Below the pieces are notes generated by a model. It saw only the letters and a list, made by a program, of their open reading frames with translations. It was not told the DNA's origin and made no database searches. Below are positions 1-64,000 of a DNA stretch of 64,000 bases, piece by piece (the first letter of the stretch is position 1; the number at the start of each line of letters is the position of its first letter). Origin of the DNA: Magnetovibrio blakemorei (GTDB lineage Bacteria; Pseudomonadota; Alphaproteobacteria; Rhodospirillales; Magnetovibrionaceae); contig NZ_MCGG01000036.1 in assembly GCF_001746755.1 (NCBI RefSeq), positions 1-64,000 of the forward strand, read 5' to 3'. A program made the translations under genes and the position numbers.

Positions 1-387
1 AACGGCTTTCTTCAATTAAAATCGGTAAAACCGGATTTGTTTTCCGAGTCCCAAAACAAGGGGAACAAGAAAAATGGTGTGCAATTGGCAGCCGCGCCAG
101 CGGCAGCGCTGGCGCTCCCCTGGTTTGCGGCAGAAATTTCAGGATGGGCAGCCGGAGCCGCCGGGCTTTTGGGCATGGCTCTCCCGCTAAAGGGCGATAC
201 GCCTCAGGATGACAACTGCGATTATCAGCTCTATAATGTCGACGTGCCGACGTGCAATGCAATCAAAGAACGAAGAGGTGAGGCGGCAGCTCAAAGGTGC
301 TTTTCTTCAGCAAATGAGCGCTACGCAGCTTGTATTGCTGGTAAACCTCGTGCTCAATGGCCGCCATTAGACACATGGAACAACTAG
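1..387 (+). CDS. C-terminal end of a putative polymorphic toxin (partial, enters from left edge)
   Basis: The frame is open from the first base, so this is the end of a longer protein; the TTG at 37 is probably not a real start. The visible part has an Ala/Gly-rich hydrophobic stretch at roughly residues 30-60, then a Cys-rich tip with the pattern CNAIKERRG, RCFSSANERYAAC and a final PPLDTWNN. A second copy of this tip lies at 1079-1264, also directly in front of a small related gene. A variable toxic tip followed at once by an overlapping small gene is the usual layout of Rhs/PAAR or contact-dependent polymorphic toxins with immunity genes. I cannot name the toxin family or its activity. The last 13 bases overlap the start of the next gene, which suggests translational coupling. 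Toxin identity is inference from context. Confidence 0.5.
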   Translation, partial: NGFLQLKSVKPDLFSESQNKGNKKNGVQLAAAPAAALALPWFAAEISGWAAGAAGLLGMALPLKGDTPQDDNCDYQLYNVDVPTCNAIKERRGEAAAQRCFSSANERYAACIAGKPRAQWPPLDTWNN

Positions 388-677
388 GAAAATCTGAGTA
401 CGCCATTAAAGCCATGGCCGTAAACGGCGATGGTGATCGCGCACCTTTTACCCTATCCATTTATGACGGGGGCAAGGAGGGGACAAACTATTATTGTTGG
501 GTGCGATGTCCTTATATCCGGGATTATGACCTGAAGATTATTAATATAGGTAAATCGGAGTCACTCAAAGATTCACTTGAATTCATAAAAAACTTTTTAA
601 AACATTCGAACACGCAACTCATAAACGAAAATGAGCAGCAAGTTGACCTTCCGCCGCTGGATACATGGAACAACTGA
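375..677 (+). CDS. Putative immunity protein, copy 1, with a recombined C-terminus
   Basis: A 100-residue protein that starts MEQLGKSEYAIKAM; the ATG lies inside the last codons of the upstream toxin tip. It is paralogous to the genes at 665 and 1252. All three share a (V/I)NG(D/E)G..(A/V)PF.LSI core, then VRC..IR..DLKI and an amphipathic segment. Its end is odd: after VDLPP the protein continues LDTWNN, the terminal motif of the toxin tips, where copy 3 instead continues YEYTVEEP. The tail therefore looks swapped in from a toxin 3' end at a short shared CTxCCxCC sequence. No known domain is claimed. A role as cytosolic immunity protein is inferred from position and duplication. Confidence 0.55.
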   Translation: MEQLGKSEYAIKAMAVNGDGDRAPFTLSIYDGGKEGTNYYCWVRCPYIRDYDLKIINIGKSESLKDSLEFIKNFLKHSNTQLINENEQQVDLPPLDTWNN

Positions 678-703
678 CCGACCCCATCTTCAAACTTGAT
701 GCC
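654..703 (+). repeat. 50-bp exact direct repeat, copy 1 (toxin stop / immunity start)
   Basis: This block is identical to 1241-1290. It covers the last toxin codons (encoding PLDTWNN and the stop) and the first 13 codons of the overlapping immunity gene (MEQLTDPIFKLDA). Exact identity points to recent duplication or gene conversion. Confidence 0.9.
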
Positions 704-978
704 ATCGTCGTAAACGGGGATGGCAAAAAGGCACCATTTTCTCTTTCCATATTTTATGGAGGGATCGAAGAAAAGGATATCTGTCACTACTGTTGGGTAA
801 GATGCTCGCACATTCGGAACCGGGACTTGAAGATTTTTGGCGTTGACGATGCCGGTGCTCTTGCGGGAGCCCTTTTATTCACCGAAACATATCTCAACAC
901 GGGGGTGAATTTCTGATCAATGAGGACGGAGAGGAAGTGTGCTTGCCGCCGTATGAATACGCTGCAGAAGAGCCGTAA
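665..978 (+). pseudogene. Putative immunity protein, copy 2, frameshifted
   Basis: The gene opens MEQLTDPIFKLDAIVVNGDG and matches copy 3 closely through a segment ending LFTETYL, but the frame stops at 916. In another frame the expected tail follows at once: LINEDGEEVCLPPYEYAAEEP, stop at 976-978. This matches copy 3 (RLVDHGGREVCLPPYEYTVEEP) and copy 1 (QLINENEQQVDLPP). The break lies close to a run of five G at 901-905 and fits a net one-base loss. The truncated 83-residue product could still be made. A sequencing error, phase variation or genuine decay would all look the same here. Confidence 0.65.
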
Positions 979-1015
979 AGGTTTTGAAACAGCGTAGCCT
1001 GTGACATACGAGTCC
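979..1015 (+). repeat. Imperfect direct repeat downstream of immunity copy 2
   Basis: These 37 bases follow the shared GAAGAGCCGTAA end of copy 2 and match 1561-1597 after copy 3 at 31 of 37 positions. The duplicated unit therefore extended past the coding region. Confidence 0.75.
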
Positions 1016-1078
1016 AGCGATCCTTTTTCTCTCTGCTTTGAGTTCACTCACCGGGATTGTCAGAGTAAACCAACTTGA

Positions 1079-1264
1079 AACGGCGAGATTTGTTTCGTAG
1101 CTTTATTGAATGAGAAATCCATTCCGTCGTGCAATGAGATTTTGAAACGCCGTGGGAAACAAGCTGGAGCGCGCTGCCGTGCAACGGCGAGTGAACGATA
1201 CTCCGCCTGCTTGGCGGGCAAGCCGCGTGATCAATGGCCACCGCTGGATACATGGAACAACTGA
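1079..1264 (+). pseudogene. Orphan toxin C-terminal tip (displaced cassette)
   Basis: An open frame follows a TGA at 1076 and ends at the TGA at 1262-1264. It encodes CFVALLNEKSIPSC, then NEILKRRGKQAG, RCRATASERYSACLAGKP and a final QWPPLDTWNN. Residue by residue it parallels the tip at 220-387 (spaced Cys, RRG, RC, SERY.AC.AGKPR, QWPPLDTWNN). There is no proper start codon or ribosome-binding site and no body of a toxin, so this is a displaced 3' fragment of a related toxin gene. Orphan tip-plus-immunity cassettes downstream of a full toxin are known in Rhs and CDI loci, where they serve as a recombination reserve. Confidence 0.7.
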
Positions 1265-1290
1265 CCGACCCCATCTTCAAACTTGATGCC
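1241..1290 (+). repeat. 50-bp exact direct repeat, copy 2
   Basis: Identical to 654-703. It spans the end of the orphan toxin tip and the start of immunity copy 3. Confidence 0.9.
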
Positions 1291-1560
1291 CTCGCCATTA
1301 ATGGCGAGGGCGAACGGGTGCCATTTTCACTTTCTATTTTTCGTGGGGGGATTGAGGAGCTCGGGCATTTTTGCTTGGTTCGCTGCCCGTACATTAGAAG
1401 CCGAGATTTGAAGATTATTGGCGGTGATCATGAAGAAGCCTTGGCAAATGCCATTTTATTCACCGAAAGCTACCTCAAAAACACTGGGACGCGGTTGGTC
1501 GATCATGGTGGCCGAGAAGTCTGCTTGCCACCGTATGAATACACCGTAGAAGAGCCGTAA
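1252..1560 (+). CDS. Putative immunity protein, copy 3 (intact)
   Basis: A 102-residue protein beginning MEQLTDPIFKLDALAINGEG. It is the only copy of the three with an unbroken native-looking end (VCLPPYEYTVEEP). Its ATG overlaps the stop of the orphan toxin tip by 13 bases, the same arrangement as copy 1. An ATG six codons upstream is in frame, but the alignment with copies 1 and 2 and the conserved overlap favour 1252. It has no signal peptide or membrane segment, so it is probably cytosolic. Function as immunity protein is inferred from genomic layout only. Confidence 0.6.
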   Translation: MEQLTDPIFKLDALAINGEGERVPFSLSIFRGGIEELGHFCLVRCPYIRSRDLKIIGGDHEEALANAILFTESYLKNTGTRLVDHGGREVCLPPYEYTVEEP

Positions 1561-1597
1561 AGGTTCTGAAACGGCATAGCCTACGACATACGTGTCC
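1561..1597 (+). repeat. Imperfect direct repeat downstream of immunity copy 3
   Basis: Matches 979-1015 at 31 of 37 positions directly after the stop codon of copy 3. It marks the right border of the duplicated unit. Confidence 0.75.
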
Positions 1598-1663
1598 TGT
1601 TTCTCCCAATTTTGAACTTGCCCATTCCCTGTTACGCGCTGCGGGAATATCCACACGATCAGC

Positions 1664-1677
1664 TTGATCCCTATCAA
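1664..1677 (+). promoter_or_regulatory. FNR/NnrR-type operator
   Basis: The sequence TTGATCCCTATCAA is a perfect TTGAT-N4-ATCAA dyad, the consensus bound by FNR, Anr, Dnr and NnrR regulators. It lies about 60 bases before the DUF2249-nnrS-hemerythrin operon. Its centre (1670.5) is about 41 bases before the start point expected from the -10 element at 1699, the usual class II activation position. Induction by low oxygen or nitric oxide is therefore likely. Confidence 0.85.
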
Positions 1678-1698
1678 TGACGCCGTCTCCAATACTTA

Positions 1699-1704
1699 GA
1701 TAAT
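1699..1704 (+). promoter_or_regulatory. Candidate -10 element of the nnrS operon
   Basis: GATAAT matches the sigma-70 -10 consensus at five of six positions. It sits downstream of the FNR-type dyad at the spacing expected for an activator that replaces the -35 contact. No good -35 hexamer is seen. Confidence 0.5.
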
Positions 1705-1737
1705 GACCACATTATTCGGATCAATCGGGTGCGGCAC

Positions 1738-2001
1738 ATGGTGAAACGATGGCGGGACAATGATGTTGTGCACCTTGATTTACGAGGGCTTGCGCCGCCG
1801 GAACCCATGATCAAAGTCCTGTCGGAAATCGACGGCGGTGCGGATTATCCGATCATTGTCCACTTGGAACGCGACCCCATCTTTCTCTATCAGGAACTGG
1901 AAGAGCGGGGCTGGTCTGGCCGACTCATGAATGAAGAACAAAATAATGCGTCGGGTGAGGCCGTTGTGATGATCGAGTTGAAACCGGATGTAACGCGGTG
2001 A
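1738..2001 (+). CDS. DUF2249 domain protein
   Basis: An 87-residue protein carrying the DUF2249 signature HLDLRGLAPPEPM near its start, then IIVHLERDP and LYQELEERGW. DUF2249 proteins are small TusA-like alpha/beta proteins often found beside NO-response, denitrification and hemerythrin genes; their biochemical role is not settled. The ATG at 1738 gives the usual family length and has a GGGTG just upstream; a GTG at 1729 is also possible. It is the first gene behind the FNR-type promoter, and its stop overlaps the GTG start of nnrS. Confidence 0.8.
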   Translation: MVKRWRDNDVVHLDLRGLAPPEPMIKVLSEIDGGADYPIIVHLERDPIFLYQELEERGWSGRLMNEEQNNASGEAVVMIELKPDVTR

Positions 2002-3344
2002 GCGATCAAGGCCCCGAACTTCCCAATTTTCAGCCGGAAGCTTTTCCCGGTGCGATCCTGGCTGGCGCGCAGAGCCGCTTGATCCCGTACGGGATACCGT
2101 TGCGGTTTTTCGTCGCGGCCAGCATGTTCCAGATTGTGGCGTGGGGGTTGCTGACGTATGGGCATGCGGACGTTTCGGCTTTTTTCGGCGGTTATGGCGT
2201 TGTTTTGGCTGCGCTGCATGCGCTGACTTTGGGGGTTTTGGCGATGACCGCTATGGGCGCCTCATATCAGTTGTTGAGTGTGGCCACCGGCGTTGTCCTG
2301 AAATCGCTTTTGCTCTGTCGGTTGTCGTCTTGGCTGTACATTCCGGGAACAGGGCTGTTGGTCTCCGCCATGTTTATTGGCAACACGCCAGTGATGTTGC
2401 TGGGCGGCGTGCTGGCGGTTGCTGGGTTGGCTTTGTTCGGCGTGACCGTTGGCACCGTGTTTTGGCAGTCCAAGTCCCTGCAAGCGACGGTGCGCCATGG
2501 CTGGGTCGCCTTGATCAGTATGACTTTGCTTGTCGTTGCGGGGTTGTCCTTGATCGTTGATTTCAATACGGGCTTTTTGGGTGTTGGCCTATTGCCCGAG
2601 CATGCCAAGTTGGCGCTTAGCCATGGCTTGCTCGGCGGGTATGGCTTCATGGGGATTTTGGTCATGGGCTTCAGTTACGTGCTGGTGCCGATGTTCGTTT
2701 TATCGCCAACACCCAACCCAAAGCTTGCGGGCGTGTCCTTGGGCGTAAATTTGGCAGGACTCATACTGGCCATCGGCGGAGTCCTGTCTGGCAACACCGC
2801 CGCCATGATCGTGGCGGCTGTCCTGGGCCTCATAGGGGCAGGTATTTATCTGCATCTGTTGCTTAAGGCGCTGCGCACGGGGATGAAACGCCGTCTCGGC
2901 TTGTCGTTCGTGATGGTTCGCGCCAGTTGGGGATTGTTGATCGCATCGATCGTCATCGGTGGGTTGGCCGCAATCGTACCGCTAGATTTCAACTTATTGC
3001 ACCTGTTTGGTTTTATCCTCATTTTCGGTTGGTTGCTCACCTTCCTTACGGGGATTTTACAACGCATTTTGCCATTTTTGGCGACGATGCATGCCCACAA
3101 AATTGGCCGTCCCGCCCCGCGCATGTCGGAAATGGGGCATCAAAATATCACGCTGAAACTGCATGCGCTGTGTCATGGCGCCGCCTTGGTTTTGGTATCG
3201 CTCGGCATTCTTTTGGAGCTGGACGTGTTGGTTCTGCTGGGCGGCGGCTTTGGTGTGGTGGGGGCTGTTGCCTTCTTATGGTTTGCCCTGGGCGTCAGTG
3301 AAACGGTTATGACGCTGTACGGCAAAGAAGAACAATCAAAATAA
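1998..3344 (+). CDS. nnrS: NnrS family haem-copper membrane protein
   Basis: A 448-residue integral membrane protein with about twelve hydrophobic helices, the usual NnrS architecture. NnrS proteins are haem- and copper-containing inner-membrane proteins that protect cells from nitrosative stress and affect NO-related metabolism. His residues lie at the ends of several helices (for example ALHALTLGVLAM, LALSHGLLGG, LKLHALCHGAA) as expected for haem or metal ligands. The GTG start overlaps the DUF2249 stop (GTGA), so translation is probably coupled. Neighbours on both sides (DUF2249, hemerythrin) and the FNR/NnrR box support an NO or low-oxygen role. No denitrification enzymes appear in the window. 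Confidence 0.88.
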   Translation: MSDQGPELPNFQPEAFPGAILAGAQSRLIPYGIPLRFFVAASMFQIVAWGLLTYGHADVSAFFGGYGVVLAALHALTLGVLAMTAMGASYQLLSVATGVVLKSLLLCRLSSWLYIPGTGLLVSAMFIGNTPVMLLGGVLAVAGLALFGVTVGTVFWQSKSLQATVRHGWVALISMTLLVVAGLSLIVDFNTGFLGVGLLPEHAKLALSHGLLGGYGFMGILVMGFSYVLVPMFVLSPTPNPKLAGVSLGVNLAGLILAIGGVLSGNTAAMIVAAVLGLIGAGIYLHLLLKALRTGMKRRLGLSFVMVRASWGLLIASIVIGGLAAIVPLDFNLLHLFGFILIFGWLLTFLTGILQRILPFLATMHAHKIGRPAPRMSEMGHQNITLKLHALCHGAALVLVSLGILLELDVLVLLGGGFGVVGAVAFLWFALGVSETVMTLYGKEEQSK

Positions 3345-3365
3345 ACAAAAAAAGGAGAACATTGG

Positions 3366-3869
3366 ATGGAGTATTCCCTCGACATCTGTAAGACCCTGCA
3401 CAGTGATCATATGGCAACGGTTCGTATGCTTGAAGATTTGGAGGAAGCACTGAGCAAGATCGGTCGTAACACGGCACCGAACGAACTCTCACCCGAACTT
3501 ACCAACCTGTTGAACGGGCTGGTTTCCATTATGCAAACGGAAATCTCCAGCCACTTCCGTTTCGAGGAAGAAAATTTATTTGTCCGCCTCGAACAAATGG
3601 GAGATATGCCGATGCTGTCCATCTTGCGCAGTGAACACGACACGATCCGTCCGTTGGCGGAAAAGCTGACCGAAGTAATCGAAGCCCTGTTGGCAGGTGG
3701 CATAACGTCCGAGATCTGGGCATCGGTTTACGACATGGGCATGGAGTTGGCGGAACGCGAAGTTTTCCATATTCAAAAAGAAGAGATGGGCTTTTTGCCG
3801 CTGTTGGAACATGTCATCACGTCCGAGGAAGACCAAGCCCTAACGGTCGCATTTGCCACAGCAAAATAA
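3366..3869 (+). CDS. Hemerythrin HHE-domain protein
   Basis: A 167-residue all-helical protein with the hemerythrin-like metal-ligand series: an early LHSDHMATV, then SHFRFEEENLF, SEHDTIRPL, and FHIQKEEMGFLPLLEH. These positions give the His and Glu ligands of a non-haem diiron site. Such proteins bind O2 or NO, or repair Fe-S centres (RIC/YtfE-like), and commonly accompany NnrS. The start is preceded by AAAGGAGA at good spacing, 21 bases after nnrS, so it is the third gene of the operon. The exact ligand, NO or O2, cannot be told from sequence. Confidence 0.85.
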   Translation: MEYSLDICKTLHSDHMATVRMLEDLEEALSKIGRNTAPNELSPELTNLLNGLVSIMQTEISSHFRFEEENLFVRLEQMGDMPMLSILRSEHDTIRPLAEKLTEVIEALLAGGITSEIWASVYDMGMELAEREVFHIQKEEMGFLPLLEHVITSEEDQALTVAFATAK

Positions 3870-3967
3870 CGGAATTTTACACCGTTTCTCAATCGGCATT
3901 CCCCAACCGAAGCTGTTTCATCCAATCTTCCGCGCAGCTGACACACCTGTGACGGACCCACGTGTTT

Positions 3968-4837
3968 TTATTTGGCGATGGCTGGATAGGCGGCGCGGCG
4001 TGACCACACAATCACGGCGGCTGCGGTGATGTTCATGATCAAAGCGTAGGTGATGGCTGGAACCACCAAGATCGGGTTGCCCAGTACCGATACGGCGATG
4101 AAGATGGCCAAAGCGGCATTTTGCAATCCGCACTCCAACATAATCGCAATGGAATCGGCACGTCCCAACCCGAGGACCAAAGCGGAAACAACCCCCAACG
4201 TCATGGTCGCCACATTGAGCATCACCAAGCGTGGGCCGATTTCGGTGAAATAGGTGAGGATGTTGTCCATCTGGCCGACAAATGCACTGGCGACGATCAG
4301 GGCAAAGATGATGGTGGCCAATTGGCGGGCTTTGGGACGCGCCCAATTGGCCCAGTTGGGCCGCTTGGATTGCAACGCCATGCCCAGCACAATCGGTAAA
4401 CTGGTGACCACGAGAATCGAGGCGATGATGCGTCCAAATGGCATCTGAATGGTGGTTGCGGCGTCGGGGGTCAGGCCCAAGATATGGGTTTGCGCCAAAC
4501 CTAAGATGATGGGTACGGTGACGACGCTGGCCAAGCTGGCGATGGCGGTCATGGACACCGACAGCGCGGCGCTGCCACCCGCCAAGGTGGTCAGCAAGTT
4601 CGACGTGATGCCCCCCGGTGCCGCCGCCAAAATCATCAAACCCAAAGCAAATTCGGGGCGTCCGTTGTAGCCGATCAGAACGACCAGGGCGATCACAGGC
4701 AACAGGACGATTTGATTGATCAGTCCCACCAAAATGGCGCGGGGCGCGCGAAACACCCGCGTGAAATCGTGCAGCGTCAGGCCCAATCCGATGGCAAACA
4801 TGATGAAGGCGAGGCCTAATGGCAGCAGACTTTGCAT
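3968..4837 (-). CDS. Bile acid:sodium symporter family (BASS) transporter
   Basis: A membrane protein of about 290 residues with nine to ten hydrophobic helices and the BASS-family motif LECGLQNAALAIFI in the second half. The family moves organic anions with Na+; bacterial substrates include bile acids, pantoate and other carboxylates. It lies 39 bases after the agmatinase gene on the same strand, so the two are probably cotranscribed, but no polyamine-related substrate is established. The ATG at 4837 is preferred because AAGGA lies upstream at usable spacing; a TTG at 4849 is possible but almost touches the ribosome-binding site. Confidence 0.82.
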   Translation of the reverse strand: MQSLLPLGLAFIMFAIGLGLTLHDFTRVFRAPRAILVGLINQIVLLPVIALVVLIGYNGRPEFALGLMILAAAPGGITSNLLTTLAGGSAALSVSMTAIASLASVVTVPIILGLAQTHILGLTPDAATTIQMPFGRIIASILVVTSLPIVLGMALQSKRPNWANWARPKARQLATIIFALIVASAFVGQMDNILTYFTEIGPRLVMLNVATMTLGVVSALVLGLGRADSIAIMLECGLQNAALAIFIAVSVLGNPILVVPAITYALIMNITAAAVIVWSRRAAYPAIAK

Positions 4838-4876
4838 GGGCTTGATCAATTCCTTTTGGGCGTATGCTTTGGGGTG

Positions 4877-5848
4877 TTAGCGGCCGAGAGGTTTGCGCAC
4901 GGCGCCCTTTTTTTCGGCCAGAAGGCACAATAAATCGTGCGCAATCGTGGCGGCATTGATGGCTGTCAATTCAGATACGTCATAAGCCGGGGCAACTTCG
5001 ACCACGTCCATGCCGACCAAATTGAGCGCGCCCAAGCCCCGCACAATCTCCAACGCTTGTGCCGACGTCAGCCCGCCCGGCACGGGCGTGCCGGTGCCGG
5101 GGGCGAAGGCCGGGTCCAGGCAGTCGATGTCAAAGGTCAAATAGGCCTTGGTATCGCCCACCCGCTCTAATATTGCTTCGATTGTGGCGTCCACGCCGTT
5201 GCGGTGAACCCAAGGCGAGGTGAGAATGTCAAAGCCGTGATCTGAATCGTTGTGGGTGCGGATGCCGACCTGGATGGAGTGTTCAACCTTCAACAGGCCC
5301 TCGTTTTTGGCGCGCAGAAACATGGAGCCGTGATCAAAACGTTTGCCGTCATCTTCCCAGGTGTCGGGATGGGCATCGAAATGGACCAGCGCGATCGGAC
5401 CGTGCTTGGCGGCCACGGCGCGCAAGATGGGATAGCTGACGAAGTGATCGCCGCCAAAGCTGAGCGGTAAGACGTTGGCGTCTAAAATACGCGTGATGTG
5501 CGCTTCGATGGCATCAACAACTTGGTTTGGATACTGCGCGTCGACAAAACAATCGCCGACGTCCACCACGGCCAAATGGTCAAACGGATCAAATCCAAAC
5601 GGAAAGGCGGAAAGTTCCGCCAATTGTACGGACGCTTGGCGAATGGCGCGCGGTCCCAACCGGGCTCCGGAGCGATAGGTGGTGGCGCAGTCGTAAGGAA
5701 TGCCGCTGACCGCGACGTCGACGCCGCTCAGGTTTTCGGTGTATTTGCGGCGTAAAAAGCTCACCGCGCCGCCATAGGTCATTTCCGGCCAGCGGCCATA
5801 CAGATCGTCTTTGCGAAAGGCTTGGTCGCCGTGATTTTGGTCCGACAT
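4877..5848 (-). CDS. speB: Agmatinase (ureohydrolase)
   Basis: A 323-residue ureohydrolase that converts agmatine to putrescine and urea. The binuclear Mn site motifs are all present: GGDHFVSYP, HFDAHPDTW, and FDIDCLDPAFAPGTGTPVPG. The ATG at 5848 follows GAGGA at ten bases; the longer TTG reading at 5872 would place the ribosome-binding site inside the gene. Its neighbours (puuB upstream on the same strand, puuDA and the pot genes divergent) suggest that putrescine made here enters the glutamylation pathway. Guanidinobutyrase or a related guanidino hydrolase is possible, since family members are hard to separate by motif alone. Confidence 0.88.
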   Translation of the reverse strand: MSDQNHGDQAFRKDDLYGRWPEMTYGGAVSFLRRKYTENLSGVDVAVSGIPYDCATTYRSGARLGPRAIRQASVQLAELSAFPFGFDPFDHLAVVDVGDCFVDAQYPNQVVDAIEAHITRILDANVLPLSFGGDHFVSYPILRAVAAKHGPIALVHFDAHPDTWEDDGKRFDHGSMFLRAKNEGLLKVEHSIQVGIRTHNDSDHGFDILTSPWVHRNGVDATIEAILERVGDTKAYLTFDIDCLDPAFAPGTGTPVPGGLTSAQALEIVRGLGALNLVGMDVVEVAPAYDVSELTAINAATIAHDLLCLLAEKKGAVRKPLGR

Positions 5849-5908
5849 AATGATTTTGTCCTCAGATTGCAAACCTCAGTATACGGCAATTTGGTGGCTG
5901 ATAAAGGG

Positions 5909-7198
5909 TTACAGCAAATCCCTCAGCTTGAAATACGCCATGGCCAAAACCAGGGCCGGTTTGCGCATCAGCACCCCGCCGGGAAACGACATGTGGGGAA
6001 TGCGGGTGAAAACGTCAAACCGCTCGGCTGTGCCTTGAACGGCTTCAGCCATGAGTTTCCCCGCCAGTCCGGTAAGCAAAATCCCATGCCCGGAAAAGCC
6101 GTGGGCGAAAAAGATGTTTTTGCCCACGCGGCCAAAGTGCGGCAAACGATTGACGGTGATGGCGACGTTGCCGCCCCACGCATAATCGATGCGGGTCCCC
6201 GCCAGTTGGGGATAAACCTTGTTCATGGTGGCCCCCATGGTTTGTTTCAAATCGAACGGGACCAAGCCGGAATAGCTGACCCGTCCGCCAAACAACATGC
6301 GTTTATCGGCGGACAGTCGCCAATAGTTGAGCACGAAGTTGATGTCGACCACGCCATCGTCGTCGCGAATGAGGCTTTTGGCCAAAGCGCCGTCCAACGG
6401 TTCCGTCGCGACCATAAAGGTGCCCACGGGAATGATTTTGCGGGCAAGTTGCGGTTCCAGCTTTTCCAGGTAGGCGTTGGCGCACAAAATCACATGGGCG
6501 CACTTGACCGATCCCTGGGCGGTGGTGATGACGGGGGCGGTGGCTTCCGCTATGTGGGTGGCGGGGGTGTGTTCATAGATGACGGCTCCCGCGCGCTCCG
6601 CTGCTGCCGCCAAGCCCAATGTATAATTGAGCGGGTGCAGATGGCCGCTGCCCGGATCACTGAGCGCACCGATGTATTTGTCGCTGCCCACCCGCGCGCG
6701 GGCCTCACTCTGATCCAGCATCTTTAGGCCTGGATAAGTGCAATCGTTTTCCAGTTCATCCTTGAGCGTTTGCAATTCGTGCAGCTGGCGGGGTTTGATG
6801 GCCATCATCAAATGGCCCCATTTCAGATCGCACGAAATGGCATGGGTGGCAACTGTTTCGGCCAGCAAATTTTTGGCTTGCAGGCCCAGCTCCCAAAGTC
6901 TCTTGGCATCGTCAGGTCCCACCAGAGACGCTATTTCGCGCACCGTCTTGTTGTAACCGATGATGGCTTGTCCGCCGCTGCGCCCTGACGCGCCCCAACC
7001 GACTTGATGGCTTTCTAACACAACCACCTTGAATCCTTGTTGCGCCAAATGTAATGCTGCCATAGACCCGGTGATGCCCGCGCCGATCACGCACACGTCA
7101 CACAGGACGTCGCCTTTTAAAGGTGCGCGCTGGGGTGACGGGTTGGCGGAGGCTGCATAATACGAGTCCGCATGACGGGTGTTGTGTATCGTGCTCAT
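5909..7198 (-). CDS. puuB: Gamma-glutamylputrescine oxidase (FAD-dependent)
   Basis: A 429-residue DAO-family flavoprotein. An N-terminal Rossmann fold begins with CVIGAGITGSMAALHLA at about residues 35-52, followed by GWGASGRSGGQ, typical of the amino-acid and polyamine oxidases of this group. A C-terminal FAD-contact segment, AHGFSGHGILLTGLAG, follows. PuuB oxidises gamma-glutamylputrescine to the aldehyde with release of ammonia and H2O2. The gene is divergent from puuD-puuA and shares a 303-base control region with it. A perfect 14-base dyad lies only ten bases before the start codon, where a repressor would block expression. Confidence 0.87.
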   Translation of the reverse strand: MSTIHNTRHADSYYAASANPSPQRAPLKGDVLCDVCVIGAGITGSMAALHLAQQGFKVVVLESHQVGWGASGRSGGQAIIGYNKTVREIASLVGPDDAKRLWELGLQAKNLLAETVATHAISCDLKWGHLMMAIKPRQLHELQTLKDELENDCTYPGLKMLDQSEARARVGSDKYIGALSDPGSGHLHPLNYTLGLAAAAERAGAVIYEHTPATHIAEATAPVITTAQGSVKCAHVILCANAYLEKLEPQLARKIIPVGTFMVATEPLDGALAKSLIRDDDGVVDINFVLNYWRLSADKRMLFGGRVSYSGLVPFDLKQTMGATMNKVYPQLAGTRIDYAWGGNVAITVNRLPHFGRVGKNIFFAHGFSGHGILLTGLAGKLMAEAVQGTAERFDVFTRIPHMSFPGGVLMRKPALVLAMAYFKLRDLL

Positions 7199-7207
7199 GG
7201 GCTCACT

Positions 7208-7221
7208 CTAAAACGTTTTAG
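7208..7221. promoter_or_regulatory. Perfect palindromic operator candidate near puuB
   Basis: CTAAAACGTTTTAG is a perfect 14-base palindrome with a central CG, the form favoured by LacI/GalR-family repressors. It ends ten bases upstream of the puuB start codon. No regulator gene lies nearby, so the cognate factor is unknown. Confidence 0.55.
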
Positions 7222-7452
7222 GGCAAAAGGGGTGCGTCGATGGCCTTGTTGGGGTTTTGTGTGCGACGGATATTGTCCATTATATTTTAATGGCGTGAAT
7301 AGGGAAAGGTCTGTGGCGTTATTTCAGATTTTGCCTGCTAGCAGGGCATAATCAATTGCAACAGCGGGTAATTTACAATGCCAGGCGTAATTTATAAAGG
7401 TTCTATTCGTGCCTTGTTGGTCGTTTGTGGGCATGGTAGTGTTGCATATATC

Positions 7453-7460
7453 AAACGTTT
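7453..7460. promoter_or_regulatory. Second AAACGTTT element, near puuD
   Basis: The core AAACGTTT (within TCAAACGTTTTGC) repeats the centre of the palindrome at 7208-7221. It lies about 42 bases before the puuD start, where a repressor would overlap the promoter. The outer bases are not symmetric, so it is a weaker match. Confidence 0.4.
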
Positions 7461-7501
7461 TGCCGTTATGGCTTTGTTTTCATTGAGGTGAAAAGACAAT
7501 C

Positions 7502-8263
7502 ATGCGCTCCGTGCCCATTGTTGCAGTTTCTTCGTGCATTAAAGATGTCGACGGCTATGCGAACTATGCGGTCGGCATAAAGTATGTCAACGCGTTGGCA
7601 GAAGCCGCAGGCGTGACGCCCATTATTTTACCTTCGCTCGGTTCCTCCACCCATGCCGAAGACGTTTTGAAGGTGTGTGACGGTCTCTATCTGACCGGCA
7701 GCGTTTCCAACGTTGAACCCCATCATTTTGGCGGTGAGCCCAGCGAAGCCGGGACCTTGCACGATCCCCAGCGCGACGCCACGATTATACCGTTGATCCG
7801 TCAGGCGGTCCAAGAGGGTGTGCCGGTGTTTGCCATTTGCCGGGGATTTCAAGAAATGAACGTCGCCTTTGGCGGCACCTTGCATCAAAAAGTCCATGTC
7901 GTAGCAGGCAAGATCGACCACCGCGAAGACCGCACGCAGACCCCCGACGTCTATTTTGGGCCCGCCCATGAGGTTGAGTTGGTTGAAGGCGGCCTGTTGC
8001 ACGGTATCGCCGGGGCATCGCGCGTGAGCGTCAATTCACTGCATGGCCAAGGCGTGGCGCAACTGGCACCGGGCCTTGACGTTGAGGCCACAGCGCCGGA
8101 TGGTCTGATCGAAGCGTTTTGCGTCAAAGGGGCCAAGGCGTTTGCCCTGGGCGTGCAGTGGCATCCCGAATGGAAAGTCATGGAAAACGCATTTGCACGT
8201 GCATTGTTTGAGCGTTTCGGCGAAGCTTGCCGGGGGCGCGCTGAGAAAAGAAATGAGCGATGA
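7502..8263 (+). CDS. puuD: Gamma-glutamyl-GABA hydrolase (class I glutamine amidotransferase fold)
   Basis: A 253-residue PuuD-type peptidase C26. The nucleophile Cys113 sits in FAICRGFQEMN, and the catalytic His and Glu in VQWHPEW near residue 220. PuuD releases GABA from gamma-glutamyl-GABA, the last glutamylated step of putrescine breakdown. The start is preceded by TGAGGTG. Its stop overlaps the puuA start in an ATGA, so the two are translationally coupled and form the head of a long operon that continues through the transport genes. Confidence 0.9.
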   Translation: MRSVPIVAVSSCIKDVDGYANYAVGIKYVNALAEAAGVTPIILPSLGSSTHAEDVLKVCDGLYLTGSVSNVEPHHFGGEPSEAGTLHDPQRDATIIPLIRQAVQEGVPVFAICRGFQEMNVAFGGTLHQKVHVVAGKIDHREDRTQTPDVYFGPAHEVELVEGGLLHGIAGASRVSVNSLHGQGVAQLAPGLDVEATAPDGLIEAFCVKGAKAFALGVQWHPEWKVMENAFARALFERFGEACRGRAEKRNER

Positions 8264-9618
8264 CACATTCAGATAAAATTATCGATATCGATGCCTGGTG
8301 CATTGAGCACCGGATCACCGAAGTTGAATGCCTGATCCCCGATATTTCGGGCATTCCGCGCGGGAAAATCTTGCCGTCTGAAAAATTTCTCAAGGGCATT
8401 CAGACCGATACCCATCGTATGCCGGAAAGCATGTTCACCCAGACCGTTACGGGCGACTTTCCCGAAACCTTCGATTTGGTGTCGGTGGTCGATAAAGATG
8501 TGGTGATGCGCCCCGACCCCAGCACCATACGCCCGGTGCCTTGGTATACGGAACCGACCGCGCAGGTGATCTGCGATTGCGTCTACACCGATGGCACGCC
8601 TGTGGACATTTCATCGCGCCAAGTGCTGCGCGAGGTGCTGGCCCTTTACGAAGACAAAGGCTGGAAGCCAGTGATCGCGCCCGAGGTCGAGATGTATCTG
8701 GTGAAGAAAAACATCGATCCCGATTATCCGTTGGAACCGCCCATTGGTCGGTCCGGCCGTCCGGAAACGGGCCGTCAAGCTTTCGGCATCGATGCCGCCA
8801 ACGAATTTGATGAAGTCTTTGAAGACGTCTACGATTATTGCGAGGCCGAACGCATCGACATCGATACCCTCAATCACGAAGGCGGTGCCGCGCAGATGGA
8901 GGTGAATTTCCTCCACGGCGACTCCCTCGATTTGGCCGATCAGGTCTTTTTGTTCAAGCGCACTTTGCGTCAAACCGCCATAAATCACGGCGTTTACGCC
9001 ACCTTTATGGCCAAACCCATGCAAAGAGAAGCGGGCAGCGCCTTGCATATTCACCAAAGTCTTTACGACCTGGAGACAGGTAAAAACGTATTCAGCGATG
9101 ACGGGGACGGCGATACGCCCTTGTTTATGTCATGTGTGGCCGGCATGCAAACCTACGCCCCTGTGATGATGCCCTTGTTTGCGCCGAACGTGAATTCTTA
9201 CCGCCGTTTTGCCTATGAAGAGGCCCCCATCAACACCCATTGGGGGCTGGACAACCGCAGTTGTGGATTGCGCATTCCGCGTTCCGACCCGGCGTCTCGG
9301 CGGGTCGAAAATCGGCTGCCGGGTGCGGACGTTAATCCTTATCTGGCGATTGCGGCGACCCTGGCGTGTGGCTATTTGGGCATGATCGAAAACTTGACGC
9401 CGACGGCACCGGAACTCGGCAACGCCTATATTCTTCCCAAAAACCTGCCGACGCATTTGTCCGACGCCTTGAAGCGCTTTGAACAGAACGCGTCGGTGCG
9501 CAAGATCCTGGGCGATCGGTTCGTCGATTTGTTCTGCATCGTTAAGCGGGAAGAATTGGTGACTTATGATCAAGTGATCAGTTCGTGGGAACGCGAACAT
9601 CTGTTGTTGAACGTTTGA
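8260..9618 (+). CDS. puuA: Gamma-glutamylputrescine synthetase
   Basis: A 452-residue glutamine-synthetase-fold enzyme. An N-terminal beta-grasp region precedes the catalytic domain, with EGGAAQMEVNF, GSALHIHQSLYD and NRSCGLRIPRSDPASRRVENR as the expected metal, ATP and glutamate sites. The family joins glutamate to putrescine at the expense of ATP, starting the Puu pathway. It overlaps puuD by four bases and is followed 35 bases later by the aminotransferase. A second relative lies at 15249 at the end of the cluster, so substrate specificity may be divided between the two. Confidence 0.88.
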   Translation: MTHSDKIIDIDAWCIEHRITEVECLIPDISGIPRGKILPSEKFLKGIQTDTHRMPESMFTQTVTGDFPETFDLVSVVDKDVVMRPDPSTIRPVPWYTEPTAQVICDCVYTDGTPVDISSRQVLREVLALYEDKGWKPVIAPEVEMYLVKKNIDPDYPLEPPIGRSGRPETGRQAFGIDAANEFDEVFEDVYDYCEAERIDIDTLNHEGGAAQMEVNFLHGDSLDLADQVFLFKRTLRQTAINHGVYATFMAKPMQREAGSALHIHQSLYDLETGKNVFSDDGDGDTPLFMSCVAGMQTYAPVMMPLFAPNVNSYRRFAYEEAPINTHWGLDNRSCGLRIPRSDPASRRVENRLPGADVNPYLAIAATLACGYLGMIENLTPTAPELGNAYILPKNLPTHLSDALKRFEQNASVRKILGDRFVDLFCIVKREELVTYDQVISSWEREHLLLNV

Positions 9619-9653
9619 TCTGACGTGTGTCTCCCCCAAAAAAGGATAATTCA

Positions 9654-11024
9654 ATGTCCAATGCTCTGAACAGCACCCTCGAATGGCAGCAAGAAGATCG
9701 CGACCACCACCTGCATCCCTTTACGGATATTGCCCAGCTGAGCAAAAAGGGGGTGCGCGTCATCACCCGGGGCGAGGGCGTGTATATCTGGGATTCTGAG
9801 GGCGAAAAACTCATCGACGGCATGTCGGGGCTATGGTGCGTCAATTTGGGTTATGGCCGCAAAGAACTGAGCGATGTGGCGGCCAAGCAGATGAACGAAT
9901 TGGCCTTCTACAACACCTTCTTTCAAACCACGACCATGCCTGCCACGGCTTTGGCGACGCTGTTATCAGAAGTGACGCCTGCAGGTTTTAACAACGTTTT
10001 TTACGGCAACTCGGGTTCCGAATCCAACGACACCGTGGTGCGTTTGGTATGGCGCTATTGGGACACCAAGGGCCAGCCCAGCAAAAAGACCTTCATCGCC
10101 CGGAACAACGCCTATCACGGCAGTACCCTTGCCGGGGCCAGCTTGGGCGGAATGGGCTATATGCACAAACAAGGCCCGTTGCCCCTGGCCGGATTTGAGC
10201 ATATCGAGCAGCCCCATTGGTACTTCAATGGCGGCGATTTAAGCCCAGACGCTTACGGCTTGGTGGCTGCGCGCAAACTGGAAGACAAAATTCTGGAACT
10301 GGGCGCCGACAATGTGGCGGCGTTTATCGGCGAACCCATTCAAGGGGCGGGGGGCGTGATCGTGCCGCCCGACACATACTGGCCGGAAATTCAGCGCATT
10401 TGTCGCAAATACGACGTGTTGCTGGTATCTGACGAAGTGATCTGTGGATTTGGCCGCACCGGGGAATGGTTTGGTTGCCAATCCTTTGGTTTTGAGCCCG
10501 ATTTGATGACCATGGCCAAGGGCATGTCGTCGGGCTATATCCCCATTTCCGGGGTCATGGTGCATGATCGCATCGTCGAAGTTTTGAAAGACAGCGGTGA
10601 TTTTAATCATGGTTACACCTATTCGGGCCATCCGGTGTCGACCGCCGTGGCTCACGCCAACATCACCATTTTGCGCGACGAAGGTATTGTCGAGCGGGTC
10701 AAAACCGATATCGGGCCTTATTTTCAGGGGCGTTTACAAGAATTTGTGGATCATCCGCTGGTCGGCCAAGTGCGTGGTCGCGGCTTGATTGCGGCGATGG
10801 AATTGGTCAAAGATAAAGAAACGCGCAAAGGCTTCGAAAAAGTTGGCGAAGTGGGTATGATCTGTCGTAATCATTGCTTTGAGAATAATATCATCATGCG
10901 TGCGACTGGGGATGCGATGCTATTGGCGCCGCCGTTGGTGATCACCAAAACAGAAGTTGATGAACTGATGGAAAAAGCCCACATGTGCCTCGATATGACG
11001 GCAAAAGATCTTGGCTTCATGTAA
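9654..11024 (+). CDS. spuC: Putrescine (polyamine):pyruvate aminotransferase
   Basis: A 456-residue class III PLP aminotransferase. The cofactor-binding segments are visible: YGNSGSESNDT for phosphate contact, SDEVICGFGRTGEW with the conserved Asp, and MTMAKGMSSGYIP with the Schiff-base Lys. It most resembles SpuC-type enzymes, which pass the amino group of putrescine or a derivative to pyruvate. The chosen ATG follows AAAAAAGGA; the longer reading from 9627 would bury this site. Its place between puuA and potF shows that both the transamination and the glutamylation route are encoded together. GABA or another omega-amine is an alternative donor. Confidence 0.85.
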   Translation: MSNALNSTLEWQQEDRDHHLHPFTDIAQLSKKGVRVITRGEGVYIWDSEGEKLIDGMSGLWCVNLGYGRKELSDVAAKQMNELAFYNTFFQTTTMPATALATLLSEVTPAGFNNVFYGNSGSESNDTVVRLVWRYWDTKGQPSKKTFIARNNAYHGSTLAGASLGGMGYMHKQGPLPLAGFEHIEQPHWYFNGGDLSPDAYGLVAARKLEDKILELGADNVAAFIGEPIQGAGGVIVPPDTYWPEIQRICRKYDVLLVSDEVICGFGRTGEWFGCQSFGFEPDLMTMAKGMSSGYIPISGVMVHDRIVEVLKDSGDFNHGYTYSGHPVSTAVAHANITILRDEGIVERVKTDIGPYFQGRLQEFVDHPLVGQVRGRGLIAAMELVKDKETRKGFEKVGEVGMICRNHCFENNIIMRATGDAMLLAPPLVITKTEVDELMEKAHMCLDMTAKDLGFM

Positions 11025-11067
11025 GGCCTGTGTACTTGAGTTTCTTATGATTTGTGGGAGCTAATTG

Positions 11068-12162
11068 ATGAAAAAGTTAAGTGCAGCACTTTTGGCCGTG
11101 GCCGGGTTGGCCTTAGGCGCGTGTGGCGATAAGCCAGAAGAAAAAGTTGTAAACGTCTATAACTGGTCGGACTATATCGATGAACAGATTCTCACCGATT
11201 TTACGACTGAGACCGGCATCAAAGTGGTCTATGACGTTTTTGATTCCAATGATGTGTTGGAAACCAAATTGTTGGCTGGTTCGTCGGGTTACGACGTGGT
11301 GGTGCCGTCGGGCACCTTCTTGGCGCGGCAAATCAATGCCGGTGTGTTCCAGAAGCTGGACCGATCAAAGCTAACGAACTGGGGCAATCTTTGGGATATG
11401 GTTTTGGATCGCACCTCGATTTGGGATCCAGGCAACCAGTACGCTGTCGATTACATGTGGGGCACCACGGGCATTGGCTACAACACCAAGCAAGTGGCTG
11501 AGCGCATGGCGGATGCACCGGTGAATTCGTGGGACTTGGTCTTCAACCCAGAAGTCGCTGCCAAGTTTGCCGATTGCGGTATCTATATGTTGGACACGTC
11601 CGATGAAATGATTCCCGCCGCGCTGAATTACATCGGGGAAAACCCAGACAGCAAAGACCCGGCCGTGATCGAAAAAGCCGAAGCCGTGTTGATGGCGATC
11701 AGACCGTTTATCCGCAAATTCCATTCTTCAGAATACATCGACGCCCTGGCCAATGGCGATGCGTGCGTCGCGGTCGGTTGGTCGGGCGACATCTTGCAAG
11801 CCCGTGATCGCGCTGCCGAAGCCAAAAACGGTGTCGAGGTCGCTTATGTGACGCCCGATGGCGGTGCACAAATGTGGTTTGACATGATGGCCATTCCGGC
11901 AGATGCCAAGCACCCCGACAATGCGCATACGTTTATCAACTACATCATGCGCGCCGAGGTGATGGCGAAGGCGTCAAACTATGTTTTCTACGCCAATGGC
12001 AACAAAGCCTCGCAGGAGTTTCTGACCCCTGACGTGATCGGTGATCCGGCGATTTATCCGACTCCCGAAGCGTTGAAGAAGCTGTTTATCATCACACCCT
12101 ATAGCTCGGATGTTCAGCGCGTTTTGACGCGCATCTGGACGCGGGTGAAAAGTGGTCAATAA
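11068..12162 (+). CDS. potF: Polyamine ABC transporter substrate-binding lipoprotein
   Basis: A 364-residue periplasmic binding protein of the PotD/PotF type. The N-terminus is a lipoprotein signal peptide with the lipobox LGAC (Cys at about residue 19), so the mature protein should be membrane-anchored in the periplasm. The first mature strand, VNVYNWSDYIDEQIL, is the hallmark of the PotD/F family, and LLAGSSGYDVVVPSG follows. It would capture putrescine or spermidine for the PotGHI machinery encoded downstream. GGGAG precedes the ATG at 11068. A strong stem-loop lies just after the stop and probably reduces expression of the downstream transporter genes. Confidence 0.9.
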   Translation: MKKLSAALLAVAGLALGACGDKPEEKVVNVYNWSDYIDEQILTDFTTETGIKVVYDVFDSNDVLETKLLAGSSGYDVVVPSGTFLARQINAGVFQKLDRSKLTNWGNLWDMVLDRTSIWDPGNQYAVDYMWGTTGIGYNTKQVAERMADAPVNSWDLVFNPEVAAKFADCGIYMLDTSDEMIPAALNYIGENPDSKDPAVIEKAEAVLMAIRPFIRKFHSSEYIDALANGDACVAVGWSGDILQARDRAAEAKNGVEVAYVTPDGGAQMWFDMMAIPADAKHPDNAHTFINYIMRAEVMAKASNYVFYANGNKASQEFLTPDVIGDPAIYPTPEALKKLFIITPYSSDVQRVLTRIWTRVKSGQ

Positions 12163-12177
12163 GTTCTGAGAAATCAG

Positions 12178-12206
12178 CCGTCCCACCTTATGGTGGGGCG
12201 GTTTTT
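12178..12206 (+). terminator. Intrinsic terminator/attenuator between potF and potG
   Basis: A ten-base-pair stem (CCGTCCCACC with GGTGGGGCGG, one G-T pair), a TTAT loop and five T form a textbook intrinsic terminator inside an otherwise continuous operon. Partial readthrough would give more binding protein than ATPase and permease. Confidence 0.85.
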
Positions 12207-12234
12207 CAGCCCACATCAAAAGGTGCCAAGCGCC

Positions 12235-13383
12235 ATGATCGAAGCCAATTCTCAAGAGCACACGGTGTTTGCGCCGTGGAATGAAGCGGACAAAGAACCC
12301 TTTGTGCGGATTGAGAACGTTACCAAAAAATTTGGTAATTTCGTCGCCATCGACAACATCTCTCTGAATATATTTGAGCGTGAATTTTATGCACTGCTCG
12401 GCCCCAGCGGGTGCGGCAAGACCACGCTCTTGCGCATGCTGGCGGGCTTTGAAATCCCCACCTCTGGGCGCATCATTATTGACGGCGAAGACATGTCAAA
12501 GGTGCCGCCGCACAAACGGCCCGTGAATATGATGTTCCAATCTTATGCGCTGTTCCCGCATATGACGGTCGAACAAAACATCGCCTTTGGCTTGAAACAA
12601 GACCACCTGCCCAAGGCAGAGATTGCGGACCAAGTCGAGCGCATGATCAATTTGGTGAAGCTGAATGCGTTTGCCAAGCGCAAACCCGAACAGCTGTCTG
12701 GCGGCCAGCGTCAACGGGTCGCGTTGGCGCGGTCCTTGGCGAAAAATCCGAAGATGCTTTTGTTGGATGAGCCCCTTGGCGCGCTGGATAAAAAACTGCG
12801 CGAAGAAACACAATTCGAGTTGATGAACATTCAAGAAAAACTCGGCATCACCTTCGTCATCGTCACCCACGACCAAGAAGAGGCCATGACCGTCTCGTCG
12901 CGGATCGCCGTGATGGACAGCGGCACCGTGGCGCAAGTCGCACCACCCGCGGAGATCTATGAATTTCCAAATTCGCGCAAGGTTGCCGACTTCATCGGTG
13001 ACGTGAATATTTTTGAAGGCCGTGTCGCCGACGTTCAGGCCGACAGCGCGCAAATCCTCATCAATGCCAGCGACGTTCCGGTGCGCACCGGACGCAGCGT
13101 TGAAGCCGCGCTGGGCGAAACCGTGTGGGTTGCTGTGCGCCCGGAAAAGATGATCGTCTCGTTGAACCCGCCCAAAAACATGACGGAAAATGTCTTGAAG
13201 GGGGAAGTCTGGGACATCGGCTATTTGGGCAAGTTGTCGGTCTATCATGTGCGCTTGCAAGATAAGCGCATGGTGACGGTGGCCATGACCAATCGCTACC
13301 GGGAAACGGAACACACCATCACGTGGGAAGATTCCGTTTACGTGTCATGGGCGCCGAACGCCTCTGTCGTGTTGATGAGCTGA
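12235..13383 (+). CDS. potG: Polyamine ABC transporter ATP-binding protein
   Basis: A 382-residue ABC ATPase of the PotA/PotG group. Walker A is GPSGCGKT (residues 56-63); the Q-loop lies in MMFQSYALFPH, the signature is LSGGQRQRVALARSL, Walker B is MLLLDEPLGALD, and the switch His is in IVTHDQEEAM. A C-terminal TOBE region of about 120 residues follows, as in importers of this class. The ATG at 12235 follows AAAGGTG; the earlier in-frame ATG at 12190 lies inside the terminator hairpin and is unlikely. It powers uptake through PotH and PotI. Confidence 0.92.
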   Translation: MIEANSQEHTVFAPWNEADKEPFVRIENVTKKFGNFVAIDNISLNIFEREFYALLGPSGCGKTTLLRMLAGFEIPTSGRIIIDGEDMSKVPPHKRPVNMMFQSYALFPHMTVEQNIAFGLKQDHLPKAEIADQVERMINLVKLNAFAKRKPEQLSGGQRQRVALARSLAKNPKMLLLDEPLGALDKKLREETQFELMNIQEKLGITFVIVTHDQEEAMTVSSRIAVMDSGTVAQVAPPAEIYEFPNSRKVADFIGDVNIFEGRVADVQADSAQILINASDVPVRTGRSVEAALGETVWVAVRPEKMIVSLNPPKNMTENVLKGEVWDIGYLGKLSVYHVRLQDKRMVTVAMTNRYRETEHTITWEDSVYVSWAPNASVVLMS

Positions 13384-13394
13384 GCGGGGTGGCT

Positions 13395-14402
13395 ATGACA
13401 TCACCCGACCCGATGAAGAAAAAACACAAAGGTTTGCCCCTCGTATCGGGCGGTTTGGTGAGCATGATTTGCGAGTGCCCACCGTATCGCTGGGCGGCGT
13501 CTCGGTGTTATCGATGGGGCCTGCAAGGCCGCTCTCTGACGGTGATGGTTCCGTATCTGTGGCTGGTGCTTTTGTTTTTGGCCCCGTTTCTGATTGTCGT
13601 TAAAATCAGTTTCTCCGAAATCCGTATTGCCATCCCGCCGTATGCGCCACTGTTTGAAATGATCGATGGTCTATACGTTCAGCTCAATTTGCATATGGCG
13701 AACTATCAGCGTTTGTTTCACGACGATCTCTATATGCATGCGTATCTGAGCAGCTTGCGGATCGCGGTGGTCTCGACTGTGCTGACGCTGCTGGTGGGGT
13801 ACCCGATTGCTTATGGCATGGCGCGCGCGCCTAAGTCTTGGCGATTGCCGCTTTTGATGTTGGTTATTTTGCCCTTTTGGACGTCTTTTCTGATCCGCGT
13901 TTATGCCTGGATCGGTATTTTGAAAACCGAAGGGTTTCTCAATATGTTTTTGCTGTGGACCGGCGTGATTGATGAACCGTTGGTGATCTTGCACACCAAC
14001 ATCGCGGTCTACATTGGCATCGTTTATTCCTATCTGCCGTTTATGATTTTACCGCTCTATTCCAGTTTGGAAAAAATGGATCATTCACTGTTGGAAGCGG
14101 CTGCGGATTTGGGTTGCCCGCCGCACAAAGCGTTTTGGAAGGTGACGTTTCCGCTGTCACGCCCGGGCATCATTGCGGGCTGTTTCTTGGTGTTTATTCC
14201 GGCAGTGGGGGAATTCGTGATCCCTGATCTTTTGGGCGGATCAAGTACCTTGATGATCGGCAAAACCTTGTGGTCTGAATTTTTCAACAACAGAGATTGG
14301 CCGCTGGCGTCCGCCGCAGCCGTAATCTTGTTGCTGTTGCTGGTGGTGCCGATCGTGTGGTTCCAACGCTTCCAATCCAACCGTTCTCAGCTGGGGGAAT
14401 AG
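13395..14402 (+). CDS. potH: Polyamine ABC transporter permease 1
   Basis: A 335-residue inner-membrane permease. A Lys-rich cytoplasmic N-terminus of about 55 residues precedes six predicted helices. The ATPase-docking EAA loop is clear: EAAADLGCPPHKAFWKVTFP. It starts eleven bases after potG and ends eight bases before potI, in the usual order. The N-terminal extension is somewhat long and Cys-rich (ICECPPYRWAASRCYRWG), which is seen in some alphaproteobacterial PotH proteins. It forms the channel together with PotI. Confidence 0.9.
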   Translation: MTSPDPMKKKHKGLPLVSGGLVSMICECPPYRWAASRCYRWGLQGRSLTVMVPYLWLVLLFLAPFLIVVKISFSEIRIAIPPYAPLFEMIDGLYVQLNLHMANYQRLFHDDLYMHAYLSSLRIAVVSTVLTLLVGYPIAYGMARAPKSWRLPLLMLVILPFWTSFLIRVYAWIGILKTEGFLNMFLLWTGVIDEPLVILHTNIAVYIGIVYSYLPFMILPLYSSLEKMDHSLLEAAADLGCPPHKAFWKVTFPLSRPGIIAGCFLVFIPAVGEFVIPDLLGGSSTLMIGKTLWSEFFNNRDWPLASAAAVILLLLLVVPIVWFQRFQSNRSQLGE

Positions 14403-14410
14403 GGGGGCAC

Positions 14411-15232
14411 ATGATCAAATCGTGGAGTTGGTTCAACAAGGTTTCGCTCATTGTCGGGTTTGCCTTTTTGTACGTGCCGATCATATTGCTGGTGATCTAC
14501 AGCTTTAATGAATCTCGACTGGTCACCGTATGGGCTGGATTTTCCACAAAGTGGTACGGCCAGTTGTTCCAAAATGAAGGCATCATGAATGCTGCCATGG
14601 TGACTTTGAAGGTGGCGTTTTTATCCTCAACATTGGCGACTATATTCGGCACCATGGCTGGATTTTCCATGGTGCGGTTCGGTCGTTTTCGCGGACGCAC
14701 GTTGTTCAACGGGATGATTTACGCGCCGTTGGTGATGCCGGAAGTCATCACCGGGCTATCATTGCTGTTGATGTTTGTCGCCATCTCGTTGGATCGGGGC
14801 CTATGGACCATCACCTTGGCCCACACCACCTTCGCCATGTGCTATGTGGCCGTTGTGATCCAAGCGCGGCTCAACGCGTTTGACCGTTCCATCGAAGAAG
14901 CCGCGATGGATTTGGGCTGTCCGCCGTTAAAAACCTTTTTTGTCATCACCTTGCCGATTATTCTGCCCGGCGTCTTGTCGGGCTGGTTGTTGTCCTTTAC
15001 GCTTTCGTTGGATGACTTGGTGATTGCCAGCTTCACCACGGGGCCTGGTGCGACCACGTTGCCGATGAAAATTTATTCTATGGTGCGTTTTGGTGTAACG
15101 CCTGAAATCAATGCTGTGTCGACCATCTTGATCGGCATCATCGCGACCGGTGTCCTGTTGGCGTCGGTGCTGCATAAGCGTCGCGAAAGCCAACGCAAAA
15201 ATGATGAATTACTCGCCTCGGCAATCCCTTGA
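14411..15232 (+). CDS. potI: Polyamine ABC transporter permease 2
   Basis: A 273-residue permease with six predicted helices and the EAA motif EEAAMDLGCPPLKTFFVITL. Early residues VPIILLVIYSFNESRLVTVW are typical of PotI/PotC. It pairs with PotH to form the membrane part of the importer. Start ATG at 14411 after an AGGGGGG purine run. Confidence 0.9.
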   Translation: MIKSWSWFNKVSLIVGFAFLYVPIILLVIYSFNESRLVTVWAGFSTKWYGQLFQNEGIMNAAMVTLKVAFLSSTLATIFGTMAGFSMVRFGRFRGRTLFNGMIYAPLVMPEVITGLSLLLMFVAISLDRGLWTITLAHTTFAMCYVAVVIQARLNAFDRSIEEAAMDLGCPPLKTFFVITLPIILPGVLSGWLLSFTLSLDDLVIASFTTGPGATTLPMKIYSMVRFGVTPEINAVSTILIGIIATGVLLASVLHKRRESQRKNDELLASAIP

Positions 15233-15248
15233 ACTCTTTGAGGGACAC

Positions 15249-16667
15249 ATGTCGAAGCGTACAAATGGAGATGATTTTATGACCGCCACCTGCCTGGACC
15301 GGCCCAACCCTGAGGTCTTACGCAAAGAAGCGGAAGCCTTTTTGACAAAGTTCCCCCGGATCGAGCATTTGGATGCGTTGTTCCTTGATATCAACGGCAT
15401 CTTGCGCGGCAAGCGCTATCCGCGCACGGAAATCCCCCATCTGTTTGAAAAAGGCATGTTGATGCCGTATTCGGCCATGATCGTGGATGTGACGGGCAAC
15501 ACCTCGGACGCGGGCGGGGTTGGTTTTAGCGATGGCGATCCGGACGGTGTGATGTACGCGGTGCCGGGAACCTTGGTGCCGGTGCCGTGGGCGCATGAGC
15601 CGACGGCGCAGTGCATCGTTTCTTTTGACGGCACCAACGGCGGCAAAGAATTTCTGGAAGCGCGCAATATTTTGCGCCGTGTGGAAGCTCGTTTGAACGC
15701 AGATGGTTTGTACACCGTGTGCGCGATGGAACTGGAGTTTTATCTCATCGATCCTCAGCGCACCCCGGATGGTCGCCCGCAAGCGCCGATTTCGCCCGCC
15801 ACGGGCGAACGGGAAATTTCCACCCAAGTTTATGGCATGGAAGAACTGGAAGACTATTCGGCCGTGCTCAGCGATATCGAAAAAACCTGTCATGCTCAAG
15901 GCATACCGGCATACACCGCCAGCGCCGAATACGCCGCCGGGCAGTTTGAGGTGAACTTGAAGCATTCCTCTCCCGCCGTTTCGGCGGCGGATCATGCTGC
16001 CCTGTTGTGCCGGGTGGTGCGCAATGTGGCGCTTGAGCACGGCTTTCGCGCGACCTTTATGGCCAAGCCGTTTTTGGATCAGGCGGGCAACGGTTTGCAC
16101 ATGCATGTGAGTGTTTGCGACAAAGACGGCATCAATCTTTTCGCCAACGGGGATGATCCGCACGCAAACATGATCCTGCGGCATGCCATCGGCGGCATGC
16201 AGGCGGGGTTGTTTGAATCCATGGCGGTGTTTGCCCCGTGCATCAACGCCTACCGTCGCTACCAGTCCAACATCTATGTCCCTATGGGCAAAACCTGGGG
16301 GGTCAACAATCGGTCTTTGGCGTTCCGCATTCCGTTAAGTGAAGGCAGCGCGCGGCGTATCGAACATCGGGTCGCGGGCGCCGACGCCAATCCTTATTTG
16401 GCGCTGGCTGCGGTTTTGGCATCCCTGCATTATGGTATCGTCCATGAAATTGATCCCGGCGAGGCCACCTCAGGAAATGGCGGTGTTGAGCCTGACGTAG
16501 ATTTCCCGCGCACCATCGAAGACAGCCTCACGGCGTTTAGTGAGGGGGCTATTTTGCGCGATTATTTTGGCGAGTGGTATTGCGACATCTATCAGCTTAC
16601 CAAAATCGCCGAAGTCACCAGTTTCCGCGATTACATATCCAAGCGCGAATATGACTGGTACTTGTAA
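15249..16667 (+). CDS. Second glutamine-synthetase-like enzyme (gamma-glutamylpolyamine synthetase)
   Basis: A 472-residue member of the glutamine synthetase family with the same layout as puuA: LFLDINGILRGKRYPR near the start, then ASAEYAAGQFEVN, GNGLHMHVSV and NNRSLAFRIPLSEGSARRIE. It closes the polyamine operon 16 bases after potI and ends at a strong terminator. The two GS-like genes of this cluster are clearly different proteins, so they may act on different amines (putrescine versus spermidine, diaminopropane or ethanolamine); sequence alone does not decide. The ATG at 15249 follows GAGGG; an in-frame ATG at 15279 after GGAG is a good alternative. Confidence 0.82.
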   Translation: MSKRTNGDDFMTATCLDRPNPEVLRKEAEAFLTKFPRIEHLDALFLDINGILRGKRYPRTEIPHLFEKGMLMPYSAMIVDVTGNTSDAGGVGFSDGDPDGVMYAVPGTLVPVPWAHEPTAQCIVSFDGTNGGKEFLEARNILRRVEARLNADGLYTVCAMELEFYLIDPQRTPDGRPQAPISPATGEREISTQVYGMEELEDYSAVLSDIEKTCHAQGIPAYTASAEYAAGQFEVNLKHSSPAVSAADHAALLCRVVRNVALEHGFRATFMAKPFLDQAGNGLHMHVSVCDKDGINLFANGDDPHANMILRHAIGGMQAGLFESMAVFAPCINAYRRYQSNIYVPMGKTWGVNNRSLAFRIPLSEGSARRIEHRVAGADANPYLALAAVLASLHYGIVHEIDPGEATSGNGGVEPDVDFPRTIEDSLTAFSEGAILRDYFGEWYCDIYQLTKIAEVTSFRDYISKREYDWYL

Positions 16668-16685
16668 TACGTTGCCTCAACGAAC

Positions 16686-16718
16686 AAAAAACCCCCGCAC
16701 CGAAGTGCGGGGGTTTTT
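16686..16718. terminator. Bidirectional terminator between the polyamine operon and groEL
   Basis: CCCCCGCAC and GTGCGGGGG pair around a CGAA loop, with an A-run on the left and a T-run on the right. It can stop transcription from both convergent operons. Confidence 0.93.
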
Positions 16719-16771
16719 GTTTTGAGCCTTGAGCTGAACGCTTAAGGGGCTCAGGTCTTGGAAGCGTGAGC

Positions 16772-18466
<1,695 letters not shown>

Positions 18467-18506
18467 TTAAAGCAATGAGTGTGGAGAAAAGAAACAGCCG
18501 CTTGGC

Positions 18507-18818
18507 TTATTTCTTTTTGCCTTTGGCAGAACCGTCAACCACGCCGAGGATGTCGCTCTCTTTCATGATGAGCAGGTCTTCGCCGTCGATTTTGACTTCG
18601 GTGCCGCCCCATTTGCCGAACAGAACGCAGTCGCCGGCTTTGACTTCCATGGGCACGATGGTGCCGTCGTCGCGGCGTGCGCCGGTGCCGACAGCAACGA
18701 TGATGCCTTCAGAAGGCTTTTCCTGTGCGGTTTCGGGGATGATGATGCCGCCGGCGGTTTTCGCTTCTGATGTGAGACGACGAACCAGCACGCGGTCGTG
18801 AAGTGGCCTGAACTTCAT
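18507..18818 (-). CDS. groES: Co-chaperonin GroES (10 kDa)
   Basis: A 103-residue co-chaperonin starting [15 protein letters not shown]. The mobile loop ([19 protein letters not shown]) and the core [19 protein letters not shown] are clear. It caps the GroEL ring. The ATG at 18818 has GGAGG at ideal spacing; the longer open frame upstream would run through the leader. The last residues (GSAKGKKK) form a short basic extension beyond the usual end. Confidence 0.97.
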
Positions 18819-18878
18819 TTCTGAATCCTCCAGAAATTCTTGAGAAATTGAATGTTGCGGGTTAAGCAAGCGCCGTTG

Positions 18879-18905
18879 TTAGCACTCCCCCCAACTGAGT
18901 GCCAA
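18879..18905 (-). promoter_or_regulatory. CIRCE element (HrcA operator)
   Basis: TTAGCACTC-N9-GAGTGCCAA matches the CIRCE consensus TTAGCACTC-N9-GAGTGCTAA with one mismatch. It lies between the groES promoter and start codon, the usual place for HrcA repression released by heat shock. Confidence 0.95.
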
Positions 18906-18907
18906 GG

Positions 18908-18936
18908 ATTTAAGGGGGCTAGGGGGGGTCTGTCAA
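18908..18936 (-). promoter_or_regulatory. groESL sigma-70 promoter
   Basis: On the minus strand a perfect -35 TTGACA and a -10 TTAAAT are separated by 17 bases, directly upstream of CIRCE. The start point would fall at the edge of the operator. A C-rich spacer fills the gap. Confidence 0.82.
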
Positions 18937-18999
18937 CTGTGGCGCAGATAAATATTTATGAAATTTCAGAGAAAGCGGGGTTTCGCGGCGTTTGGCGAC

Positions 19000-20706
19000 T
19001 TAAAAACCAGACGCTTCCCACATCACCAACACCTTGCCACGATACGGTTGCCGGGCAATCGGCAGGGGGCTGGATGGAATTTCGTTCTCACTTAGGGTGG
19101 CGACGACGACGCCACCTGGGTTGGCTTGGGCCCAGGTGCGGCCCTCTTCCATCGTTTCCAGGCTCACGACCGGCTGCGTGAGGCGGCCCAGAAATTGAAA
19201 TTCGCCGTGATATTTGCCGACGTAGGCCACGTTGCGACCCTGGTCTTGCCAAACCTTAATGCGTTGGGCGGCGGGTTCTAAGTCATAGGCCTTGGAAAAT
19301 GCCGGAGCGGCTGTCAGATGCAGCATGACAATGAGGGCCGCGGTGAGAGACGTGATCAGGCGCACTTCGGCCTCAGTCCCCGAGGTTTTAAAAGCCGCGC
19401 TGATGAAAGCCAAAAGGATAATCGGAACCAGCCACAAAGGCTCGGCGGCGTCAGCCCAATCGGGCACCGGTTTGCCCAGCAACGGCACAATCTGCTCCGC
19501 CGCCACCAGGCCTGTCAGCAAAATCAGCCCCAGAACCCCCAGCGCCATCACCGGCACGCGGTGGCCTCGGCTGGGCGTTTGAATGGGGGCGTTTTTGGGG
19601 CTGAGAAGATAGGCGGCGAACAAAGCCAACGCCGGGAAAATGGGCAACAGGTAGTGGGGCTGTTTGCCGCTGATGGCGGAAAAAATGAGGAATGAGGCCC
19701 CGGACCAGATCAGCAAAATCCGCATCCCGCCATTGGTCCATACCCTGCCGGCCCAAAACTCGCGCAGCCCGGTTTGATGCCCTTCAATCGAACGTCCGCC
19801 TTGCCACAGCCTTGGCCACACGGTCCATGGCAACACCATCAAGGGCACCACCAAGGCAAACCAGTAAAAAGGCCTGCGGTGGGCAAACGATTTGACCATA
19901 CGGTCCGCGCTTTGCTTGATGAATATGGCGTTGCGGTATTCTTCGCCGCCGATCCAGGCCGCTGGAATGGCCCAGGCCAGGGTGATGGCGACCCCCAACA
20001 GAACCGATGCCAGAACGCCGCCGTACCATTTGCCCCAGCTGGGTTTCATCAGGGCATGCGTTTGCCGTTCGATGAAAACCGGTCCCCAAAGTGGGGCTGC
20101 CAGCGCCAAGGGCAGGGTGTGCACCAAAATCGCCGGACCTTTGGCCAGACCGCCGATGCCGATGCCGACGCCTGCCAAGAGGACACCTGCCCAAAAGCCG
20201 TTGCCAGTCGCAAAACCCGTCCAGGCCTTGACGGTGCCCAAAATCGCCACCAGAGCGGCAAACGTGACGATCAAGTCGAACATGGTCATGGTCGAAAAAA
20301 TCGTCCAATACAGTCCGCTCAGCAACATCAGCGGAGCCATGGCGGCGCGCTTGGCGCGGAGGGTCTCAGAGGTCTCGGGCCACAGCGCATGGGCCAACTT
20401 GGCGGTGAGCGCTAGCGTTGCCAAGCCAAACAGCGGGGCCACCAAGCGTGCCCAGGTTTCAGAAACGCCAAACACCGCCCAGCCTATATTCATCAACCAA
20501 AAATAAAATGGCGGTTTGTGGCTATAAAGTTCACCGTTCAGCGTCGGCACCCAAAAATTGCCGCTTTGCCACATTTCCCAGGCGACGGTGATGTAGCGGG
20601 TTTCATCAATGGGCAGCAAGGGCCGCCAAAGGATGGCAGCCGCAACCAGGGCTCCCCAAATCAGGACCGTCAGCAGGGCGTCGAACTTTGGGGCGAAGGG
20701 TTTCAA
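19000..20706 (-). CDS. ArnT/PMT-family lipid-linked glycosyltransferase
   Basis: A 568-residue membrane protein with about eleven to twelve helices and the family motif PIDETRYITVAWEMW in the first periplasmic loop, followed by YSHKPPFYFWLMN. Members (ArnT, PMT, GT83-like) transfer a sugar from undecaprenyl- or dolichyl-phosphate to lipid A or protein at the periplasmic face. The gene overlaps the end of the VTT-family gene in a TTGA, so TTG is the only convenient start. Together with the upstream GT2 synthase it forms a likely make-and-transfer pair. Whether the acceptor is lipid A, another lipid or a protein is open. Confidence 0.82.
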   Translation of the reverse strand: MKPFAPKFDALLTVLIWGALVAAAILWRPLLPIDETRYITVAWEMWQSGNFWVPTLNGELYSHKPPFYFWLMNIGWAVFGVSETWARLVAPLFGLATLALTAKLAHALWPETSETLRAKRAAMAPLMLLSGLYWTIFSTMTMFDLIVTFAALVAILGTVKAWTGFATGNGFWAGVLLAGVGIGIGGLAKGPAILVHTLPLALAAPLWGPVFIERQTHALMKPSWGKWYGGVLASVLLGVAITLAWAIPAAWIGGEEYRNAIFIKQSADRMVKSFAHRRPFYWFALVVPLMVLPWTVWPRLWQGGRSIEGHQTGLREFWAGRVWTNGGMRILLIWSGASFLIFSAISGKQPHYLLPIFPALALFAAYLLSPKNAPIQTPSRGHRVPVMALGVLGLILLTGLVAAEQIVPLLGKPVPDWADAAEPLWLVPIILLAFISAAFKTSGTEAEVRLITSLTAALIVMLHLTAAPAFSKAYDLEPAAQRIKVWQDQGRNVAYVGKYHGEFQFLGRLTQPVVSLETMEEGRTWAQANPGGVVVATLSENEIPSSPLPIARQPYRGKVLVMWEASGF

Positions 20707-21443
20707 GGTGCACTCGTCTTTTGGGGGTTGGGATTGAGCGGTTCGTCGTCGGCGCCCAGCTCTTCATCAATGTGCGTGTCCAGCGATTTGCCATGGCGAA
20801 AGTGGCGGTAAAGATACACCCCCAAAAGGCCTGAGGCGACAAACAAAACAACGCTTAAACTGATGCGCAACGCCGGGTCGACGGACACACCACTGCCCAG
20901 CAGGGCAAAAATCAGGGTTTGCGGAAAATAGCCCAAGGCCGAGCCGTTAAAATACGGGACCGCGCGGACGCTGGACACGCCCGCCGCCAAATTCGTCGCG
21001 ACGTTGCTGCCGATGGGCAACATGCGGACCAGCAAGGTCATGGAAAAGGTGTGATCGTGCAAAAAATCGTCAAGGCTGCGCACGCGGGTGGAAAATTTCT
21101 TTTGCAACGGCGCACGGGCGAGCAGGCGGGCATAATAAAAGGAGCCGATGCAGCCAAGCACCGTACCCAGAAGCGCCAACCCGGTGCCAAGCGTCAAGCC
21201 AAAGGCGTATCCGGCCAGTCCGCTGACCACTTGACGCGGCAGCCCGACCCCGGTGGCCAGCGCGGCCAGGCCGATGAACAGCACCTCACCCGCGATCCCT
21301 TGGCCCTTAATGTGGCTGTCGATCCAGTCGTTGGTCAGCACGTTGCCCAAGTCGTAGGTTTGCCATACATAAAGCGCCGCCACCAACGTCGCCATTACGG
21401 CGACGCCCCGCAAGATCAGGCTGGGATTCAGGCTTTTGCTCAT
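20703..21443 (-). CDS. TVP38/TMEM64 (VTT/DedA-like) membrane protein
   Basis: A 246-residue protein with five to six hydrophobic helices and the VTT-domain segments ALATGVGLPRQVVSGLAGYA and RMLPIGSNVATNLAAGVSSV, which include the conserved Gly, Arg and Asn positions of the fold. VTT/DedA proteins are implicated in flipping undecaprenyl phosphate and other lipids. Lying between a GT2 polyprenyl-phosphate sugar synthase and an ArnT-like transferase, it could recycle or flip the lipid carrier; that role is inferred. The charged C-terminal tail after the last helix is cytoplasmic in the usual topology. Confidence 0.83.
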   Translation of the reverse strand: MSKSLNPSLILRGVAVMATLVAALYVWQTYDLGNVLTNDWIDSHIKGQGIAGEVLFIGLAALATGVGLPRQVVSGLAGYAFGLTLGTGLALLGTVLGCIGSFYYARLLARAPLQKKFSTRVRSLDDFLHDHTFSMTLLVRMLPIGSNVATNLAAGVSSVRAVPYFNGSALGYFPQTLIFALLGSGVSVDPALRISLSVVLFVASGLLGVYLYRHFRHGKSLDTHIDEELGADDEPLNPNPQKTSAP

Positions 21444-21466
21444 GGTGTGCCTATTCTCAAACGGTA

Positions 21467-22231
21467 TTACTCAGGACGTGCTTCACGCACCAAACTGACC
21501 TTGGGTTTTGATCCCCGTGCCGTCAACCACATGACCCCCAAAACATCGCGCACGGCGACCGACAAACGATCCCACATGCCGTATTTGGAGGTGCCGCGTT
21601 CACGGTGGCGGTGATTGACTTCGACCGACACCACTTCGCCGCCTCTGCGGATCATGAGGGCGGGCAGATAACGGTGCATGTGGTCAAACCGGGGCATGTC
21701 GAGAAACGCGGTGCGGGTGAAAACTTTGAGGCCGCAGCCGGTATCAGGGGTGTTGTCGCCCAGCAGCTTTTGCCGCACGCCGTTGGCCAACTTGGACTGA
21801 AAGCGCTTCCACGCTGTGTCTTTGCGTTTTGCCCGCCAGCCCGCGACCAGCAACAGGTCCGCATCGGGGGCTTGCTTGAGCCGGGTGAACAATGCGGGGA
21901 TGTCGGCGGGGTTGTTTTGTCCGTCGCCATCCAAAGTCGCGATGAAGGTTGCGCGGGCGTGCTTTACCCCCGTCGCCACGGCGGCGCTTTGCCCGCAGGC
22001 TGTGGCGTGCTTGTAAATGCTGAGGCGCGGTTGTTCGGCTGCTAAGATATTCAATTGCTCGGCGGTATCGTCGGTGGATCCGTCATTGACGTAGACGATT
22101 TCATAATGGGCCACGCCGTTCAGCGCGGCGGAAATTTCTTCGATCAAGGGGCGGATGTTTTCGCTTTCGTTGTGCACGGGCACGACAACGGCGATTTCAT
22201 AGATGGGGGCGGTTTTGGTGTGATCTGTCAT
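21467..22231 (-). CDS. GT2 family polyprenyl-phosphate glycosyltransferase
   Basis: A 254-residue GT-A fold enzyme of the dolichyl-phosphate mannose synthase/ArnC type. It shows VVPVHNESENIRPLIEEI at the start, YVNDGSTDDT, then LDGDGQNNPADIP (metal-binding DGD-like motif) and the acceptor-side RHRERGTSKYG. There is no C-terminal pair of membrane helices, so it would be cytosolic or peripheral. It should load a sugar on undecaprenyl phosphate for the ArnT-like enzyme made two genes later. It is the first gene of the three-gene operon. Confidence 0.85.
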   Translation of the reverse strand: MTDHTKTAPIYEIAVVVPVHNESENIRPLIEEISAALNGVAHYEIVYVNDGSTDDTAEQLNILAAEQPRLSIYKHATACGQSAAVATGVKHARATFIATLDGDGQNNPADIPALFTRLKQAPDADLLLVAGWRAKRKDTAWKRFQSKLANGVRQKLLGDNTPDTGCGLKVFTRTAFLDMPRFDHMHRYLPALMIRRGGEVVSVEVNHRHRERGTSKYGMWDRLSVAVRDVLGVMWLTARGSKPKVSLVREARPE

Positions 22232-22413
22232 GGCGGTCCGAAAATGTCCCCAAGCTTAGAATATCAGCACGAATGCATGGCGCGTCCTGCTTTTACACGC
22301 TCTCACGCCGTCTTGCCAGTGTTGAGGGCTTGGTTTTTGCGAAAAAGACTTTAATTGCATACACTGGGGGCATTTCTTTCTTGGAGTTTTTTCAGTTCGA
22401 GGTATCATCGAAA

Positions 22414-22436
22414 AGTGTTACAAAAAAGAATACACT
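22414..22436. promoter_or_regulatory. Inverted repeat AGTGT-N13-ACACT before the GGDEF gene
   Basis: Within the 226-base gap before the GGDEF gene, AAAGTGTTAC is followed by ACACT in inverted orientation, 22 bases before the start codon. The same AAAGTGTTAC word with an inverted ACACT occurs at 46484-46507 before glgB. Operator function is speculative. Confidence 0.3.
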
Positions 22437-22457
22437 CCAAACAGGAACACGAATATC

Positions 22458-23507
22458 TTGCACGACTCCTTTGATCAAGCCCTGGCCTATGCGCGAAATG
22501 CGATGGAGCTGATGGTCCACAATGGCGTTCCGACGACACCGAATAATTTTTTGGTTTGGTACACGCATGTTTCTGGACGCGAGCCGGATTTGACGCGCAT
22601 GATCGCCATTCTCAAGGACAATAAACAAGAGTTTTCCGAAGCCGTTTGTTCAGATTTGTACGTGAAGTTTTTCACCACCGAAATCGAAGATCTAACCTTG
22701 CAGGAAACGACGGCGCGCATTGAAGGCGAATTGCAGCGCATTCTGGGCTATGTCGGCGATGCGGGTCTGGGCGCTGCTGATTACGGCAAAACCCTGGAAT
22801 CCGCCGAAGATGATATTTTGGGGGCGAAGGATGTCGACGGCCTGAAATATGCCGTGACCAAATTGCTTGCCGATACCCGCAAAATGGAAGAAATCAACGA
22901 AGCTCTGGAAAGCCAGCTGGCCACATCAACCGATGAAATCGGCCAGTTGCGCGACGATTTGGAAGATATGCGCCGTGAGGCTCTAACGGATGCTTTAACC
23001 GGCATCGCCAATCGCAAATTGTTTGATATGGAGCTGCGCCGTCAAGCCCGCGATGCCATGGAAGCAGGTGAAGGCTTAAGCCTTTTGATGCTCGATATCG
23101 ATCACTTTAAGAAATTCAACGACACCTACGGCCACCAAACGGGCGATGAAGTGCTGAAATTGATGGCTGTGACCATGACCAAAGCGGTTAAGGGCGTTGA
23201 TATTCCGGCTCGCTACGGCGGTGAAGAATTTGCGGTGATTTTGCCCGCGACCGATCTTTCCGGCGCGATCCATGTGGCGGAAAACATTCGTGAGCGGATT
23301 TCGACCAAAAAATTGGTTAACCGAGCAACCAATCAAGATCTCGGCCGGATTACAGTTTCGATTGGGGCGTCATCGTTCAACTTTGGCGAACCGCTATCGG
23401 ATTTTATCAAGCGTGCGGACCAGGCTTTATATAAAGCCAAAGGCAACGGCCGCAATTGTGTGGTCAGCCAAGAAACTTTGGTCAGTGAAGCGCTGAGTTT
23501 CGACTAG
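22458..23507 (+). CDS. Diguanylate cyclase (GGDEF protein)
   Basis: A 349-residue soluble protein. About 170 N-terminal residues are helical with coiled-coil character towards the end (ESQLATSTDEIGQLRDDLED), followed by a GGDEF domain with MLDIDHFKKFNDTYGHQTGD and the active GGEEF at residues 254-258, so it should make cyclic di-GMP from GTP. The product-inhibition I-site RxxD is KGVD at 245-248, with Arg replaced by Lys, so feedback may be weakened. The N-terminal region shows no domain I can name and may be a sensor or dimerisation module. The start is TTG at 22458 with AGGA upstream. It is monocistronic. Confidence 0.87.
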   Translation: MHDSFDQALAYARNAMELMVHNGVPTTPNNFLVWYTHVSGREPDLTRMIAILKDNKQEFSEAVCSDLYVKFFTTEIEDLTLQETTARIEGELQRILGYVGDAGLGAADYGKTLESAEDDILGAKDVDGLKYAVTKLLADTRKMEEINEALESQLATSTDEIGQLRDDLEDMRREALTDALTGIANRKLFDMELRRQARDAMEAGEGLSLLMLDIDHFKKFNDTYGHQTGDEVLKLMAVTMTKAVKGVDIPARYGGEEFAVILPATDLSGAIHVAENIRERISTKKLVNRATNQDLGRITVSIGASSFNFGEPLSDFIKRADQALYKAKGNGRNCVVSQETLVSEALSFD

Positions 23508-23632
23508 GGCCTAATCTTAGGTTTCGACGGCCCTAGACTCTTACATAAGTCGGTGGAGCTGATCGTCCTTTTGTTTCAAGGACGTGACCCACGTGCACGC
23601 GGCGTTTCCCGGACGCCAGGGGGGGGCTATCC

Positions 23633-25408
23633 ATGTTGCGCCCGTTGTATTCATCCTCTCGGCTGTTTCAGGCCGCCCGACAGTATTTTCGCAATGATCA
23701 ACTGATGTTGGCGATGCTGTCGGTGATCATTGGCATTGTGACGGGGGCGCTGGTGATTGCCTTTCGCGAAGGCATTTTGTTTTTTCAGGCGACTTTTTAC
23801 GGCGCGATCGGGGAACGGTTATACGATGTCGCCGCCGGGCTCCCCTGGTGGCACCTGTTGGCGGTCCCCACGTTGGGGGGCTTGGTGGTTGGCGTTTTGA
23901 TCCATTACGGTCTCCGGGACCAGCGCCCTCATGGTGTTGCGGACGTGATTGAAGCCAGTGCGTTAAAGGGTGGGCGGATGTCGTTGACGACGGGTCTGCG
24001 CGCGGCTTTTATCAATGCGTTGTCCATCGGCTGTGGGGCGTCGGTGGGGCGGGAAGGCCCTGCGGTGCATTTGGGCGCGTCATTTGCCGGGTGGGTTGCC
24101 AAACAACTGGACTTGAGCCGGTCTCTTTCGCGCACGCTTTTGGGGTGCGGCGTGGCGGCGGCGGTGGCGGGGTCGTTCAACGCCCCGATTGCAGGCGCGC
24201 TGTTCGCCAATGAAGTGGTGATCGGGCATTATGCCCTGAAGGCTTTTGCCCCGGTGGTGATTGCGTCCGTGACCGGAACGGTGGTGTCGAGGGCCTATTA
24301 TGGGGACTATCCGGCTTTTGTGCTCCCCCCCCACGAGATCTTGTCGTATTTCGAATTTCCCGCCTTCATCCTTTTGGGTGTGCTGGCGGGGTTGACGGCA
24401 AGTTTGTTGTTGAGAACCATTTTCACGGCCCAGGATTTGTCCAAAACTTTGCCCGTTCCCCCGTGGGGGCTTCCGGCCATCGGTGGCTTTATGATCGGGG
24501 TGATGGCCTTGGTTCTACCCCAAGTGCTGGGTGTCGGTTACGGCATCACCGATGATGCGCTTGGCGACAGCCTTGCGCTGGGGCTGTTGGTGGCGGTTCT
24601 GGTGGGCAAAATCATCGCCACGGGCATAAGTCTTGGTTTCGGTTTTGGGGGCGGAATCTTTTCGCCCTCCTTGGTGGTCGGTGCCATGTTGGGCGGTGCA
24701 TTTGGCATTGTCGTGACCTCGTTCATGCCGGAACTGAACACCGGCACAGGCGGTTACACCTTGATTGGGATGGGGGCTGTGGCCGCCGCCACGTTGGGGG
24801 CGCCGATCTCCACCACCTTGATTGTGTTTGAAATGACCGGCGACTACGCGCTGACCATGGGGCTGTTGCTGGCGGTTGTCATTTCCACCGCCATCACCCG
24901 AAACGTTTCCAAAACCAGTTTTTTTGCCCTGCAATTGGAACGCCGGGGCTTGGATTTGAAGGGCGGTTTTGAAAGTGGTCTGCTGCGCGCCAGTCGGGTG
25001 TGTGATGTGATGGAAGAAAACGCCGAATTGCTCAATCGCAATCTGCCGTTGGCGTCTTTGCGGGTGTGTTTGCAAGAATCATCGACGGGAGAATTGTTTG
25101 TGGTCGATGATCATGGGGGGCTGGTGGGCACCGTCACCTTGGCGGATTTGACGGAAGCCGCGTTTGATTCGGAATTGGATTTCCTGGTTAATGCCGCCGA
25201 CGTGATGCGGCGCAATCCGCCCATGCTGTTGTGCAATGATCACTTGGAAACGGCTTTGTTGACCATGCGCGATTCGGGAGAAAGTCTGATTGCGGTGGTG
25301 GACAACTCTGAAAATTGTAAATTTCTGGGTGTCATTGAAGAAAAGCACGTCATGGCGGCTTATAATCGCGCGCTTTTGCTCAGTCGCTACGAAGAACGCG
25401 ACGTTTAA
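23633..25408 (+). CDS. ClC-type chloride channel/transporter with C-terminal CBS domains
   Basis: A 591-residue ClC protein. Anion-path motifs are visible: HGVADV (100-105, in the GSGIP position), GREGP (139-143, with the gating Glu at 141), and GFGGGIFSPSLVVGAM. The membrane domain runs to about residue 430 and a CBS pair fills the rest (VCDVMEENAELLNRNLPL, then VDDHGGLVGTV and VIEEKHVMAAYN). Bacterial relatives exchange Cl- for protons or act as Cl- channels; the gating Glu favours exchange. The next gene follows after 36 bases. No link to the helicase is apparent. Confidence 0.9.
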   Translation: MLRPLYSSSRLFQAARQYFRNDQLMLAMLSVIIGIVTGALVIAFREGILFFQATFYGAIGERLYDVAAGLPWWHLLAVPTLGGLVVGVLIHYGLRDQRPHGVADVIEASALKGGRMSLTTGLRAAFINALSIGCGASVGREGPAVHLGASFAGWVAKQLDLSRSLSRTLLGCGVAAAVAGSFNAPIAGALFANEVVIGHYALKAFAPVVIASVTGTVVSRAYYGDYPAFVLPPHEILSYFEFPAFILLGVLAGLTASLLLRTIFTAQDLSKTLPVPPWGLPAIGGFMIGVMALVLPQVLGVGYGITDDALGDSLALGLLVAVLVGKIIATGISLGFGFGGGIFSPSLVVGAMLGGAFGIVVTSFMPELNTGTGGYTLIGMGAVAAATLGAPISTTLIVFEMTGDYALTMGLLLAVVISTAITRNVSKTSFFALQLERRGLDLKGGFESGLLRASRVCDVMEENAELLNRNLPLASLRVCLQESSTGELFVVDDHGGLVGTVTLADLTEAAFDSELDFLVNAADVMRRNPPMLLCNDHLETALLTMRDSGESLIAVVDNSENCKFLGVIEEKHVMAAYNRALLLSRYEERDV

Positions 25409-25444
25409 CTTTTCGTCGTTGGAGCGCGTGCTATAAACGGGCTT

Positions 25445-27721
25445 ATGAACGATCCATTTGAACTCACAGACCCATCCGAAGACCCTCGCCCCACGACGCC
25501 GGCGGAGCGTCCAGCCGTTTATCTGGATGGTCTGAACGAAAGCCAACGCGAGGCGGTTGAAGCCACCGAAGGCCCGGTGTTGGTTCTGGCGGGTGCAGGC
25601 ACGGGCAAGACCCGCGTGCTGACCACCCGCTTGGCGCACATCTTGTTGCAAGGGCGCGCCCGTCCCGGTGAAATTTTAGCGGTCACTTTCACCAACAAAG
25701 CCGCACGCGAAATGCAAGAGCGGGTCGGCCACATGTTGGGCACGCCGGTCGAAGGCTGGTGGGTGGGCACCTTTCACGCCCTGGCCGCGCGCATATTGCG
25801 CCGTCACGCCGAAGCGGTGGGGCTCAAACCCAACTTTACCATTTTGGATACCGACGATCAGGTGCGCTTGATCAAGCAGATTTTGGCGGCCCGCGACATC
25901 GACACCAAACGCTTTCCGCCGCGCACCTTTTCCGCCGTGATCCAGCGCTGGAAAGACCGCTCCTTGGGGCCCGAAAAAGTCTCCCAAGGGGAAGCGGTCG
26001 AGGCGTTGGACGGCACTGCTATCGACGTTTACAAAGACTACCAAAGTGAGCTGCTGCGGCAAAATGCGGCCGATTTTGGCGATTTGTTGATGCTGTGCGT
26101 GGACTTGTTTCAAAGCCAGCCGGACATTTTGAAATCTTATCAGCGGCGTTTTCGCTATGTTTTGGTGGACGAATACCAAGATACCAACGTGGCGCAATAT
26201 TTATGGCTGCGGTTGCTGGCCCAGGGCCATCAAAACATTTGCTGCGTGGGCGATGACGATCAATCGATCTATTCGTGGCGGGGTGCGGAAGTCGGCAACA
26301 TCTTGCGCTTTGAAAAAGATTTCCCCGGCGCAAAGGTGGTGCGCTTGGAGCGCAATTATCGTTCCACCCCGCACATCTTGGGCGCGGCGTCGGGTCTGAT
26401 CGCCAACAACGAAGGCCGCTTGGGCAAGACTTTGTGGACGGACTTGAACGAAGGCGAAAAGGTGCGCGTGCACGGCGTTTGGGATTCCACGGAAGAAGCG
26501 CGCTGGATCGTTGACGACATGGAAGCCCGTCAAATGCGTGGCGAAAGCCTGGCGACCATGGCGGTTTTGGTACGCACATCAGCACAAACGCGTGAATTTG
26601 AAGAACGTTTGATCACGTTGGGGATCGCTTATCAAGTGATCGGCGGTTTGCGTTTTTATGAGCGCCAAGAAATTCGCGACGCGGTGGCGTACCTGCGTGT
26701 GATCGCGCAACCCGATGACGACTTGGCGTTTCAACGCATCGCCAATGTGCCCAAGCGCGGTCTGGGCGATGCCTCCATGCAGACGGTGCACATGCATGCT
26801 CGCGCACGGGGCATTTCATTGAGCTTGGCCATTCGCGAACTGACCACCACGGATGAATTGAAATCTAGGCCGAAAAAGCTGTTCACCGACTTGCTGAACG
26901 AATTTGATCGCTGGCGGGTTGAGGCCCACGACCATTCCCCCGCAGAGCTGATGGACATTGTGCTCGACGAATCGGGCTACACTGAAATGTGGAAGCTCGA
27001 CAAATCCATTGACGCGCCGGGACGCATCGAAAACCTCAAAGAGCTTGTGGTGGGGCTTAGCGCCTTTGACACCCTGACCAGCTTTTTGGAGCACATTTCC
27101 TTGGTCATGGAAAACGAACAAAATAAGGGCACCGACAAAGTCACCTTGATGACGTTGCATGGCGCGAAGGGGTTGGAGTTCGACACCGTGTACCTGCCCG
27201 GTTGGGAAGAAGGTCTGTTCCCCCATCAGCGCGCCTTGGACGAAACCGGTACCAACGGTTTGGAAGAAGAGCGCCGCCTGGCTTATGTCGGACTGACCCG
27301 GGCGCGCAAATGCGCCACCGTGACGTTTGCCGCCAATCGGCGCATCTACGGCCAGTGGCAATCGTCGCTGCCGTCGCGTTTTGTGGATGAATTGCCCGCC
27401 GGGCACATTGAACGGGCAGGTGAATTGGGCTTGAGCCGGGGCGGTTTTGCCGAAGATCAGGCCGTTTTTGGCAAGGTTTCGGGCAAAGCCTCTGAGGGCT
27501 ATGGAGCAGGCTGGAAACGCGCCCAAAACAGAAAGCCTCAAGATGATTTGGTGTTTGCTCCGGCGCGGGTGTCCTCGGGTGGTCTGGAAGTGGGACAACG
27601 TATTTTTCACCAGAAATTCGGCTATGGCAGCATTCAAGGACTGGACGGCGACAAGCTCGACATCAAGTTCGAAAAGGCCGGAATGAAAAAAGTAATGGTC
27701 AGCTTTGTCGAAAAAGTGTGA
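25445..27721 (+). CDS. UvrD/PcrA/Rep-family ATP-dependent DNA helicase
   Basis: A 758-residue superfamily 1A 3'-5' helicase. It shows the Q-motif LNESQREAVEA, Walker A AGAGTGKT, motif Ia TFTNKAAREM, motif II VDEYQDTNVAQY, motif III GDDDQSIYSWRGA, motif IV VRLERNYRS, and motifs V/VI in TLMTLHGAKGLEFD and RRLAYVGLTRARK. The C-terminus has the PcrA/UvrD Tudor-like piece GQRIFHQKFGYGSIQG that contacts RNA polymerase in UvrD/PcrA. It acts in mismatch or nucleotide-excision repair and in clearing replication conflicts. Length and tail favour UvrD/PcrA over Rep. Confidence 0.92.
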   Translation: MNDPFELTDPSEDPRPTTPAERPAVYLDGLNESQREAVEATEGPVLVLAGAGTGKTRVLTTRLAHILLQGRARPGEILAVTFTNKAAREMQERVGHMLGTPVEGWWVGTFHALAARILRRHAEAVGLKPNFTILDTDDQVRLIKQILAARDIDTKRFPPRTFSAVIQRWKDRSLGPEKVSQGEAVEALDGTAIDVYKDYQSELLRQNAADFGDLLMLCVDLFQSQPDILKSYQRRFRYVLVDEYQDTNVAQYLWLRLLAQGHQNICCVGDDDQSIYSWRGAEVGNILRFEKDFPGAKVVRLERNYRSTPHILGAASGLIANNEGRLGKTLWTDLNEGEKVRVHGVWDSTEEARWIVDDMEARQMRGESLATMAVLVRTSAQTREFEERLITLGIAYQVIGGLRFYERQEIRDAVAYLRVIAQPDDDLAFQRIANVPKRGLGDASMQTVHMHARARGISLSLAIRELTTTDELKSRPKKLFTDLLNEFDRWRVEAHDHSPAELMDIVLDESGYTEMWKLDKSIDAPGRIENLKELVVGLSAFDTLTSFLEHISLVMENEQNKGTDKVTLMTLHGAKGLEFDTVYLPGWEEGLFPHQRALDETGTNGLEEERRLAYVGLTRARKCATVTFAANRRIYGQWQSSLPSRFVDELPAGHIERAGELGLSRGGFAEDQAVFGKVSGKASEGYGAGWKRAQNRKPQDDLVFAPARVSSGGLEVGQRIFHQKFGYGSIQGLDGDKLDIKFEKAGMKKVMVSFVEKV

Positions 27722-27784
27722 GGGGTGCGCGGGGGCATCTTAATTTGCATTGACGCGGACCTCCGCCTCTTCCATACCTGAGCC

Positions 27785-28663
27785 ATGAACGATACATCTA
27801 AAATCTGGTCCATTTCTTTTGAAATTGCGGACGCCCACGTGGATGCGTTTGAGCAAGTGCTCGAACCGCTTGTGGAATCTTTGATGTGGACGGTGGATGA
27901 GCCGCGCGGTCTTCAGCGGGTGGAAGGCTTCACCACCTCTGCGCCCGACGCCCCCACCATATTGGCACCCTTGCAGGCCTTGGCGGACAGCTTGGGTATG
28001 AAAGCCCCTGAAGTGCACATCGAAGAGTTGGCCCCGCGCAATTGGGTGGAAGAAAACTTGAAAGCTTTTCCGCCCATTGATGCCGGGCGCTTTTTTATCT
28101 ACGCCAGCCATGTGGATGAGCGGCCTTTGCCGGGGCGCATTCCCATGCGTATCGATCCCGGCGCTGCGTTTGGCACCGGCACCCATGCCACCACGTCGGG
28201 GTGTCTGCAAGCCATCGAAGATTTAGGTCGCCGCCATCGTTTTCGGGCCCCGCTGGATGTCGGCACCGGGTCGGGTATTTTGGCCATCGCCATGGCAAAG
28301 TTGTGGAAGCTGCCCGTGTTGGGCACCGATATTGACCCGACGGCTGTGCGGGTGGCGGGTGAAAATGCGGTTTTGAACGGGGTTGCCAACCTGTTGGATT
28401 TTCGCGTCGGGGCCGGCTTTAAACCGATTTCTGAGTTCGCGCGCTTTGATTTGATTGTCGCCAATATTTTGGCGCGGCCCTTGACGGCGATTGCCCCGGA
28501 TTTGGCCAGACGTTTGTCGCCCAAAGGTTACGCGGTGCTGTCAGGTTTGATTGTGCGTGATGAGCGCTTTGTGCTGGGGCCGTATTTGGCCCAGGGCCTA
28601 GTGCTGAAACGACGCTACGTGCGCAACGGGTGGTTGACGCTGGTGCTGAAAAAGCGCGGTTAA
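27785..28663 (+). CDS. prmA: Ribosomal protein L11 methyltransferase
   Basis: A 292-residue PrmA. An N-terminal L11-recognition domain of about 110 residues is followed by the class I SAM-binding core LDVGTGSGILAIAMAKL, with TDIDPTAVRVAGENA for ribose contact and the family signature IVANILARPL. It trimethylates L11 amino groups, a modification that is dispensable in most bacteria. It lies 63 bases after the helicase gene on the same strand. Confidence 0.92.
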   Translation: MNDTSKIWSISFEIADAHVDAFEQVLEPLVESLMWTVDEPRGLQRVEGFTTSAPDAPTILAPLQALADSLGMKAPEVHIEELAPRNWVEENLKAFPPIDAGRFFIYASHVDERPLPGRIPMRIDPGAAFGTGTHATTSGCLQAIEDLGRRHRFRAPLDVGTGSGILAIAMAKLWKLPVLGTDIDPTAVRVAGENAVLNGVANLLDFRVGAGFKPISEFARFDLIVANILARPLTAIAPDLARRLSPKGYAVLSGLIVRDERFVLGPYLAQGLVLKRRYVRNGWLTLVLKKRG

Positions 28664-28665
28664 TC

Positions 28666-29019
28666 CTAACCCGCTTTGCGCCCTGTTTGTGGGACCGTTT
28701 GGGTTGGGGGCGTCTGGGCATGCGTCGACGGCGTAAAACGATCTCCCGAACCTTCTGCATGGGTTGCGCGTTGTAAATCGCCTTTGTTGGCCAACGCGGT
28801 GATGGTTTCCGCCTGACGTTTGCGTTGGTGGCGGATTTCGGCAGCTAATTTTTCAACGTGATAGATGCCACTTTCCATTTTTTGAATGCGGGTGTTGGCC
28901 TTGAACAGCGCGGCATCCAACTCGGCTATGCGATGCGCCGTTCGCCGCATCACTTCGCTGGCGAAGTACACCGCCAACAGCGACAGGGAAAAACCGAGAA
29001 TGCCGAATACTTGTGCCAT
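28666..29019 (-). CDS. Small membrane-anchored coiled-coil protein of unknown function
   Basis: A 117-residue protein. One hydrophobic helix at the very N-terminus (residues 4-22) is followed by a region rich in Ala, Glu, Arg and Lys with heptad character (RIAELDAALFKANTRIQKMESG) and a Pro/Thr/Gln-rich disordered tail. It probably sits in the inner membrane with the coiled coil in the cytoplasm. I do not recognise a family. It converges on prmA with two bases between the stop codons. Confidence 0.6.
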   Translation of the reverse strand: MAQVFGILGFSLSLLAVYFASEVMRRTAHRIAELDAALFKANTRIQKMESGIYHVEKLAAEIRHQRKRQAETITALANKGDLQRATHAEGSGDRFTPSTHAQTPPTQTVPQTGRKAG

Positions 29020-29198
29020 GCTGTGTCCAGAAACTTTCGATTCGCTCGAATGCCTTCAGCATGACGTCGAAGGGTTAAAAAAAGGGTAAATGTCTGATTT
29101 CAAGTGCCTGCGCGTGGTAAAAGTGAAGCGAAAGCCTTGTTCTATACGCGAATACTGCTAAGCTCTGGGCGGGCGTCGCTTTATCATCTGGGGGATGT

Positions 29199-30314
29199 AT
29201 GAAGATACTGTTGGTTGAAGACAGTCGCACCTCAGTGCTTATGGTGAGAAGCCTTCTCGATGAAGATCCCCATGAGCACTACGAGCTCACGGTGGCGCAG
29301 ACTGTCGAAGAAGCAAAAACACAGCTGAGCGCAGCTGATTTTGATTTGATTTTGCTAGACCTGACGTTGCCGGATTCTTCGGGTTTGGAGACGGTTGATT
29401 CCGTGTATGCGGTATCCAAGGGCACCGGAATCGTTGTTCTGACCTCAAATTCAGACGAAAAAGTGGGCTTGGCGGCGTTGAAGCACGGCGCGCAGGATTT
29501 TTTGGTTAAGGACGAAACTTATCGCAGAGTGCTTTTGCGCGCCGTTAAGTATGCGCACCAGCGTGTGGTTTCGGAACGCGAAATTCGTGAGGCGCGGGAT
29601 CTGGCTGAATTCGCCACGCGCTCCAAGTCCAGCTTTATCGCCAATCTGAGCCATGAATTGCGCACACCGTTGAACGCGGTCATCGGATTTTCGGAATTGA
29701 TGCTCAACGGCATCAGTGGTGAGTTGGCGGCGAAGCAACTTGAATACGTTCAAGATATCCACAAGTCGGGCCAATACCTCCACGGTTTGATCGGTACGGT
29801 ATTGGACCTCTCTAAAATTGAAGCCGATCGCCTTGAAGTGAAAGACGGCCGAGTCAATATGGGGGAGGTCATCAGTGACGTTGTGGAGCTTGTTCAAGGC
29901 GCATTTCGGAATGATAAAATTAAATTTTGCTTCAATGTGGCTCCTTCTCTCCCCCCAATGCGGGCCGATCACACCATGATTGAACAAATTGTCACCAATC
30001 TGGTTTCCAATGCGGTGAAGTATTCACCCGAAGGGGGGCGTGTCACGGTCGGCGCGACCTTGAACCCCATCGGCAACATGCTGGTTACGGTGGCGGACCA
30101 GGGTATCGGCATTCCCAAGGATCAAATTGAGCAGGTTTTGCAACCGTTTGAGCGCACCCATGAGTCGCGCGCACGCAAAATCGAAGGAACCGGACTGGGC
30201 CTGCCGTTGGCCAAAGGATTGGTTGAGGCCCACGGCGGCACGATACTAATTGAAAGCGAACTGGGTGAGGGCACCTTGGTTACGGTGAGTTTTCCATCGG
30301 AACGGTTGTGTTAA
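29199..30314 (+). CDS. Receiver-histidine kinase fusion protein
   Basis: A 371-residue signal protein. An N-terminal CheY-like receiver has phosphoacceptor Asp54 (LILLDLTLPDSSG), acidic Glu7/Asp8 and conserved Lys104 (FLVKDE). A short linker leads to a HisKA domain with His152 (NLSHELRTPLNAVIGFSELM) and a HATPase domain (LVSNAVKYSPEGG, VADQGIGIPKDQ, GTGLGLPLAKGLVEAHGG). It has no membrane segments. The receiver-first order makes it an input-by-phosphorylation kinase, fed by another kinase through a phosphorelay. No output regulator lies beside it, so the partner is unknown. Confidence 0.9.
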   Translation: MKILLVEDSRTSVLMVRSLLDEDPHEHYELTVAQTVEEAKTQLSAADFDLILLDLTLPDSSGLETVDSVYAVSKGTGIVVLTSNSDEKVGLAALKHGAQDFLVKDETYRRVLLRAVKYAHQRVVSEREIREARDLAEFATRSKSSFIANLSHELRTPLNAVIGFSELMLNGISGELAAKQLEYVQDIHKSGQYLHGLIGTVLDLSKIEADRLEVKDGRVNMGEVISDVVELVQGAFRNDKIKFCFNVAPSLPPMRADHTMIEQIVTNLVSNAVKYSPEGGRVTVGATLNPIGNMLVTVADQGIGIPKDQIEQVLQPFERTHESRARKIEGTGLGLPLAKGLVEAHGGTILIESELGEGTLVTVSFPSERLC

Positions 30315-30323
30315 GTCCGTGCC

Positions 30324-30659
30324 TTAGGCTGACCAGCTGAGACCCATCAGCACGAGGCTCCCTGCCAAAACGCCGAGACCAACATTTTTCCGGCTTATCA
30401 TAAACACGATCAATCCACTGGCCGCAGCCGCAAAGCGCCACCAGTCCGGTGTTTGCGCTAAGGTGCCGATGGGCATCCAAATCATGCGCACCACCAAACC
30501 CGCCAGCAAGGCATAGGTCACACAGGTGATCCAATCGACGATGGGCGAGGCGGTGGTGAGGCGACCCGATAAAAAAGCCCCCAACAGCCGCGATGCATAG
30601 GTTGCCAGCGCAGCTAATGTGATCACCAGCACAGGGCTGTAAACGGCGTTTTCAATCAC
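30324..30659 (-). CDS. azlD: AzlD-family branched-chain amino acid exporter subunit
   Basis: A 111-residue protein with four hydrophobic helices, as usual for AzlD/YgaH. Together with AzlC it forms an exporter of branched-chain amino acids or their analogues. The start is GTG at 30659, inside the end of azlC (eight-base overlap), so translation is coupled. Confidence 0.85.
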   Translation of the reverse strand: MIENAVYSPVLVITLAALATYASRLLGAFLSGRLTTASPIVDWITCVTYALLAGLVVRMIWMPIGTLAQTPDWWRFAAAASGLIVFMISRKNVGLGVLAGSLVLMGLSWSA

Positions 30660-31413
30660 GGTTCAGCCCCTTTTTCCCCCATTTCGTTTGGCCCAAAGCC
30701 CACGCGGCCGTTCCGCCTGCCAGGCCGGTGATGATCAAGCTCCAATCCGGCGCGATGAGAAACAGCATTGGTCCCAAGATGGCACCGAACACCAACGCCA
30801 TCACTTTGGAGCGATTGTGCAGATCGAACAAAAACAGCAGCATAAAATACAGCGGATTGAGAAACACCAGCGCCAAGGTGATGTGTTGTGGCACTTGGCC
30901 CGACAGATAAAATCCGATCACCGTGGCGATGAGAGAACTGCCATACAGCAGCAATCCGTATCCGGTCAGATATGACAAACGCTGATCCGGGGCCAAATCC
31001 GGCAGGCGGCGCATGGTGCCGACCCAACTGGTCGCGGCTACCAACATGGATACGGTGTAGTATTTCCACTCTTGAACGCCGGGTTGGCGAATGTGCGGCA
31101 ACAACGATGCGGCCAATGGCAACAGGCGGGCATTGATGAAGGCCACCGACAACACAATGGCCATCAAGGGGGCTCCGCTGTAGGCCATGTCCGCCATGGC
31201 GATTTGTCCGGGCAAGGCCCAGGTGGATAAACTTGAATACAGCGCTTCCCACACCGACCAGTTCAGCGCATGCAACATCGAGCCGAAGCCGACGAAACTG
31301 GCTCCCATCACCAACATGGGCACCCCTGCAGCTTCACGAAAGCCCCCCCATAGTGCAGATCGCGGGGACGGGAAGGCGGATGGTTTTGGATTTGGGTTTG
31401 TAGAGAGGTTCAT
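30652..31413 (-). CDS. azlC: AzlC-family branched-chain amino acid exporter subunit
   Basis: A 253-residue membrane protein with about seven helices. The segments FREAAGVPMLVMGASFVGFG and WALPGQIAMADMAYSG are typical of AzlC/YgaZ. It exports branched-chain amino acids with AzlD. The ATG at 31413 gives the expected family start; the open frame continues 38 codons further upstream, but no ribosome-binding site supports that and the encoded extension does not look like a membrane protein start. The ribosome-binding site at 31413 is itself weak. Confidence 0.85.
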   Translation of the reverse strand: MNLSTNPNPKPSAFPSPRSALWGGFREAAGVPMLVMGASFVGFGSMLHALNWSVWEALYSSLSTWALPGQIAMADMAYSGAPLMAIVLSVAFINARLLPLAASLLPHIRQPGVQEWKYYTVSMLVAATSWVGTMRRLPDLAPDQRLSYLTGYGLLLYGSSLIATVIGFYLSGQVPQHITLALVFLNPLYFMLLFLFDLHNRSKVMALVFGAILGPMLFLIAPDWSLIITGLAGGTAAWALGQTKWGKKGLNRD

Positions 31414-31580
31414 GATGTGGCTCGGTTGGGGAGGGGCTGTGCATTGTGCAACGCACAAAACGGAACCACAATGGGTTTTAACCCGTTGGCCTAACAGGGC
31501 CTTCGTCAGGGAACTGGGCATGGACATCTGCCCAATGGCATCATAGGCTCTTAAAGCGTGTAAATTTTAGGGGTCGCACC

Positions 31581-32960
31581 GTGGACAGATCCTTCGAGTT
31601 CGATGTCGAACAACTCAATGCCTTCGTGGACGGGCTTTTGGCCTTTGTCCACACCCATGTGCTGGTGATTCCCAACCTGATTCAAGTGGCACTGGTGGTG
31701 TTGTTGTATTATGTGGCGCGCATGGCAGCGCGCCCAGCGACCACCGTGTTGGATAAAATTCTCGCGGCGGAATGGGCTTCTAAGTATCGCTATCAGACGG
31801 GCCTAATCATTAAACCATTGCTGTTGCCGGTGGCGTGGTTGGCGTTGGCCGGGGTCGAGCATTTGGTCGCGCTGAAATTGGGCTGGCCTGCGGGCATTAC
31901 GGCCTTTGCCACCAGTTTGTTGACCGCCTGGGTTGTGATCCGTTTGCTGTTGAATTTCATCGCCGATCCGTGGTGGTCGCGGGCCGTCGCCGTGTTCGTA
32001 TGGTCTGTGACAGCATTGGATATCGTCGGACTGTTGGACCCAACGTTGGAGATTATGGACCGCTTGGCGGTCAACTTGGGTAGCTTCCGTTTGTCCTTGC
32101 TGGTGGTGGCTAAGGCCATCGTCGTGATGGTGGTGTTGCTGTGGATGGCCAATTGGGCCGCACGCATGGTGGAAGGGCGCCTGAAAAGGATTTCTCAGTT
32201 TACCCCGTCGCAAAAAGTTTTGTTCGGCAAACTTTCACGGGTGATGTTCGTCACCTTGGCGATCTTGGTGGGCATCAATATGGTGGGCATCGACCTCACT
32301 GCGTTGCATGTGTTTTCGGGTGCCTTGGGTCTCGGCGTTGGTATCGGTCTGCAAAAGGTCGTCAGCAACCTCTTGTCGGGCGTGATCTTGCTGATGGATC
32401 GATCCGTGAAGCCCGGTGATGTGGTGTCCATTGGCGGCACTTACGGCTGGATCAATTCCATCGGGGCGCGCTACGTTTCGGTGGTCACGCGTGACGGCAT
32501 CGAACACTTGATCCCCAATGAGGTTCTGATCTCCACGCCGGTGGAAAATTGGTCCCACTCCGACCGCTTGGTGCGCCAGCGCTTGCCCATCGGCATTTCT
32601 TACGATTCCGATGTGCACTTGGCGATCAAGCTGGCGGAACAAGCAGGTGGTGAGTTCTCACGCATTTTGAAAAACCCCGCGCCCAGGTGTTTGCTCAAAG
32701 GTTATGGCGACAACTCTTTAGACTTGGAATTACGGGTGTGGATCGAAGATGCAGAAAAGGGCGTGTCCAACATCAAAAGTGAAATTTATTTGCGTATTCA
32801 CGAGCTGTTTGCCCAAAACAACGTCGCTTTCCCCTACCCGCAACGCGACATTCACGTGAAAGGTCCAGTGCGCTTGATGTTTGATGGAACGTTGGAACCG
32901 CCGGAACCCGAACATTTCAGCGGTGCCGTTGAAGGCGGCAGCGTCGATCTTAAGCCCTAA
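31581..32960 (+). CDS. MscS-family mechanosensitive channel with extra membrane helices
   Basis: A 459-residue protein. Four to five N-terminal helices precede the MscS core: the pore-lining helix lies at about ALGLGVGIGLQKVVSNLLSG, followed by the beta domain GVILLMDRSVKPGDVVSIGG and the mixed alpha/beta vestibule. It releases solutes during hypo-osmotic shock. It is longer than the 286-residue E. coli MscS because of the extra helices. Start is GTG at 31581. It ends with a four-base convergent overlap with the next gene. Confidence 0.9.
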   Translation: MDRSFEFDVEQLNAFVDGLLAFVHTHVLVIPNLIQVALVVLLYYVARMAARPATTVLDKILAAEWASKYRYQTGLIIKPLLLPVAWLALAGVEHLVALKLGWPAGITAFATSLLTAWVVIRLLLNFIADPWWSRAVAVFVWSVTALDIVGLLDPTLEIMDRLAVNLGSFRLSLLVVAKAIVVMVVLLWMANWAARMVEGRLKRISQFTPSQKVLFGKLSRVMFVTLAILVGINMVGIDLTALHVFSGALGLGVGIGLQKVVSNLLSGVILLMDRSVKPGDVVSIGGTYGWINSIGARYVSVVTRDGIEHLIPNEVLISTPVENWSHSDRLVRQRLPIGISYDSDVHLAIKLAEQAGGEFSRILKNPAPRCLLKGYGDNSLDLELRVWIEDAEKGVSNIKSEIYLRIHELFAQNNVAFPYPQRDIHVKGPVRLMFDGTLEPPEPEHFSGAVEGGSVDLKP

Positions 32961-33394
32961 ATCAGAGGATCATAGGCCCACTGCAACAATGCTTGGCGTT
33001 GGCGCGGACGACAGAACACATCGCTTGGTTCACAGTTCTTTTTAACTTGGGGAACATGGCGTGCGCCAAACGCTTTCCAGCGTTTGATTTGATAGGCATC
33101 TACATTCACGAGGCGTCGGCCAAGGGTGTAGCGGCAATACCATTGAAACCACCCCAGTGGATCTTCGGGCGTGATCCAGCCTTTTTCCAACCACACCGCC
33201 CGAGATTGCCCGGCGGCCACACCAAAATAGTTGCAAGACGGATCAAAGCCGTTGGTCGAAAGCTGGGCGTCTGCGAACCAATCAGGCGGTAAATCGTCAG
33301 GCGGGTGATCTTCGTCAAAATACCCGCCGCCGAAGACGCCCATGGAGAGCATCGTTTTGGGCGTGAGTTGGGGGGCAAAAACAAGCTCGGTCAT
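32957..33394 (-). CDS. Conserved hypothetical protein
   Basis: A 145-residue soluble protein with an aromatic, highly charged core: DPLGWFQWYCRYTLGRR, then DAYQIKRWKAF, and near the end CEPSDVFCRPRQRQALLQWAY. This pattern is familiar from a widespread uncharacterised family of bacterial and plastid genomes, but no function is known to me. The Trp/Tyr/Cys/Arg-rich sequence could suggest nucleic-acid or cofactor binding; this is a guess. It lies on the minus strand upstream of the Fe-ADH gene's 3' end, 17 bases away. Confidence 0.7.
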   Translation of the reverse strand: MTELVFAPQLTPKTMLSMGVFGGGYFDEDHPPDDLPPDWFADAQLSTNGFDPSCNYFGVAAGQSRAVWLEKGWITPEDPLGWFQWYCRYTLGRRLVNVDAYQIKRWKAFGARHVPQVKKNCEPSDVFCRPRQRQALLQWAYDPLI

Positions 33395-33411
33395 TATGTT
33401 TATATAGGGCG

Positions 33412-34623
33412 TCAGAGACGTCGTTCCACCACCATGCCAATTTCCTCATCCGTCAGTGTCACCGGATTGGTTTGCATCGATGAGCCGCGGGATGAAGCGA
33501 CGATGCGGGGGATATCGCCCGGGGTTACGCCAAAGTTTGACAAACGTGGAAGGTCTAGGCGGTCGGTCCAATCATGCAACGTACGCACCAATCCGTCCAG
33601 GGCGGCGTTGCCATGGAGGTTTTGCGTCAGAACCAGCGCGCCTGCACGGGCATAAACACTCAAGGCCGGGCTGGAGGGCGTGCGTTGAATCAGCGCCTGA
33701 ATATTGATATCGGTGGCTTCCCCAACCAAGGTGCCGCACACGACGCCGTGGGGAATGGGGAACAGCGATCCCAGGGGCTGGGCCAAACCATGCACAGACC
33801 CCAGCCCCGTTTGCGCCAGACAGATGCCTGACATCAGCGAGGCATAGGCCATGTGAGTGCGGGCCTCAGTTGCGCGGGGGCTGTCTTCGCCCGCCAACAG
33901 CCACATGTCCCAAAAGCCCAGGACAAAGCGTTCAAGCCCCGACCACGCCAACGCCGCGGTCATGGCGTTGGAGCGTATCGACGTCAGGCTTTCCAAAAGC
34001 TGGGTGAAGGCATCCATGCCGTTGGCGGCGATGATCGATTGGGGGCACGTGACGAGTAAGTCCGGATCAATGATGGCGGTGGTGGCAACCAGGGTGTCGT
34101 CGCGAAAGGATTTTTTGAAACCATCCACACCGTGGCGGGACAGCACCGCGTTTTTGGTGGCTTCCGACCCCGTGCCCGCCGTGGTGGGCACGCAGATTAA
34201 GGGTGTCGCCGGCCCCTGATAGGGAAGCTCCGGCCCGACGCCTTCCAAGTGGTCCATGACCGAATTGGCGGGGCCCAGCAAACCGGCAATGGCCTTGGCA
34301 CCATCCAAGGCACTGCCGCCGCCAATGCCCACAACCACATCAAAACCGCCCCCTTTGTGCTTGGTGACGGCATCATCGACCCACGCGGGTGATGGTTCGC
34401 CTTCGACACTCAAGAGCGTCGGGGTGATGCCGAGGTCGTGCAAAAGCTGTTGCAGGTGCACCCACGATGGAGACGCGACAAAGGAGCGTGCCCCGGTGAT
34501 GATTAAGGCCTTAGAGCCAAAGCGGAGAATTTCTGTGGGCAGGTTAGCCAAGGTGCCTGGGCCGAACATAATCTTGGGCAAACGGGCAATGGAAAACGGC
34601 TGAATGGAGAATGGATCGTTCAT
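33412..34623 (-). CDS. Iron-containing alcohol dehydrogenase family protein
   Basis: A 403-residue group III dehydrogenase. The NAD(P)-binding segments GIGGGSALDGAKAIA and VPTTAGTGSEATKNAV are intact. Metal ligands would be Asp204 (in GMDAFTQLLES), His278 (GSVHGLAQPLG) and His292 (IPHGVV); the fourth usual ligand, His four residues after the Asp, is Gln208. It probably still binds Fe or Zn, but with altered chemistry. The substrate is unknown. It starts inside the stop of the upstream ABM gene (ATGA) and is cotranscribed with it. Confidence 0.85.
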   Translation of the reverse strand: MNDPFSIQPFSIARLPKIMFGPGTLANLPTEILRFGSKALIITGARSFVASPSWVHLQQLLHDLGITPTLLSVEGEPSPAWVDDAVTKHKGGGFDVVVGIGGGSALDGAKAIAGLLGPANSVMDHLEGVGPELPYQGPATPLICVPTTAGTGSEATKNAVLSRHGVDGFKKSFRDDTLVATTAIIDPDLLVTCPQSIIAANGMDAFTQLLESLTSIRSNAMTAALAWSGLERFVLGFWDMWLLAGEDSPRATEARTHMAYASLMSGICLAQTGLGSVHGLAQPLGSLFPIPHGVVCGTLVGEATDINIQALIQRTPSSPALSVYARAGALVLTQNLHGNAALDGLVRTLHDWTDRLDLPRLSNFGVTPGDIPRIVASSRGSSMQTNPVTLTDEEIGMVVERRL

Positions 34624-34922
34624 GCGTTAAGCTCCGGGCAGAGGCCGATATGGCGCACACCACGCCTGGGGACCGCCATCATCGGGTCAACCGTCTTGCG
34701 CCAATTCAGATATTGGTCCGTTTGTTTGTGGGCCGCGATATCCGCGTCGCTTTTGTACCATTCGTAAAACACAAATTGGCTGGGGTCCGCTTCATTTTGT
34801 AACAAGTCAAAGCGATGATTTCCAGGCTCCTTCACCGATTGGCTGTGGTTGGTCTTGGACGCGGAGATGAAGTCGTCAATGCACTCCGGTTTTACGGAGA
34901 TATAAACCAATGTGACGGGCAT
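34620..34922 (-). CDS. ABM-domain (YgiN-like) monooxygenase family protein
   Basis: A 100-residue ferredoxin-like alpha+beta barrel protein of the antibiotic biosynthesis monooxygenase superfamily. It opens VTLVYISVKPECIDDFI and has the conserved FDLLQNEADPSQFVFYEWY strand pair. Relatives act as quinol monooxygenases or as small dimeric detoxification or isomerase proteins without cofactor. AAAGGAG precedes the start. It overlaps the alcohol dehydrogenase gene by four bases, so the two likely handle one carbonyl or quinone compound, an inference from coupling. Confidence 0.8.
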   Translation of the reverse strand: MPVTLVYISVKPECIDDFISASKTNHSQSVKEPGNHRFDLLQNEADPSQFVFYEWYKSDADIAAHKQTDQYLNWRKTVDPMMAVPRRGVRHIGLCPELNA

Positions 34923-35037
34923 CGCGCGGGACTCCTTTCGACCATGACAATCGCAGGAGCATAAACTGGACCGTATAGAGCTTCAATCGCTGGATTGCGG
35001 GCTTCCCTTTGGCGCGGTTCATGACTATCTATGAGAT

Positions 35038-35718
35038 ATGAAAAGCAGTGCTGGACGCTTTGGCTGGGTTGGAGCCGCTTGCTTGGTTGTCGCCTTGTCC
35101 TGGGTTGCGACCTCGGCCCGCGCCGATGTTTGCCCTATTCCCGAACGGGTGAGCGTAAATGTGCGTTTGCTTGACCCGGCCCCGAAGGTGGTGGTGTCTT
35201 CCAATCTCAAACAGATCAATTCAAAAGCCCAGGCGCATGGGCTGCTCAAGCGCGGCAGTATGGTTCTTGGCCTCACCCAGAGCGAGGTGGGAACATCCAT
35301 GAACATGCGCTTTCGCGGGCAAGGCATTGGGACCATCACCTGCATCAGTGTGGACCGCATTGACGCCAGCTTTGGACATGCCAAGCTCGAGGTGCAACTG
35401 CCCAAGGAGTATGCGCGGGGGAGCTGTCAGTACAAGACGGTTTTGCGCCATGAAATGGAACATGTGCGCGTCAACCGCGAAGGGGTGCGCAAATACGCCC
35501 AGATTTTAAAATACGCGCTGGAAAAAGCCGCAAACCATTTTAACCCGCGCCAAACCGCAAGCATGGAATCTGGGCAGGACGCGGCAAAAAGAATTTTACA
35601 AAAAACCGTTCAAGGCGTTGTCGCGTCTTTTAACAAAGACGTTAACGCGCAGCACGCCCTTATCGATAAACCCGGTGGCCCTTATGACGCCAATGGCGCG
35701 TGCCGTGAATGGAAATGA
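35038..35718 (+). CDS. Secreted HExxH-motif protein
   Basis: A 226-residue protein with a classical signal peptide (hydrophobic core up to about residue 24, cleavage near SARAD). Residues 138-142 read HEMEH, the HExxH zinc-metallopeptidase motif, in the helix KTVLRHEMEHVRVNREG. Three Cys before and beside it could form a periplasmic disulphide. It probably acts in the periplasm. I cannot assign a family with certainty, though DUF922-like secreted peptidases share this appearance. It is a single gene. Confidence 0.65.
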   Translation: MKSSAGRFGWVGAACLVVALSWVATSARADVCPIPERVSVNVRLLDPAPKVVVSSNLKQINSKAQAHGLLKRGSMVLGLTQSEVGTSMNMRFRGQGIGTITCISVDRIDASFGHAKLEVQLPKEYARGSCQYKTVLRHEMEHVRVNREGVRKYAQILKYALEKAANHFNPRQTASMESGQDAAKRILQKTVQGVVASFNKDVNAQHALIDKPGGPYDANGACREWK

Positions 35719-35880
35719 TGGGACCTGCACGGCCAGAAAAAGACCCCGCGCCATCCCAAACGAGGAGGTTTTTGTTTATTTGGCACGATAGAAGGGGTTA
35801 TGCGCCACGCCGGAGCAGGGTATGCTTCAGGGGTCAGAATCCTAATTTCCACACGATGGCTTGAACCGGGGAGATCGCAC

Positions 35881-36096
35881 ATGAAAAGCCGACGTCTCAG
35901 TGATAAAATCATCGACGCCCATCAAATCGCTTGTGAAGAAAACAGGCACGAAATCGCCTCTTTGCTTTTGGAAGCGTTGGAAATTGATTTATCAAGCATA
36001 GGTGGAGACCACGAGGAGCATCGGATGTGGTCGGAGCGTATGGAAGGCGCATTTGCGCTGCATACAAAAACCTTTAAAACCATTCAGAAGCTTTAG
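35881..36096 (+). CDS. Small hypothetical protein
   Basis: A 71-residue, mostly helical protein starting MKSRRLSDKIIDAHQIACEE, with GGAGA six to seven bases before the ATG. The frame is open further upstream, but this start has the better ribosome-binding site. It is rich in Glu, His and Leu, with a hydrophobic-repeat helix (NRHEIASLLLEALEIDL). I do not recognise it. Confidence 0.55.
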   Translation: MKSRRLSDKIIDAHQIACEENRHEIASLLLEALEIDLSSIGGDHEEHRMWSERMEGAFALHTKTFKTIQKL

Positions 36097-36276
36097 GTCC
36101 TGGCCCTAAACACCGCTCCGTTATGTTTGTGGGGTGAAATGGTCTTCATTTCGATTGCAAGGTGCGCACAAATTTTATGTGTCTTAACGTGCAATTGAAT
36201 GCCATTGGTTGTAGAGTTCAATCTAGGACCTAACGGCCAATTAAGACCCTCGTTTGACAGCACAAAGGACGATTTG

Positions 36277-36756
36277 ATGATGAAAATTTCTGACATTCTC
36301 AAGCAGGACAACAGCCCGCTGGTCACCGTCACCCATGACACCACCATCCTCACCGCATCCCATCGGATGCGCGTTGAAAAAATTGGCTGTGTCATCGTCA
36401 GCCCTGATGGCAAACAACCCGAGGGAATTGTTGCGGTCCGCGATATCGTCTATAATTTATCCGAACATTGGGGCGAGGCACCGAAAGGTGACGAATTTGC
36501 GTACTTGAACCAGCCGGTTTCGGCCATCATGCGCAGCCCGGTCAAAACGTGCACACTGGATCAGTCCTTGCGCGATGTTTTGCACATTATGTGGCATTTC
36601 CATTTTCTTCACGTTCCCGTGGTTGATAACCAAGGCGAGATGTGCGGCATCGTCAGCATTGATGACGTGATCAAATTCTCCATTCCCGAAATGCAACTGG
36701 AAGCGCGTGTGCTCCACGAACGGGTGGCGCTGAGCGGTCAACGCCCGTTGGAATAA
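36277..36756 (+). CDS. CBS-domain pair protein
   Basis: A 159-residue protein made of two CBS motifs (MKISDILKQDNSPLVTVTHD... and YLNQPVSAIMRSPVKTC...HVPVVDNQGEMCGIVSIDDV). Such stand-alone CBS pairs bind adenosyl nucleotides and regulate enzymes or channels. AAAGGA lies seven bases before the ATG at 36277. No target gene is adjacent on the same strand. Confidence 0.85.
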   Translation: MMKISDILKQDNSPLVTVTHDTTILTASHRMRVEKIGCVIVSPDGKQPEGIVAVRDIVYNLSEHWGEAPKGDEFAYLNQPVSAIMRSPVKTCTLDQSLRDVLHIMWHFHFLHVPVVDNQGEMCGIVSIDDVIKFSIPEMQLEARVLHERVALSGQRPLE

Positions 36757-36811
36757 CCGTTTCGACGGCGGATGTGAACAACGTGTGGGGCAGTGCGCCT
36801 TTGCGGACTTT

Positions 36812-38458
36812 TCAGCTCGCTTCGGGAATCATATCGATTGCCCCACACGGACATTCTGCGGCGCACAGTCCGCATCCTTTGCAGAAATCGTATAAAAATT
36901 CAAAACGCTTGCCGGGTCCGAGCTTCTTCACGGCATTGTCGGGACAGACGCCGTAGCAGTTGTCGCATTCAAAGCAATTTCCACACGACAAACAGCGCCG
37001 AGCTTCGAACAGCGCCGTGCTTTCATCCAAATCGCCGATCACTTCGTCAAAGCTGGTCTGACGGCGGATGATGTCCAATTGCGGCTGAACCAATTGCGGC
37101 GCGTCGTCGTAATACCAGGTGTTAAGCTTGTCGAATGCGGCCAGCGGGTGCTTGGCGGGTTTGACATAGGTCTGCCCTTTAAGCCAGGCATCAATGTGAT
37201 GCGCTGCTTTTTTGCCATGACCCACGGCAACGGTCACGGTGCGTTCCGATGGCACCATGTCGCCGCCTGCGAACAGGCCAGTATAGCCTGTCATCATGTG
37301 TTCATCGACATCGACCACACCGTCGCGGGCAATTTTGACACCGGGGACCGATTGTAAAAATGACGTATCGACGTCTTGGCCCAAGGCCATGATTAAGGTA
37401 TCGGCTTCCAAGGTTTCAAATTCGCCGGTGGCTTGCGGGCGGCCGTTGGCATCGATTTCCATTTTTTCCACCGTGAAGGTGGTTTCGTCGATGTGTTTGA
37501 TGGTTCGCAGCCAGTGGATCAGCACGCCTTCTTGCTCGGCCTCGGTGGCCTCAAAATCGTGGGCGGGCATTTCGGTGCGGGAGCGGCGATAAACGATCAT
37601 CGCCTCTTCCGCGCCTAGGCGCTTGGCGGTGCGCGCCACATCCATGGCGGTGTTGCCGCCGCCGTAGACGATAACCCGGCGACCCAATTGCAGGGGCTCA
37701 GGGGATGTTTCCATATCGTGCAGCACGCTGGCGGCGTCCAATATACGCCCCGCCGCGTGGGCCGGGATGTCGATGCGTTTGGCCAAGTGCGCACCCACAG
37801 CGATAAAGACCGCGTCGAAGCCTTCGCTTTCAAAGGCGGCGGGGATGTCTTCGACCTTTTGATTGAGCTCAAGGGTGACGCCGAAGTTGACGATGCGGGC
37901 AATTTCGCCATCCAAGATGTCGCGCGGCAGGCGATACTTGGGAATGCCAAACCGCATCATGCCGCCGGCCATGGGTCCGGCTTCGCGAATGGTGACGGCG
38001 TGACCCAGACGGCGCAGATGATAGGCCGCCGACAGGCCGCTCGGCCCCGCGCCCACCACCAGCACCCGTTTGCCGGTGTCCGCATGGGTGGCTTCAGGCA
38101 TCCAGCCTTGCTTCAGGGCCTCGTCGCCCAAAAAGCGTTCCACCGCATGAACCGCCACGGCTTCGTCCAGGTCTTTGCGATTGCAGGCACTTTCGCAGGG
38201 GTGATAACACACGCGGCCCATGATGGCGGGCATGGGATTGTCTTGCACCAAAACATTCCAGGCCGCTTGGTAGTTGCCTTCTTCGGCATGGTACAGCCAG
38301 CCTTGGATGTTTTCGCCCGCCGGACAGGCGTTGTTGCACGGCGGCAAAGCATCGCGATAGACCGGCATGAAGGTGCGCCATGAACCGGTGTGATTGGCCA
38401 GACTGGTGCCGGGGTCCAAGGTGATGGCATAGGGCAGCTTTGGATCGGTATTGCTCAT
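36812..38458 (-). CDS. GltD-like NAD(P)H:ferredoxin oxidoreductase subunit with [4Fe-4S] ferredoxin domain
   Basis: A 548-residue fusion. The N-terminal Fe-S helical domain has CNNACPAGENIQ and CYHPCESACNR; the middle GltD-like flavoprotein part binds FAD (VLVVGAGPSGLSAAYHL) and NAD(P)H (VIVYGGGNTAMDVART); the C-terminal ferredoxin-like part carries CLSCGNCFECDNCYGVCP and CKGCGLCAAECPCG, with enough Cys for two [4Fe-4S] clusters. It is encoded at the end of the por operon, overlapping the beta-subunit gene by four bases, and no separate delta ferredoxin subunit is present. It probably carries electrons between the 2-oxoacid oxidoreductase and NAD(P)H. Such GltD-like partners are known from the KorABC-type enzymes of anaerobic aromatic degraders. 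Confidence 0.85.
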   Translation of the reverse strand: MSNTDPKLPYAITLDPGTSLANHTGSWRTFMPVYRDALPPCNNACPAGENIQGWLYHAEEGNYQAAWNVLVQDNPMPAIMGRVCYHPCESACNRKDLDEAVAVHAVERFLGDEALKQGWMPEATHADTGKRVLVVGAGPSGLSAAYHLRRLGHAVTIREAGPMAGGMMRFGIPKYRLPRDILDGEIARIVNFGVTLELNQKVEDIPAAFESEGFDAVFIAVGAHLAKRIDIPAHAAGRILDAASVLHDMETSPEPLQLGRRVIVYGGGNTAMDVARTAKRLGAEEAMIVYRRSRTEMPAHDFEATEAEQEGVLIHWLRTIKHIDETTFTVEKMEIDANGRPQATGEFETLEADTLIMALGQDVDTSFLQSVPGVKIARDGVVDVDEHMMTGYTGLFAGGDMVPSERTVTVAVGHGKKAAHHIDAWLKGQTYVKPAKHPLAAFDKLNTWYYDDAPQLVQPQLDIIRRQTSFDEVIGDLDESTALFEARRCLSCGNCFECDNCYGVCPDNAVKKLGPGKRFEFLYDFCKGCGLCAAECPCGAIDMIPEAS

Positions 38459-39471
38459 TGTGCCGTCTCCTCATCCATCAGGCCGAAGCGTTTGATGTTG
38501 TGGTCGGCCATGCGCTGGACGACGGCGATCTTGTCGACGTCTTTGCCCTCTTTGCGAAACAGATGCGCAAAACGCTTTTGCACTTTGAGATAGTCTTCAG
38601 CCATAACCCGGCGGCGGATTTTGCTGACTTGGGTCACTTCGCCGTGTTCAGCTTCAAACAAGGGGAACAGGCCGCTTTCAATCGCCAGACGGGCGACCTG
38701 GATGGTGGCGTCGGACGCCGAGCCCCAGCCCAGCGGGCACGGCACCAAGATGTGAATATAGCGCGCGCCGCGCATCCCCATGGCCTTGGTGACTTTGTAT
38801 TCCAAATCGTGCAGATCGGCGACCGATGCGGTCGCAACGTAGGGAATGTTGTGTGCCATGGCGATCAGCGGCAGGTTTTTACCGGTGCCAAAAACGTTGC
38901 CGGGGGCCTCGCCGATGGCTTGGGTGGTCGCCGTGCGGGCAAACGGTGGGGTGGCGCTGGAGCGTTGCACGCCGGTGTTCATATAGGCTTCGTTGTCGTA
39001 ACAGATATAGAGCACATCGTCGTTGCGCTCGAACATCCCCGACAGGCAACCAAAGCCGATGTCGGTGGTGCTGCCGTCGCCGCCTTGGGCGATGACCCGA
39101 ACGTCTTTGCGCCCCTTGACGCGAAAGGCTGCGGCGACGCCCGTGGCAACCGCAGGCGCATTGCCGAACAGGGAATGCAGCCACGGCAACTGCCACGATG
39201 TTTCCGGGTACGGCGTGGTGAACACTTCCAGGCACCCGGTGGCATTGACCGCAACCAACTGTCCGTCGGTGGCGCGCATGGCGGAGTCAAGGGCGTAGCG
39301 TGCGCCCAAGGCTTCGCCGCAGCCCTGACAGGCACGGTGGCCCGATGTGATGGCGTTGGAGCGATCGACGCTCGCTTGGACCGTGCGCTTGGTTTCATCG
39401 AGCAAGCGGTTGCCGACGGTGTGGGTGCCGGTCTGATAGAATTTGACGGATTGGGATGGGTGCTCGGTCAT
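38455..39471 (-). CDS. porB: 2-oxoacid:ferredoxin oxidoreductase, beta subunit (TPP-binding)
   Basis: A 338-residue beta subunit. The thiamine diphosphate motif is GGDGSTTDIGFG...NDDVLYICYDNEAY (GDG at 131-133). Cys48, Cys51 (ACQGCGE), Cys80 (NATGC) and Cys245 (LVPCPLGW) are the ligands of the [4Fe-4S] cluster. It combines with PorA and PorG to oxidise pyruvate or a related 2-oxoacid to the acyl-CoA, passing electrons to ferredoxin. The start ATG at 39471 lies a few bases after the porA stop. Substrate choice (pyruvate, 2-oxoglutarate or others) cannot be fixed from sequence; the YPITP motif of PorA fits pyruvate. Confidence 0.87.
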   Translation of the reverse strand: MTEHPSQSVKFYQTGTHTVGNRLLDETKRTVQASVDRSNAITSGHRACQGCGEALGARYALDSAMRATDGQLVAVNATGCLEVFTTPYPETSWQLPWLHSLFGNAPAVATGVAAAFRVKGRKDVRVIAQGGDGSTTDIGFGCLSGMFERNDDVLYICYDNEAYMNTGVQRSSATPPFARTATTQAIGEAPGNVFGTGKNLPLIAMAHNIPYVATASVADLHDLEYKVTKAMGMRGARYIHILVPCPLGWGSASDATIQVARLAIESGLFPLFEAEHGEVTQVSKIRRRVMAEDYLKVQKRFAHLFRKEGKDVDKIAVVQRMADHNIKRFGLMDEETAQ

Positions 39472-39475
39472 GATC

Positions 39476-40720
39476 CTATTCCCCAACTTTGGCGTTTTGA
39501 CGCAAAATGGACTCGGCCGTTGGCCCGGAATGGCGGGTGGTGCGGGCGCGTTCCAGTTCCAGGTCTACAACAGCTTGGTTTAAGTCCAAGAACTGCACGT
39601 CGGTCAGTTTATCTTCGCTGGCGGCGATAAACACATCGTGCAGAGAGTTCATCAAAATGGGCCTGCCACCCAAGCCGGCAATGACGGTGTAGACGGTTGC
39701 CGTTGCGCCGCGCAGTGCCATGCGCACGTTGGACGCCAGCACGCCACCAAGCCCCGGTGCCAGATTTTTTTCGATCACCACCACCCGCTTGGCCGACTTC
39801 AGCGCGTCGCGCAATTCGTCCAGCGGAAACGGGCGGAACGAGCAGATGCTGACCGAGCCAATCGCCAGGCCATCGCCCCGCATGACGTCGATGACTTCTT
39901 TGATGGTGCCGTTCACAGATCCCAAAGCGACGACGATGGTCTCGGCCCCATCAGATTTGTATTCGTGAATCAAACCGCCGGACGCGCGGCCAAAGACTTC
40001 GCTGAACACTTGGCCGATTTCAGGGATGAGCTGAAGGGCCTGCACTTGTTTGTCGTGGGCCAAGTAGCGCACTTCGGTGAAGGCCTCGGGGCCGACCATG
40101 GCGCCGATGGAGTACGGGTGGGCGGGGTCGAGAACCTGCACCGGTTCGAACCGCGGCAAAAAGGCATCGACCTCTTGTTGGGAGGGCAGATCGATGCGCT
40201 CGTAGGCGTGGGTGAGGATGAAACCATCCATGCACACCATCACGGGACAGCTCAATTCTTCGGCCAGACGAAAGGCCTGAATGTGTAAATCGACCGCTTC
40301 TTGGTTGGTTTCTGCGTACAATTGTATCCATCCCGCGTCGCGCATCGACATGCTGTCGGAATGGTCGTTCCAGATGTTGATGGGCGCACCGATGGCCCGG
40401 TTGCCGATGGTCATGACGATGGGCAGGCCCAGGCCAGCCGCGTTGTAGACGGCTTCCGCCATGAACAAAAGCCCTTGGCTGGCGGTGGCGGTATAGGTGC
40501 GTGCACCCGCCGCAGACGCGCCGATGGCGACCGACAGGGCAGCAAATTCGGATTCCACGTTGATGAATTCGCAGTCTGTCAGTTGACCTTTTTTGACCAG
40601 CGCACCCACGCCTTCGACGATGTGGGTCTGGGGCGTGATGGGATAGGCGCACACCACTTCAGGGCGGCACAATGCAACGGCTCTGGCGACGGCTTCGGAG
40701 CCTTCGATTTGGTGGTGCAT
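39476..40720 (-). CDS. porA: 2-oxoacid:ferredoxin oxidoreductase, alpha subunit
   Basis: A 414-residue alpha subunit with the substrate-binding motif AYPITPQTHIVEG close to the N-terminus, then VESEFAALSVAIGASAAGAR and TYTATASQGLLFMAEAVYNA, which belong to the TPP pyrimidine-binding domain. A transketolase C-like domain follows (VIEKNLAPGLGGVLASNVR). It carries the oxoacid pocket of the complex. AGGAGCACCTC precedes the ATG. It lies between porG and porB. Confidence 0.87.
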   Translation of the reverse strand: MHHQIEGSEAVARAVALCRPEVVCAYPITPQTHIVEGVGALVKKGQLTDCEFINVESEFAALSVAIGASAAGARTYTATASQGLLFMAEAVYNAAGLGLPIVMTIGNRAIGAPINIWNDHSDSMSMRDAGWIQLYAETNQEAVDLHIQAFRLAEELSCPVMVCMDGFILTHAYERIDLPSQQEVDAFLPRFEPVQVLDPAHPYSIGAMVGPEAFTEVRYLAHDKQVQALQLIPEIGQVFSEVFGRASGGLIHEYKSDGAETIVVALGSVNGTIKEVIDVMRGDGLAIGSVSICSFRPFPLDELRDALKSAKRVVVIEKNLAPGLGGVLASNVRMALRGATATVYTVIAGLGGRPILMNSLHDVFIAASEDKLTDVQFLDLNQAVVDLELERARTTRHSGPTAESILRQNAKVGE

Positions 40721-40732
40721 GAGGTGCTCCTG

Positions 40733-41293
40733 TTAAGTTCTGGCAGCGATGTCAAAAGCGGCCCCGGCAGCAGCCACGTTGGCTTCGCCAATAGGGCCGG
40801 GAAACTTTTCCAAAATGGCGCGGGCAACAGAATCCATTTGCAACTGGCCGGAAATGGCGGCAAAGCCCCCCAGCAACGCGGCATTGGGAACGGGTCGTTT
40901 TACGTGAGTCATGGCCAATTCGGTGGCGCCGACGGCACACACATGATGGGCCGGGAATTTGGCGACAAAATCATGAATGCCCAGTTCTTCGAACGTTTGT
41001 GTCGAATTGATCAAGATGAATCCGTCGGGCTTAAGGCCTTGAAAGACATCGACGGAATGCATCAAGGTGGTGTCTTGAATGATCAGGGCATCGGGTTCTT
41101 GAATGGGTTCACGCAGGCGGATTTCTTTGTCGTCAAAGCGACAATAGGCCACCACCGGCGCGCCCATGCGCTCGGACCCGAAACTGGGAAACGCCTGAGC
41201 GTGCTTACCTTCCATGAAGGCTGCGATGGACAGCATCTCGGTCGCCGTCACAACACCTTGACCACCGCGCCCGTGAATTCGAATTTGGAACAT
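40733..41293 (-). CDS. porG: 2-oxoacid:ferredoxin oxidoreductase, gamma subunit
   Basis: A 186-residue gamma subunit with the CoA-related glycine-rich motif IRIHGRGGQGVVTATEML at its start, and SFGSERMGAPVVAYCRF. It is the first gene of the operon porG-porA-porB-GltD-like. The ATG at 41293 gives the usual start; an earlier in-frame reading runs into non-homologous sequence. The upstream region carries the 17-base poly-C tract, so transcription might be tuned there. Confidence 0.85.
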   Translation of the reverse strand: MFQIRIHGRGGQGVVTATEMLSIAAFMEGKHAQAFPSFGSERMGAPVVAYCRFDDKEIRLREPIQEPDALIIQDTTLMHSVDVFQGLKPDGFILINSTQTFEELGIHDFVAKFPAHHVCAVGATELAMTHVKRPVPNAALLGGFAAISGQLQMDSVARAILEKFPGPIGEANVAAAGAAFDIAART

Positions 41294-41468
41294 TTCGTTT
41301 CCGATTCTCTTTATGTTACGCAAAAGTAGGTGTGTATCAAGGAGGCCTGATGACACCTATTCTGGCATACATCTTGGCCTGACCGCCACCCCGGCTTTCG
41401 TTAAATTATTGGCGGTTGTTAACATAGAAATGTAACAGCAAATTGGGCGCTCGTTCAGAAAGGCTCCA

Positions 41469-41485
41469 CCCCCCCCCCCCCCCCC
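41469..41485. repeat. Homopolymer of 17 C
   Basis: Seventeen consecutive C lie 176-192 bases upstream of porG, between the por operon and the 344-residue gene. Such tracts slip during replication and can switch gene expression, and they are also common assembly errors. The length is as read here. Confidence 0.9.
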
Positions 41486-41503
41486 ACCTTTATCGGAGGT
41501 GGG
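41483..41503. other. Stem-loop beside the C-tract
   Basis: CCCACCT and AGGTGGG pair across a TTATCGG loop; the left arm includes the end of the C-tract. It lies downstream of the minus-strand gene that ends at 41542 and could act as a terminator, but its U-tract is poor on that strand. On the plus strand it is followed by TTATTTAT. Confidence 0.5.
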
Positions 41504-41541
41504 TTATTTATCGGCACGGACGACTGGCGCTTGGACCGGAT

Positions 41542-42576
41542 CTAGCCCGCGTTGGGCCGCCAGATGCTTTGCTGTGTGTTGATGACGGCTTTGATTTTTT
41601 GCACCAGCATGCTTGGACGCGCCTTTGTGCAGATGTCGAAGGCGGCCATAAGTTTCAGATCATCGCGGCTTGTGTTGAAATGAAGCAGGTGGTTGGCGGG
41701 GGGATTTTTTTTGCCCGCCAGGACCTCATCCAACTTGGTCCAGTGGGCCTCAAGGTCTGCTTTGCGGCGATCATTGTTAAACACGAAGTCTTGGGCAAGC
41801 TGCAAATTGCTTTCCAAGTTCATGGGAAACATACAGTTGTTCAGACTGTCGAAGCGGATCACCCCATTGTCAAAAAAGGTCACGATGGGCAAAAACGGCG
41901 CAAGGTTGGGAAAAAACACATTGGGCACCATGCGACATTTCCAATACTGCTCCCCAATGTCGGAAAATTCATGGAAGGTGTCGATGTTTTTAAATCCCGA
42001 TTGGTGCAGGGGCAGGATCTCCACATTGTCCTTGTTGGGGTTGACAGTGTCATTGGCGACGTCGATGTAATGGTTTCCGGCTTGGATGGCGTTTTGGAAG
42101 TATTGCCCCCTTAGCGCCCCCCACACAACCTTGAAGGTACCGCCTTTTTTATGAAGTTCGCGTAGCGCCAACAGCCCTTTGGCGCTGTCGCTTACAGGCT
42201 TTTTCATCATCAAGTTCATCATGAAGTAAACGATTTCAAGGCAGCAGTTCACGGGGTACTGCGACAGCTTCCAATAGAGGTTGGCATCGGTTGGTGTGGC
42301 GCTGTTTTTCATGTCCGCCCACAGCGCTCTAAAATGGGCATCCGTTTCTACACGCAGCATTTTGAGGTCGCGATAGATCGCTTCAAGATTGCTCTCGACG
42401 TATGTGGTGGTGAGTTGGCACGTCTGCTCGCTTGGCGGCTCGATCGATATCGCCCGGTATTGCTCAATCAAAGATTTGACGAGTTTGTCCGAGGTGACGC
42501 CCAGGGCACCGTTCAGCGTGTTTGGGGTGGCTTTGGGGGCCCGTTTTTGTTGGCGGCGTCGTTCGGCTCTGTTCAT
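41542..42576 (-). CDS. Hypothetical protein with an MNRAERRRQQKR start
   Basis: A 344-residue protein with no family I can name. The first residues MNRAERRRQQKRA form a basic head seen at the start of many unrelated small or hypothetical proteins. The middle is Trp-, Phe- and Asn-rich with several Cys (for example YPVNCCLEIVYFMMNLMM, which could be a short hydrophobic helix). No signal peptide is visible and no clear catalytic motif. It is a single gene in an isolated position between the por operon and the aldolase. A role in storage or signalling cannot be excluded. Confidence 0.6.
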   Translation of the reverse strand: MNRAERRRQQKRAPKATPNTLNGALGVTSDKLVKSLIEQYRAISIEPPSEQTCQLTTTYVESNLEAIYRDLKMLRVETDAHFRALWADMKNSATPTDANLYWKLSQYPVNCCLEIVYFMMNLMMKKPVSDSAKGLLALRELHKKGGTFKVVWGALRGQYFQNAIQAGNHYIDVANDTVNPNKDNVEILPLHQSGFKNIDTFHEFSDIGEQYWKCRMVPNVFFPNLAPFLPIVTFFDNGVIRFDSLNNCMFPMNLESNLQLAQDFVFNNDRRKADLEAHWTKLDEVLAGKKNPPANHLLHFNTSRDDLKLMAAFDICTKARPSMLVQKIKAVINTQQSIWRPNAG

Positions 42577-42684
42577 AGGTGTGCTTCGTTTTTCCTTGGT
42601 TCGCCTTGGGCCAGCATAAACGCGTTTGGAGGGGAAGAGAATAGGGGGCGCGGGGGTGATCCATGTTCATACGATTCTGCATTT

Positions 42685-42706
42685 CGAGTGTTAAGGTGTA
42701 CACTCG
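42685..42706. promoter_or_regulatory. Inverted repeat before the class I aldolase gene
   Basis: CGAGTGT and ACACTCG form a perfect seven-base dyad with an eight-base spacer; an inner GTGTACAC is itself a palindrome. It lies about 55-75 bases before the start codon, a good operator position. The AGTGTTA half-site recurs before glgB and the GGDEF gene. Confidence 0.45.
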
Positions 42707-42760
42707 ACAAGGATTTGAAGCTTGTGTTGGAACTTTCAATTTACACAAAGGAGAAGTTCG

Positions 42761-43777
42761 GTGAACGAGAAAACATTGCGGGCGATTGCCCAAAAAATGG
42801 TCTCAGATAACAGAGGCTTGCTGGCGATTGATGAAAGCAGTGGAACCATCAAAAAGAGGTTCGACACCATTGGCGTTGAGTCTACGGAAGCAAACCGCCG
42901 CGATTACCGCGCCAATCTGCTCCGCGCCAAAGACTTGGGGCATTACATTGGCGGGGCAATTTTGTTTGATGAAACCCTGCGCCAATCGGCGGCAGACGGC
43001 GTCAAAATTGTCGACGTGCTGAAGGCACAAGGCATCGTTCCCGGTATCAAGGTCGACAAGGGGCCAAAGCCTCTGGCTGGATTTCCTGGGGAAACCGTAA
43101 CGGAAGGTTTAGATGGCTTGGCCGCGCGGGTGGATGAATATGTCGCGCTGGGCGCGCGGTTCGCGAAATGGCGCGCGGTCATTCACATTGGCGACGGCTA
43201 TCCCACGCCGACCGGACTTGCCGCCAACGCCCAAGGCTTGGCCCGATATGCGCGGATTTGTCAGGAAGGCGGCTTGGTGCCCGTGGTCGAGCCCGAAGTT
43301 CTGATGGACGGCGACCATGATATCGAGACCTGTCAACGCGTCACAGAAGCCGCCCTGGACGCCGTATTTACGGCTTTGAAAGCGCATGGGGTGCTTTTGG
43401 AAGGGATGATTTTAAAACCCAACATGGTCATTGCCGGTTCCGACTGTCCGACCCAGACCAGCGCGGACGACATTGCTGCGCGGACCGTGGCAACCCTGCG
43501 CCGGTGCGTACCCGCAGCGGTGCCGGGGATTACGTTTTTGTCGGGCGGCCAAACAGAACTGGAAGCGACGGTTAATTTGAACGCCATGAATGCAAAGTTT
43601 GGCCCCAACCCGTGGAAGCTCAGCTTTTCTTATGGGCGCGCGCTTCAAGCCAGCGCCTTAGAGGCGTGGAGCGGCAAGGCCGAAAACCAACCCGCCGCCC
43701 AGGCTGCATTGCTGAAACGCGCACAGCTTAACAGTCAGGCCAGCGCCGGGACGTATACGGGAGAAGGTGTCAATTAA
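42761..43777 (+). CDS. Class I fructose-bisphosphate aldolase
   Basis: A 338-residue class I aldolase, the Schiff-base type. Early residues GLLAIDESSGTIKKRF are the canonical substrate-binding motif, and EGMILKPNMV carries the Lys that forms the imine. It interconverts fructose-1,6-bisphosphate with dihydroxyacetone phosphate and glyceraldehyde-3-phosphate. A GTG start with AAAGGAGA is preferred; the frame is open upstream, but the ribosome-binding site is decisive. It converges on pgi with 18 bases between them and lies behind the dyad at 42685. Confidence 0.93.
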   Translation: MNEKTLRAIAQKMVSDNRGLLAIDESSGTIKKRFDTIGVESTEANRRDYRANLLRAKDLGHYIGGAILFDETLRQSAADGVKIVDVLKAQGIVPGIKVDKGPKPLAGFPGETVTEGLDGLAARVDEYVALGARFAKWRAVIHIGDGYPTPTGLAANAQGLARYARICQEGGLVPVVEPEVLMDGDHDIETCQRVTEAALDAVFTALKAHGVLLEGMILKPNMVIAGSDCPTQTSADDIAARTVATLRRCVPAAVPGITFLSGGQTELEATVNLNAMNAKFGPNPWKLSFSYGRALQASALEAWSGKAENQPAAQAALLKRAQLNSQASAGTYTGEGVN

Positions 43778-43795
43778 TCGGCTTTAATCTCCGCC

Positions 43796-45451
43796 TCAAT
43801 CTCCGGCGTGTCGGCGGGCCTTGTAGTGCGCGATCAATCCGGTGGTGGAGCAATCGTGGCCGCGGGCGGGGATGTCGTCGGCGAGTTCCGGGAGGATGTT
43901 TCCGGCCAGCTTTTTGCCCAGCTCCACGCCCCATTGATCGAAACAATTGACGTTCCAAATGTTGCTCTGGACGAAGATTTTGTGTTCGTAAAGGGCAATC
44001 AGTGCGCCAAGGTTTTTGGGGTCGAGTTGGTCAAAGAGGATGGTGTTGCTGGGTTTGTTGCCGGCAAAAATCTTATAGGGCAGCAAGCTTTCCAGTCGTT
44101 CGCCGCGTAATCCTTCGGCGGTGAGGTCGGCACGGGCCTCTTGCTCTGTTTTGCCCTTCATCAACGCCTCGGTTTGGGCGAAGAAGTTGGCGAGCAAAAT
44201 GCGGTGGTGGTGATCGGTCGGCTTGAACAGGTTGATGGGGGCCAGAAAATCCATCGGCACCAAAGACGTGCCTTGATGGAGGTGCTGAAAAAAGGCGTGC
44301 TGACCATCTGAGCCGGGCATACCCCAAATGATCGGACCGGTGAGATGGCCCACTTTTGCTCCGTCGCGGGCGACCGACTTGCCGTTGCTTTCCATATCGG
44401 TTTGCTGGAGGTAGGTGATGAAGTGCTCCAGATGGTGGTCATACGGCAGGATGGCCTGACTTTCGGCGGCAAAAAAATTGATGTACCACACGCCCAGCAT
44501 CGCCAAGATGACCGGCATGTTTTGTTCCAGCGGTGCGGTGCGGTAATGCTGGTCCATTTCATGGGCACCCGCCAACAATTCGGTAAATCGGTCCATGCCG
44601 ACGGCCAGCGCAATGGGCAGTCCGGTTGCCGACCACAGCGAATAACGTCCGCCAACCCAGTCCCATGATTCAAAAACGTTATCGGCGGTTATGCCGAATT
44701 CGATGGCGGCTTCTACGTTGGTGGAAACGGCCACAAAGTGATGGGCGATGGCGGCTTCTGTGGTCTGCGGCGCGGCCAGGAACCAGTCTCTGACGGCAGC
44801 CGCATTGGTCATGGTTTCTTGGGTGGTGAAGGTTTTTGAAGAGATGATGAACAACGCCGTTTCCGGTGAAAGTTTGGCCAGCGTTTCATCAATGTGGGTG
44901 CCATCGATGTTGGACACAAAATGCATCTTAAGGTCAGGCGAGACATAGGGTGACAAGGCTTCACACACCATCATCGGCCCTAAATTAGATCCCCCGATTC
45001 CGATGTTGACGATGTCGGTGATGCGTTGGCCGTTGAAGCCGCGCCAGGTTCCGTTGCGAACGTTGTGGCTAAACGCGCCGACGCGCTCAAGCACATCTTG
45101 TACCTGGGGCATAACATCGACGCCATCAACCATGATCGGTTGGTTGGACATGTTGCGCAGCGCCACATGCAGGACGGCTCGGTTCTCGCTGGTGTTGATT
45201 TTTTCGCCGGTGAACATGCGTTCGCGCCAGCCTTCGACGTCTGCGGCGCGGGCCAGATCAAACAGCAAGGGCAGGGTTTGAGCGGTGATGCGGTTCTTGG
45301 AATAATCGAGAAAAATCTCTCCGCAGCGCAAGGAAAACGACTCAAAACGGTCCGGCTCTTGGGCGAACAGATCGCGCATGTGCAGGGCGGCAATTTCTTT
45401 TTGATGGGTTTGCAAGACGTTCCAGGCCGATGATTGCATCAGGGCGGTCAT
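43796..45451 (-). CDS. pgi: Glucose-6-phosphate isomerase
   Basis: A 551-residue phosphoglucose isomerase. Sugar-phosphate-binding motifs are clear: [28 protein letters not shown], and near the end [10 protein letters not shown]. It interconverts glucose-6-phosphate and fructose-6-phosphate, linking glycogen metabolism to glycolysis. ATG at 45451 follows GGAGA; an ATG four codons earlier contains this ribosome-binding site and is less likely. Confidence 0.95.
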
Positions 45452-45731
45452 GACAGTCTCCATTTTGTGGTGCAGGGCAGTGCGCCTCGGTACGAGGTGC
45501 CTAAATACGGTTTATAACTGCTGGAGGCGCAAAGGGAAGGGGGGGACGTAAATCGCCGTCTAAAAATTGTCGTCAATACACCGCCTCTTTGGTCGCGTTG
45601 AAAGTGTGCCGTGCGAGATTGTTTTGGATTATGCGGTTCAACACCCCGGTAATTCAACATCATTTTAGGTTGAACCCCCATATGATGTCATTTGAGCAAG
45701 ATGAACTTGTTTGGGAAGGTGTGGAGAGGGC

Positions 45732-45757
45732 AAAAAACAGCTCCAAATGGAGCTTTT
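45732..45757 (-). terminator. Intrinsic terminator of the minus-strand hypothetical gene
   Basis: AGCTCC and GGAGCT pair around a four-base loop, followed on the minus strand by a run of six T. It serves the gene ending at 45825, with the tandem repeat in between. Confidence 0.75.
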
Positions 45758-45758
45758 C

Positions 45759-45806
45759 AAGGGCGGCGCCCAGATCATACCCAAGGGCGGCGCCCAGATC
45801 ATACCC
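45759..45806. repeat. 24-bp tandem repeat, two copies
   Basis: AAGGGCGGCGCCCAGATCAT plus ACCC is repeated exactly twice with no spacer and begins a third copy (AAG). Each unit holds a GGCGCC palindrome. It lies between the stop of the small minus-strand gene and its terminator. Confidence 0.9.
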
Positions 45807-45824
45807 AAGCAGCACTCGGGCGGC

Positions 45825-46142
45825 CTAACGGTCTTTGTCCATGAGTTTTTTCAATTCGTCGAAGTCTCGCGGGTTTTTTCCGCAATAGCGCGCAATGTTC
45901 TTTTTCACTTCATCCACTTGATCCAGCAAAAGCAACCGTTCCGTTCCCGCAGACCTTTGGGCGCGGTGGGCCAATAAAGACTGGTAATCCCACAGGCGGT
46001 AGACGTGGGCAGCGCTGACCACATTTTTTTCGCCCGCATCGCACGGGCTTTTTTGAGATGTGTAACCTTGATTGTGCTCCAATAGCGCCACGTTAACCTC
46101 CTCCATTCTGAACGGGTTTTGCAAAAGCACGATCAACCACAT
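45825..46142 (-). CDS. Small hypothetical protein
   Basis: A 105-residue protein beginning MWLIVLLQNPFRMEEVNVAL. It is mostly helical and charged towards the end (VDEVKKNIARYCGKNPRDFDELKKLMDK). The start is uncertain; an ATG twelve codons later would remove a hydrophobic head that may be artefactual. A terminator follows the gene, which supports that it is transcribed. It is not recognised. Confidence 0.45.
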   Translation of the reverse strand: MWLIVLLQNPFRMEEVNVALLEHNQGYTSQKSPCDAGEKNVVSAAHVYRLWDYQSLLAHRAQRSAGTERLLLLDQVDEVKKNIARYCGKNPRDFDELKKLMDKDR

Positions 46143-46193
46143 AAAATCCCATACGCTTAACCAAGAAGCTTTATGGGAGATGTTGGGTTTTGA

Positions 46194-46400
46194 TTACGCC
46201 GTTTTTACGGCCCGCCTTGGGCTCGGCGTTTTACGCTTTGGTACGGCTTGCTTCTTTTGGCTTTTCTGGGTGGCTTTTTGGGCCAAAATTTCCTGTTCGA
46301 CCAGAAGCCAGTGATCAAAGTCCCGCTGGTCCGGGCAACCTTCGGCCAACCATATGTGATAGGCACGGTGTTCTATTTCAAGTTGAACTTTTGTCGGCAT
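46194..46400 (-). CDS. DUF2934 domain protein
   Basis: A 68-residue protein whose first half matches the DUF2934 pattern (IEHRAYHIWLAEGCPDQRDFDHWLLVEQEIL). The second half is a Lys/Arg-rich tail. DUF2934 proteins are small, of unknown function, and often lie near glycogen or trehalose genes, as here next to glgB. GGGGG precedes the ATG. Confidence 0.8.
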   Translation of the reverse strand: MPTKVQLEIEHRAYHIWLAEGCPDQRDFDHWLLVEQEILAQKATQKSQKKQAVPKRKTPSPRRAVKTA

Positions 46401-46785
46401 ATCATGCCCCCACAGTCTGAAAGAACCTGACTCTGCATACTTCGATTTAATTTAGAGTGTATAGTATATTTATGTTGCAAATCAAAGTGTTACGGATTTG
46501 TTACACTGCATTGCGAGGCGCGCGTCAACGGCGCCTATGTAGCCAAAATGTACTAGCTGTGCATTATATCGTAAATTGAAAGAAATTCAACCTGCATTAT
46601 TGTTTGTCTCTCACATACAGTTCTGCCATGGCGAGTGTTTTTGATTGTTTGGTGTGCACGGGTTTCGAGCGTTGTAATTTGGCCCAGGCAGGTGTGGCCC
46701 ATGCTTTCGGGTGTGGTAAACAACTGTGTTTGGCTCTAGTATATATTTTCTTTAATTTGCTCAACGTATTAAGGGGCGCTGGTGT
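46401..46785. other. AT-rich control region upstream of glgB
   Basis: 385 bases, notably AT-rich, hold the glg promoter region and the start of the divergent DUF2934 gene. It contains an AGTGT/ACACT inverted repeat. A plus-strand open frame of 61 codons (46604-46789) lacks a convincing start and is not called. Confidence 0.55.
46486..46507. promoter_or_regulatory. Inverted repeat AGTGTTAC-N6-GTTACACT
   Basis: Eight-base arms with one mismatch, about 280 bases before glgB and 86 before the DUF2934 start. The left arm repeats AAAGTGTTAC seen before the GGDEF gene. It could be an operator for either neighbour. Confidence 0.4.
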
Positions 46786-49044
46786 TTGAGTGATCTGTTT
46801 TCCCCGTCGGATGTTTTTATGATGAAGCAAGGCCCATACGATAGCGCCACTTTGGCTATCGTCAACGCTGACCACTACGATCCGTTTTCCTATCTCGGCA
46901 TGCATGGCGGGGGGAAGTCGGGCGTGGACGTGCGGGCGTTTCTTCCCTATGCGCAGGGCGTCGATCTTGTCGATGCCGTCACGGGAGACGTTGTCGCCCC
47001 GATGGTGCGCACCCATCCGGCAGGCCTGTTTTCGGTTCACTTGGCAAGCCACAAAGTCCGTTTTGCCTATCGCTTGAAGGTGACATCCGGCGACAGCGTT
47101 CACGTGCTTGACGACCCTTATGCCTTCGCCCCCGTTTTGGGAGAGGTGGATATCCATCTGCTGTCGGAAGGCACCCATTATCGGACTTTTGATAAACTCG
47201 GTGCGCATGTGGTGGAGGTCGATGGCGTCAGCGGTGTGCTGTTCGCCGTTTGGGCTCCCAATGCGCGGCGTGTCAGTGTGGTCGGGTCTTTCAACAATTG
47301 GGATGGCCGCTGCCACTCGATGCGCCTCCATCCCAGCTGCGGCATTTGGGAAATCTTCATTCCGGGACTGGGAGCTGGTGCGCTCTATAAGTTTGAGATC
47401 AAAGCCCAAGACGGCCGCCTTTTGCCGCTTAAGGCCGATCCGTATGCGGCCTTTATGGAACAGGCCCCGGGCACGGCGTCAATCGTCTACGATCTGGATG
47501 GGTATACATGGTCCGACGATGCGTGGATGAAGCAGCGCGCAGAGACGGGCCGCTGCGAAGACCCCATCAGTATTTACGAAGTTCATCTCGGCTCGTGGCG
47601 ACGCAATCCCGAAGAAGGGTTGCGGTCTTTGAGCTATCTGGAACTGGCCGATGAATTGGTGCCTTACGTAAAGGATATGGGGTTCACCCATATTGAACTG
47701 TTGCCGGTCAGCGAATACCCCTTTGAAGGCTCTTGGGGATATCAGCCGATTGGGTTGTTTGCGCCGACCAGTCGGTTCGGTCCGCCCAACGATTTTCGGG
47801 TGTTCGTCGATCGCTGTCACGAAGCCGGTATCGGCGTCATCTTGGACTGGGTGGTCGGTCATTTTCCCGAAGACACCCACGGTCTGGGACAATTCGACGG
47901 CACGCATCTGTACGAACATGCCGACCCCAGACTGGGGCGCCATGCAGACTGGGGCACGTTGATCTATAATTTTGGCCGCACGGAAGTGTCCAACTATCTG
48001 ATCGCCAACGCCCTGTTTTGGCTAGAGACCTATCATATTGATGGTCTGCGGGTCGATGCGGTGGCGTCGATGCTGTATCTGAATTACAGCCGCGAAGAGG
48101 GACAGTGGCTGCCCAATAAATACGGCGGCAATGAAAACTTGGAAGCCATTGCCTTTTTGAAGCGTATGAATGAGCAGGTCTACAGTCTCTATCCGGGTGC
48201 CTTCACCATCGCCGAAGAATCGACCGCTTGGCCGATGGTCTCGCGCCCCACGTATGTAGGCGGCCTCGGCTTTGGCTTTAAGTGGAATATGGGGTGGATG
48301 CACGACACCCTGGATTACATTGCCTTTGACCCCATTTACCGCAAATTTCACCATGACGACCTGACGTTCGGGTTGCTGTATGCGTTTCAAGAAAACTTCG
48401 TTTTGCCCATTTCGCACGATGAAGTGGTCCATGGTAAAGGCTCTTTGTTGGGCCGTATGCCGGGCGATGTGTGGCAACAGTTTGCCAATATGAGGGCCTA
48501 TCTTGCCTTCATGTATACCCATCCCGGTAAAAAGCTGTTGTTCATGGGCTGTGAATTTGCTCAAGGCCGAGAATGGGACCACGACGACAGCTTGGATTGG
48601 CATTTGATCGGCGATAAACGTCACCGCGGCGTGCAGACTTTGGTGCGTGACCTAAATCATCTTTATCGCGATCAACCGTCGCTGCATCATCACGACAACA
48701 AGCCTGAGGGCTTTTCGTGGGTTGAGTGTCACGATTACGGGCGCTCCATCCTCGCGTTTCGCCGCCACGGCTTGGACGATGTGGATGACATTTTTGTCGT
48801 GTGCAACTTTACGCCGATGGTGCGCGAAGACTATCGCCTGGGTGTGCCCTTCGCCGGGGCATACCGTGAGGTTTTCAATTCCGACTCATCGCATTACGGC
48901 GGAAGCAATGTCGGCAACTCTGGTTTGGTGAACACCCAAGACGTGAGCGCACACGGTCAAGCCTGTTCGCTGGCGCTGACCTTGCCCCCCTTGGCGGTCA
49001 TTGTGTTGCGCCGGGAAGACCTGAAATTAGGCCAAGGGGACTGA
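46786..49044 (+). CDS. glgB: 1,4-alpha-glucan branching enzyme
   Basis: A 752-residue GH13 enzyme with an N-terminal CBM48 region ([11 protein letters not shown]) and the catalytic TIM barrel. The four conserved regions are present: [25 protein letters not shown] (nucleophile Asp), IAEESTAWP (acid/base Glu) and [13 protein letters not shown]. It creates alpha-1,6 branches in glycogen. The TTG start follows AAGGGG; an in-frame ATG at 46822 is a less likely alternative. It heads glgB-glgX-malQ, which are nearly gapless. Confidence 0.95.
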
Positions 49045-49047
49045 CGC

Positions 49048-51210
49048 GTGGTGATCATTCATCCCGAAAAGAGTGCCCTTGAGCAAGGGCTGCCGTTTCC
49101 GATGGGCGCTACGTGGGATGGCGCTGGTGCGAACTTCGCGCTGTTTTCCGAAAACGCCGAAAAGGTTGAGCTGTGTCTGTTTGACCCAACCGGACAACAT
49201 GAAATTGCCCGTCATGTTCTGCCTGTGCGCACAGATTATGTGTGGCATGGATATTTGCCGGATGTTAAGCCGGGACTTTTGTACGGTTACCGGGTTCACG
49301 GCCCTTATGCACCTGAACAAGGTCACCGTTTTAACGCCAACAAGTTGCTGGTTGACCCCTACGCGCGAGGCTTGTTTGGCAAGCTCATCAATCACGACGC
49401 ACACTATAGCTATAATCGCGCCAGCTTGGCGGAAGATCTGTCGTTTGATGACCGCGATAACGCCCCGTACATTCCCAAGTGCATCCTCACCGATCCCACC
49501 TTGCCCAGCGAAACGGAACCGCCTCTGCACACCTCGTGGTCGGATACCATCATCTACGAATTGCACGTGGTGGGCTCCACCCGTTTGAATCCTGGCGTTA
49601 AAGAAAAGCTGCGGGGAACATTTTCTGGCCTCACTTCAGATGCGTTTTTGAACCACCTGCAAGACTTGGGCGTGCGTGCGGTGGAGCTATTGCCAACCTT
49701 CCCGTTCACCGATGAAACGCATTTGGTTGACAAAGGCCTCACCAATTACTGGGGCTACAGCCCATACACCTTCTTCGCCCCGGAACCTCGTTATTTGTCG
49801 GGGTTGAAGAGTAAAATAGATGTGACCGGCGGCATGGGCGAGTTTCGGGCCATGGTCCAGCGTTTTCACGCGGTGGGCATCGAAGTCATTTTGGACGTTG
49901 TTTACAACCATACCGGCGAAGGCGGCCACCTGGGCACGACCCTGTCGTTGCGCGGAATTGACAATGCCAATTACTACCGTCTGATTCACAACAATTGCCG
50001 TCATTATGTGAACGACACCGGGTGCGGCAATACGCTCGACATTTCCCATCCGCGCGTTTTGCAGATGGTTATGGATTCCTTGCGCTACTGGGTGGAATAC
50101 GGACTGGTGGATGGCTTCCGCTTCGATCTGACGTGCAGCTTGGCGCGGATCGATGGCGTCTTTCATACCCATTCAGGCTTTCTCGCCGCAATTGGTCAAG
50201 ATCCCGTGTTGGCGCATGTAAAATTGATTGCAGAACCTTGGGATTTGGGGATCGGCGGGTATCATTTGGGTGGTTTCCCGCGCCGCTGGTCAGAGTGGAA
50301 CGACCGTTATCGCAACACCGTGCGAGAGTTCTGGCGTGGCGGCGAAAATACGATGATGGAACTGGCGCACCGGATTACCGGGTCCGATGATATTTTCGGC
50401 TCTCGCGGCCGACACCCCCGTTCCAGCATCAATTTTATCACCGCCCATGATGGCTTCACGCTGGAAGACTTGGTCAGTTACGGACACAAACATAACGAAG
50501 ATAATAAAGAGAACAACAGAGACGGCTGTAGTGAAAACTACAGCTGGAACTGCGGGGTGGAAGGTCCCACCGATGTGGCCGCCATTAATGAATTGCGCCA
50601 GCGTCAGAAACGTAACTTTATCGCCACGTTGTTTTTGTCCCAGGGTGTGCCGATGTTGGTGAGCGGCGATGAAATGGGGCGGACGCAAAAGGGCAACAAC
50701 AATGCGTACTGCCAAGACAACGCTGTGAGTTGGACGGATTGGCAGAACATTTCCGATGATGGGCTTCTTGAATTCGTCAAAAAAATGATCCGCATCCGTT
50801 CCGGGTGCACGGCCTTTCGCCGCAGCGAATATTTTACGGGTCAAGAAATTGATGGCGGACCCATAAAAGACATTACGTGGTGGTCGCCGGCCGGTCATGA
50901 AATGACCCATGACGATTGGTATATTCCCCACGCAAAATGCTTAGGTTTTCATATGGCCTGTCCGTACAAGGGTGTCCGTGGAGAACGCTTGATGGTGATG
51001 ATGAATGCTCATCACGATACCGTGCCGTTTCATCTTCCCCCCCCCGCTTATGGGGAGCGTTGGCACATACTTCTCAATACAATTTCTGTGACCGAAGACA
51101 TTTCCAGCAAAATCGTCAAGGCGGGTGACGTCTTCACGTTAGAGGGTCATAGCCTGGTGATGTTGTCCAGTTCAGCCATGGCCACTGACCAGCAGATCGT
51201 ACAGGGCTAG
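49048..51210 (+). CDS. glgX: Glycogen debranching enzyme (GlgX)
   Basis: A 720-residue GH13 debranching enzyme of the isoamylase type. The N-terminal CBM48 is followed by the barrel with the regions VILDVVYNHTGEGG, GFRFDLTCSLARIDG, LIAEPWDLG and INFITAHDGFTLEDLVSYG. It removes alpha-1,6 side chains left by GlgP. GTG start with GGGGA seven bases upstream, three bases after the glgB stop. Confidence 0.94.
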   Translation: MVIIHPEKSALEQGLPFPMGATWDGAGANFALFSENAEKVELCLFDPTGQHEIARHVLPVRTDYVWHGYLPDVKPGLLYGYRVHGPYAPEQGHRFNANKLLVDPYARGLFGKLINHDAHYSYNRASLAEDLSFDDRDNAPYIPKCILTDPTLPSETEPPLHTSWSDTIIYELHVVGSTRLNPGVKEKLRGTFSGLTSDAFLNHLQDLGVRAVELLPTFPFTDETHLVDKGLTNYWGYSPYTFFAPEPRYLSGLKSKIDVTGGMGEFRAMVQRFHAVGIEVILDVVYNHTGEGGHLGTTLSLRGIDNANYYRLIHNNCRHYVNDTGCGNTLDISHPRVLQMVMDSLRYWVEYGLVDGFRFDLTCSLARIDGVFHTHSGFLAAIGQDPVLAHVKLIAEPWDLGIGGYHLGGFPRRWSEWNDRYRNTVREFWRGGENTMMELAHRITGSDDIFGSRGRHPRSSINFITAHDGFTLEDLVSYGHKHNEDNKENNRDGCSENYSWNCGVEGPTDVAAINELRQRQKRNFIATLFLSQGVPMLVSGDEMGRTQKGNNNAYCQDNAVSWTDWQNISDDGLLEFVKKMIRIRSGCTAFRRSEYFTGQEIDGGPIKDITWWSPAGHEMTHDDWYIPHAKCLGFHMACPYKGVRGERLMVMMNAHHDTVPFHLPPPAYGERWHILLNTISVTEDISSKIVKAGDVFTLEGHSLVMLSSSAMATDQQIVQG

Positions 51211-51219
51211 GGGGGCATC

Positions 51220-53391
51220 ATGGTCGATCACAATCAGCTTCATCGCCTTGCGGACTTGGCCGGGATCGAACTCGATTATTGGGAGGTTAATGGCCAACAT
51301 CACGAAACCAGTGATGATACGCGGCGTGCCATTCTTGCTGCCGTAGGCTACCCAGCCAACACAGACTTAGAACTCACCGACAGCCTTGCGCGAATCGAAG
51401 AGGGGCCGTGGAGAAGAGGTCTTGAACCGATCACGGCTCTGCGTGTTGGTCAACAGTGCCCGCAGCCTGCCGTGACCGTCACCGTCCGGGAACGGGATGC
51501 AGACGGGACTTTGGCGTGGTTTCTAGATTGCGAAGACGGGCAGACGTTTGAAGGTTCTGTCCTCGCCTCTGCCTTGCCCGTCATCGAACGCCGCACCATC
51601 GACGGCGATGTCTATCTTCGTTTAAGTTTGTCTATGCCGGATGATGTGGCCTATGGCTACCACACCTTGCGGGTGAAAACAGACGCGCTTAAAGCATCGA
51701 GCACCTTGGTCGTGGCGCCGCCATCGGGATACCGTCCAGACTGGATGCCCAAAGACGGTGTCGGCGGACGGCGGGTGTGGGGTGTGGCCTGCCAACTCTA
51801 TGCTTTACGCGGGGCCAACGATTGGGGCATTGGGGATTTTGGGGATCTGGGTGCGTTTTGTGACGAAGTTGCAAAATGGGGAGGATCGGCGGTCGGTTTA
51901 TCGCCCCTCCATGCGTTGTTTCTGTGCCAAACCGAACGCACCAGCCCGTATTCCCCTTCAAGCCGGACGTTTTTGAACCCTTTGTATATTGATGTGACCG
52001 CTGTGCCGGAATGGCCGGATGTTGCGGGTGATCTGGATTTTTCAGCGCGCATTCAAGCGGTTCAATCCGGCGATCAAGTGGCGTACGGCGAAGTTGCCGC
52101 CTTGAAGACGGAGGCGCTGGCTCATCTCTTTGCGCGCTTTGAGAAGGCCCATCCCGCAAACAGCGGCTCGCCCAGACGTTTGGCCTTTGAGGCTTTTGTT
52201 GCGTTGAGCGGAAGGCCCTTGCAGCAGTACGCCTTGTTCGAAGCCGTGCAAGAACATTTTGCCGCAACGCCGGTTCACGCCTGGCCGCTCGAATATAAAG
52301 ATCCGAACTCGGATGCGTGTGCGGCTTTTGCTGCTGAGCATGCGACGCGGGTGAGCTTTTTTGCCTATCTTCAGTGGGAGGCGGATCGCCAACTGGCTCT
52401 GGCCGCAGCACGGTGCGATGACAACGATATGGCCATTGGCCTCTATCGTGACATGGCCGTTGGCGTCACCGTCGATGGTGCCGATGCGTGGATAGACGGC
52501 GACGCTTACATGGATGGCGTCAACATTGGCGCGCCGCCTGACCCCATCGCTCCTGCGGGGCAAGACTGGGGCCTGCCGCCCTTTAATCCCCTTCGTCTGC
52601 GGGAATTGGGTTATGCGCCTTATATCCAAATGTTGCGTGCCAATATGCGCCATGCGGGGGCCATTCGTGTGGATCACATCATGTGGATGCAGAAAATATT
52701 CTGTATTCCCAGGGGTAAAGACGGGCGTGAAGGCGCTTATATCCGCTTTCCGAAAAATGACCTGTTCGCCATTTTGGCCCTGGAAAGTCACCGCAACCGC
52801 TGCTTAATCGTCGGCGAAGACCTGGGCACCGTGCCGGAGGGTTTTCGCGAGCGGATGGAGGCCGAAGGCATCTTGTCGTATCGTCTGCTGCATTTCCAGC
52901 GCTATGCGGACGGCCTGTTTTATCGCCCCGAAACCTATCCAAAACTGTCTCTAACAACAGCGGCCTCCCACGACTTTCCAACCTTGGCCGGCTATTGGAG
53001 CGGTGAGGATTTGCTGATGCTGGCCGACATCGGCTTGATCGCAAATGATGAGGAACTCAAGGCTCGCCAAGCCCAGCGGGCGCGTGATCGGGAACTGTTG
53101 GTTGCGGCTCTGATTGATCAGCAGCTGTTGGCGAAAGATTTTCCGCAGACCCCGGATGGCGCGGACGTGAAAGCGTTGATCAATGCCATTCACCGTTTCC
53201 TCGCCCGTTCGCCGGCAGCTTTGATGATGGTGAACCTTGAAGACATCATTGGCACCACGCGGCAAATCAATGTTCCTGGGACCGTCGATCAGTATCCCAA
53301 CTGGTCGGGGCGCATTGAGATCGATATTGACCGCCTGAGTGGCCCGGACCAAGTTGCCGCAGCCGCCTTGGTCGAGGCCGAGCGTTCTTAA
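51220..53391 (+). CDS. malQ: 4-alpha-glucanotransferase (amylomaltase)
   Basis: A 723-residue GH77 enzyme. It has an N-terminal accessory region of about 160 residues, then the core with VGLSPLHALFLCQTERTSPY, AIRVDHIMWMQK (nucleophile Asp), and VGEDLGTVPEGFRERM (acid/base Glu). It transfers maltodextrin units, moving short glucans produced by GlgX and GlgP. It starts nine bases after glgX and ends the operon before a terminator. Confidence 0.94.
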   Translation: MVDHNQLHRLADLAGIELDYWEVNGQHHETSDDTRRAILAAVGYPANTDLELTDSLARIEEGPWRRGLEPITALRVGQQCPQPAVTVTVRERDADGTLAWFLDCEDGQTFEGSVLASALPVIERRTIDGDVYLRLSLSMPDDVAYGYHTLRVKTDALKASSTLVVAPPSGYRPDWMPKDGVGGRRVWGVACQLYALRGANDWGIGDFGDLGAFCDEVAKWGGSAVGLSPLHALFLCQTERTSPYSPSSRTFLNPLYIDVTAVPEWPDVAGDLDFSARIQAVQSGDQVAYGEVAALKTEALAHLFARFEKAHPANSGSPRRLAFEAFVALSGRPLQQYALFEAVQEHFAATPVHAWPLEYKDPNSDACAAFAAEHATRVSFFAYLQWEADRQLALAAARCDDNDMAIGLYRDMAVGVTVDGADAWIDGDAYMDGVNIGAPPDPIAPAGQDWGLPPFNPLRLRELGYAPYIQMLRANMRHAGAIRVDHIMWMQKIFCIPRGKDGREGAYIRFPKNDLFAILALESHRNRCLIVGEDLGTVPEGFRERMEAEGILSYRLLHFQRYADGLFYRPETYPKLSLTTAASHDFPTLAGYWSGEDLLMLADIGLIANDEELKARQAQRARDRELLVAALIDQQLLAKDFPQTPDGADVKALINAIHRFLARSPAALMMVNLEDIIGTTRQINVPGTVDQYPNWSGRIEIDIDRLSGPDQVAAAALVEAERS

Positions 53392-53405
53392 ATTCCCATA
53401 CCAAA

Positions 53406-53434
53406 AAGCCCCCAAACTTGTCGCTTGGGGGCTT
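53406..53434. terminator. Terminator between malQ and glgP
   Basis: AAGCCCCCAA and TTGGGGGCTT pair around a nine-base loop. The A-run on the left side makes a T-run on the minus strand, so it serves glgP best and can also end malQ. Confidence 0.9.
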
Positions 53435-53465
53435 CTCGGAACATATTGTGGCGGCACTGCCTGAA

Positions 53466-55958
53466 TTACAATGACCTGATGCCCCAGATTTCTTTCGCGT
53501 ATTCGTGAATGGTGCGATCAGCTGAAAACTTGCCCATGTGCACGACATTCAAAATAGTGCGCCTTGCCCAATCATGGGTGTCGCGCCGCGCTCTGGCCAC
53601 GTTTTCCTGACATGTCACGTAGGATTCATAATCGCCCAGCAGCATGTAGTGGTCGCCGCCATGCAAAAGGCTGTCGATAAGAGGGCGATAGCGCGATTTA
53701 TCCCCGTTGGAAAAGTAACCGTTACCGATCATGTCGAGGCACAGTTTCAGGCATTCAATATTGTCGTAATAGGTCCACGGGTTGTAACCGCTCATGCGTT
53801 GAGATTGGACCTCTTCCGTGTTCATACCAAAAATGAAAATGTTATCTGCACCAACTTCTTCTTTAATTTCGATGTTGGCGCCGTCCAGTGTGCCGATGGT
53901 GAGTGCCCCGTTCAAGGCAAACTTCATATTGCCCGTACCCGATGCCTCGGTGCCTGCCGTTGAAATCTGTTCAGAAAGATCACATGCAGGGATAAGGATT
54001 TCCGCCTGCGAGACGCTGTAATTGGGGACGAACACGACCTTCAGTTTGTCCATGGTCAACGGGTTGTTGTTGACCGTTTCTGCGACATCGTTGATCAGGT
54101 TAATGATCAGCTTTGCGATGTCATAGCCCGGAGCGGCTTTGCCGGCAAAAATGAACGTTCTGGGGGTGTGGTTGCCGCCCGGATTTTTGCAAATGCGATT
54201 GTAAAGGGTGATGATATTGAGCACGTTGAGCAGCTGGCGTTTGTATTCGTGAACCCGTTTGATTTGCATGTCGAATAAGCTGTCGACGTTCACGGTAACG
54301 TTGAAATTTTTCTGTAACCAGTCTGCAAGTCGCTGTTTGTTGGCGCGCTTGATGGCGATGAACTGCTCGCGAAATGCGGGATCATCGGCCTTGGGCGCCA
54401 ACTGGCTCAGCAGAGACAGGTCGTGAGTCCAGCCGTCCCCGATATGCTCCGTGATCAGAGCAGCCAGTTTCGGGTTCGCCTGCAATAACCAACGCCGAGG
54501 TGTGATGCCGTTGGTTACGTTGACAAATTTGTCCGGATAGATGCGGTCAAAATCAAAGAACATGGTGGAGCGCAACAGCTGCGTATGCAGGGCAGCAACA
54601 CCATTGACCTTGTGGCTGCCCACGATTGCCAGATGCGCCATGCGCACAGAGTGACGTTCATCATCAATGAGCGACACACGATGCAAGATGGCGGTGTTAC
54701 CGGGGAAGGAGTGTCTGGTTATGCGCAAAAATTCATCGTTGATCAGGTAGATCAGCTCCAGATGACGCGGCAGAATTTCCGCCATCATACTGACCGGCCA
54801 CGTTTCCAGCGCTTCGGCCAGAAGCGTGTGATTGGTGTAGGAGAAGGTCTTCGTACACATCTGCCAGGCTTCTTCGAAAGAATAGCCGTGTACGTCGATC
54901 AAAAGGCGCATGAGCTCCGGTACGGCCAGGGCGGGATGGGTGTCGTTCAACTGCATTGCCGTGAGGTCCGGCAGGTCATCTAAGGATTTGTGATAGCGCA
55001 GATGCCGCGCGATGATGTCTTGTAGCGAGGCGCTGACGAAGAAGTATTCCTGCTTGAGACGCAGTTCCTTGCCCAACTGCGTTTTGTCGTTGGGGTAAAG
55101 GACTTTGGAGATGTTTTCCGACGAGGTCTTTTCCCGCACGGCATCTTCATAATCGCCTTCGTTAAAGAAACGCAGATTGAAGTCGCGGGTGGCCCGTGAA
55201 GACCACAGGCGCAAATTCCCCACCGTGTTGGTGTCAAAACCGGAAATGGGCACGTCAAAAGCCATCGCCATGACTTCTTGGGTGTCGACCCAGTGGCATT
55301 CTTCAGAGCCTTGAGCATTTTTAAAACATGCAATGCGACCGCCAAAATGGATCGGGTAAAGGACGTTGGGGCGTTTGACTTCCCATGGGTTGCCGTAACG
55401 CAGCCAGTTTTCCGGATGCTCGACTTGTCGACCGTCTTTGATGTCTTGTGTGAAAATGCCGTATTCATAGCGAATGCCATAACCAAACCCTGGGTAATTG
55501 TGGGTGGCCAAGGAATCCAGGAAACATGCGGCAAGACGGCCCAAGCCGCCGTTGCCCAAGGCCGCATCGAATTCACACTCGATAACCTCAGGTAGAGAAA
55601 TCCCCAGTTCGCTCAAGGCCCCTGAGACCAAATCTTCGGCACCCAAATCGAGCAAAACCTTTTCCAGGCTGCGGCCCATCAGGTATTCCATGGACAGGTA
55701 ATAGACCTTTTTGTTGCCATTGCGGTAATGGTGGCGGGTTGTTTGAATGTGACGTTGATTGAGTACGCCGCGCAGCAAATGGGCGATGGCGTAAAACCAG
55801 TCGCGATTGGTCGCTTCTTCGGGGTCCTTGCCGACGGAGTGCAGCATGGTGCGCACAAGAGCAACCTTCATGGACTCGACGTTGTGAAAGTTGTCGAGAA
55901 AATCTGTTTGCAAGCAGAGTTCTGTCTCTTTGTTGATCGCCGATTCGGATGTGACCAT
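53466..55958 (-). CDS. glgP: Glycogen/maltodextrin phosphorylase
   Basis: An 830-residue GT35 phosphorylase. EASGTGNMKFALNGALTIG holds the PLP Lys, and LGNGGLGRLAACFLDSLAT and QIKRVHEYKRQLLNVL are other hallmark segments. It releases glucose-1-phosphate from glycogen. It follows glgA on the minus strand with 24 bases between them, so synthesis and breakdown enzymes share a transcript. Confidence 0.95.
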   Translation of the reverse strand: MVTSESAINKETELCLQTDFLDNFHNVESMKVALVRTMLHSVGKDPEEATNRDWFYAIAHLLRGVLNQRHIQTTRHHYRNGNKKVYYLSMEYLMGRSLEKVLLDLGAEDLVSGALSELGISLPEVIECEFDAALGNGGLGRLAACFLDSLATHNYPGFGYGIRYEYGIFTQDIKDGRQVEHPENWLRYGNPWEVKRPNVLYPIHFGGRIACFKNAQGSEECHWVDTQEVMAMAFDVPISGFDTNTVGNLRLWSSRATRDFNLRFFNEGDYEDAVREKTSSENISKVLYPNDKTQLGKELRLKQEYFFVSASLQDIIARHLRYHKSLDDLPDLTAMQLNDTHPALAVPELMRLLIDVHGYSFEEAWQMCTKTFSYTNHTLLAEALETWPVSMMAEILPRHLELIYLINDEFLRITRHSFPGNTAILHRVSLIDDERHSVRMAHLAIVGSHKVNGVAALHTQLLRSTMFFDFDRIYPDKFVNVTNGITPRRWLLQANPKLAALITEHIGDGWTHDLSLLSQLAPKADDPAFREQFIAIKRANKQRLADWLQKNFNVTVNVDSLFDMQIKRVHEYKRQLLNVLNIITLYNRICKNPGGNHTPRTFIFAGKAAPGYDIAKLIINLINDVAETVNNNPLTMDKLKVVFVPNYSVSQAEILIPACDLSEQISTAGTEASGTGNMKFALNGALTIGTLDGANIEIKEEVGADNIFIFGMNTEEVQSQRMSGYNPWTYYDNIECLKLCLDMIGNGYFSNGDKSRYRPLIDSLLHGGDHYMLLGDYESYVTCQENVARARRDTHDWARRTILNVVHMGKFSADRTIHEYAKEIWGIRSL

Positions 55959-55982
55959 GATTTAAGTGCTCATTTGTCTGTT

Positions 55983-57422
55983 TCAGGTTGCCGCAAGATT
56001 TTTGTATAGACGCATGTAGGCTGGTGCGGCGTGCTTCCAGCTCATGTCTTGGCTCATCGCGTTTCGCTGCGCTTTTTGCCATAATTTTGGGTGGCGATAA
56101 AGATCGGTGGCCCGTTTTGCTGTTGCCGTCAGGGCATCGGTGCTGGCTGTTTCGAAGACAAAACCCGTTCCATCTCCGGCCGTGCCGCAATCGACAACCG
56201 TATCGGCTAACCCACCTGTTTTATAGACCAGAGGCAGTGTGCCGTACCGCATGGCATACATTTGAGTCAACCCGCACGGTTCAAATTGCGAGGGCATGAG
56301 CAAGACGTCACTGCCCGCGATGATGCGGTGGGCGAGCGCATCGTCATAGCCGATCTTCACCTTAATGCCCAAGTCCAGGCCTGAGATAACGCTGAGTAGC
56401 TCTTCCAAATGGTGATCACCGCTGCCGAGAATGGCCAATTGGATGCCCAGTTTGCGCAACGCGCTTGCCGACTTGGCGATCAGCTCAATGCCTTTTTGTT
56501 CGGTCAGGCGGCTGACGACGCAAAACAGCGGGGCATCTAGATCGGCAGGCAGTCCCATTTCATGCTGCAAGGCAGCTTTGTTCTGAATTTTGCCGGTGCG
56601 ACGCGCAAGGGAGAAATGGTGGGGGATGTGCGGGTCCGTTTTGGGATTCCAGATGTCATCGTCGATGCCGTTCAAGATGCCGTGCACGGAATCGGCGCGC
56701 TGGCGCAGCAAACCGTCCAAACCACAGCCAAATTCAGGCAGCATGATTTCTTTTGCATAGGTGGGGCTGACCGTGGTGATGGCGTCGCTGTAATAGAGTC
56801 CGGCTTTAAGGAAGGAGACTTTATGGTGGAATTCAAGACCGTCGATGGAAAACGCAGCGTCGGGAAGGCCCACTTGAGGCAAAACGTCCGGCGTGAACAG
56901 CCCAAGATATTGAAGATTGTGAACGGTGAACACGGTGCGGGCGCGCTGGCGTATCCCCCAGAAGTGCAGATACGCGGCGGTCAGCCCTCCCTGCCAATCG
57001 TTGGTGTGGACAATGTCCGCCGTCCAACCGCATGCGTTATCGGGTACCGAGAGTATGGCGGCGACGTAGGACAGCAAAGCGAACCGCAAATGGTTGTCGG
57101 GCCAGTCCGTTTTGCCGTCTTGGACATATGGGTTGCCGGGTCGGTCATAAAGTTGAGGGCAATTGATGAGCCACAGGGGAACCCCGTTGTCCGGCATACG
57201 GGCTTCGATCAGGCTGACGTCTTCGAACCCCAAGATATTTCCCAGAGCGATGGTTACACCGACATGATCAGCATTTTCAAGGGCTTGAGGATAGCCCGGG
57301 AGCAACATATGAACATCTTCACCCGCCTCAGCCAAGGCGGCGGGCAGAGCGCCGGAGACATCGCCCAGTCCCCCCGTTTTTAACAATGGGAATGCTTCGG
57401 AGGTAACAAAAAGAACTTTCAT
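55983..57422 (-). CDS. glgA: Glycogen synthase
   Basis: A 479-residue GT5 synthase starting MKVLFVTSEAFPLLKTGGLG, with the ADP-glucose-binding KTGGL (Lys15). The second Rossmann half has FCVVSRLTEQKGIELI and LMPSQFEPCGLTQMYAMRYG with the catalytic Glu. It extends alpha-1,4 glucan from ADP-glucose produced by GlgC. It is divergent from glgC across 409 bases. Confidence 0.95.
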   Translation of the reverse strand: MKVLFVTSEAFPLLKTGGLGDVSGALPAALAEAGEDVHMLLPGYPQALENADHVGVTIALGNILGFEDVSLIEARMPDNGVPLWLINCPQLYDRPGNPYVQDGKTDWPDNHLRFALLSYVAAILSVPDNACGWTADIVHTNDWQGGLTAAYLHFWGIRQRARTVFTVHNLQYLGLFTPDVLPQVGLPDAAFSIDGLEFHHKVSFLKAGLYYSDAITTVSPTYAKEIMLPEFGCGLDGLLRQRADSVHGILNGIDDDIWNPKTDPHIPHHFSLARRTGKIQNKAALQHEMGLPADLDAPLFCVVSRLTEQKGIELIAKSASALRKLGIQLAILGSGDHHLEELLSVISGLDLGIKVKIGYDDALAHRIIAGSDVLLMPSQFEPCGLTQMYAMRYGTLPLVYKTGGLADTVVDCGTAGDGTGFVFETASTDALTATAKRATDLYRHPKLWQKAQRNAMSQDMSWKHAAPAYMRLYKNLAAT

Positions 57423-57831
57423 GGGAAGTAAGTCTATCCTCTAGCTTGCTCAGGCTCTCAAAACGAGGAGACTGCTTCGTGCAGGGGAAAGTCTATACAG
57501 TGCCATGGGTATTTCCAAATGGAAAAGTTGCTTGCTGAAGGCGATGTTGGCTTGCATGCCCAAAAGTGTAGGTCCGCGAGATCTGCATTTATCTGTTGGA
57601 GCGTCGCGTTCGATAACAAAGTATTCGCCCATATTTTAGAGCTGATCTGGGAAAACGGATTATGCCTTTTCTGTAACCAAGATATATTTTTTCATTCCTA
57701 CAATTCAGCCTGCAAATGAGTTAAGATGGTTGTGTGATAGTGCACATGCAAAGGTGCAAAACGCGCGGTTGGCAGAAAGGCGAGCTGCGTGTGCGGTAGG
57801 CCTGTTTTATGAAAATGTAGGGGGATTCTAC
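57423..57831. other. Divergent glgA/glgC control region
   Basis: 409 bases with no gene. The frame upstream of the chosen glgC start is open for 34 codons but lacks a ribosome-binding site and homology. The middle is AT-rich (57600-57720) and probably holds the promoters. No clear operator dyad was found. Confidence 0.5.
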
Positions 57832-59124
57832 TTGGTTGACGACAATTTTGACTACAACAGAGCTCTTAAAAAAACCATGGCTCTGATTCTTGCCGGGGGC
57901 CGCGGCTCACGGTTGATGCAGTTGACGGAAAGTCAATCTAAGCCCGCTGTCCCGTTTGGCGGAAAGTTTCGTATTATTGATTTTCCCCTTTCAAATTGCA
58001 TGAATTCAGGCATTCGTCGGGTTGGGGTGGCGACTCAATATAAGGCTCACACCCTGATCAAGCATATTCAGAACGGCTGGGGCTTTCTTCGCGCCGAGCT
58101 TCATGAGTTTATCGAAATTTGGCCCGCCCAGCAGCAAACGGATGACGAAAGCTGGTATAGCGGCACCGCTGATGCCGTGTATCAAAACATCAATATCATC
58201 AAAGGACACCGGCCGGACTATATTTTGGTCCTGGCAGGCGATCATATCTACAAACAGGACTACAGCCGACTGATCACCCATCACGTCAAAAGTGGTGCGG
58301 ATGTAACGGTGTCGTGTGTCGAAGTTCCGGTTGAAGAGGCCAAGGGCTTTGGCGTTGTCGATATCGATGGCGATGGAAACATCATCAGTTTTGTGGAAAA
58401 GCCGGAAACCCCGCCCACCATGCCCGGACGTTCGGATATGTCGCTGGCGAGCATGGGCATCTATGTGTTTAACGCGGACTTCCTTTATGAGCATTTGTGC
58501 CGCGATCAACAATTAGCGGACTCCTCACACGATTTTGGCAAAGATATTGTTCCCTATCTGGTTGGCCGCTGTAAATTGATGGCGCACCTGTTCTCGGACA
58601 GTTGTGTAATTTGCGGCACCCAGACGGAATCGTATTGGCGCGATGTGGGGACGTTGGATGCGTATTGGGAAGCCAATATCGATTTGACCCACGTGATCCC
58701 GTCATTGGATCTTTACGACAACAATTGGCCCATCTGGACCTATCAAGTTCAGCGCCCGGCGGCAAAATTTGTGTTCGATAGCCCTTCACGCCGGGGTGCA
58801 GCGGTTGATTCCTTGGTGTCAGCGGGCTGTGTCGTGTCTGGTGGTATTGTGGAACGCTCTTTGCTGTTTACCGACGTGCGCGTAAACTCGTATGCGACGG
58901 TCAGAGATTCCGTAATTTTGCCGGAATGCGATATTGGCCGAAGCGCCTACATCAACAAAGTGGTCATGGCCAAAAACTGCCGTATACCGGAAGGCATGGT
59001 GATCGGCAAAGACGCCGCAGATGATGCGCGCCGTTTTTATCGCTCGGAAGGTGGCGTCACGTTGGTGACGCCGGAAATGCTGGAAAAGTTGGCGGCAGAA
59101 GAAGAAGCCGCGCAACGCCGTTAG
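57832..59124 (+). CDS. glgC: Glucose-1-phosphate adenylyltransferase (ADP-glucose pyrophosphorylase)
   Basis: A 430-residue nucleotidyltransferase. LILAGGRGSRLMQLTESQSKPAVPFGG is split here as the nucleotide loop LAGGRGSRL and SKPAVPFGGKFRIIDF; then WYSGTADAVYQN, LAGDHIYKQDYSR and FVEKPE follow, with a C-terminal left-handed beta helix. It makes ADP-glucose, the committed step of glycogen synthesis, and is usually allosterically controlled. TTG at 57832 follows AGGGGGA at six bases and gives the family length. Confidence 0.92.
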   Translation: MVDDNFDYNRALKKTMALILAGGRGSRLMQLTESQSKPAVPFGGKFRIIDFPLSNCMNSGIRRVGVATQYKAHTLIKHIQNGWGFLRAELHEFIEIWPAQQQTDDESWYSGTADAVYQNINIIKGHRPDYILVLAGDHIYKQDYSRLITHHVKSGADVTVSCVEVPVEEAKGFGVVDIDGDGNIISFVEKPETPPTMPGRSDMSLASMGIYVFNADFLYEHLCRDQQLADSSHDFGKDIVPYLVGRCKLMAHLFSDSCVICGTQTESYWRDVGTLDAYWEANIDLTHVIPSLDLYDNNWPIWTYQVQRPAAKFVFDSPSRRGAAVDSLVSAGCVVSGGIVERSLLFTDVRVNSYATVRDSVILPECDIGRSAYINKVVMAKNCRIPEGMVIGKDAADDARRFYRSEGGVTLVTPEMLEKLAAEEEAAQRR

Positions 59125-59148
59125 GCCCGCTCTCGCAGAGGCGATCTG

Positions 59149-61276
<2,128 letters not shown>

Positions 61277-61277
61277 G

Positions 61278-61538
61278 TTACTGATCGCGACGCTCCACAG
61301 TTTCCGGATCGGCGGTGATGGGACGGTAAATTTCAACCCGGTCGCCGTCGTCAACCGTTGAATCGATGTCGCTGAGTTTGCCAAAGATACCGACCTTTTG
61401 TGTTTCCAAATCGATTTCGGGAAACTTGTTGAGGATACCGGACGCGGCAATGGCATCGCGAATGGTCGCCCCTTCGGGCACTTCGACATTGGTCCACACC
61501 TGCTGCGCGGCTTTGGCGTAGGCGACACCGACGATCAT
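61278..61538 (-). CDS. rnfH: RnfH family ubiquitin-like protein
   Basis: An 86-residue beta-grasp protein: VGVAYAKAAQQVWTNVEVPE, then EGATIRDAIAASGIL, KVGIFGKLSDIDSTVDDGDR and VEIYRP. RnfH proteins accompany rnf operons and are thought to help maturation; the exact role is not settled. It follows rnfE by 27 bases. Confidence 0.9.
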   Translation of the reverse strand: MIVGVAYAKAAQQVWTNVEVPEGATIRDAIAASGILNKFPEIDLETQKVGIFGKLSDIDSTVDDGDRVEIYRPITADPETVERRDQ

Positions 61539-61565
61539 GATTTTATTTCCTTTTTTAAAAGCTCA

Positions 61566-62312
61566 TCACACCGTATGACACGCGGGCGCATCGGATTGAA
61601 GGGCTCGGCCTTGGCGCCACGTTTCCATTTTTTTGTCCAACACCCGCTTGCCCGCCAGCATAAAGCCCAGCACCATAAAACCGCCGGGGGGCAGCGCGAA
61701 CAACAGCATGCCGTCATAGGCGGGGATGTTCATTTCGATGGATTTGAAGGCATCGCCCAACAAAATAGACGCCCCGGCAAACAAAGTGCCGGCCCCCAGA
61801 ACTTCACGCACCGCACCCAAGGCCACCAAGGCCAGGGTAAAACCAACCCCCATGATGAAGCCGTCATAGGTGGAAGGGGCCACGGGCTTCTTTGAAGCAA
61901 AAATTTCGGCGCGTCCCAAAATGGCGCAGTTGGTGACGATCAACGGAATGAACAGACCCAGGACTTTATGCAATTCATGAACCCAGGCGTTCATGGCCAT
62001 GTCGACCAAGGTGACGATAAGCGCAATCACCAACACAAAGGCGGGGATGCGCACGTCGGGCGGAATCAAATTGCGCAACAGCGAAATGGACAGACCCGAG
62101 GCGATCAAAACCGCTGTGCTCGCTAAGCCCATGCCCAAACCATTGGTCGCCGTTCCAGTCACCGCCAGCAATGGGCACAGGGCCAGCAATTGGGAAAACA
62201 CCACGTTGTTGTCCCACAGCCCATCTTTGGTGAGGGCCATGTAGTTCGTGCGGGGTGGGGCCTGGACGTCAGGAACGTCGACGATATCTTCGGCGGTGAT
62301 ATCTTCAGCCAT
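61566..62312 (-). CDS. rnfE: Rnf complex subunit E
   Basis: A 248-residue membrane subunit with six helices and the conserved VTNCAILGRAEIFAS, whose Cys belongs to the Fe-S site shared with RnfA. It forms part of the electron path through the membrane. ATG at 62312 follows AGGAGA. Confidence 0.92.
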   Translation of the reverse strand: MAEDITAEDIVDVPDVQAPPRTNYMALTKDGLWDNNVVFSQLLALCPLLAVTGTATNGLGMGLASTAVLIASGLSISLLRNLIPPDVRIPAFVLVIALIVTLVDMAMNAWVHELHKVLGLFIPLIVTNCAILGRAEIFASKKPVAPSTYDGFIMGVGFTLALVALGAVREVLGAGTLFAGASILLGDAFKSIEMNIPAYDGMLLFALPPGGFMVLGFMLAGKRVLDKKMETWRQGRALQSDAPACHTV

Positions 62313-62315
62313 CAA

Positions 62316-62999
62316 TCATTCTCCTGTTCCTGACGAGGTGCTCTGGAGCGTTTTTGCAAAAAGAGTGATCTGGTTGGCGGCGAAAAAATCCAGACCGTCC
62401 TTGACGGCTTTGACGACGGCGCGGGGTGTGATGGTGGCGCCGCTGAATTGATCGAAGGTGCCGCCGTCTTTTTTCACCGCCCATTTGCCGCGGGGCAAGT
62501 TGGCAAACGACAGGCCGGTGAAGCTGAGAATCCAATCACTTTTTTGCAGCTCGATCTTGTCGCCCAAGCCCGGCGTTTCGGCATGGGACAACACCCGCAC
62601 CCCCAACACTTGACCCTGCGCGTTGACGCCCATGACCAGTTCAACGGGGCCGGCGTAGCCGCCTTGTCCGGTCACAGAATAGGCGAAGCCGATGATCTCA
62701 TCGCCTTTGCGGGCGCGGTAGACGGTGACGGGTTTGCCGGTTGCCGATTTAAGAATCAGAACGTCTTTGCTGAGCGCATTGTCGTGCAGCTCTGGCGGCA
62801 CCACTTGGGACAAAATGGCGTTTAAGTCTTCCGCCAGACGCTGGGCGATGGCCGGGCGGGTTTGGATGTCGCCGATGGTCAAAAGCCCCGCCGCGACGGT
62901 GGCGAAGATGGTGAGCGTCAGCGCCAACACCCAAGGGGTCTTATCAAACTTCGCGGGGCTGTCGGCAGAAGAGGCTGTGGCGTCGCGGATGTCGCTCAT
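62316..62999 (-). CDS. rnfG: Rnf complex subunit G (FMN-binding)
   Basis: A 227-residue subunit with one N-terminal helix and a periplasmic FMN-binding domain. The ApbE flavinylation motif is DQFSGATI (residues 183-190) with the acceptor Thr189. It carries electrons on the periplasmic side. It overlaps rnfD by four bases. Confidence 0.93.
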   Translation of the reverse strand: MSDIRDATASSADSPAKFDKTPWVLALTLTIFATVAAGLLTIGDIQTRPAIAQRLAEDLNAILSQVVPPELHDNALSKDVLILKSATGKPVTVYRARKGDEIIGFAYSVTGQGGYAGPVELVMGVNAQGQVLGVRVLSHAETPGLGDKIELQKSDWILSFTGLSFANLPRGKWAVKKDGGTFDQFSGATITPRAVVKAVKDGLDFFAANQITLFAKTLQSTSSGTGE

Positions 63000-64000
63000 T
63001 TGGAAGCCTCCTCATGCACCAAAGGTGTGCCCCGCCGGGTGCGGCCATACACGCGCGGTTTGGTGTAGCGGTCAATCAGGGGCGTGGCGGCGTTCATCAA
63101 CAACACTGCAAACGCCATACCTTCGGGATATCCGCCCCAGGTGCGGATGATATAGATCAATGCTCCGCAGCCTGCACCGAAGACGATTTTACCGGTGGCG
63201 GATACGGGGCTGGTGACCAGATCTGTGGCGATGAAAAACGCCCCCAAGACGGTCGCGCCCGACAGCAGATGGGTTAAGGCGTCGGGGTAAACCAGCGGAT
63301 CGATGGCGTTAAACACCGCCGCCAGGGCCGCAATCGTACCCATCATGACCAAGGGAATATGCCAGGTGATGAGGCGTGCCGCCAACAGCAACAAACCGCC
63401 CAACAGCAACAGCGGGGCAGAGGTTTCGCCCAAGCTGCCTGGAACCGCGCCAAACACCAGACCGTGCATGTCGAAGGTGGAGGAAAAGGCGTCTGCCCAA
63501 ACGGTGCCGCGACCAATTTCGGTCTTCACATGGCCCAGCACCGAGGCGCTGCTGAGCGTGTCGATGGTGGGACCAGAGCCGTAGCCAAAGGTTACGGCTA
63601 AGCTTTCCAGCGGTCCCGGTGCACCTTGTTGAAACAGTGGCACGGGATGAATGAAATAGGTCATTTGGAAGGGGAACGAAATCAGCAACACCACCCGTGC
63701 CACCATGGCCGGGTTGAACAGGTTCTGGCCCAAACCGCCAAAAACTTGCTTGCCGATGATGATGGCGATGAACGCGCCGATGACACCGATCCACCACGGC
63801 GCCCACGGCGGCAAGGTCAGCGCCAGCAACCAACCCGTTAGGACAGCCGAACCATCGCTGAGCGCGGGCAGCGCCGGGCGTCCGGCCAATTTCAGCCAGA
63901 TGGCCTCGGCCAAGAGAGAGGCGGCGATGGTGACGAGGAACAAATACAGGGCCGGCAAACCGAACTGAAACAGGCCGTACAACGTTGCCGGCGTCAACGC
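62996..64000 (-). CDS. rnfD: Rnf complex subunit D (partial, start beyond right edge)
   Basis: At least 333 residues of a membrane subunit with about eight to nine helices; the frame is open at the right edge, and the family normally has some 25 more N-terminal residues, so the TTG at 63997 is unlikely to be the start. GKQVFGGLGQNLFNPAMVAR is the hallmark of NqrB/RnfD. At the site where a flavinylated Thr is expected the sequence reads DTLSSASVL, giving Ser (codon 63542-63544) in place of Thr. It binds FMN covalently and forms the core of the Rnf complex. Confidence 0.9.
   Translation of the reverse strand, partial: ALTPATLYGLFQFGLPALYLFLVTIAASLLAEAIWLKLAGRPALPALSDGSAVLTGWLLALTLPPWAPWWIGVIGAFIAIIIGKQVFGGLGQNLFNPAMVARVVLLISFPFQMTYFIHPVPLFQQGAPGPLESLAVTFGYGSGPTIDTLSSASVLGHVKTEIGRGTVWADAFSSTFDMHGLVFGAVPGSLGETSAPLLLLGGLLLLAARLITWHIPLVMMGTIAALAAVFNAIDPLVYPDALTHLLSGATVLGAFFIATDLVTSPVSATGKIVFGAGCGALIYIIRTWGGYPEGMAFAVLLMNAATPLIDRYTKPRVYGRTRRGTPLVHEEASK

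What the first reader, a model, noticed from the sequence alone, without database searches (positions are those of the whole stretch)
1..1600. Shuffled toxin-tail/immunity cassette array at the left edge
A toxin-like C-terminal tip (ending PPLDTWNN) enters from the left and is followed by three paralogous small genes, a second orphan copy of the same tip, and shared repeats: 50 bases identical at 654-703 and 1241-1290, and 31/37 matches at 979-1015 versus 1561-1597. In both tip copies, and again where only the last tip codons remain fused to immunity copy 1, the tip stop and immunity start overlap by the same 13 bases. This is the layout of polymorphic toxin loci with displaced tips. The family of tip and immunity protein is not one I can name, which makes it the best candidate for something undescribed.
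Basis: partly seen in the sequence, partly recalled or inferred. Interest (0 to 1): 0.72.

Follow-up and report, generated by a model that had tools for sequence, protein, structure and literature searches.

The report
Shuffled toxin-tip and immunity gene array
The left end of this window holds the tail of a bacterial weapon protein followed by three copies of its likely antidote gene and a stray second tail, built from a small four-cysteine toxin tip that no protein-family database consulted here lists and that turns up on several quite different carrier proteins in other bacteria.

Summary
The array is the 3' end of an effector gene (tip, 1-387) whose 5' part lies off the contig, then immunity copy 1 (375-677), copy 2 (665-916, frameshifted, homology to ~978), an orphan tip (1088-1264) and copy 3 (1252-1560). 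Comparative searches support the polymorphic-toxin reading. The tip, C-x(10-11)-C-x14-C-x10-C then PPLDTWNN, has no match in Pfam, NCBIfam, PHROGs, PADLOC or PDB sequences. It sits at the C-terminus of RHS proteins, peptidoglycan-binding-domain proteins and a phage-type prohead protease, and 15 of 16 loci carry a small gene just downstream. In ten that gene is DUF6968-like, in five a second, unrelated-looking immunity type. The same 13-base stop/start overlap recurs in six other loci. AlphaFold predicts the tip as a helical hairpin and the antidote as a five-stranded alpha/beta protein without a significant PDB match. The genome lacks T6SS VipB, so the export route is open. In relatives the peptidoglycan-binding carrier is multi-copy, fused to many C-termini and sometimes prophage-linked. 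Toxicity and neutralisation are inferred. I call it a new variant of a known kind: an undescribed toxin-immunity family with displaced cassettes.

The parts
1..387 (+). 3' end of an effector gene; 5' part lies off the contig. Hydrophobic segment about 82-186; four-cysteine tip core 217-384; stop TAG 385-387
   Evidence: open frame from base 1; aligns with the C-terminal half of the complete 200-aa carrier protein L019; tip alignment A3
375..677 (+). immunity copy 1 (100 aa); its last 8 codons (PPLDTWNN) are those of the tip
   Evidence: 43% identical to copy 3
665..978 (+). immunity copy 2, frameshifted: frame 665-916, homology continues in another frame at 895-978
   Evidence: 68% identical to copy 3 before the shift, dN/dS 0.20
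1088..1264 (+). orphan second tip copy, no carrier and no usable start, first of four cysteines lost
   Evidence: 60% identical to the first tip
1252..1560 (+). immunity copy 3 (102 aa), intact; predicted strands plus one helix, pLDDT 86.6
654..703 (+). repeat copy A (end of tip plus start of immunity), identical to 1241-1290
1241..1290 (+). repeat copy B of the same 50 bases
934..1015 (+). immunity 3' end plus 37 nt flank, duplicated at 1516-1597 (87%)
1516..1597 (+). second copy of the immunity 3' end and flank

Best explanation
This is the tail of a polymorphic effector gene followed by an array of displaced toxin-tip/immunity cassettes. The effector most likely has a peptidoglycan-binding N-terminal domain, a hydrophobic linker and a roughly 55-60 residue C-terminal tip, a four-cysteine helical hairpin that is the toxic part. 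The gene directly downstream, a small DUF6968-like protein without an obvious signal peptide, most likely binds and neutralises the tip inside the producer. Its start codon lies inside the last tip codons, so it is probably translated by coupling to the tip. Successive replacement or duplication of tip-immunity units left older immunity copies and one headless tip behind; because the immunity start and its ribosome-binding context lie within the last tip codons, these short tip remnants are kept with each copy. One junction (copy 1 to copy 2) probably arose by recombination at the shared LPP codons of tip end and immunity end. Shown here: the anatomy, the homology, the recurrent tip-immunity linkage on unrelated carriers, and the conserved overlap. 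Inferred: toxicity, neutralisation, coupling, and the identity of the window's carrier. Not known: the molecular target of the tip and the export route.
For: Tip found on at least three unrelated carrier types: RHS (L024, L026, L027), PG-binding-domain proteins (L019-L023, L015, with PGB-like folds in PDB) and a Peptidase_S78 prohead protease (L084). In 15 of 16 tip loci (my count over) a small gene follows: ten DUF6968-like, five of a second type (A7). DUF6968 is the only or best Pfam hit in five homologues and is unambiguous in L028/L084 (E=2e-28). The 13-base overlap recurs in L019-L023 and L007. L026/L089 shows a downstream orphan RHS core with another tip. Immunity copies 2 and 3 differ with dN/dS 0.20, so they evolved under protein-level constraint. 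PG carriers occur in 35 of 60 relatives, up to 10 per genome, fused to M23, SLT, Phage_Mu_F and unknown C-termini. The array is absent at the syntenic DUF2249-NnrS-hemerythrin locus of congener G002, and no immunity homologue was found in five same-genus genomes.
Against: The window's own carrier is off the contig. No experiment shows toxicity. The tip is very short, with no recognised catalytic motif or domain. In G474 the tip is intact but the downstream immunity frame looks broken. True DUF6968 genes in G297 and G138 have no tip just upstream in the DNA read (L082, L083). The genome lacks T6SS VipB, and the complete PG carriers show no obvious signal peptide by eye, so how the protein leaves the cell is unexplained.
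Confidence: 0.78

Rival explanations
1. The four-cysteine tip is not the toxin but a conserved C-terminal sorting, stabilising or immunity-docking tag; the toxic part is the hydrophobic or Gly-zipper segment before it (a pore former) or another domain.
For: Several carriers have a strongly hydrophobic or Gly-zipper segment before the tip (L024 Gly-zipper_Omp E=7e-5; window 82-186). The tip is more conserved than I would expect of a toxin tip and pairs with two different immunity types.
Against: L022 and L023 have only a PG-binding domain and the tip, with no hydrophobic segment, yet keep the immunity gene. The same partner type is kept across different carriers.
Confidence: 0.25
2. The pair works inside the cell like a toxin-antitoxin module (as proposed for Salmonella RHS elements, PMC7043789) rather than between cells.
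For: No T6SS VipB in this genome; orphan cassettes; antidote without an obvious signal peptide; translational overlap.
Against: Linkage to RHS and PG-binding carriers and to a prohead protease points to an exported or particle-borne protein; the headless tip has no usable start.
Confidence: 0.12
3. The window array is a decaying remnant: a broken effector end and pseudogenised copies with no present function.
For: Copy 2 frameshifted, second tip headless and short of one cysteine; contig edge.
Against: Copies 1 and 3 are intact, the first tip keeps all four cysteines, and the copy 2/3 comparison shows constraint (dN/dS 0.20).
Confidence: 0.15

Closest known systems
Polymorphic toxin systems, RHS/CDI type (Zhang et al. 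2012, PMC3482391; PMC3150448)
   Same: Variable C-terminal tip on conserved carriers, cognate immunity gene directly downstream, orphan tip and immunity cassettes
   Different: This tip family has no Pfam or NCBIfam model; carriers include a small PG-binding-domain protein; no T6SS VipB in this genome
[quoted passage not shown] 2017, PMC5361080)
   Same: Successive effector replacement leaves older immunity genes in tandem behind the current pair
   Different: Here copies are paralogues of one family, each keeping the last tip codons that contain its start codon; no T6SS VipB
Pfam PF22302 DUF6968
   Same: DUF6968 is the best or only Pfam hit in five homologues of the small protein, and the partner in L084 is a true member
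   Different: Window copies give no hit and most relatives score below the gathering threshold; no function was found in the paper search
MuF phage-capsid-like toxin carriers (Zhang et al. 2012, PMC3482391)
   Same: Toxins carried on phage head proteins; some PG carriers in relatives contain Phage_Mu_F
   Different: In L084 the carrier is a Peptidase_S78 prohead protease, not MuF

Membership tests
Polymorphic toxin system | same C-terminal tip on several unrelated carriers | tested here: met
   RHS, PG-binding, prohead protease and unassigned carriers
Polymorphic toxin system | cognate immunity gene immediately downstream | tested here: met
   15 of 16 tip loci; 13-nt overlap in the window and six other loci
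Polymorphic toxin system | orphan or displaced tip and immunity cassettes | tested here: met
   window 375-1560; L026/L089 downstream RHS core with a different tip
Polymorphic toxin system | N-terminal trafficking domain and export system for the window's protein | tested here: inconclusive
   5' part off contig; relatives have a PG-binding domain; route unknown
Polymorphic toxin system | tip is toxic and is neutralised by the partner | not testable with these tools
   needs expression experiments
T6SS effector | T6SS sheath gene (VipB, PF05943) in the genome | tested here: not met
   absent in G000 (99.99% complete), G027, G199, G297; present in G474 and in RHS-tip genomes G583, G708
DUF6968 (PF22302) | score above gathering threshold, window copies | tested here: not met
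   no hit for window copies; relatives E=1e-4 to 0.06, below cut-off
DUF6968 (PF22302) | score above gathering threshold, L028/L084 partner | tested here: met
   98.5 bits versus cut-off 27
Toxin families modelled in Pfam/NCBIfam (Tox-/Ntox- type) | profile match of the tip | tested here: not met
   no toxin match; no PHROGs match for the window tip; no PDB sequence match
RHS protein | RHS repeats in the window's own carrier | not testable with these tools
   carrier lies off the contig; nearest relative (L019) is a PG-binding protein

The most novel reading that the evidence does not exclude
A roughly 55-60 residue disulfide-braced helical hairpin is a self-sufficient toxin, one of the smallest polymorphic warheads, mounted on RHS, peptidoglycan-binding and phage-head-protease carriers; in this family it leaves the cell without a T6SS, possibly by prophage- or gene-transfer-agent-like particles or lysis, and DUF6968 proteins are its antidotes.
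Probability: 0.25. Interest if true: 0.7.

Novelty: new variant of a known kind. Interest (0 to 1): 0.5.

Why it matters
It suggests a function (immunity) for at least part of an uncharacterised Pfam family (DUF6968), adds a tip family absent from the toxin catalogues searched, and points to a widespread multi-copy peptidoglycan-binding carrier in these alphaproteobacteria that may be an unrecognised delivery chassis outside T6SS. The overlapping start codon gives a simple testable reason why displaced immunity copies keep a stump of the toxin.

Tried and rejected
Extending leftwards: impossible, the contig starts at window base 1. Plasmid and phage collections: plasmids gave no match for the immunity protein, the carrier or the tip, and phages none for the carrier. 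The single-sequence genome-contig scan with the immunity protein failed; the scan with the tip/carrier alignment worked. T6SS delivery rejected for this genome. Foldseek with the immunity model: no significant PDB or BFVD match; the top PDB hit is a chain of an entry on an RHS toxin with its immunity protein (9gco, E=0.22, TM 0.35), a lead only. Immunity profile against PDB sequences gave chance antibody hits. G430/L029 (E=3e-4) does not show the tip pattern and was discarded. PADLOC hits of the neighbouring ATPase are generic AAA matches. Canonical DUF6968 in G297 and G138 is not next to a tip, so 'all DUF6968 are antidotes' is not claimed.

Full report
What is there. The window begins at base 1 of contig C36 of a 99.99% complete genome. 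An open frame enters from the left and ends at 387 with ...PPLDTWNN. Immunity-like frames follow at 375-677, 665-916 (homology continuing in another frame at 895-978) and 1252-1560, with a headless second tip at 1088-1264. Copy 1 ends with the last tip codons, so copy 2 starts inside copy 1 just as copy 3 starts inside the second tip. The immunity proteins end in an LPP motif of their own (for example REVCLPPYEY) and the tip ends in PPLDTWNN, so the copy 1/copy 2 junction is readily explained by recombination at these similar codons (inference). Copies 2 and 3 differ with dN/dS 0.20.

Relatives. A search of 100 related genomes found the small protein in only two others. One (G015:C97, the contig titled Thalassospiraceae bacterium) has the complete two-gene unit: a 200-aa protein with a peptidoglycan-binding-like N-terminal domain, a hydrophobic linker and the tip, followed with the same 13-base overlap by the small gene. 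The other (G027) keeps only the last tip codons in front of the small gene. Profile searches added PG-binding carriers L015 and L020-L023; RHS carriers L024, L026, L027 and an RHS remnant on a viral contig, L025; unassigned carriers L016-L018; and a prohead-protease carrier, L028/L084. L027 has RHS repeats (E=7e-27). L026/L089 is followed by an orphan RHS core with a different tip and its own small gene, the standard displaced-cassette layout.

The tip. Twelve tips align with strict spacing C-x(10-11)-C-x14-C-x10-C (the orphan window copy has only the last three cysteines) and invariant RG, A and R positions. AlphaFold on nine sequences predicts two helices (141-164 and 166-184 in L019) with block pLDDT 81-95 in most of this stretch. 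Cysteines 11-12 residues apart on each helix lie on one face, which fits two inter-helix disulfides, reminiscent of twin-Cx9C (CHCH) hairpins; this is a resemblance from my own knowledge, not homology. The TWNN ending is also kept in L025 and L026, where the start codon of the next gene is not inside it, so it is not merely a by-product of the overlap. L022 and L023 have no hydrophobic segment, so the roughly 55-60 residue tip is the minimal unit that travels with the immunity gene. No Pfam, NCBIfam, PADLOC or PDB-sequence match was found for the tip, and no PHROGs match for the window tip; the string PPLDTWNN and the name DUF6968 occur in no paper of the library.

The immunity protein. DUF6968 (PF22302) is the only or best Pfam hit, below threshold, in five homologues (E 1e-4 to 0.06), and the partner in L028/L084 is a clear member (E=2e-28). 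AlphaFold gives five strands and one helix (pLDDT 86.6) with no significant structural match; the top PDB hit, at E=0.22, happens to be from an RHS toxin-immunity entry. A second small-protein type (A7) follows the tip in L017, L018 and L025-L027. Over 16 tip loci, 15 have one of the two types downstream; in G474 the immunity frame looks broken.

Carrier and export. The PG-binding N-domain is a multi-copy carrier in the order: 35 of 60 genomes, up to 10 copies each, fused to M23 peptidase, SLT, Phage_Mu_F and many unknown C-termini. Some copies lie beside phage terminase or portal-like genes (L064, L066, by eye). The window genome and three other well-completed tip genomes lack T6SS VipB, while G474 and the two RHS-tip genomes tested have it. 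Zhang et al. 2012 already note PGB1 domains as likely adhesion modules and MuF as a phage-like carrier (PMC3482391). In congener G002 the syntenic DUF2249-NnrS-hemerythrin cluster has no such array.

Mechanism. Most likely the tip is the toxic end of an exported or released wall-binding effector, and the small protein neutralises it in producers; translation of the antidote is coupled to the tip by the overlap. Arrays arise by displacement as described for V. cholerae immunity arrays (PMC5361080), and the overlap explains why tip stumps persist. Homology, linkage and overlap are shown. Toxicity, binding, coupling and export are inferred, and the molecular target is unknown.

Verdict. Observation confirmed and interpretation supported. 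It is an undescribed toxin-immunity family within a known kind of system, with an unusual small tip and carrier.

Noticed in passing
L084 (G646:C58:40000-53066), 5700-8908, minus strand: A Peptidase_S78 prohead protease between portal and major capsid genes carries a divergent four-cysteine tip at its C-terminus, followed by a true DUF6968 gene: a toxin-immunity pair riding on a prophage or gene-transfer-agent-like head cluster.
   Followed up: partly
L012 7762-8721, L020 5115-5876, L021 4934-5803, L085 6884-7645: An AAA_21/AAA_15-type ATPase gene lies directly downstream of the immunity gene in four of 16 tip loci; a Walker-motif search found none of this type in the loci fetched around other PG-binding carriers. 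Possible third gene of the module.
   Followed up: partly
L030-L079, for example L041, L040, L032, L033, L051: The PG-binding N-domain is a multi-copy carrier in relatives, fused to M23 peptidase, SLT, Phage_Mu_F and many unknown tails; it looks like a general effector or lysin chassis.
   Followed up: partly
G000 contigs C50 (5-235), C48 (55306-56203), C54 (45569-45709): Other PG-binding carriers of the window's own genome; those on C50 and C48 run into contig ends.
   Followed up: no
L017, L018, L025, L026, L027: A second small-protein family (about 70-80 aa..GE(N/S/K).. motif) follows the same tip instead of the DUF6968-like protein.
   Followed up: partly
L087 (G474:C1:835000-850000) about 7505-7600: Tip intact, but the downstream immunity reading frame appears broken.
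   Followed up: no
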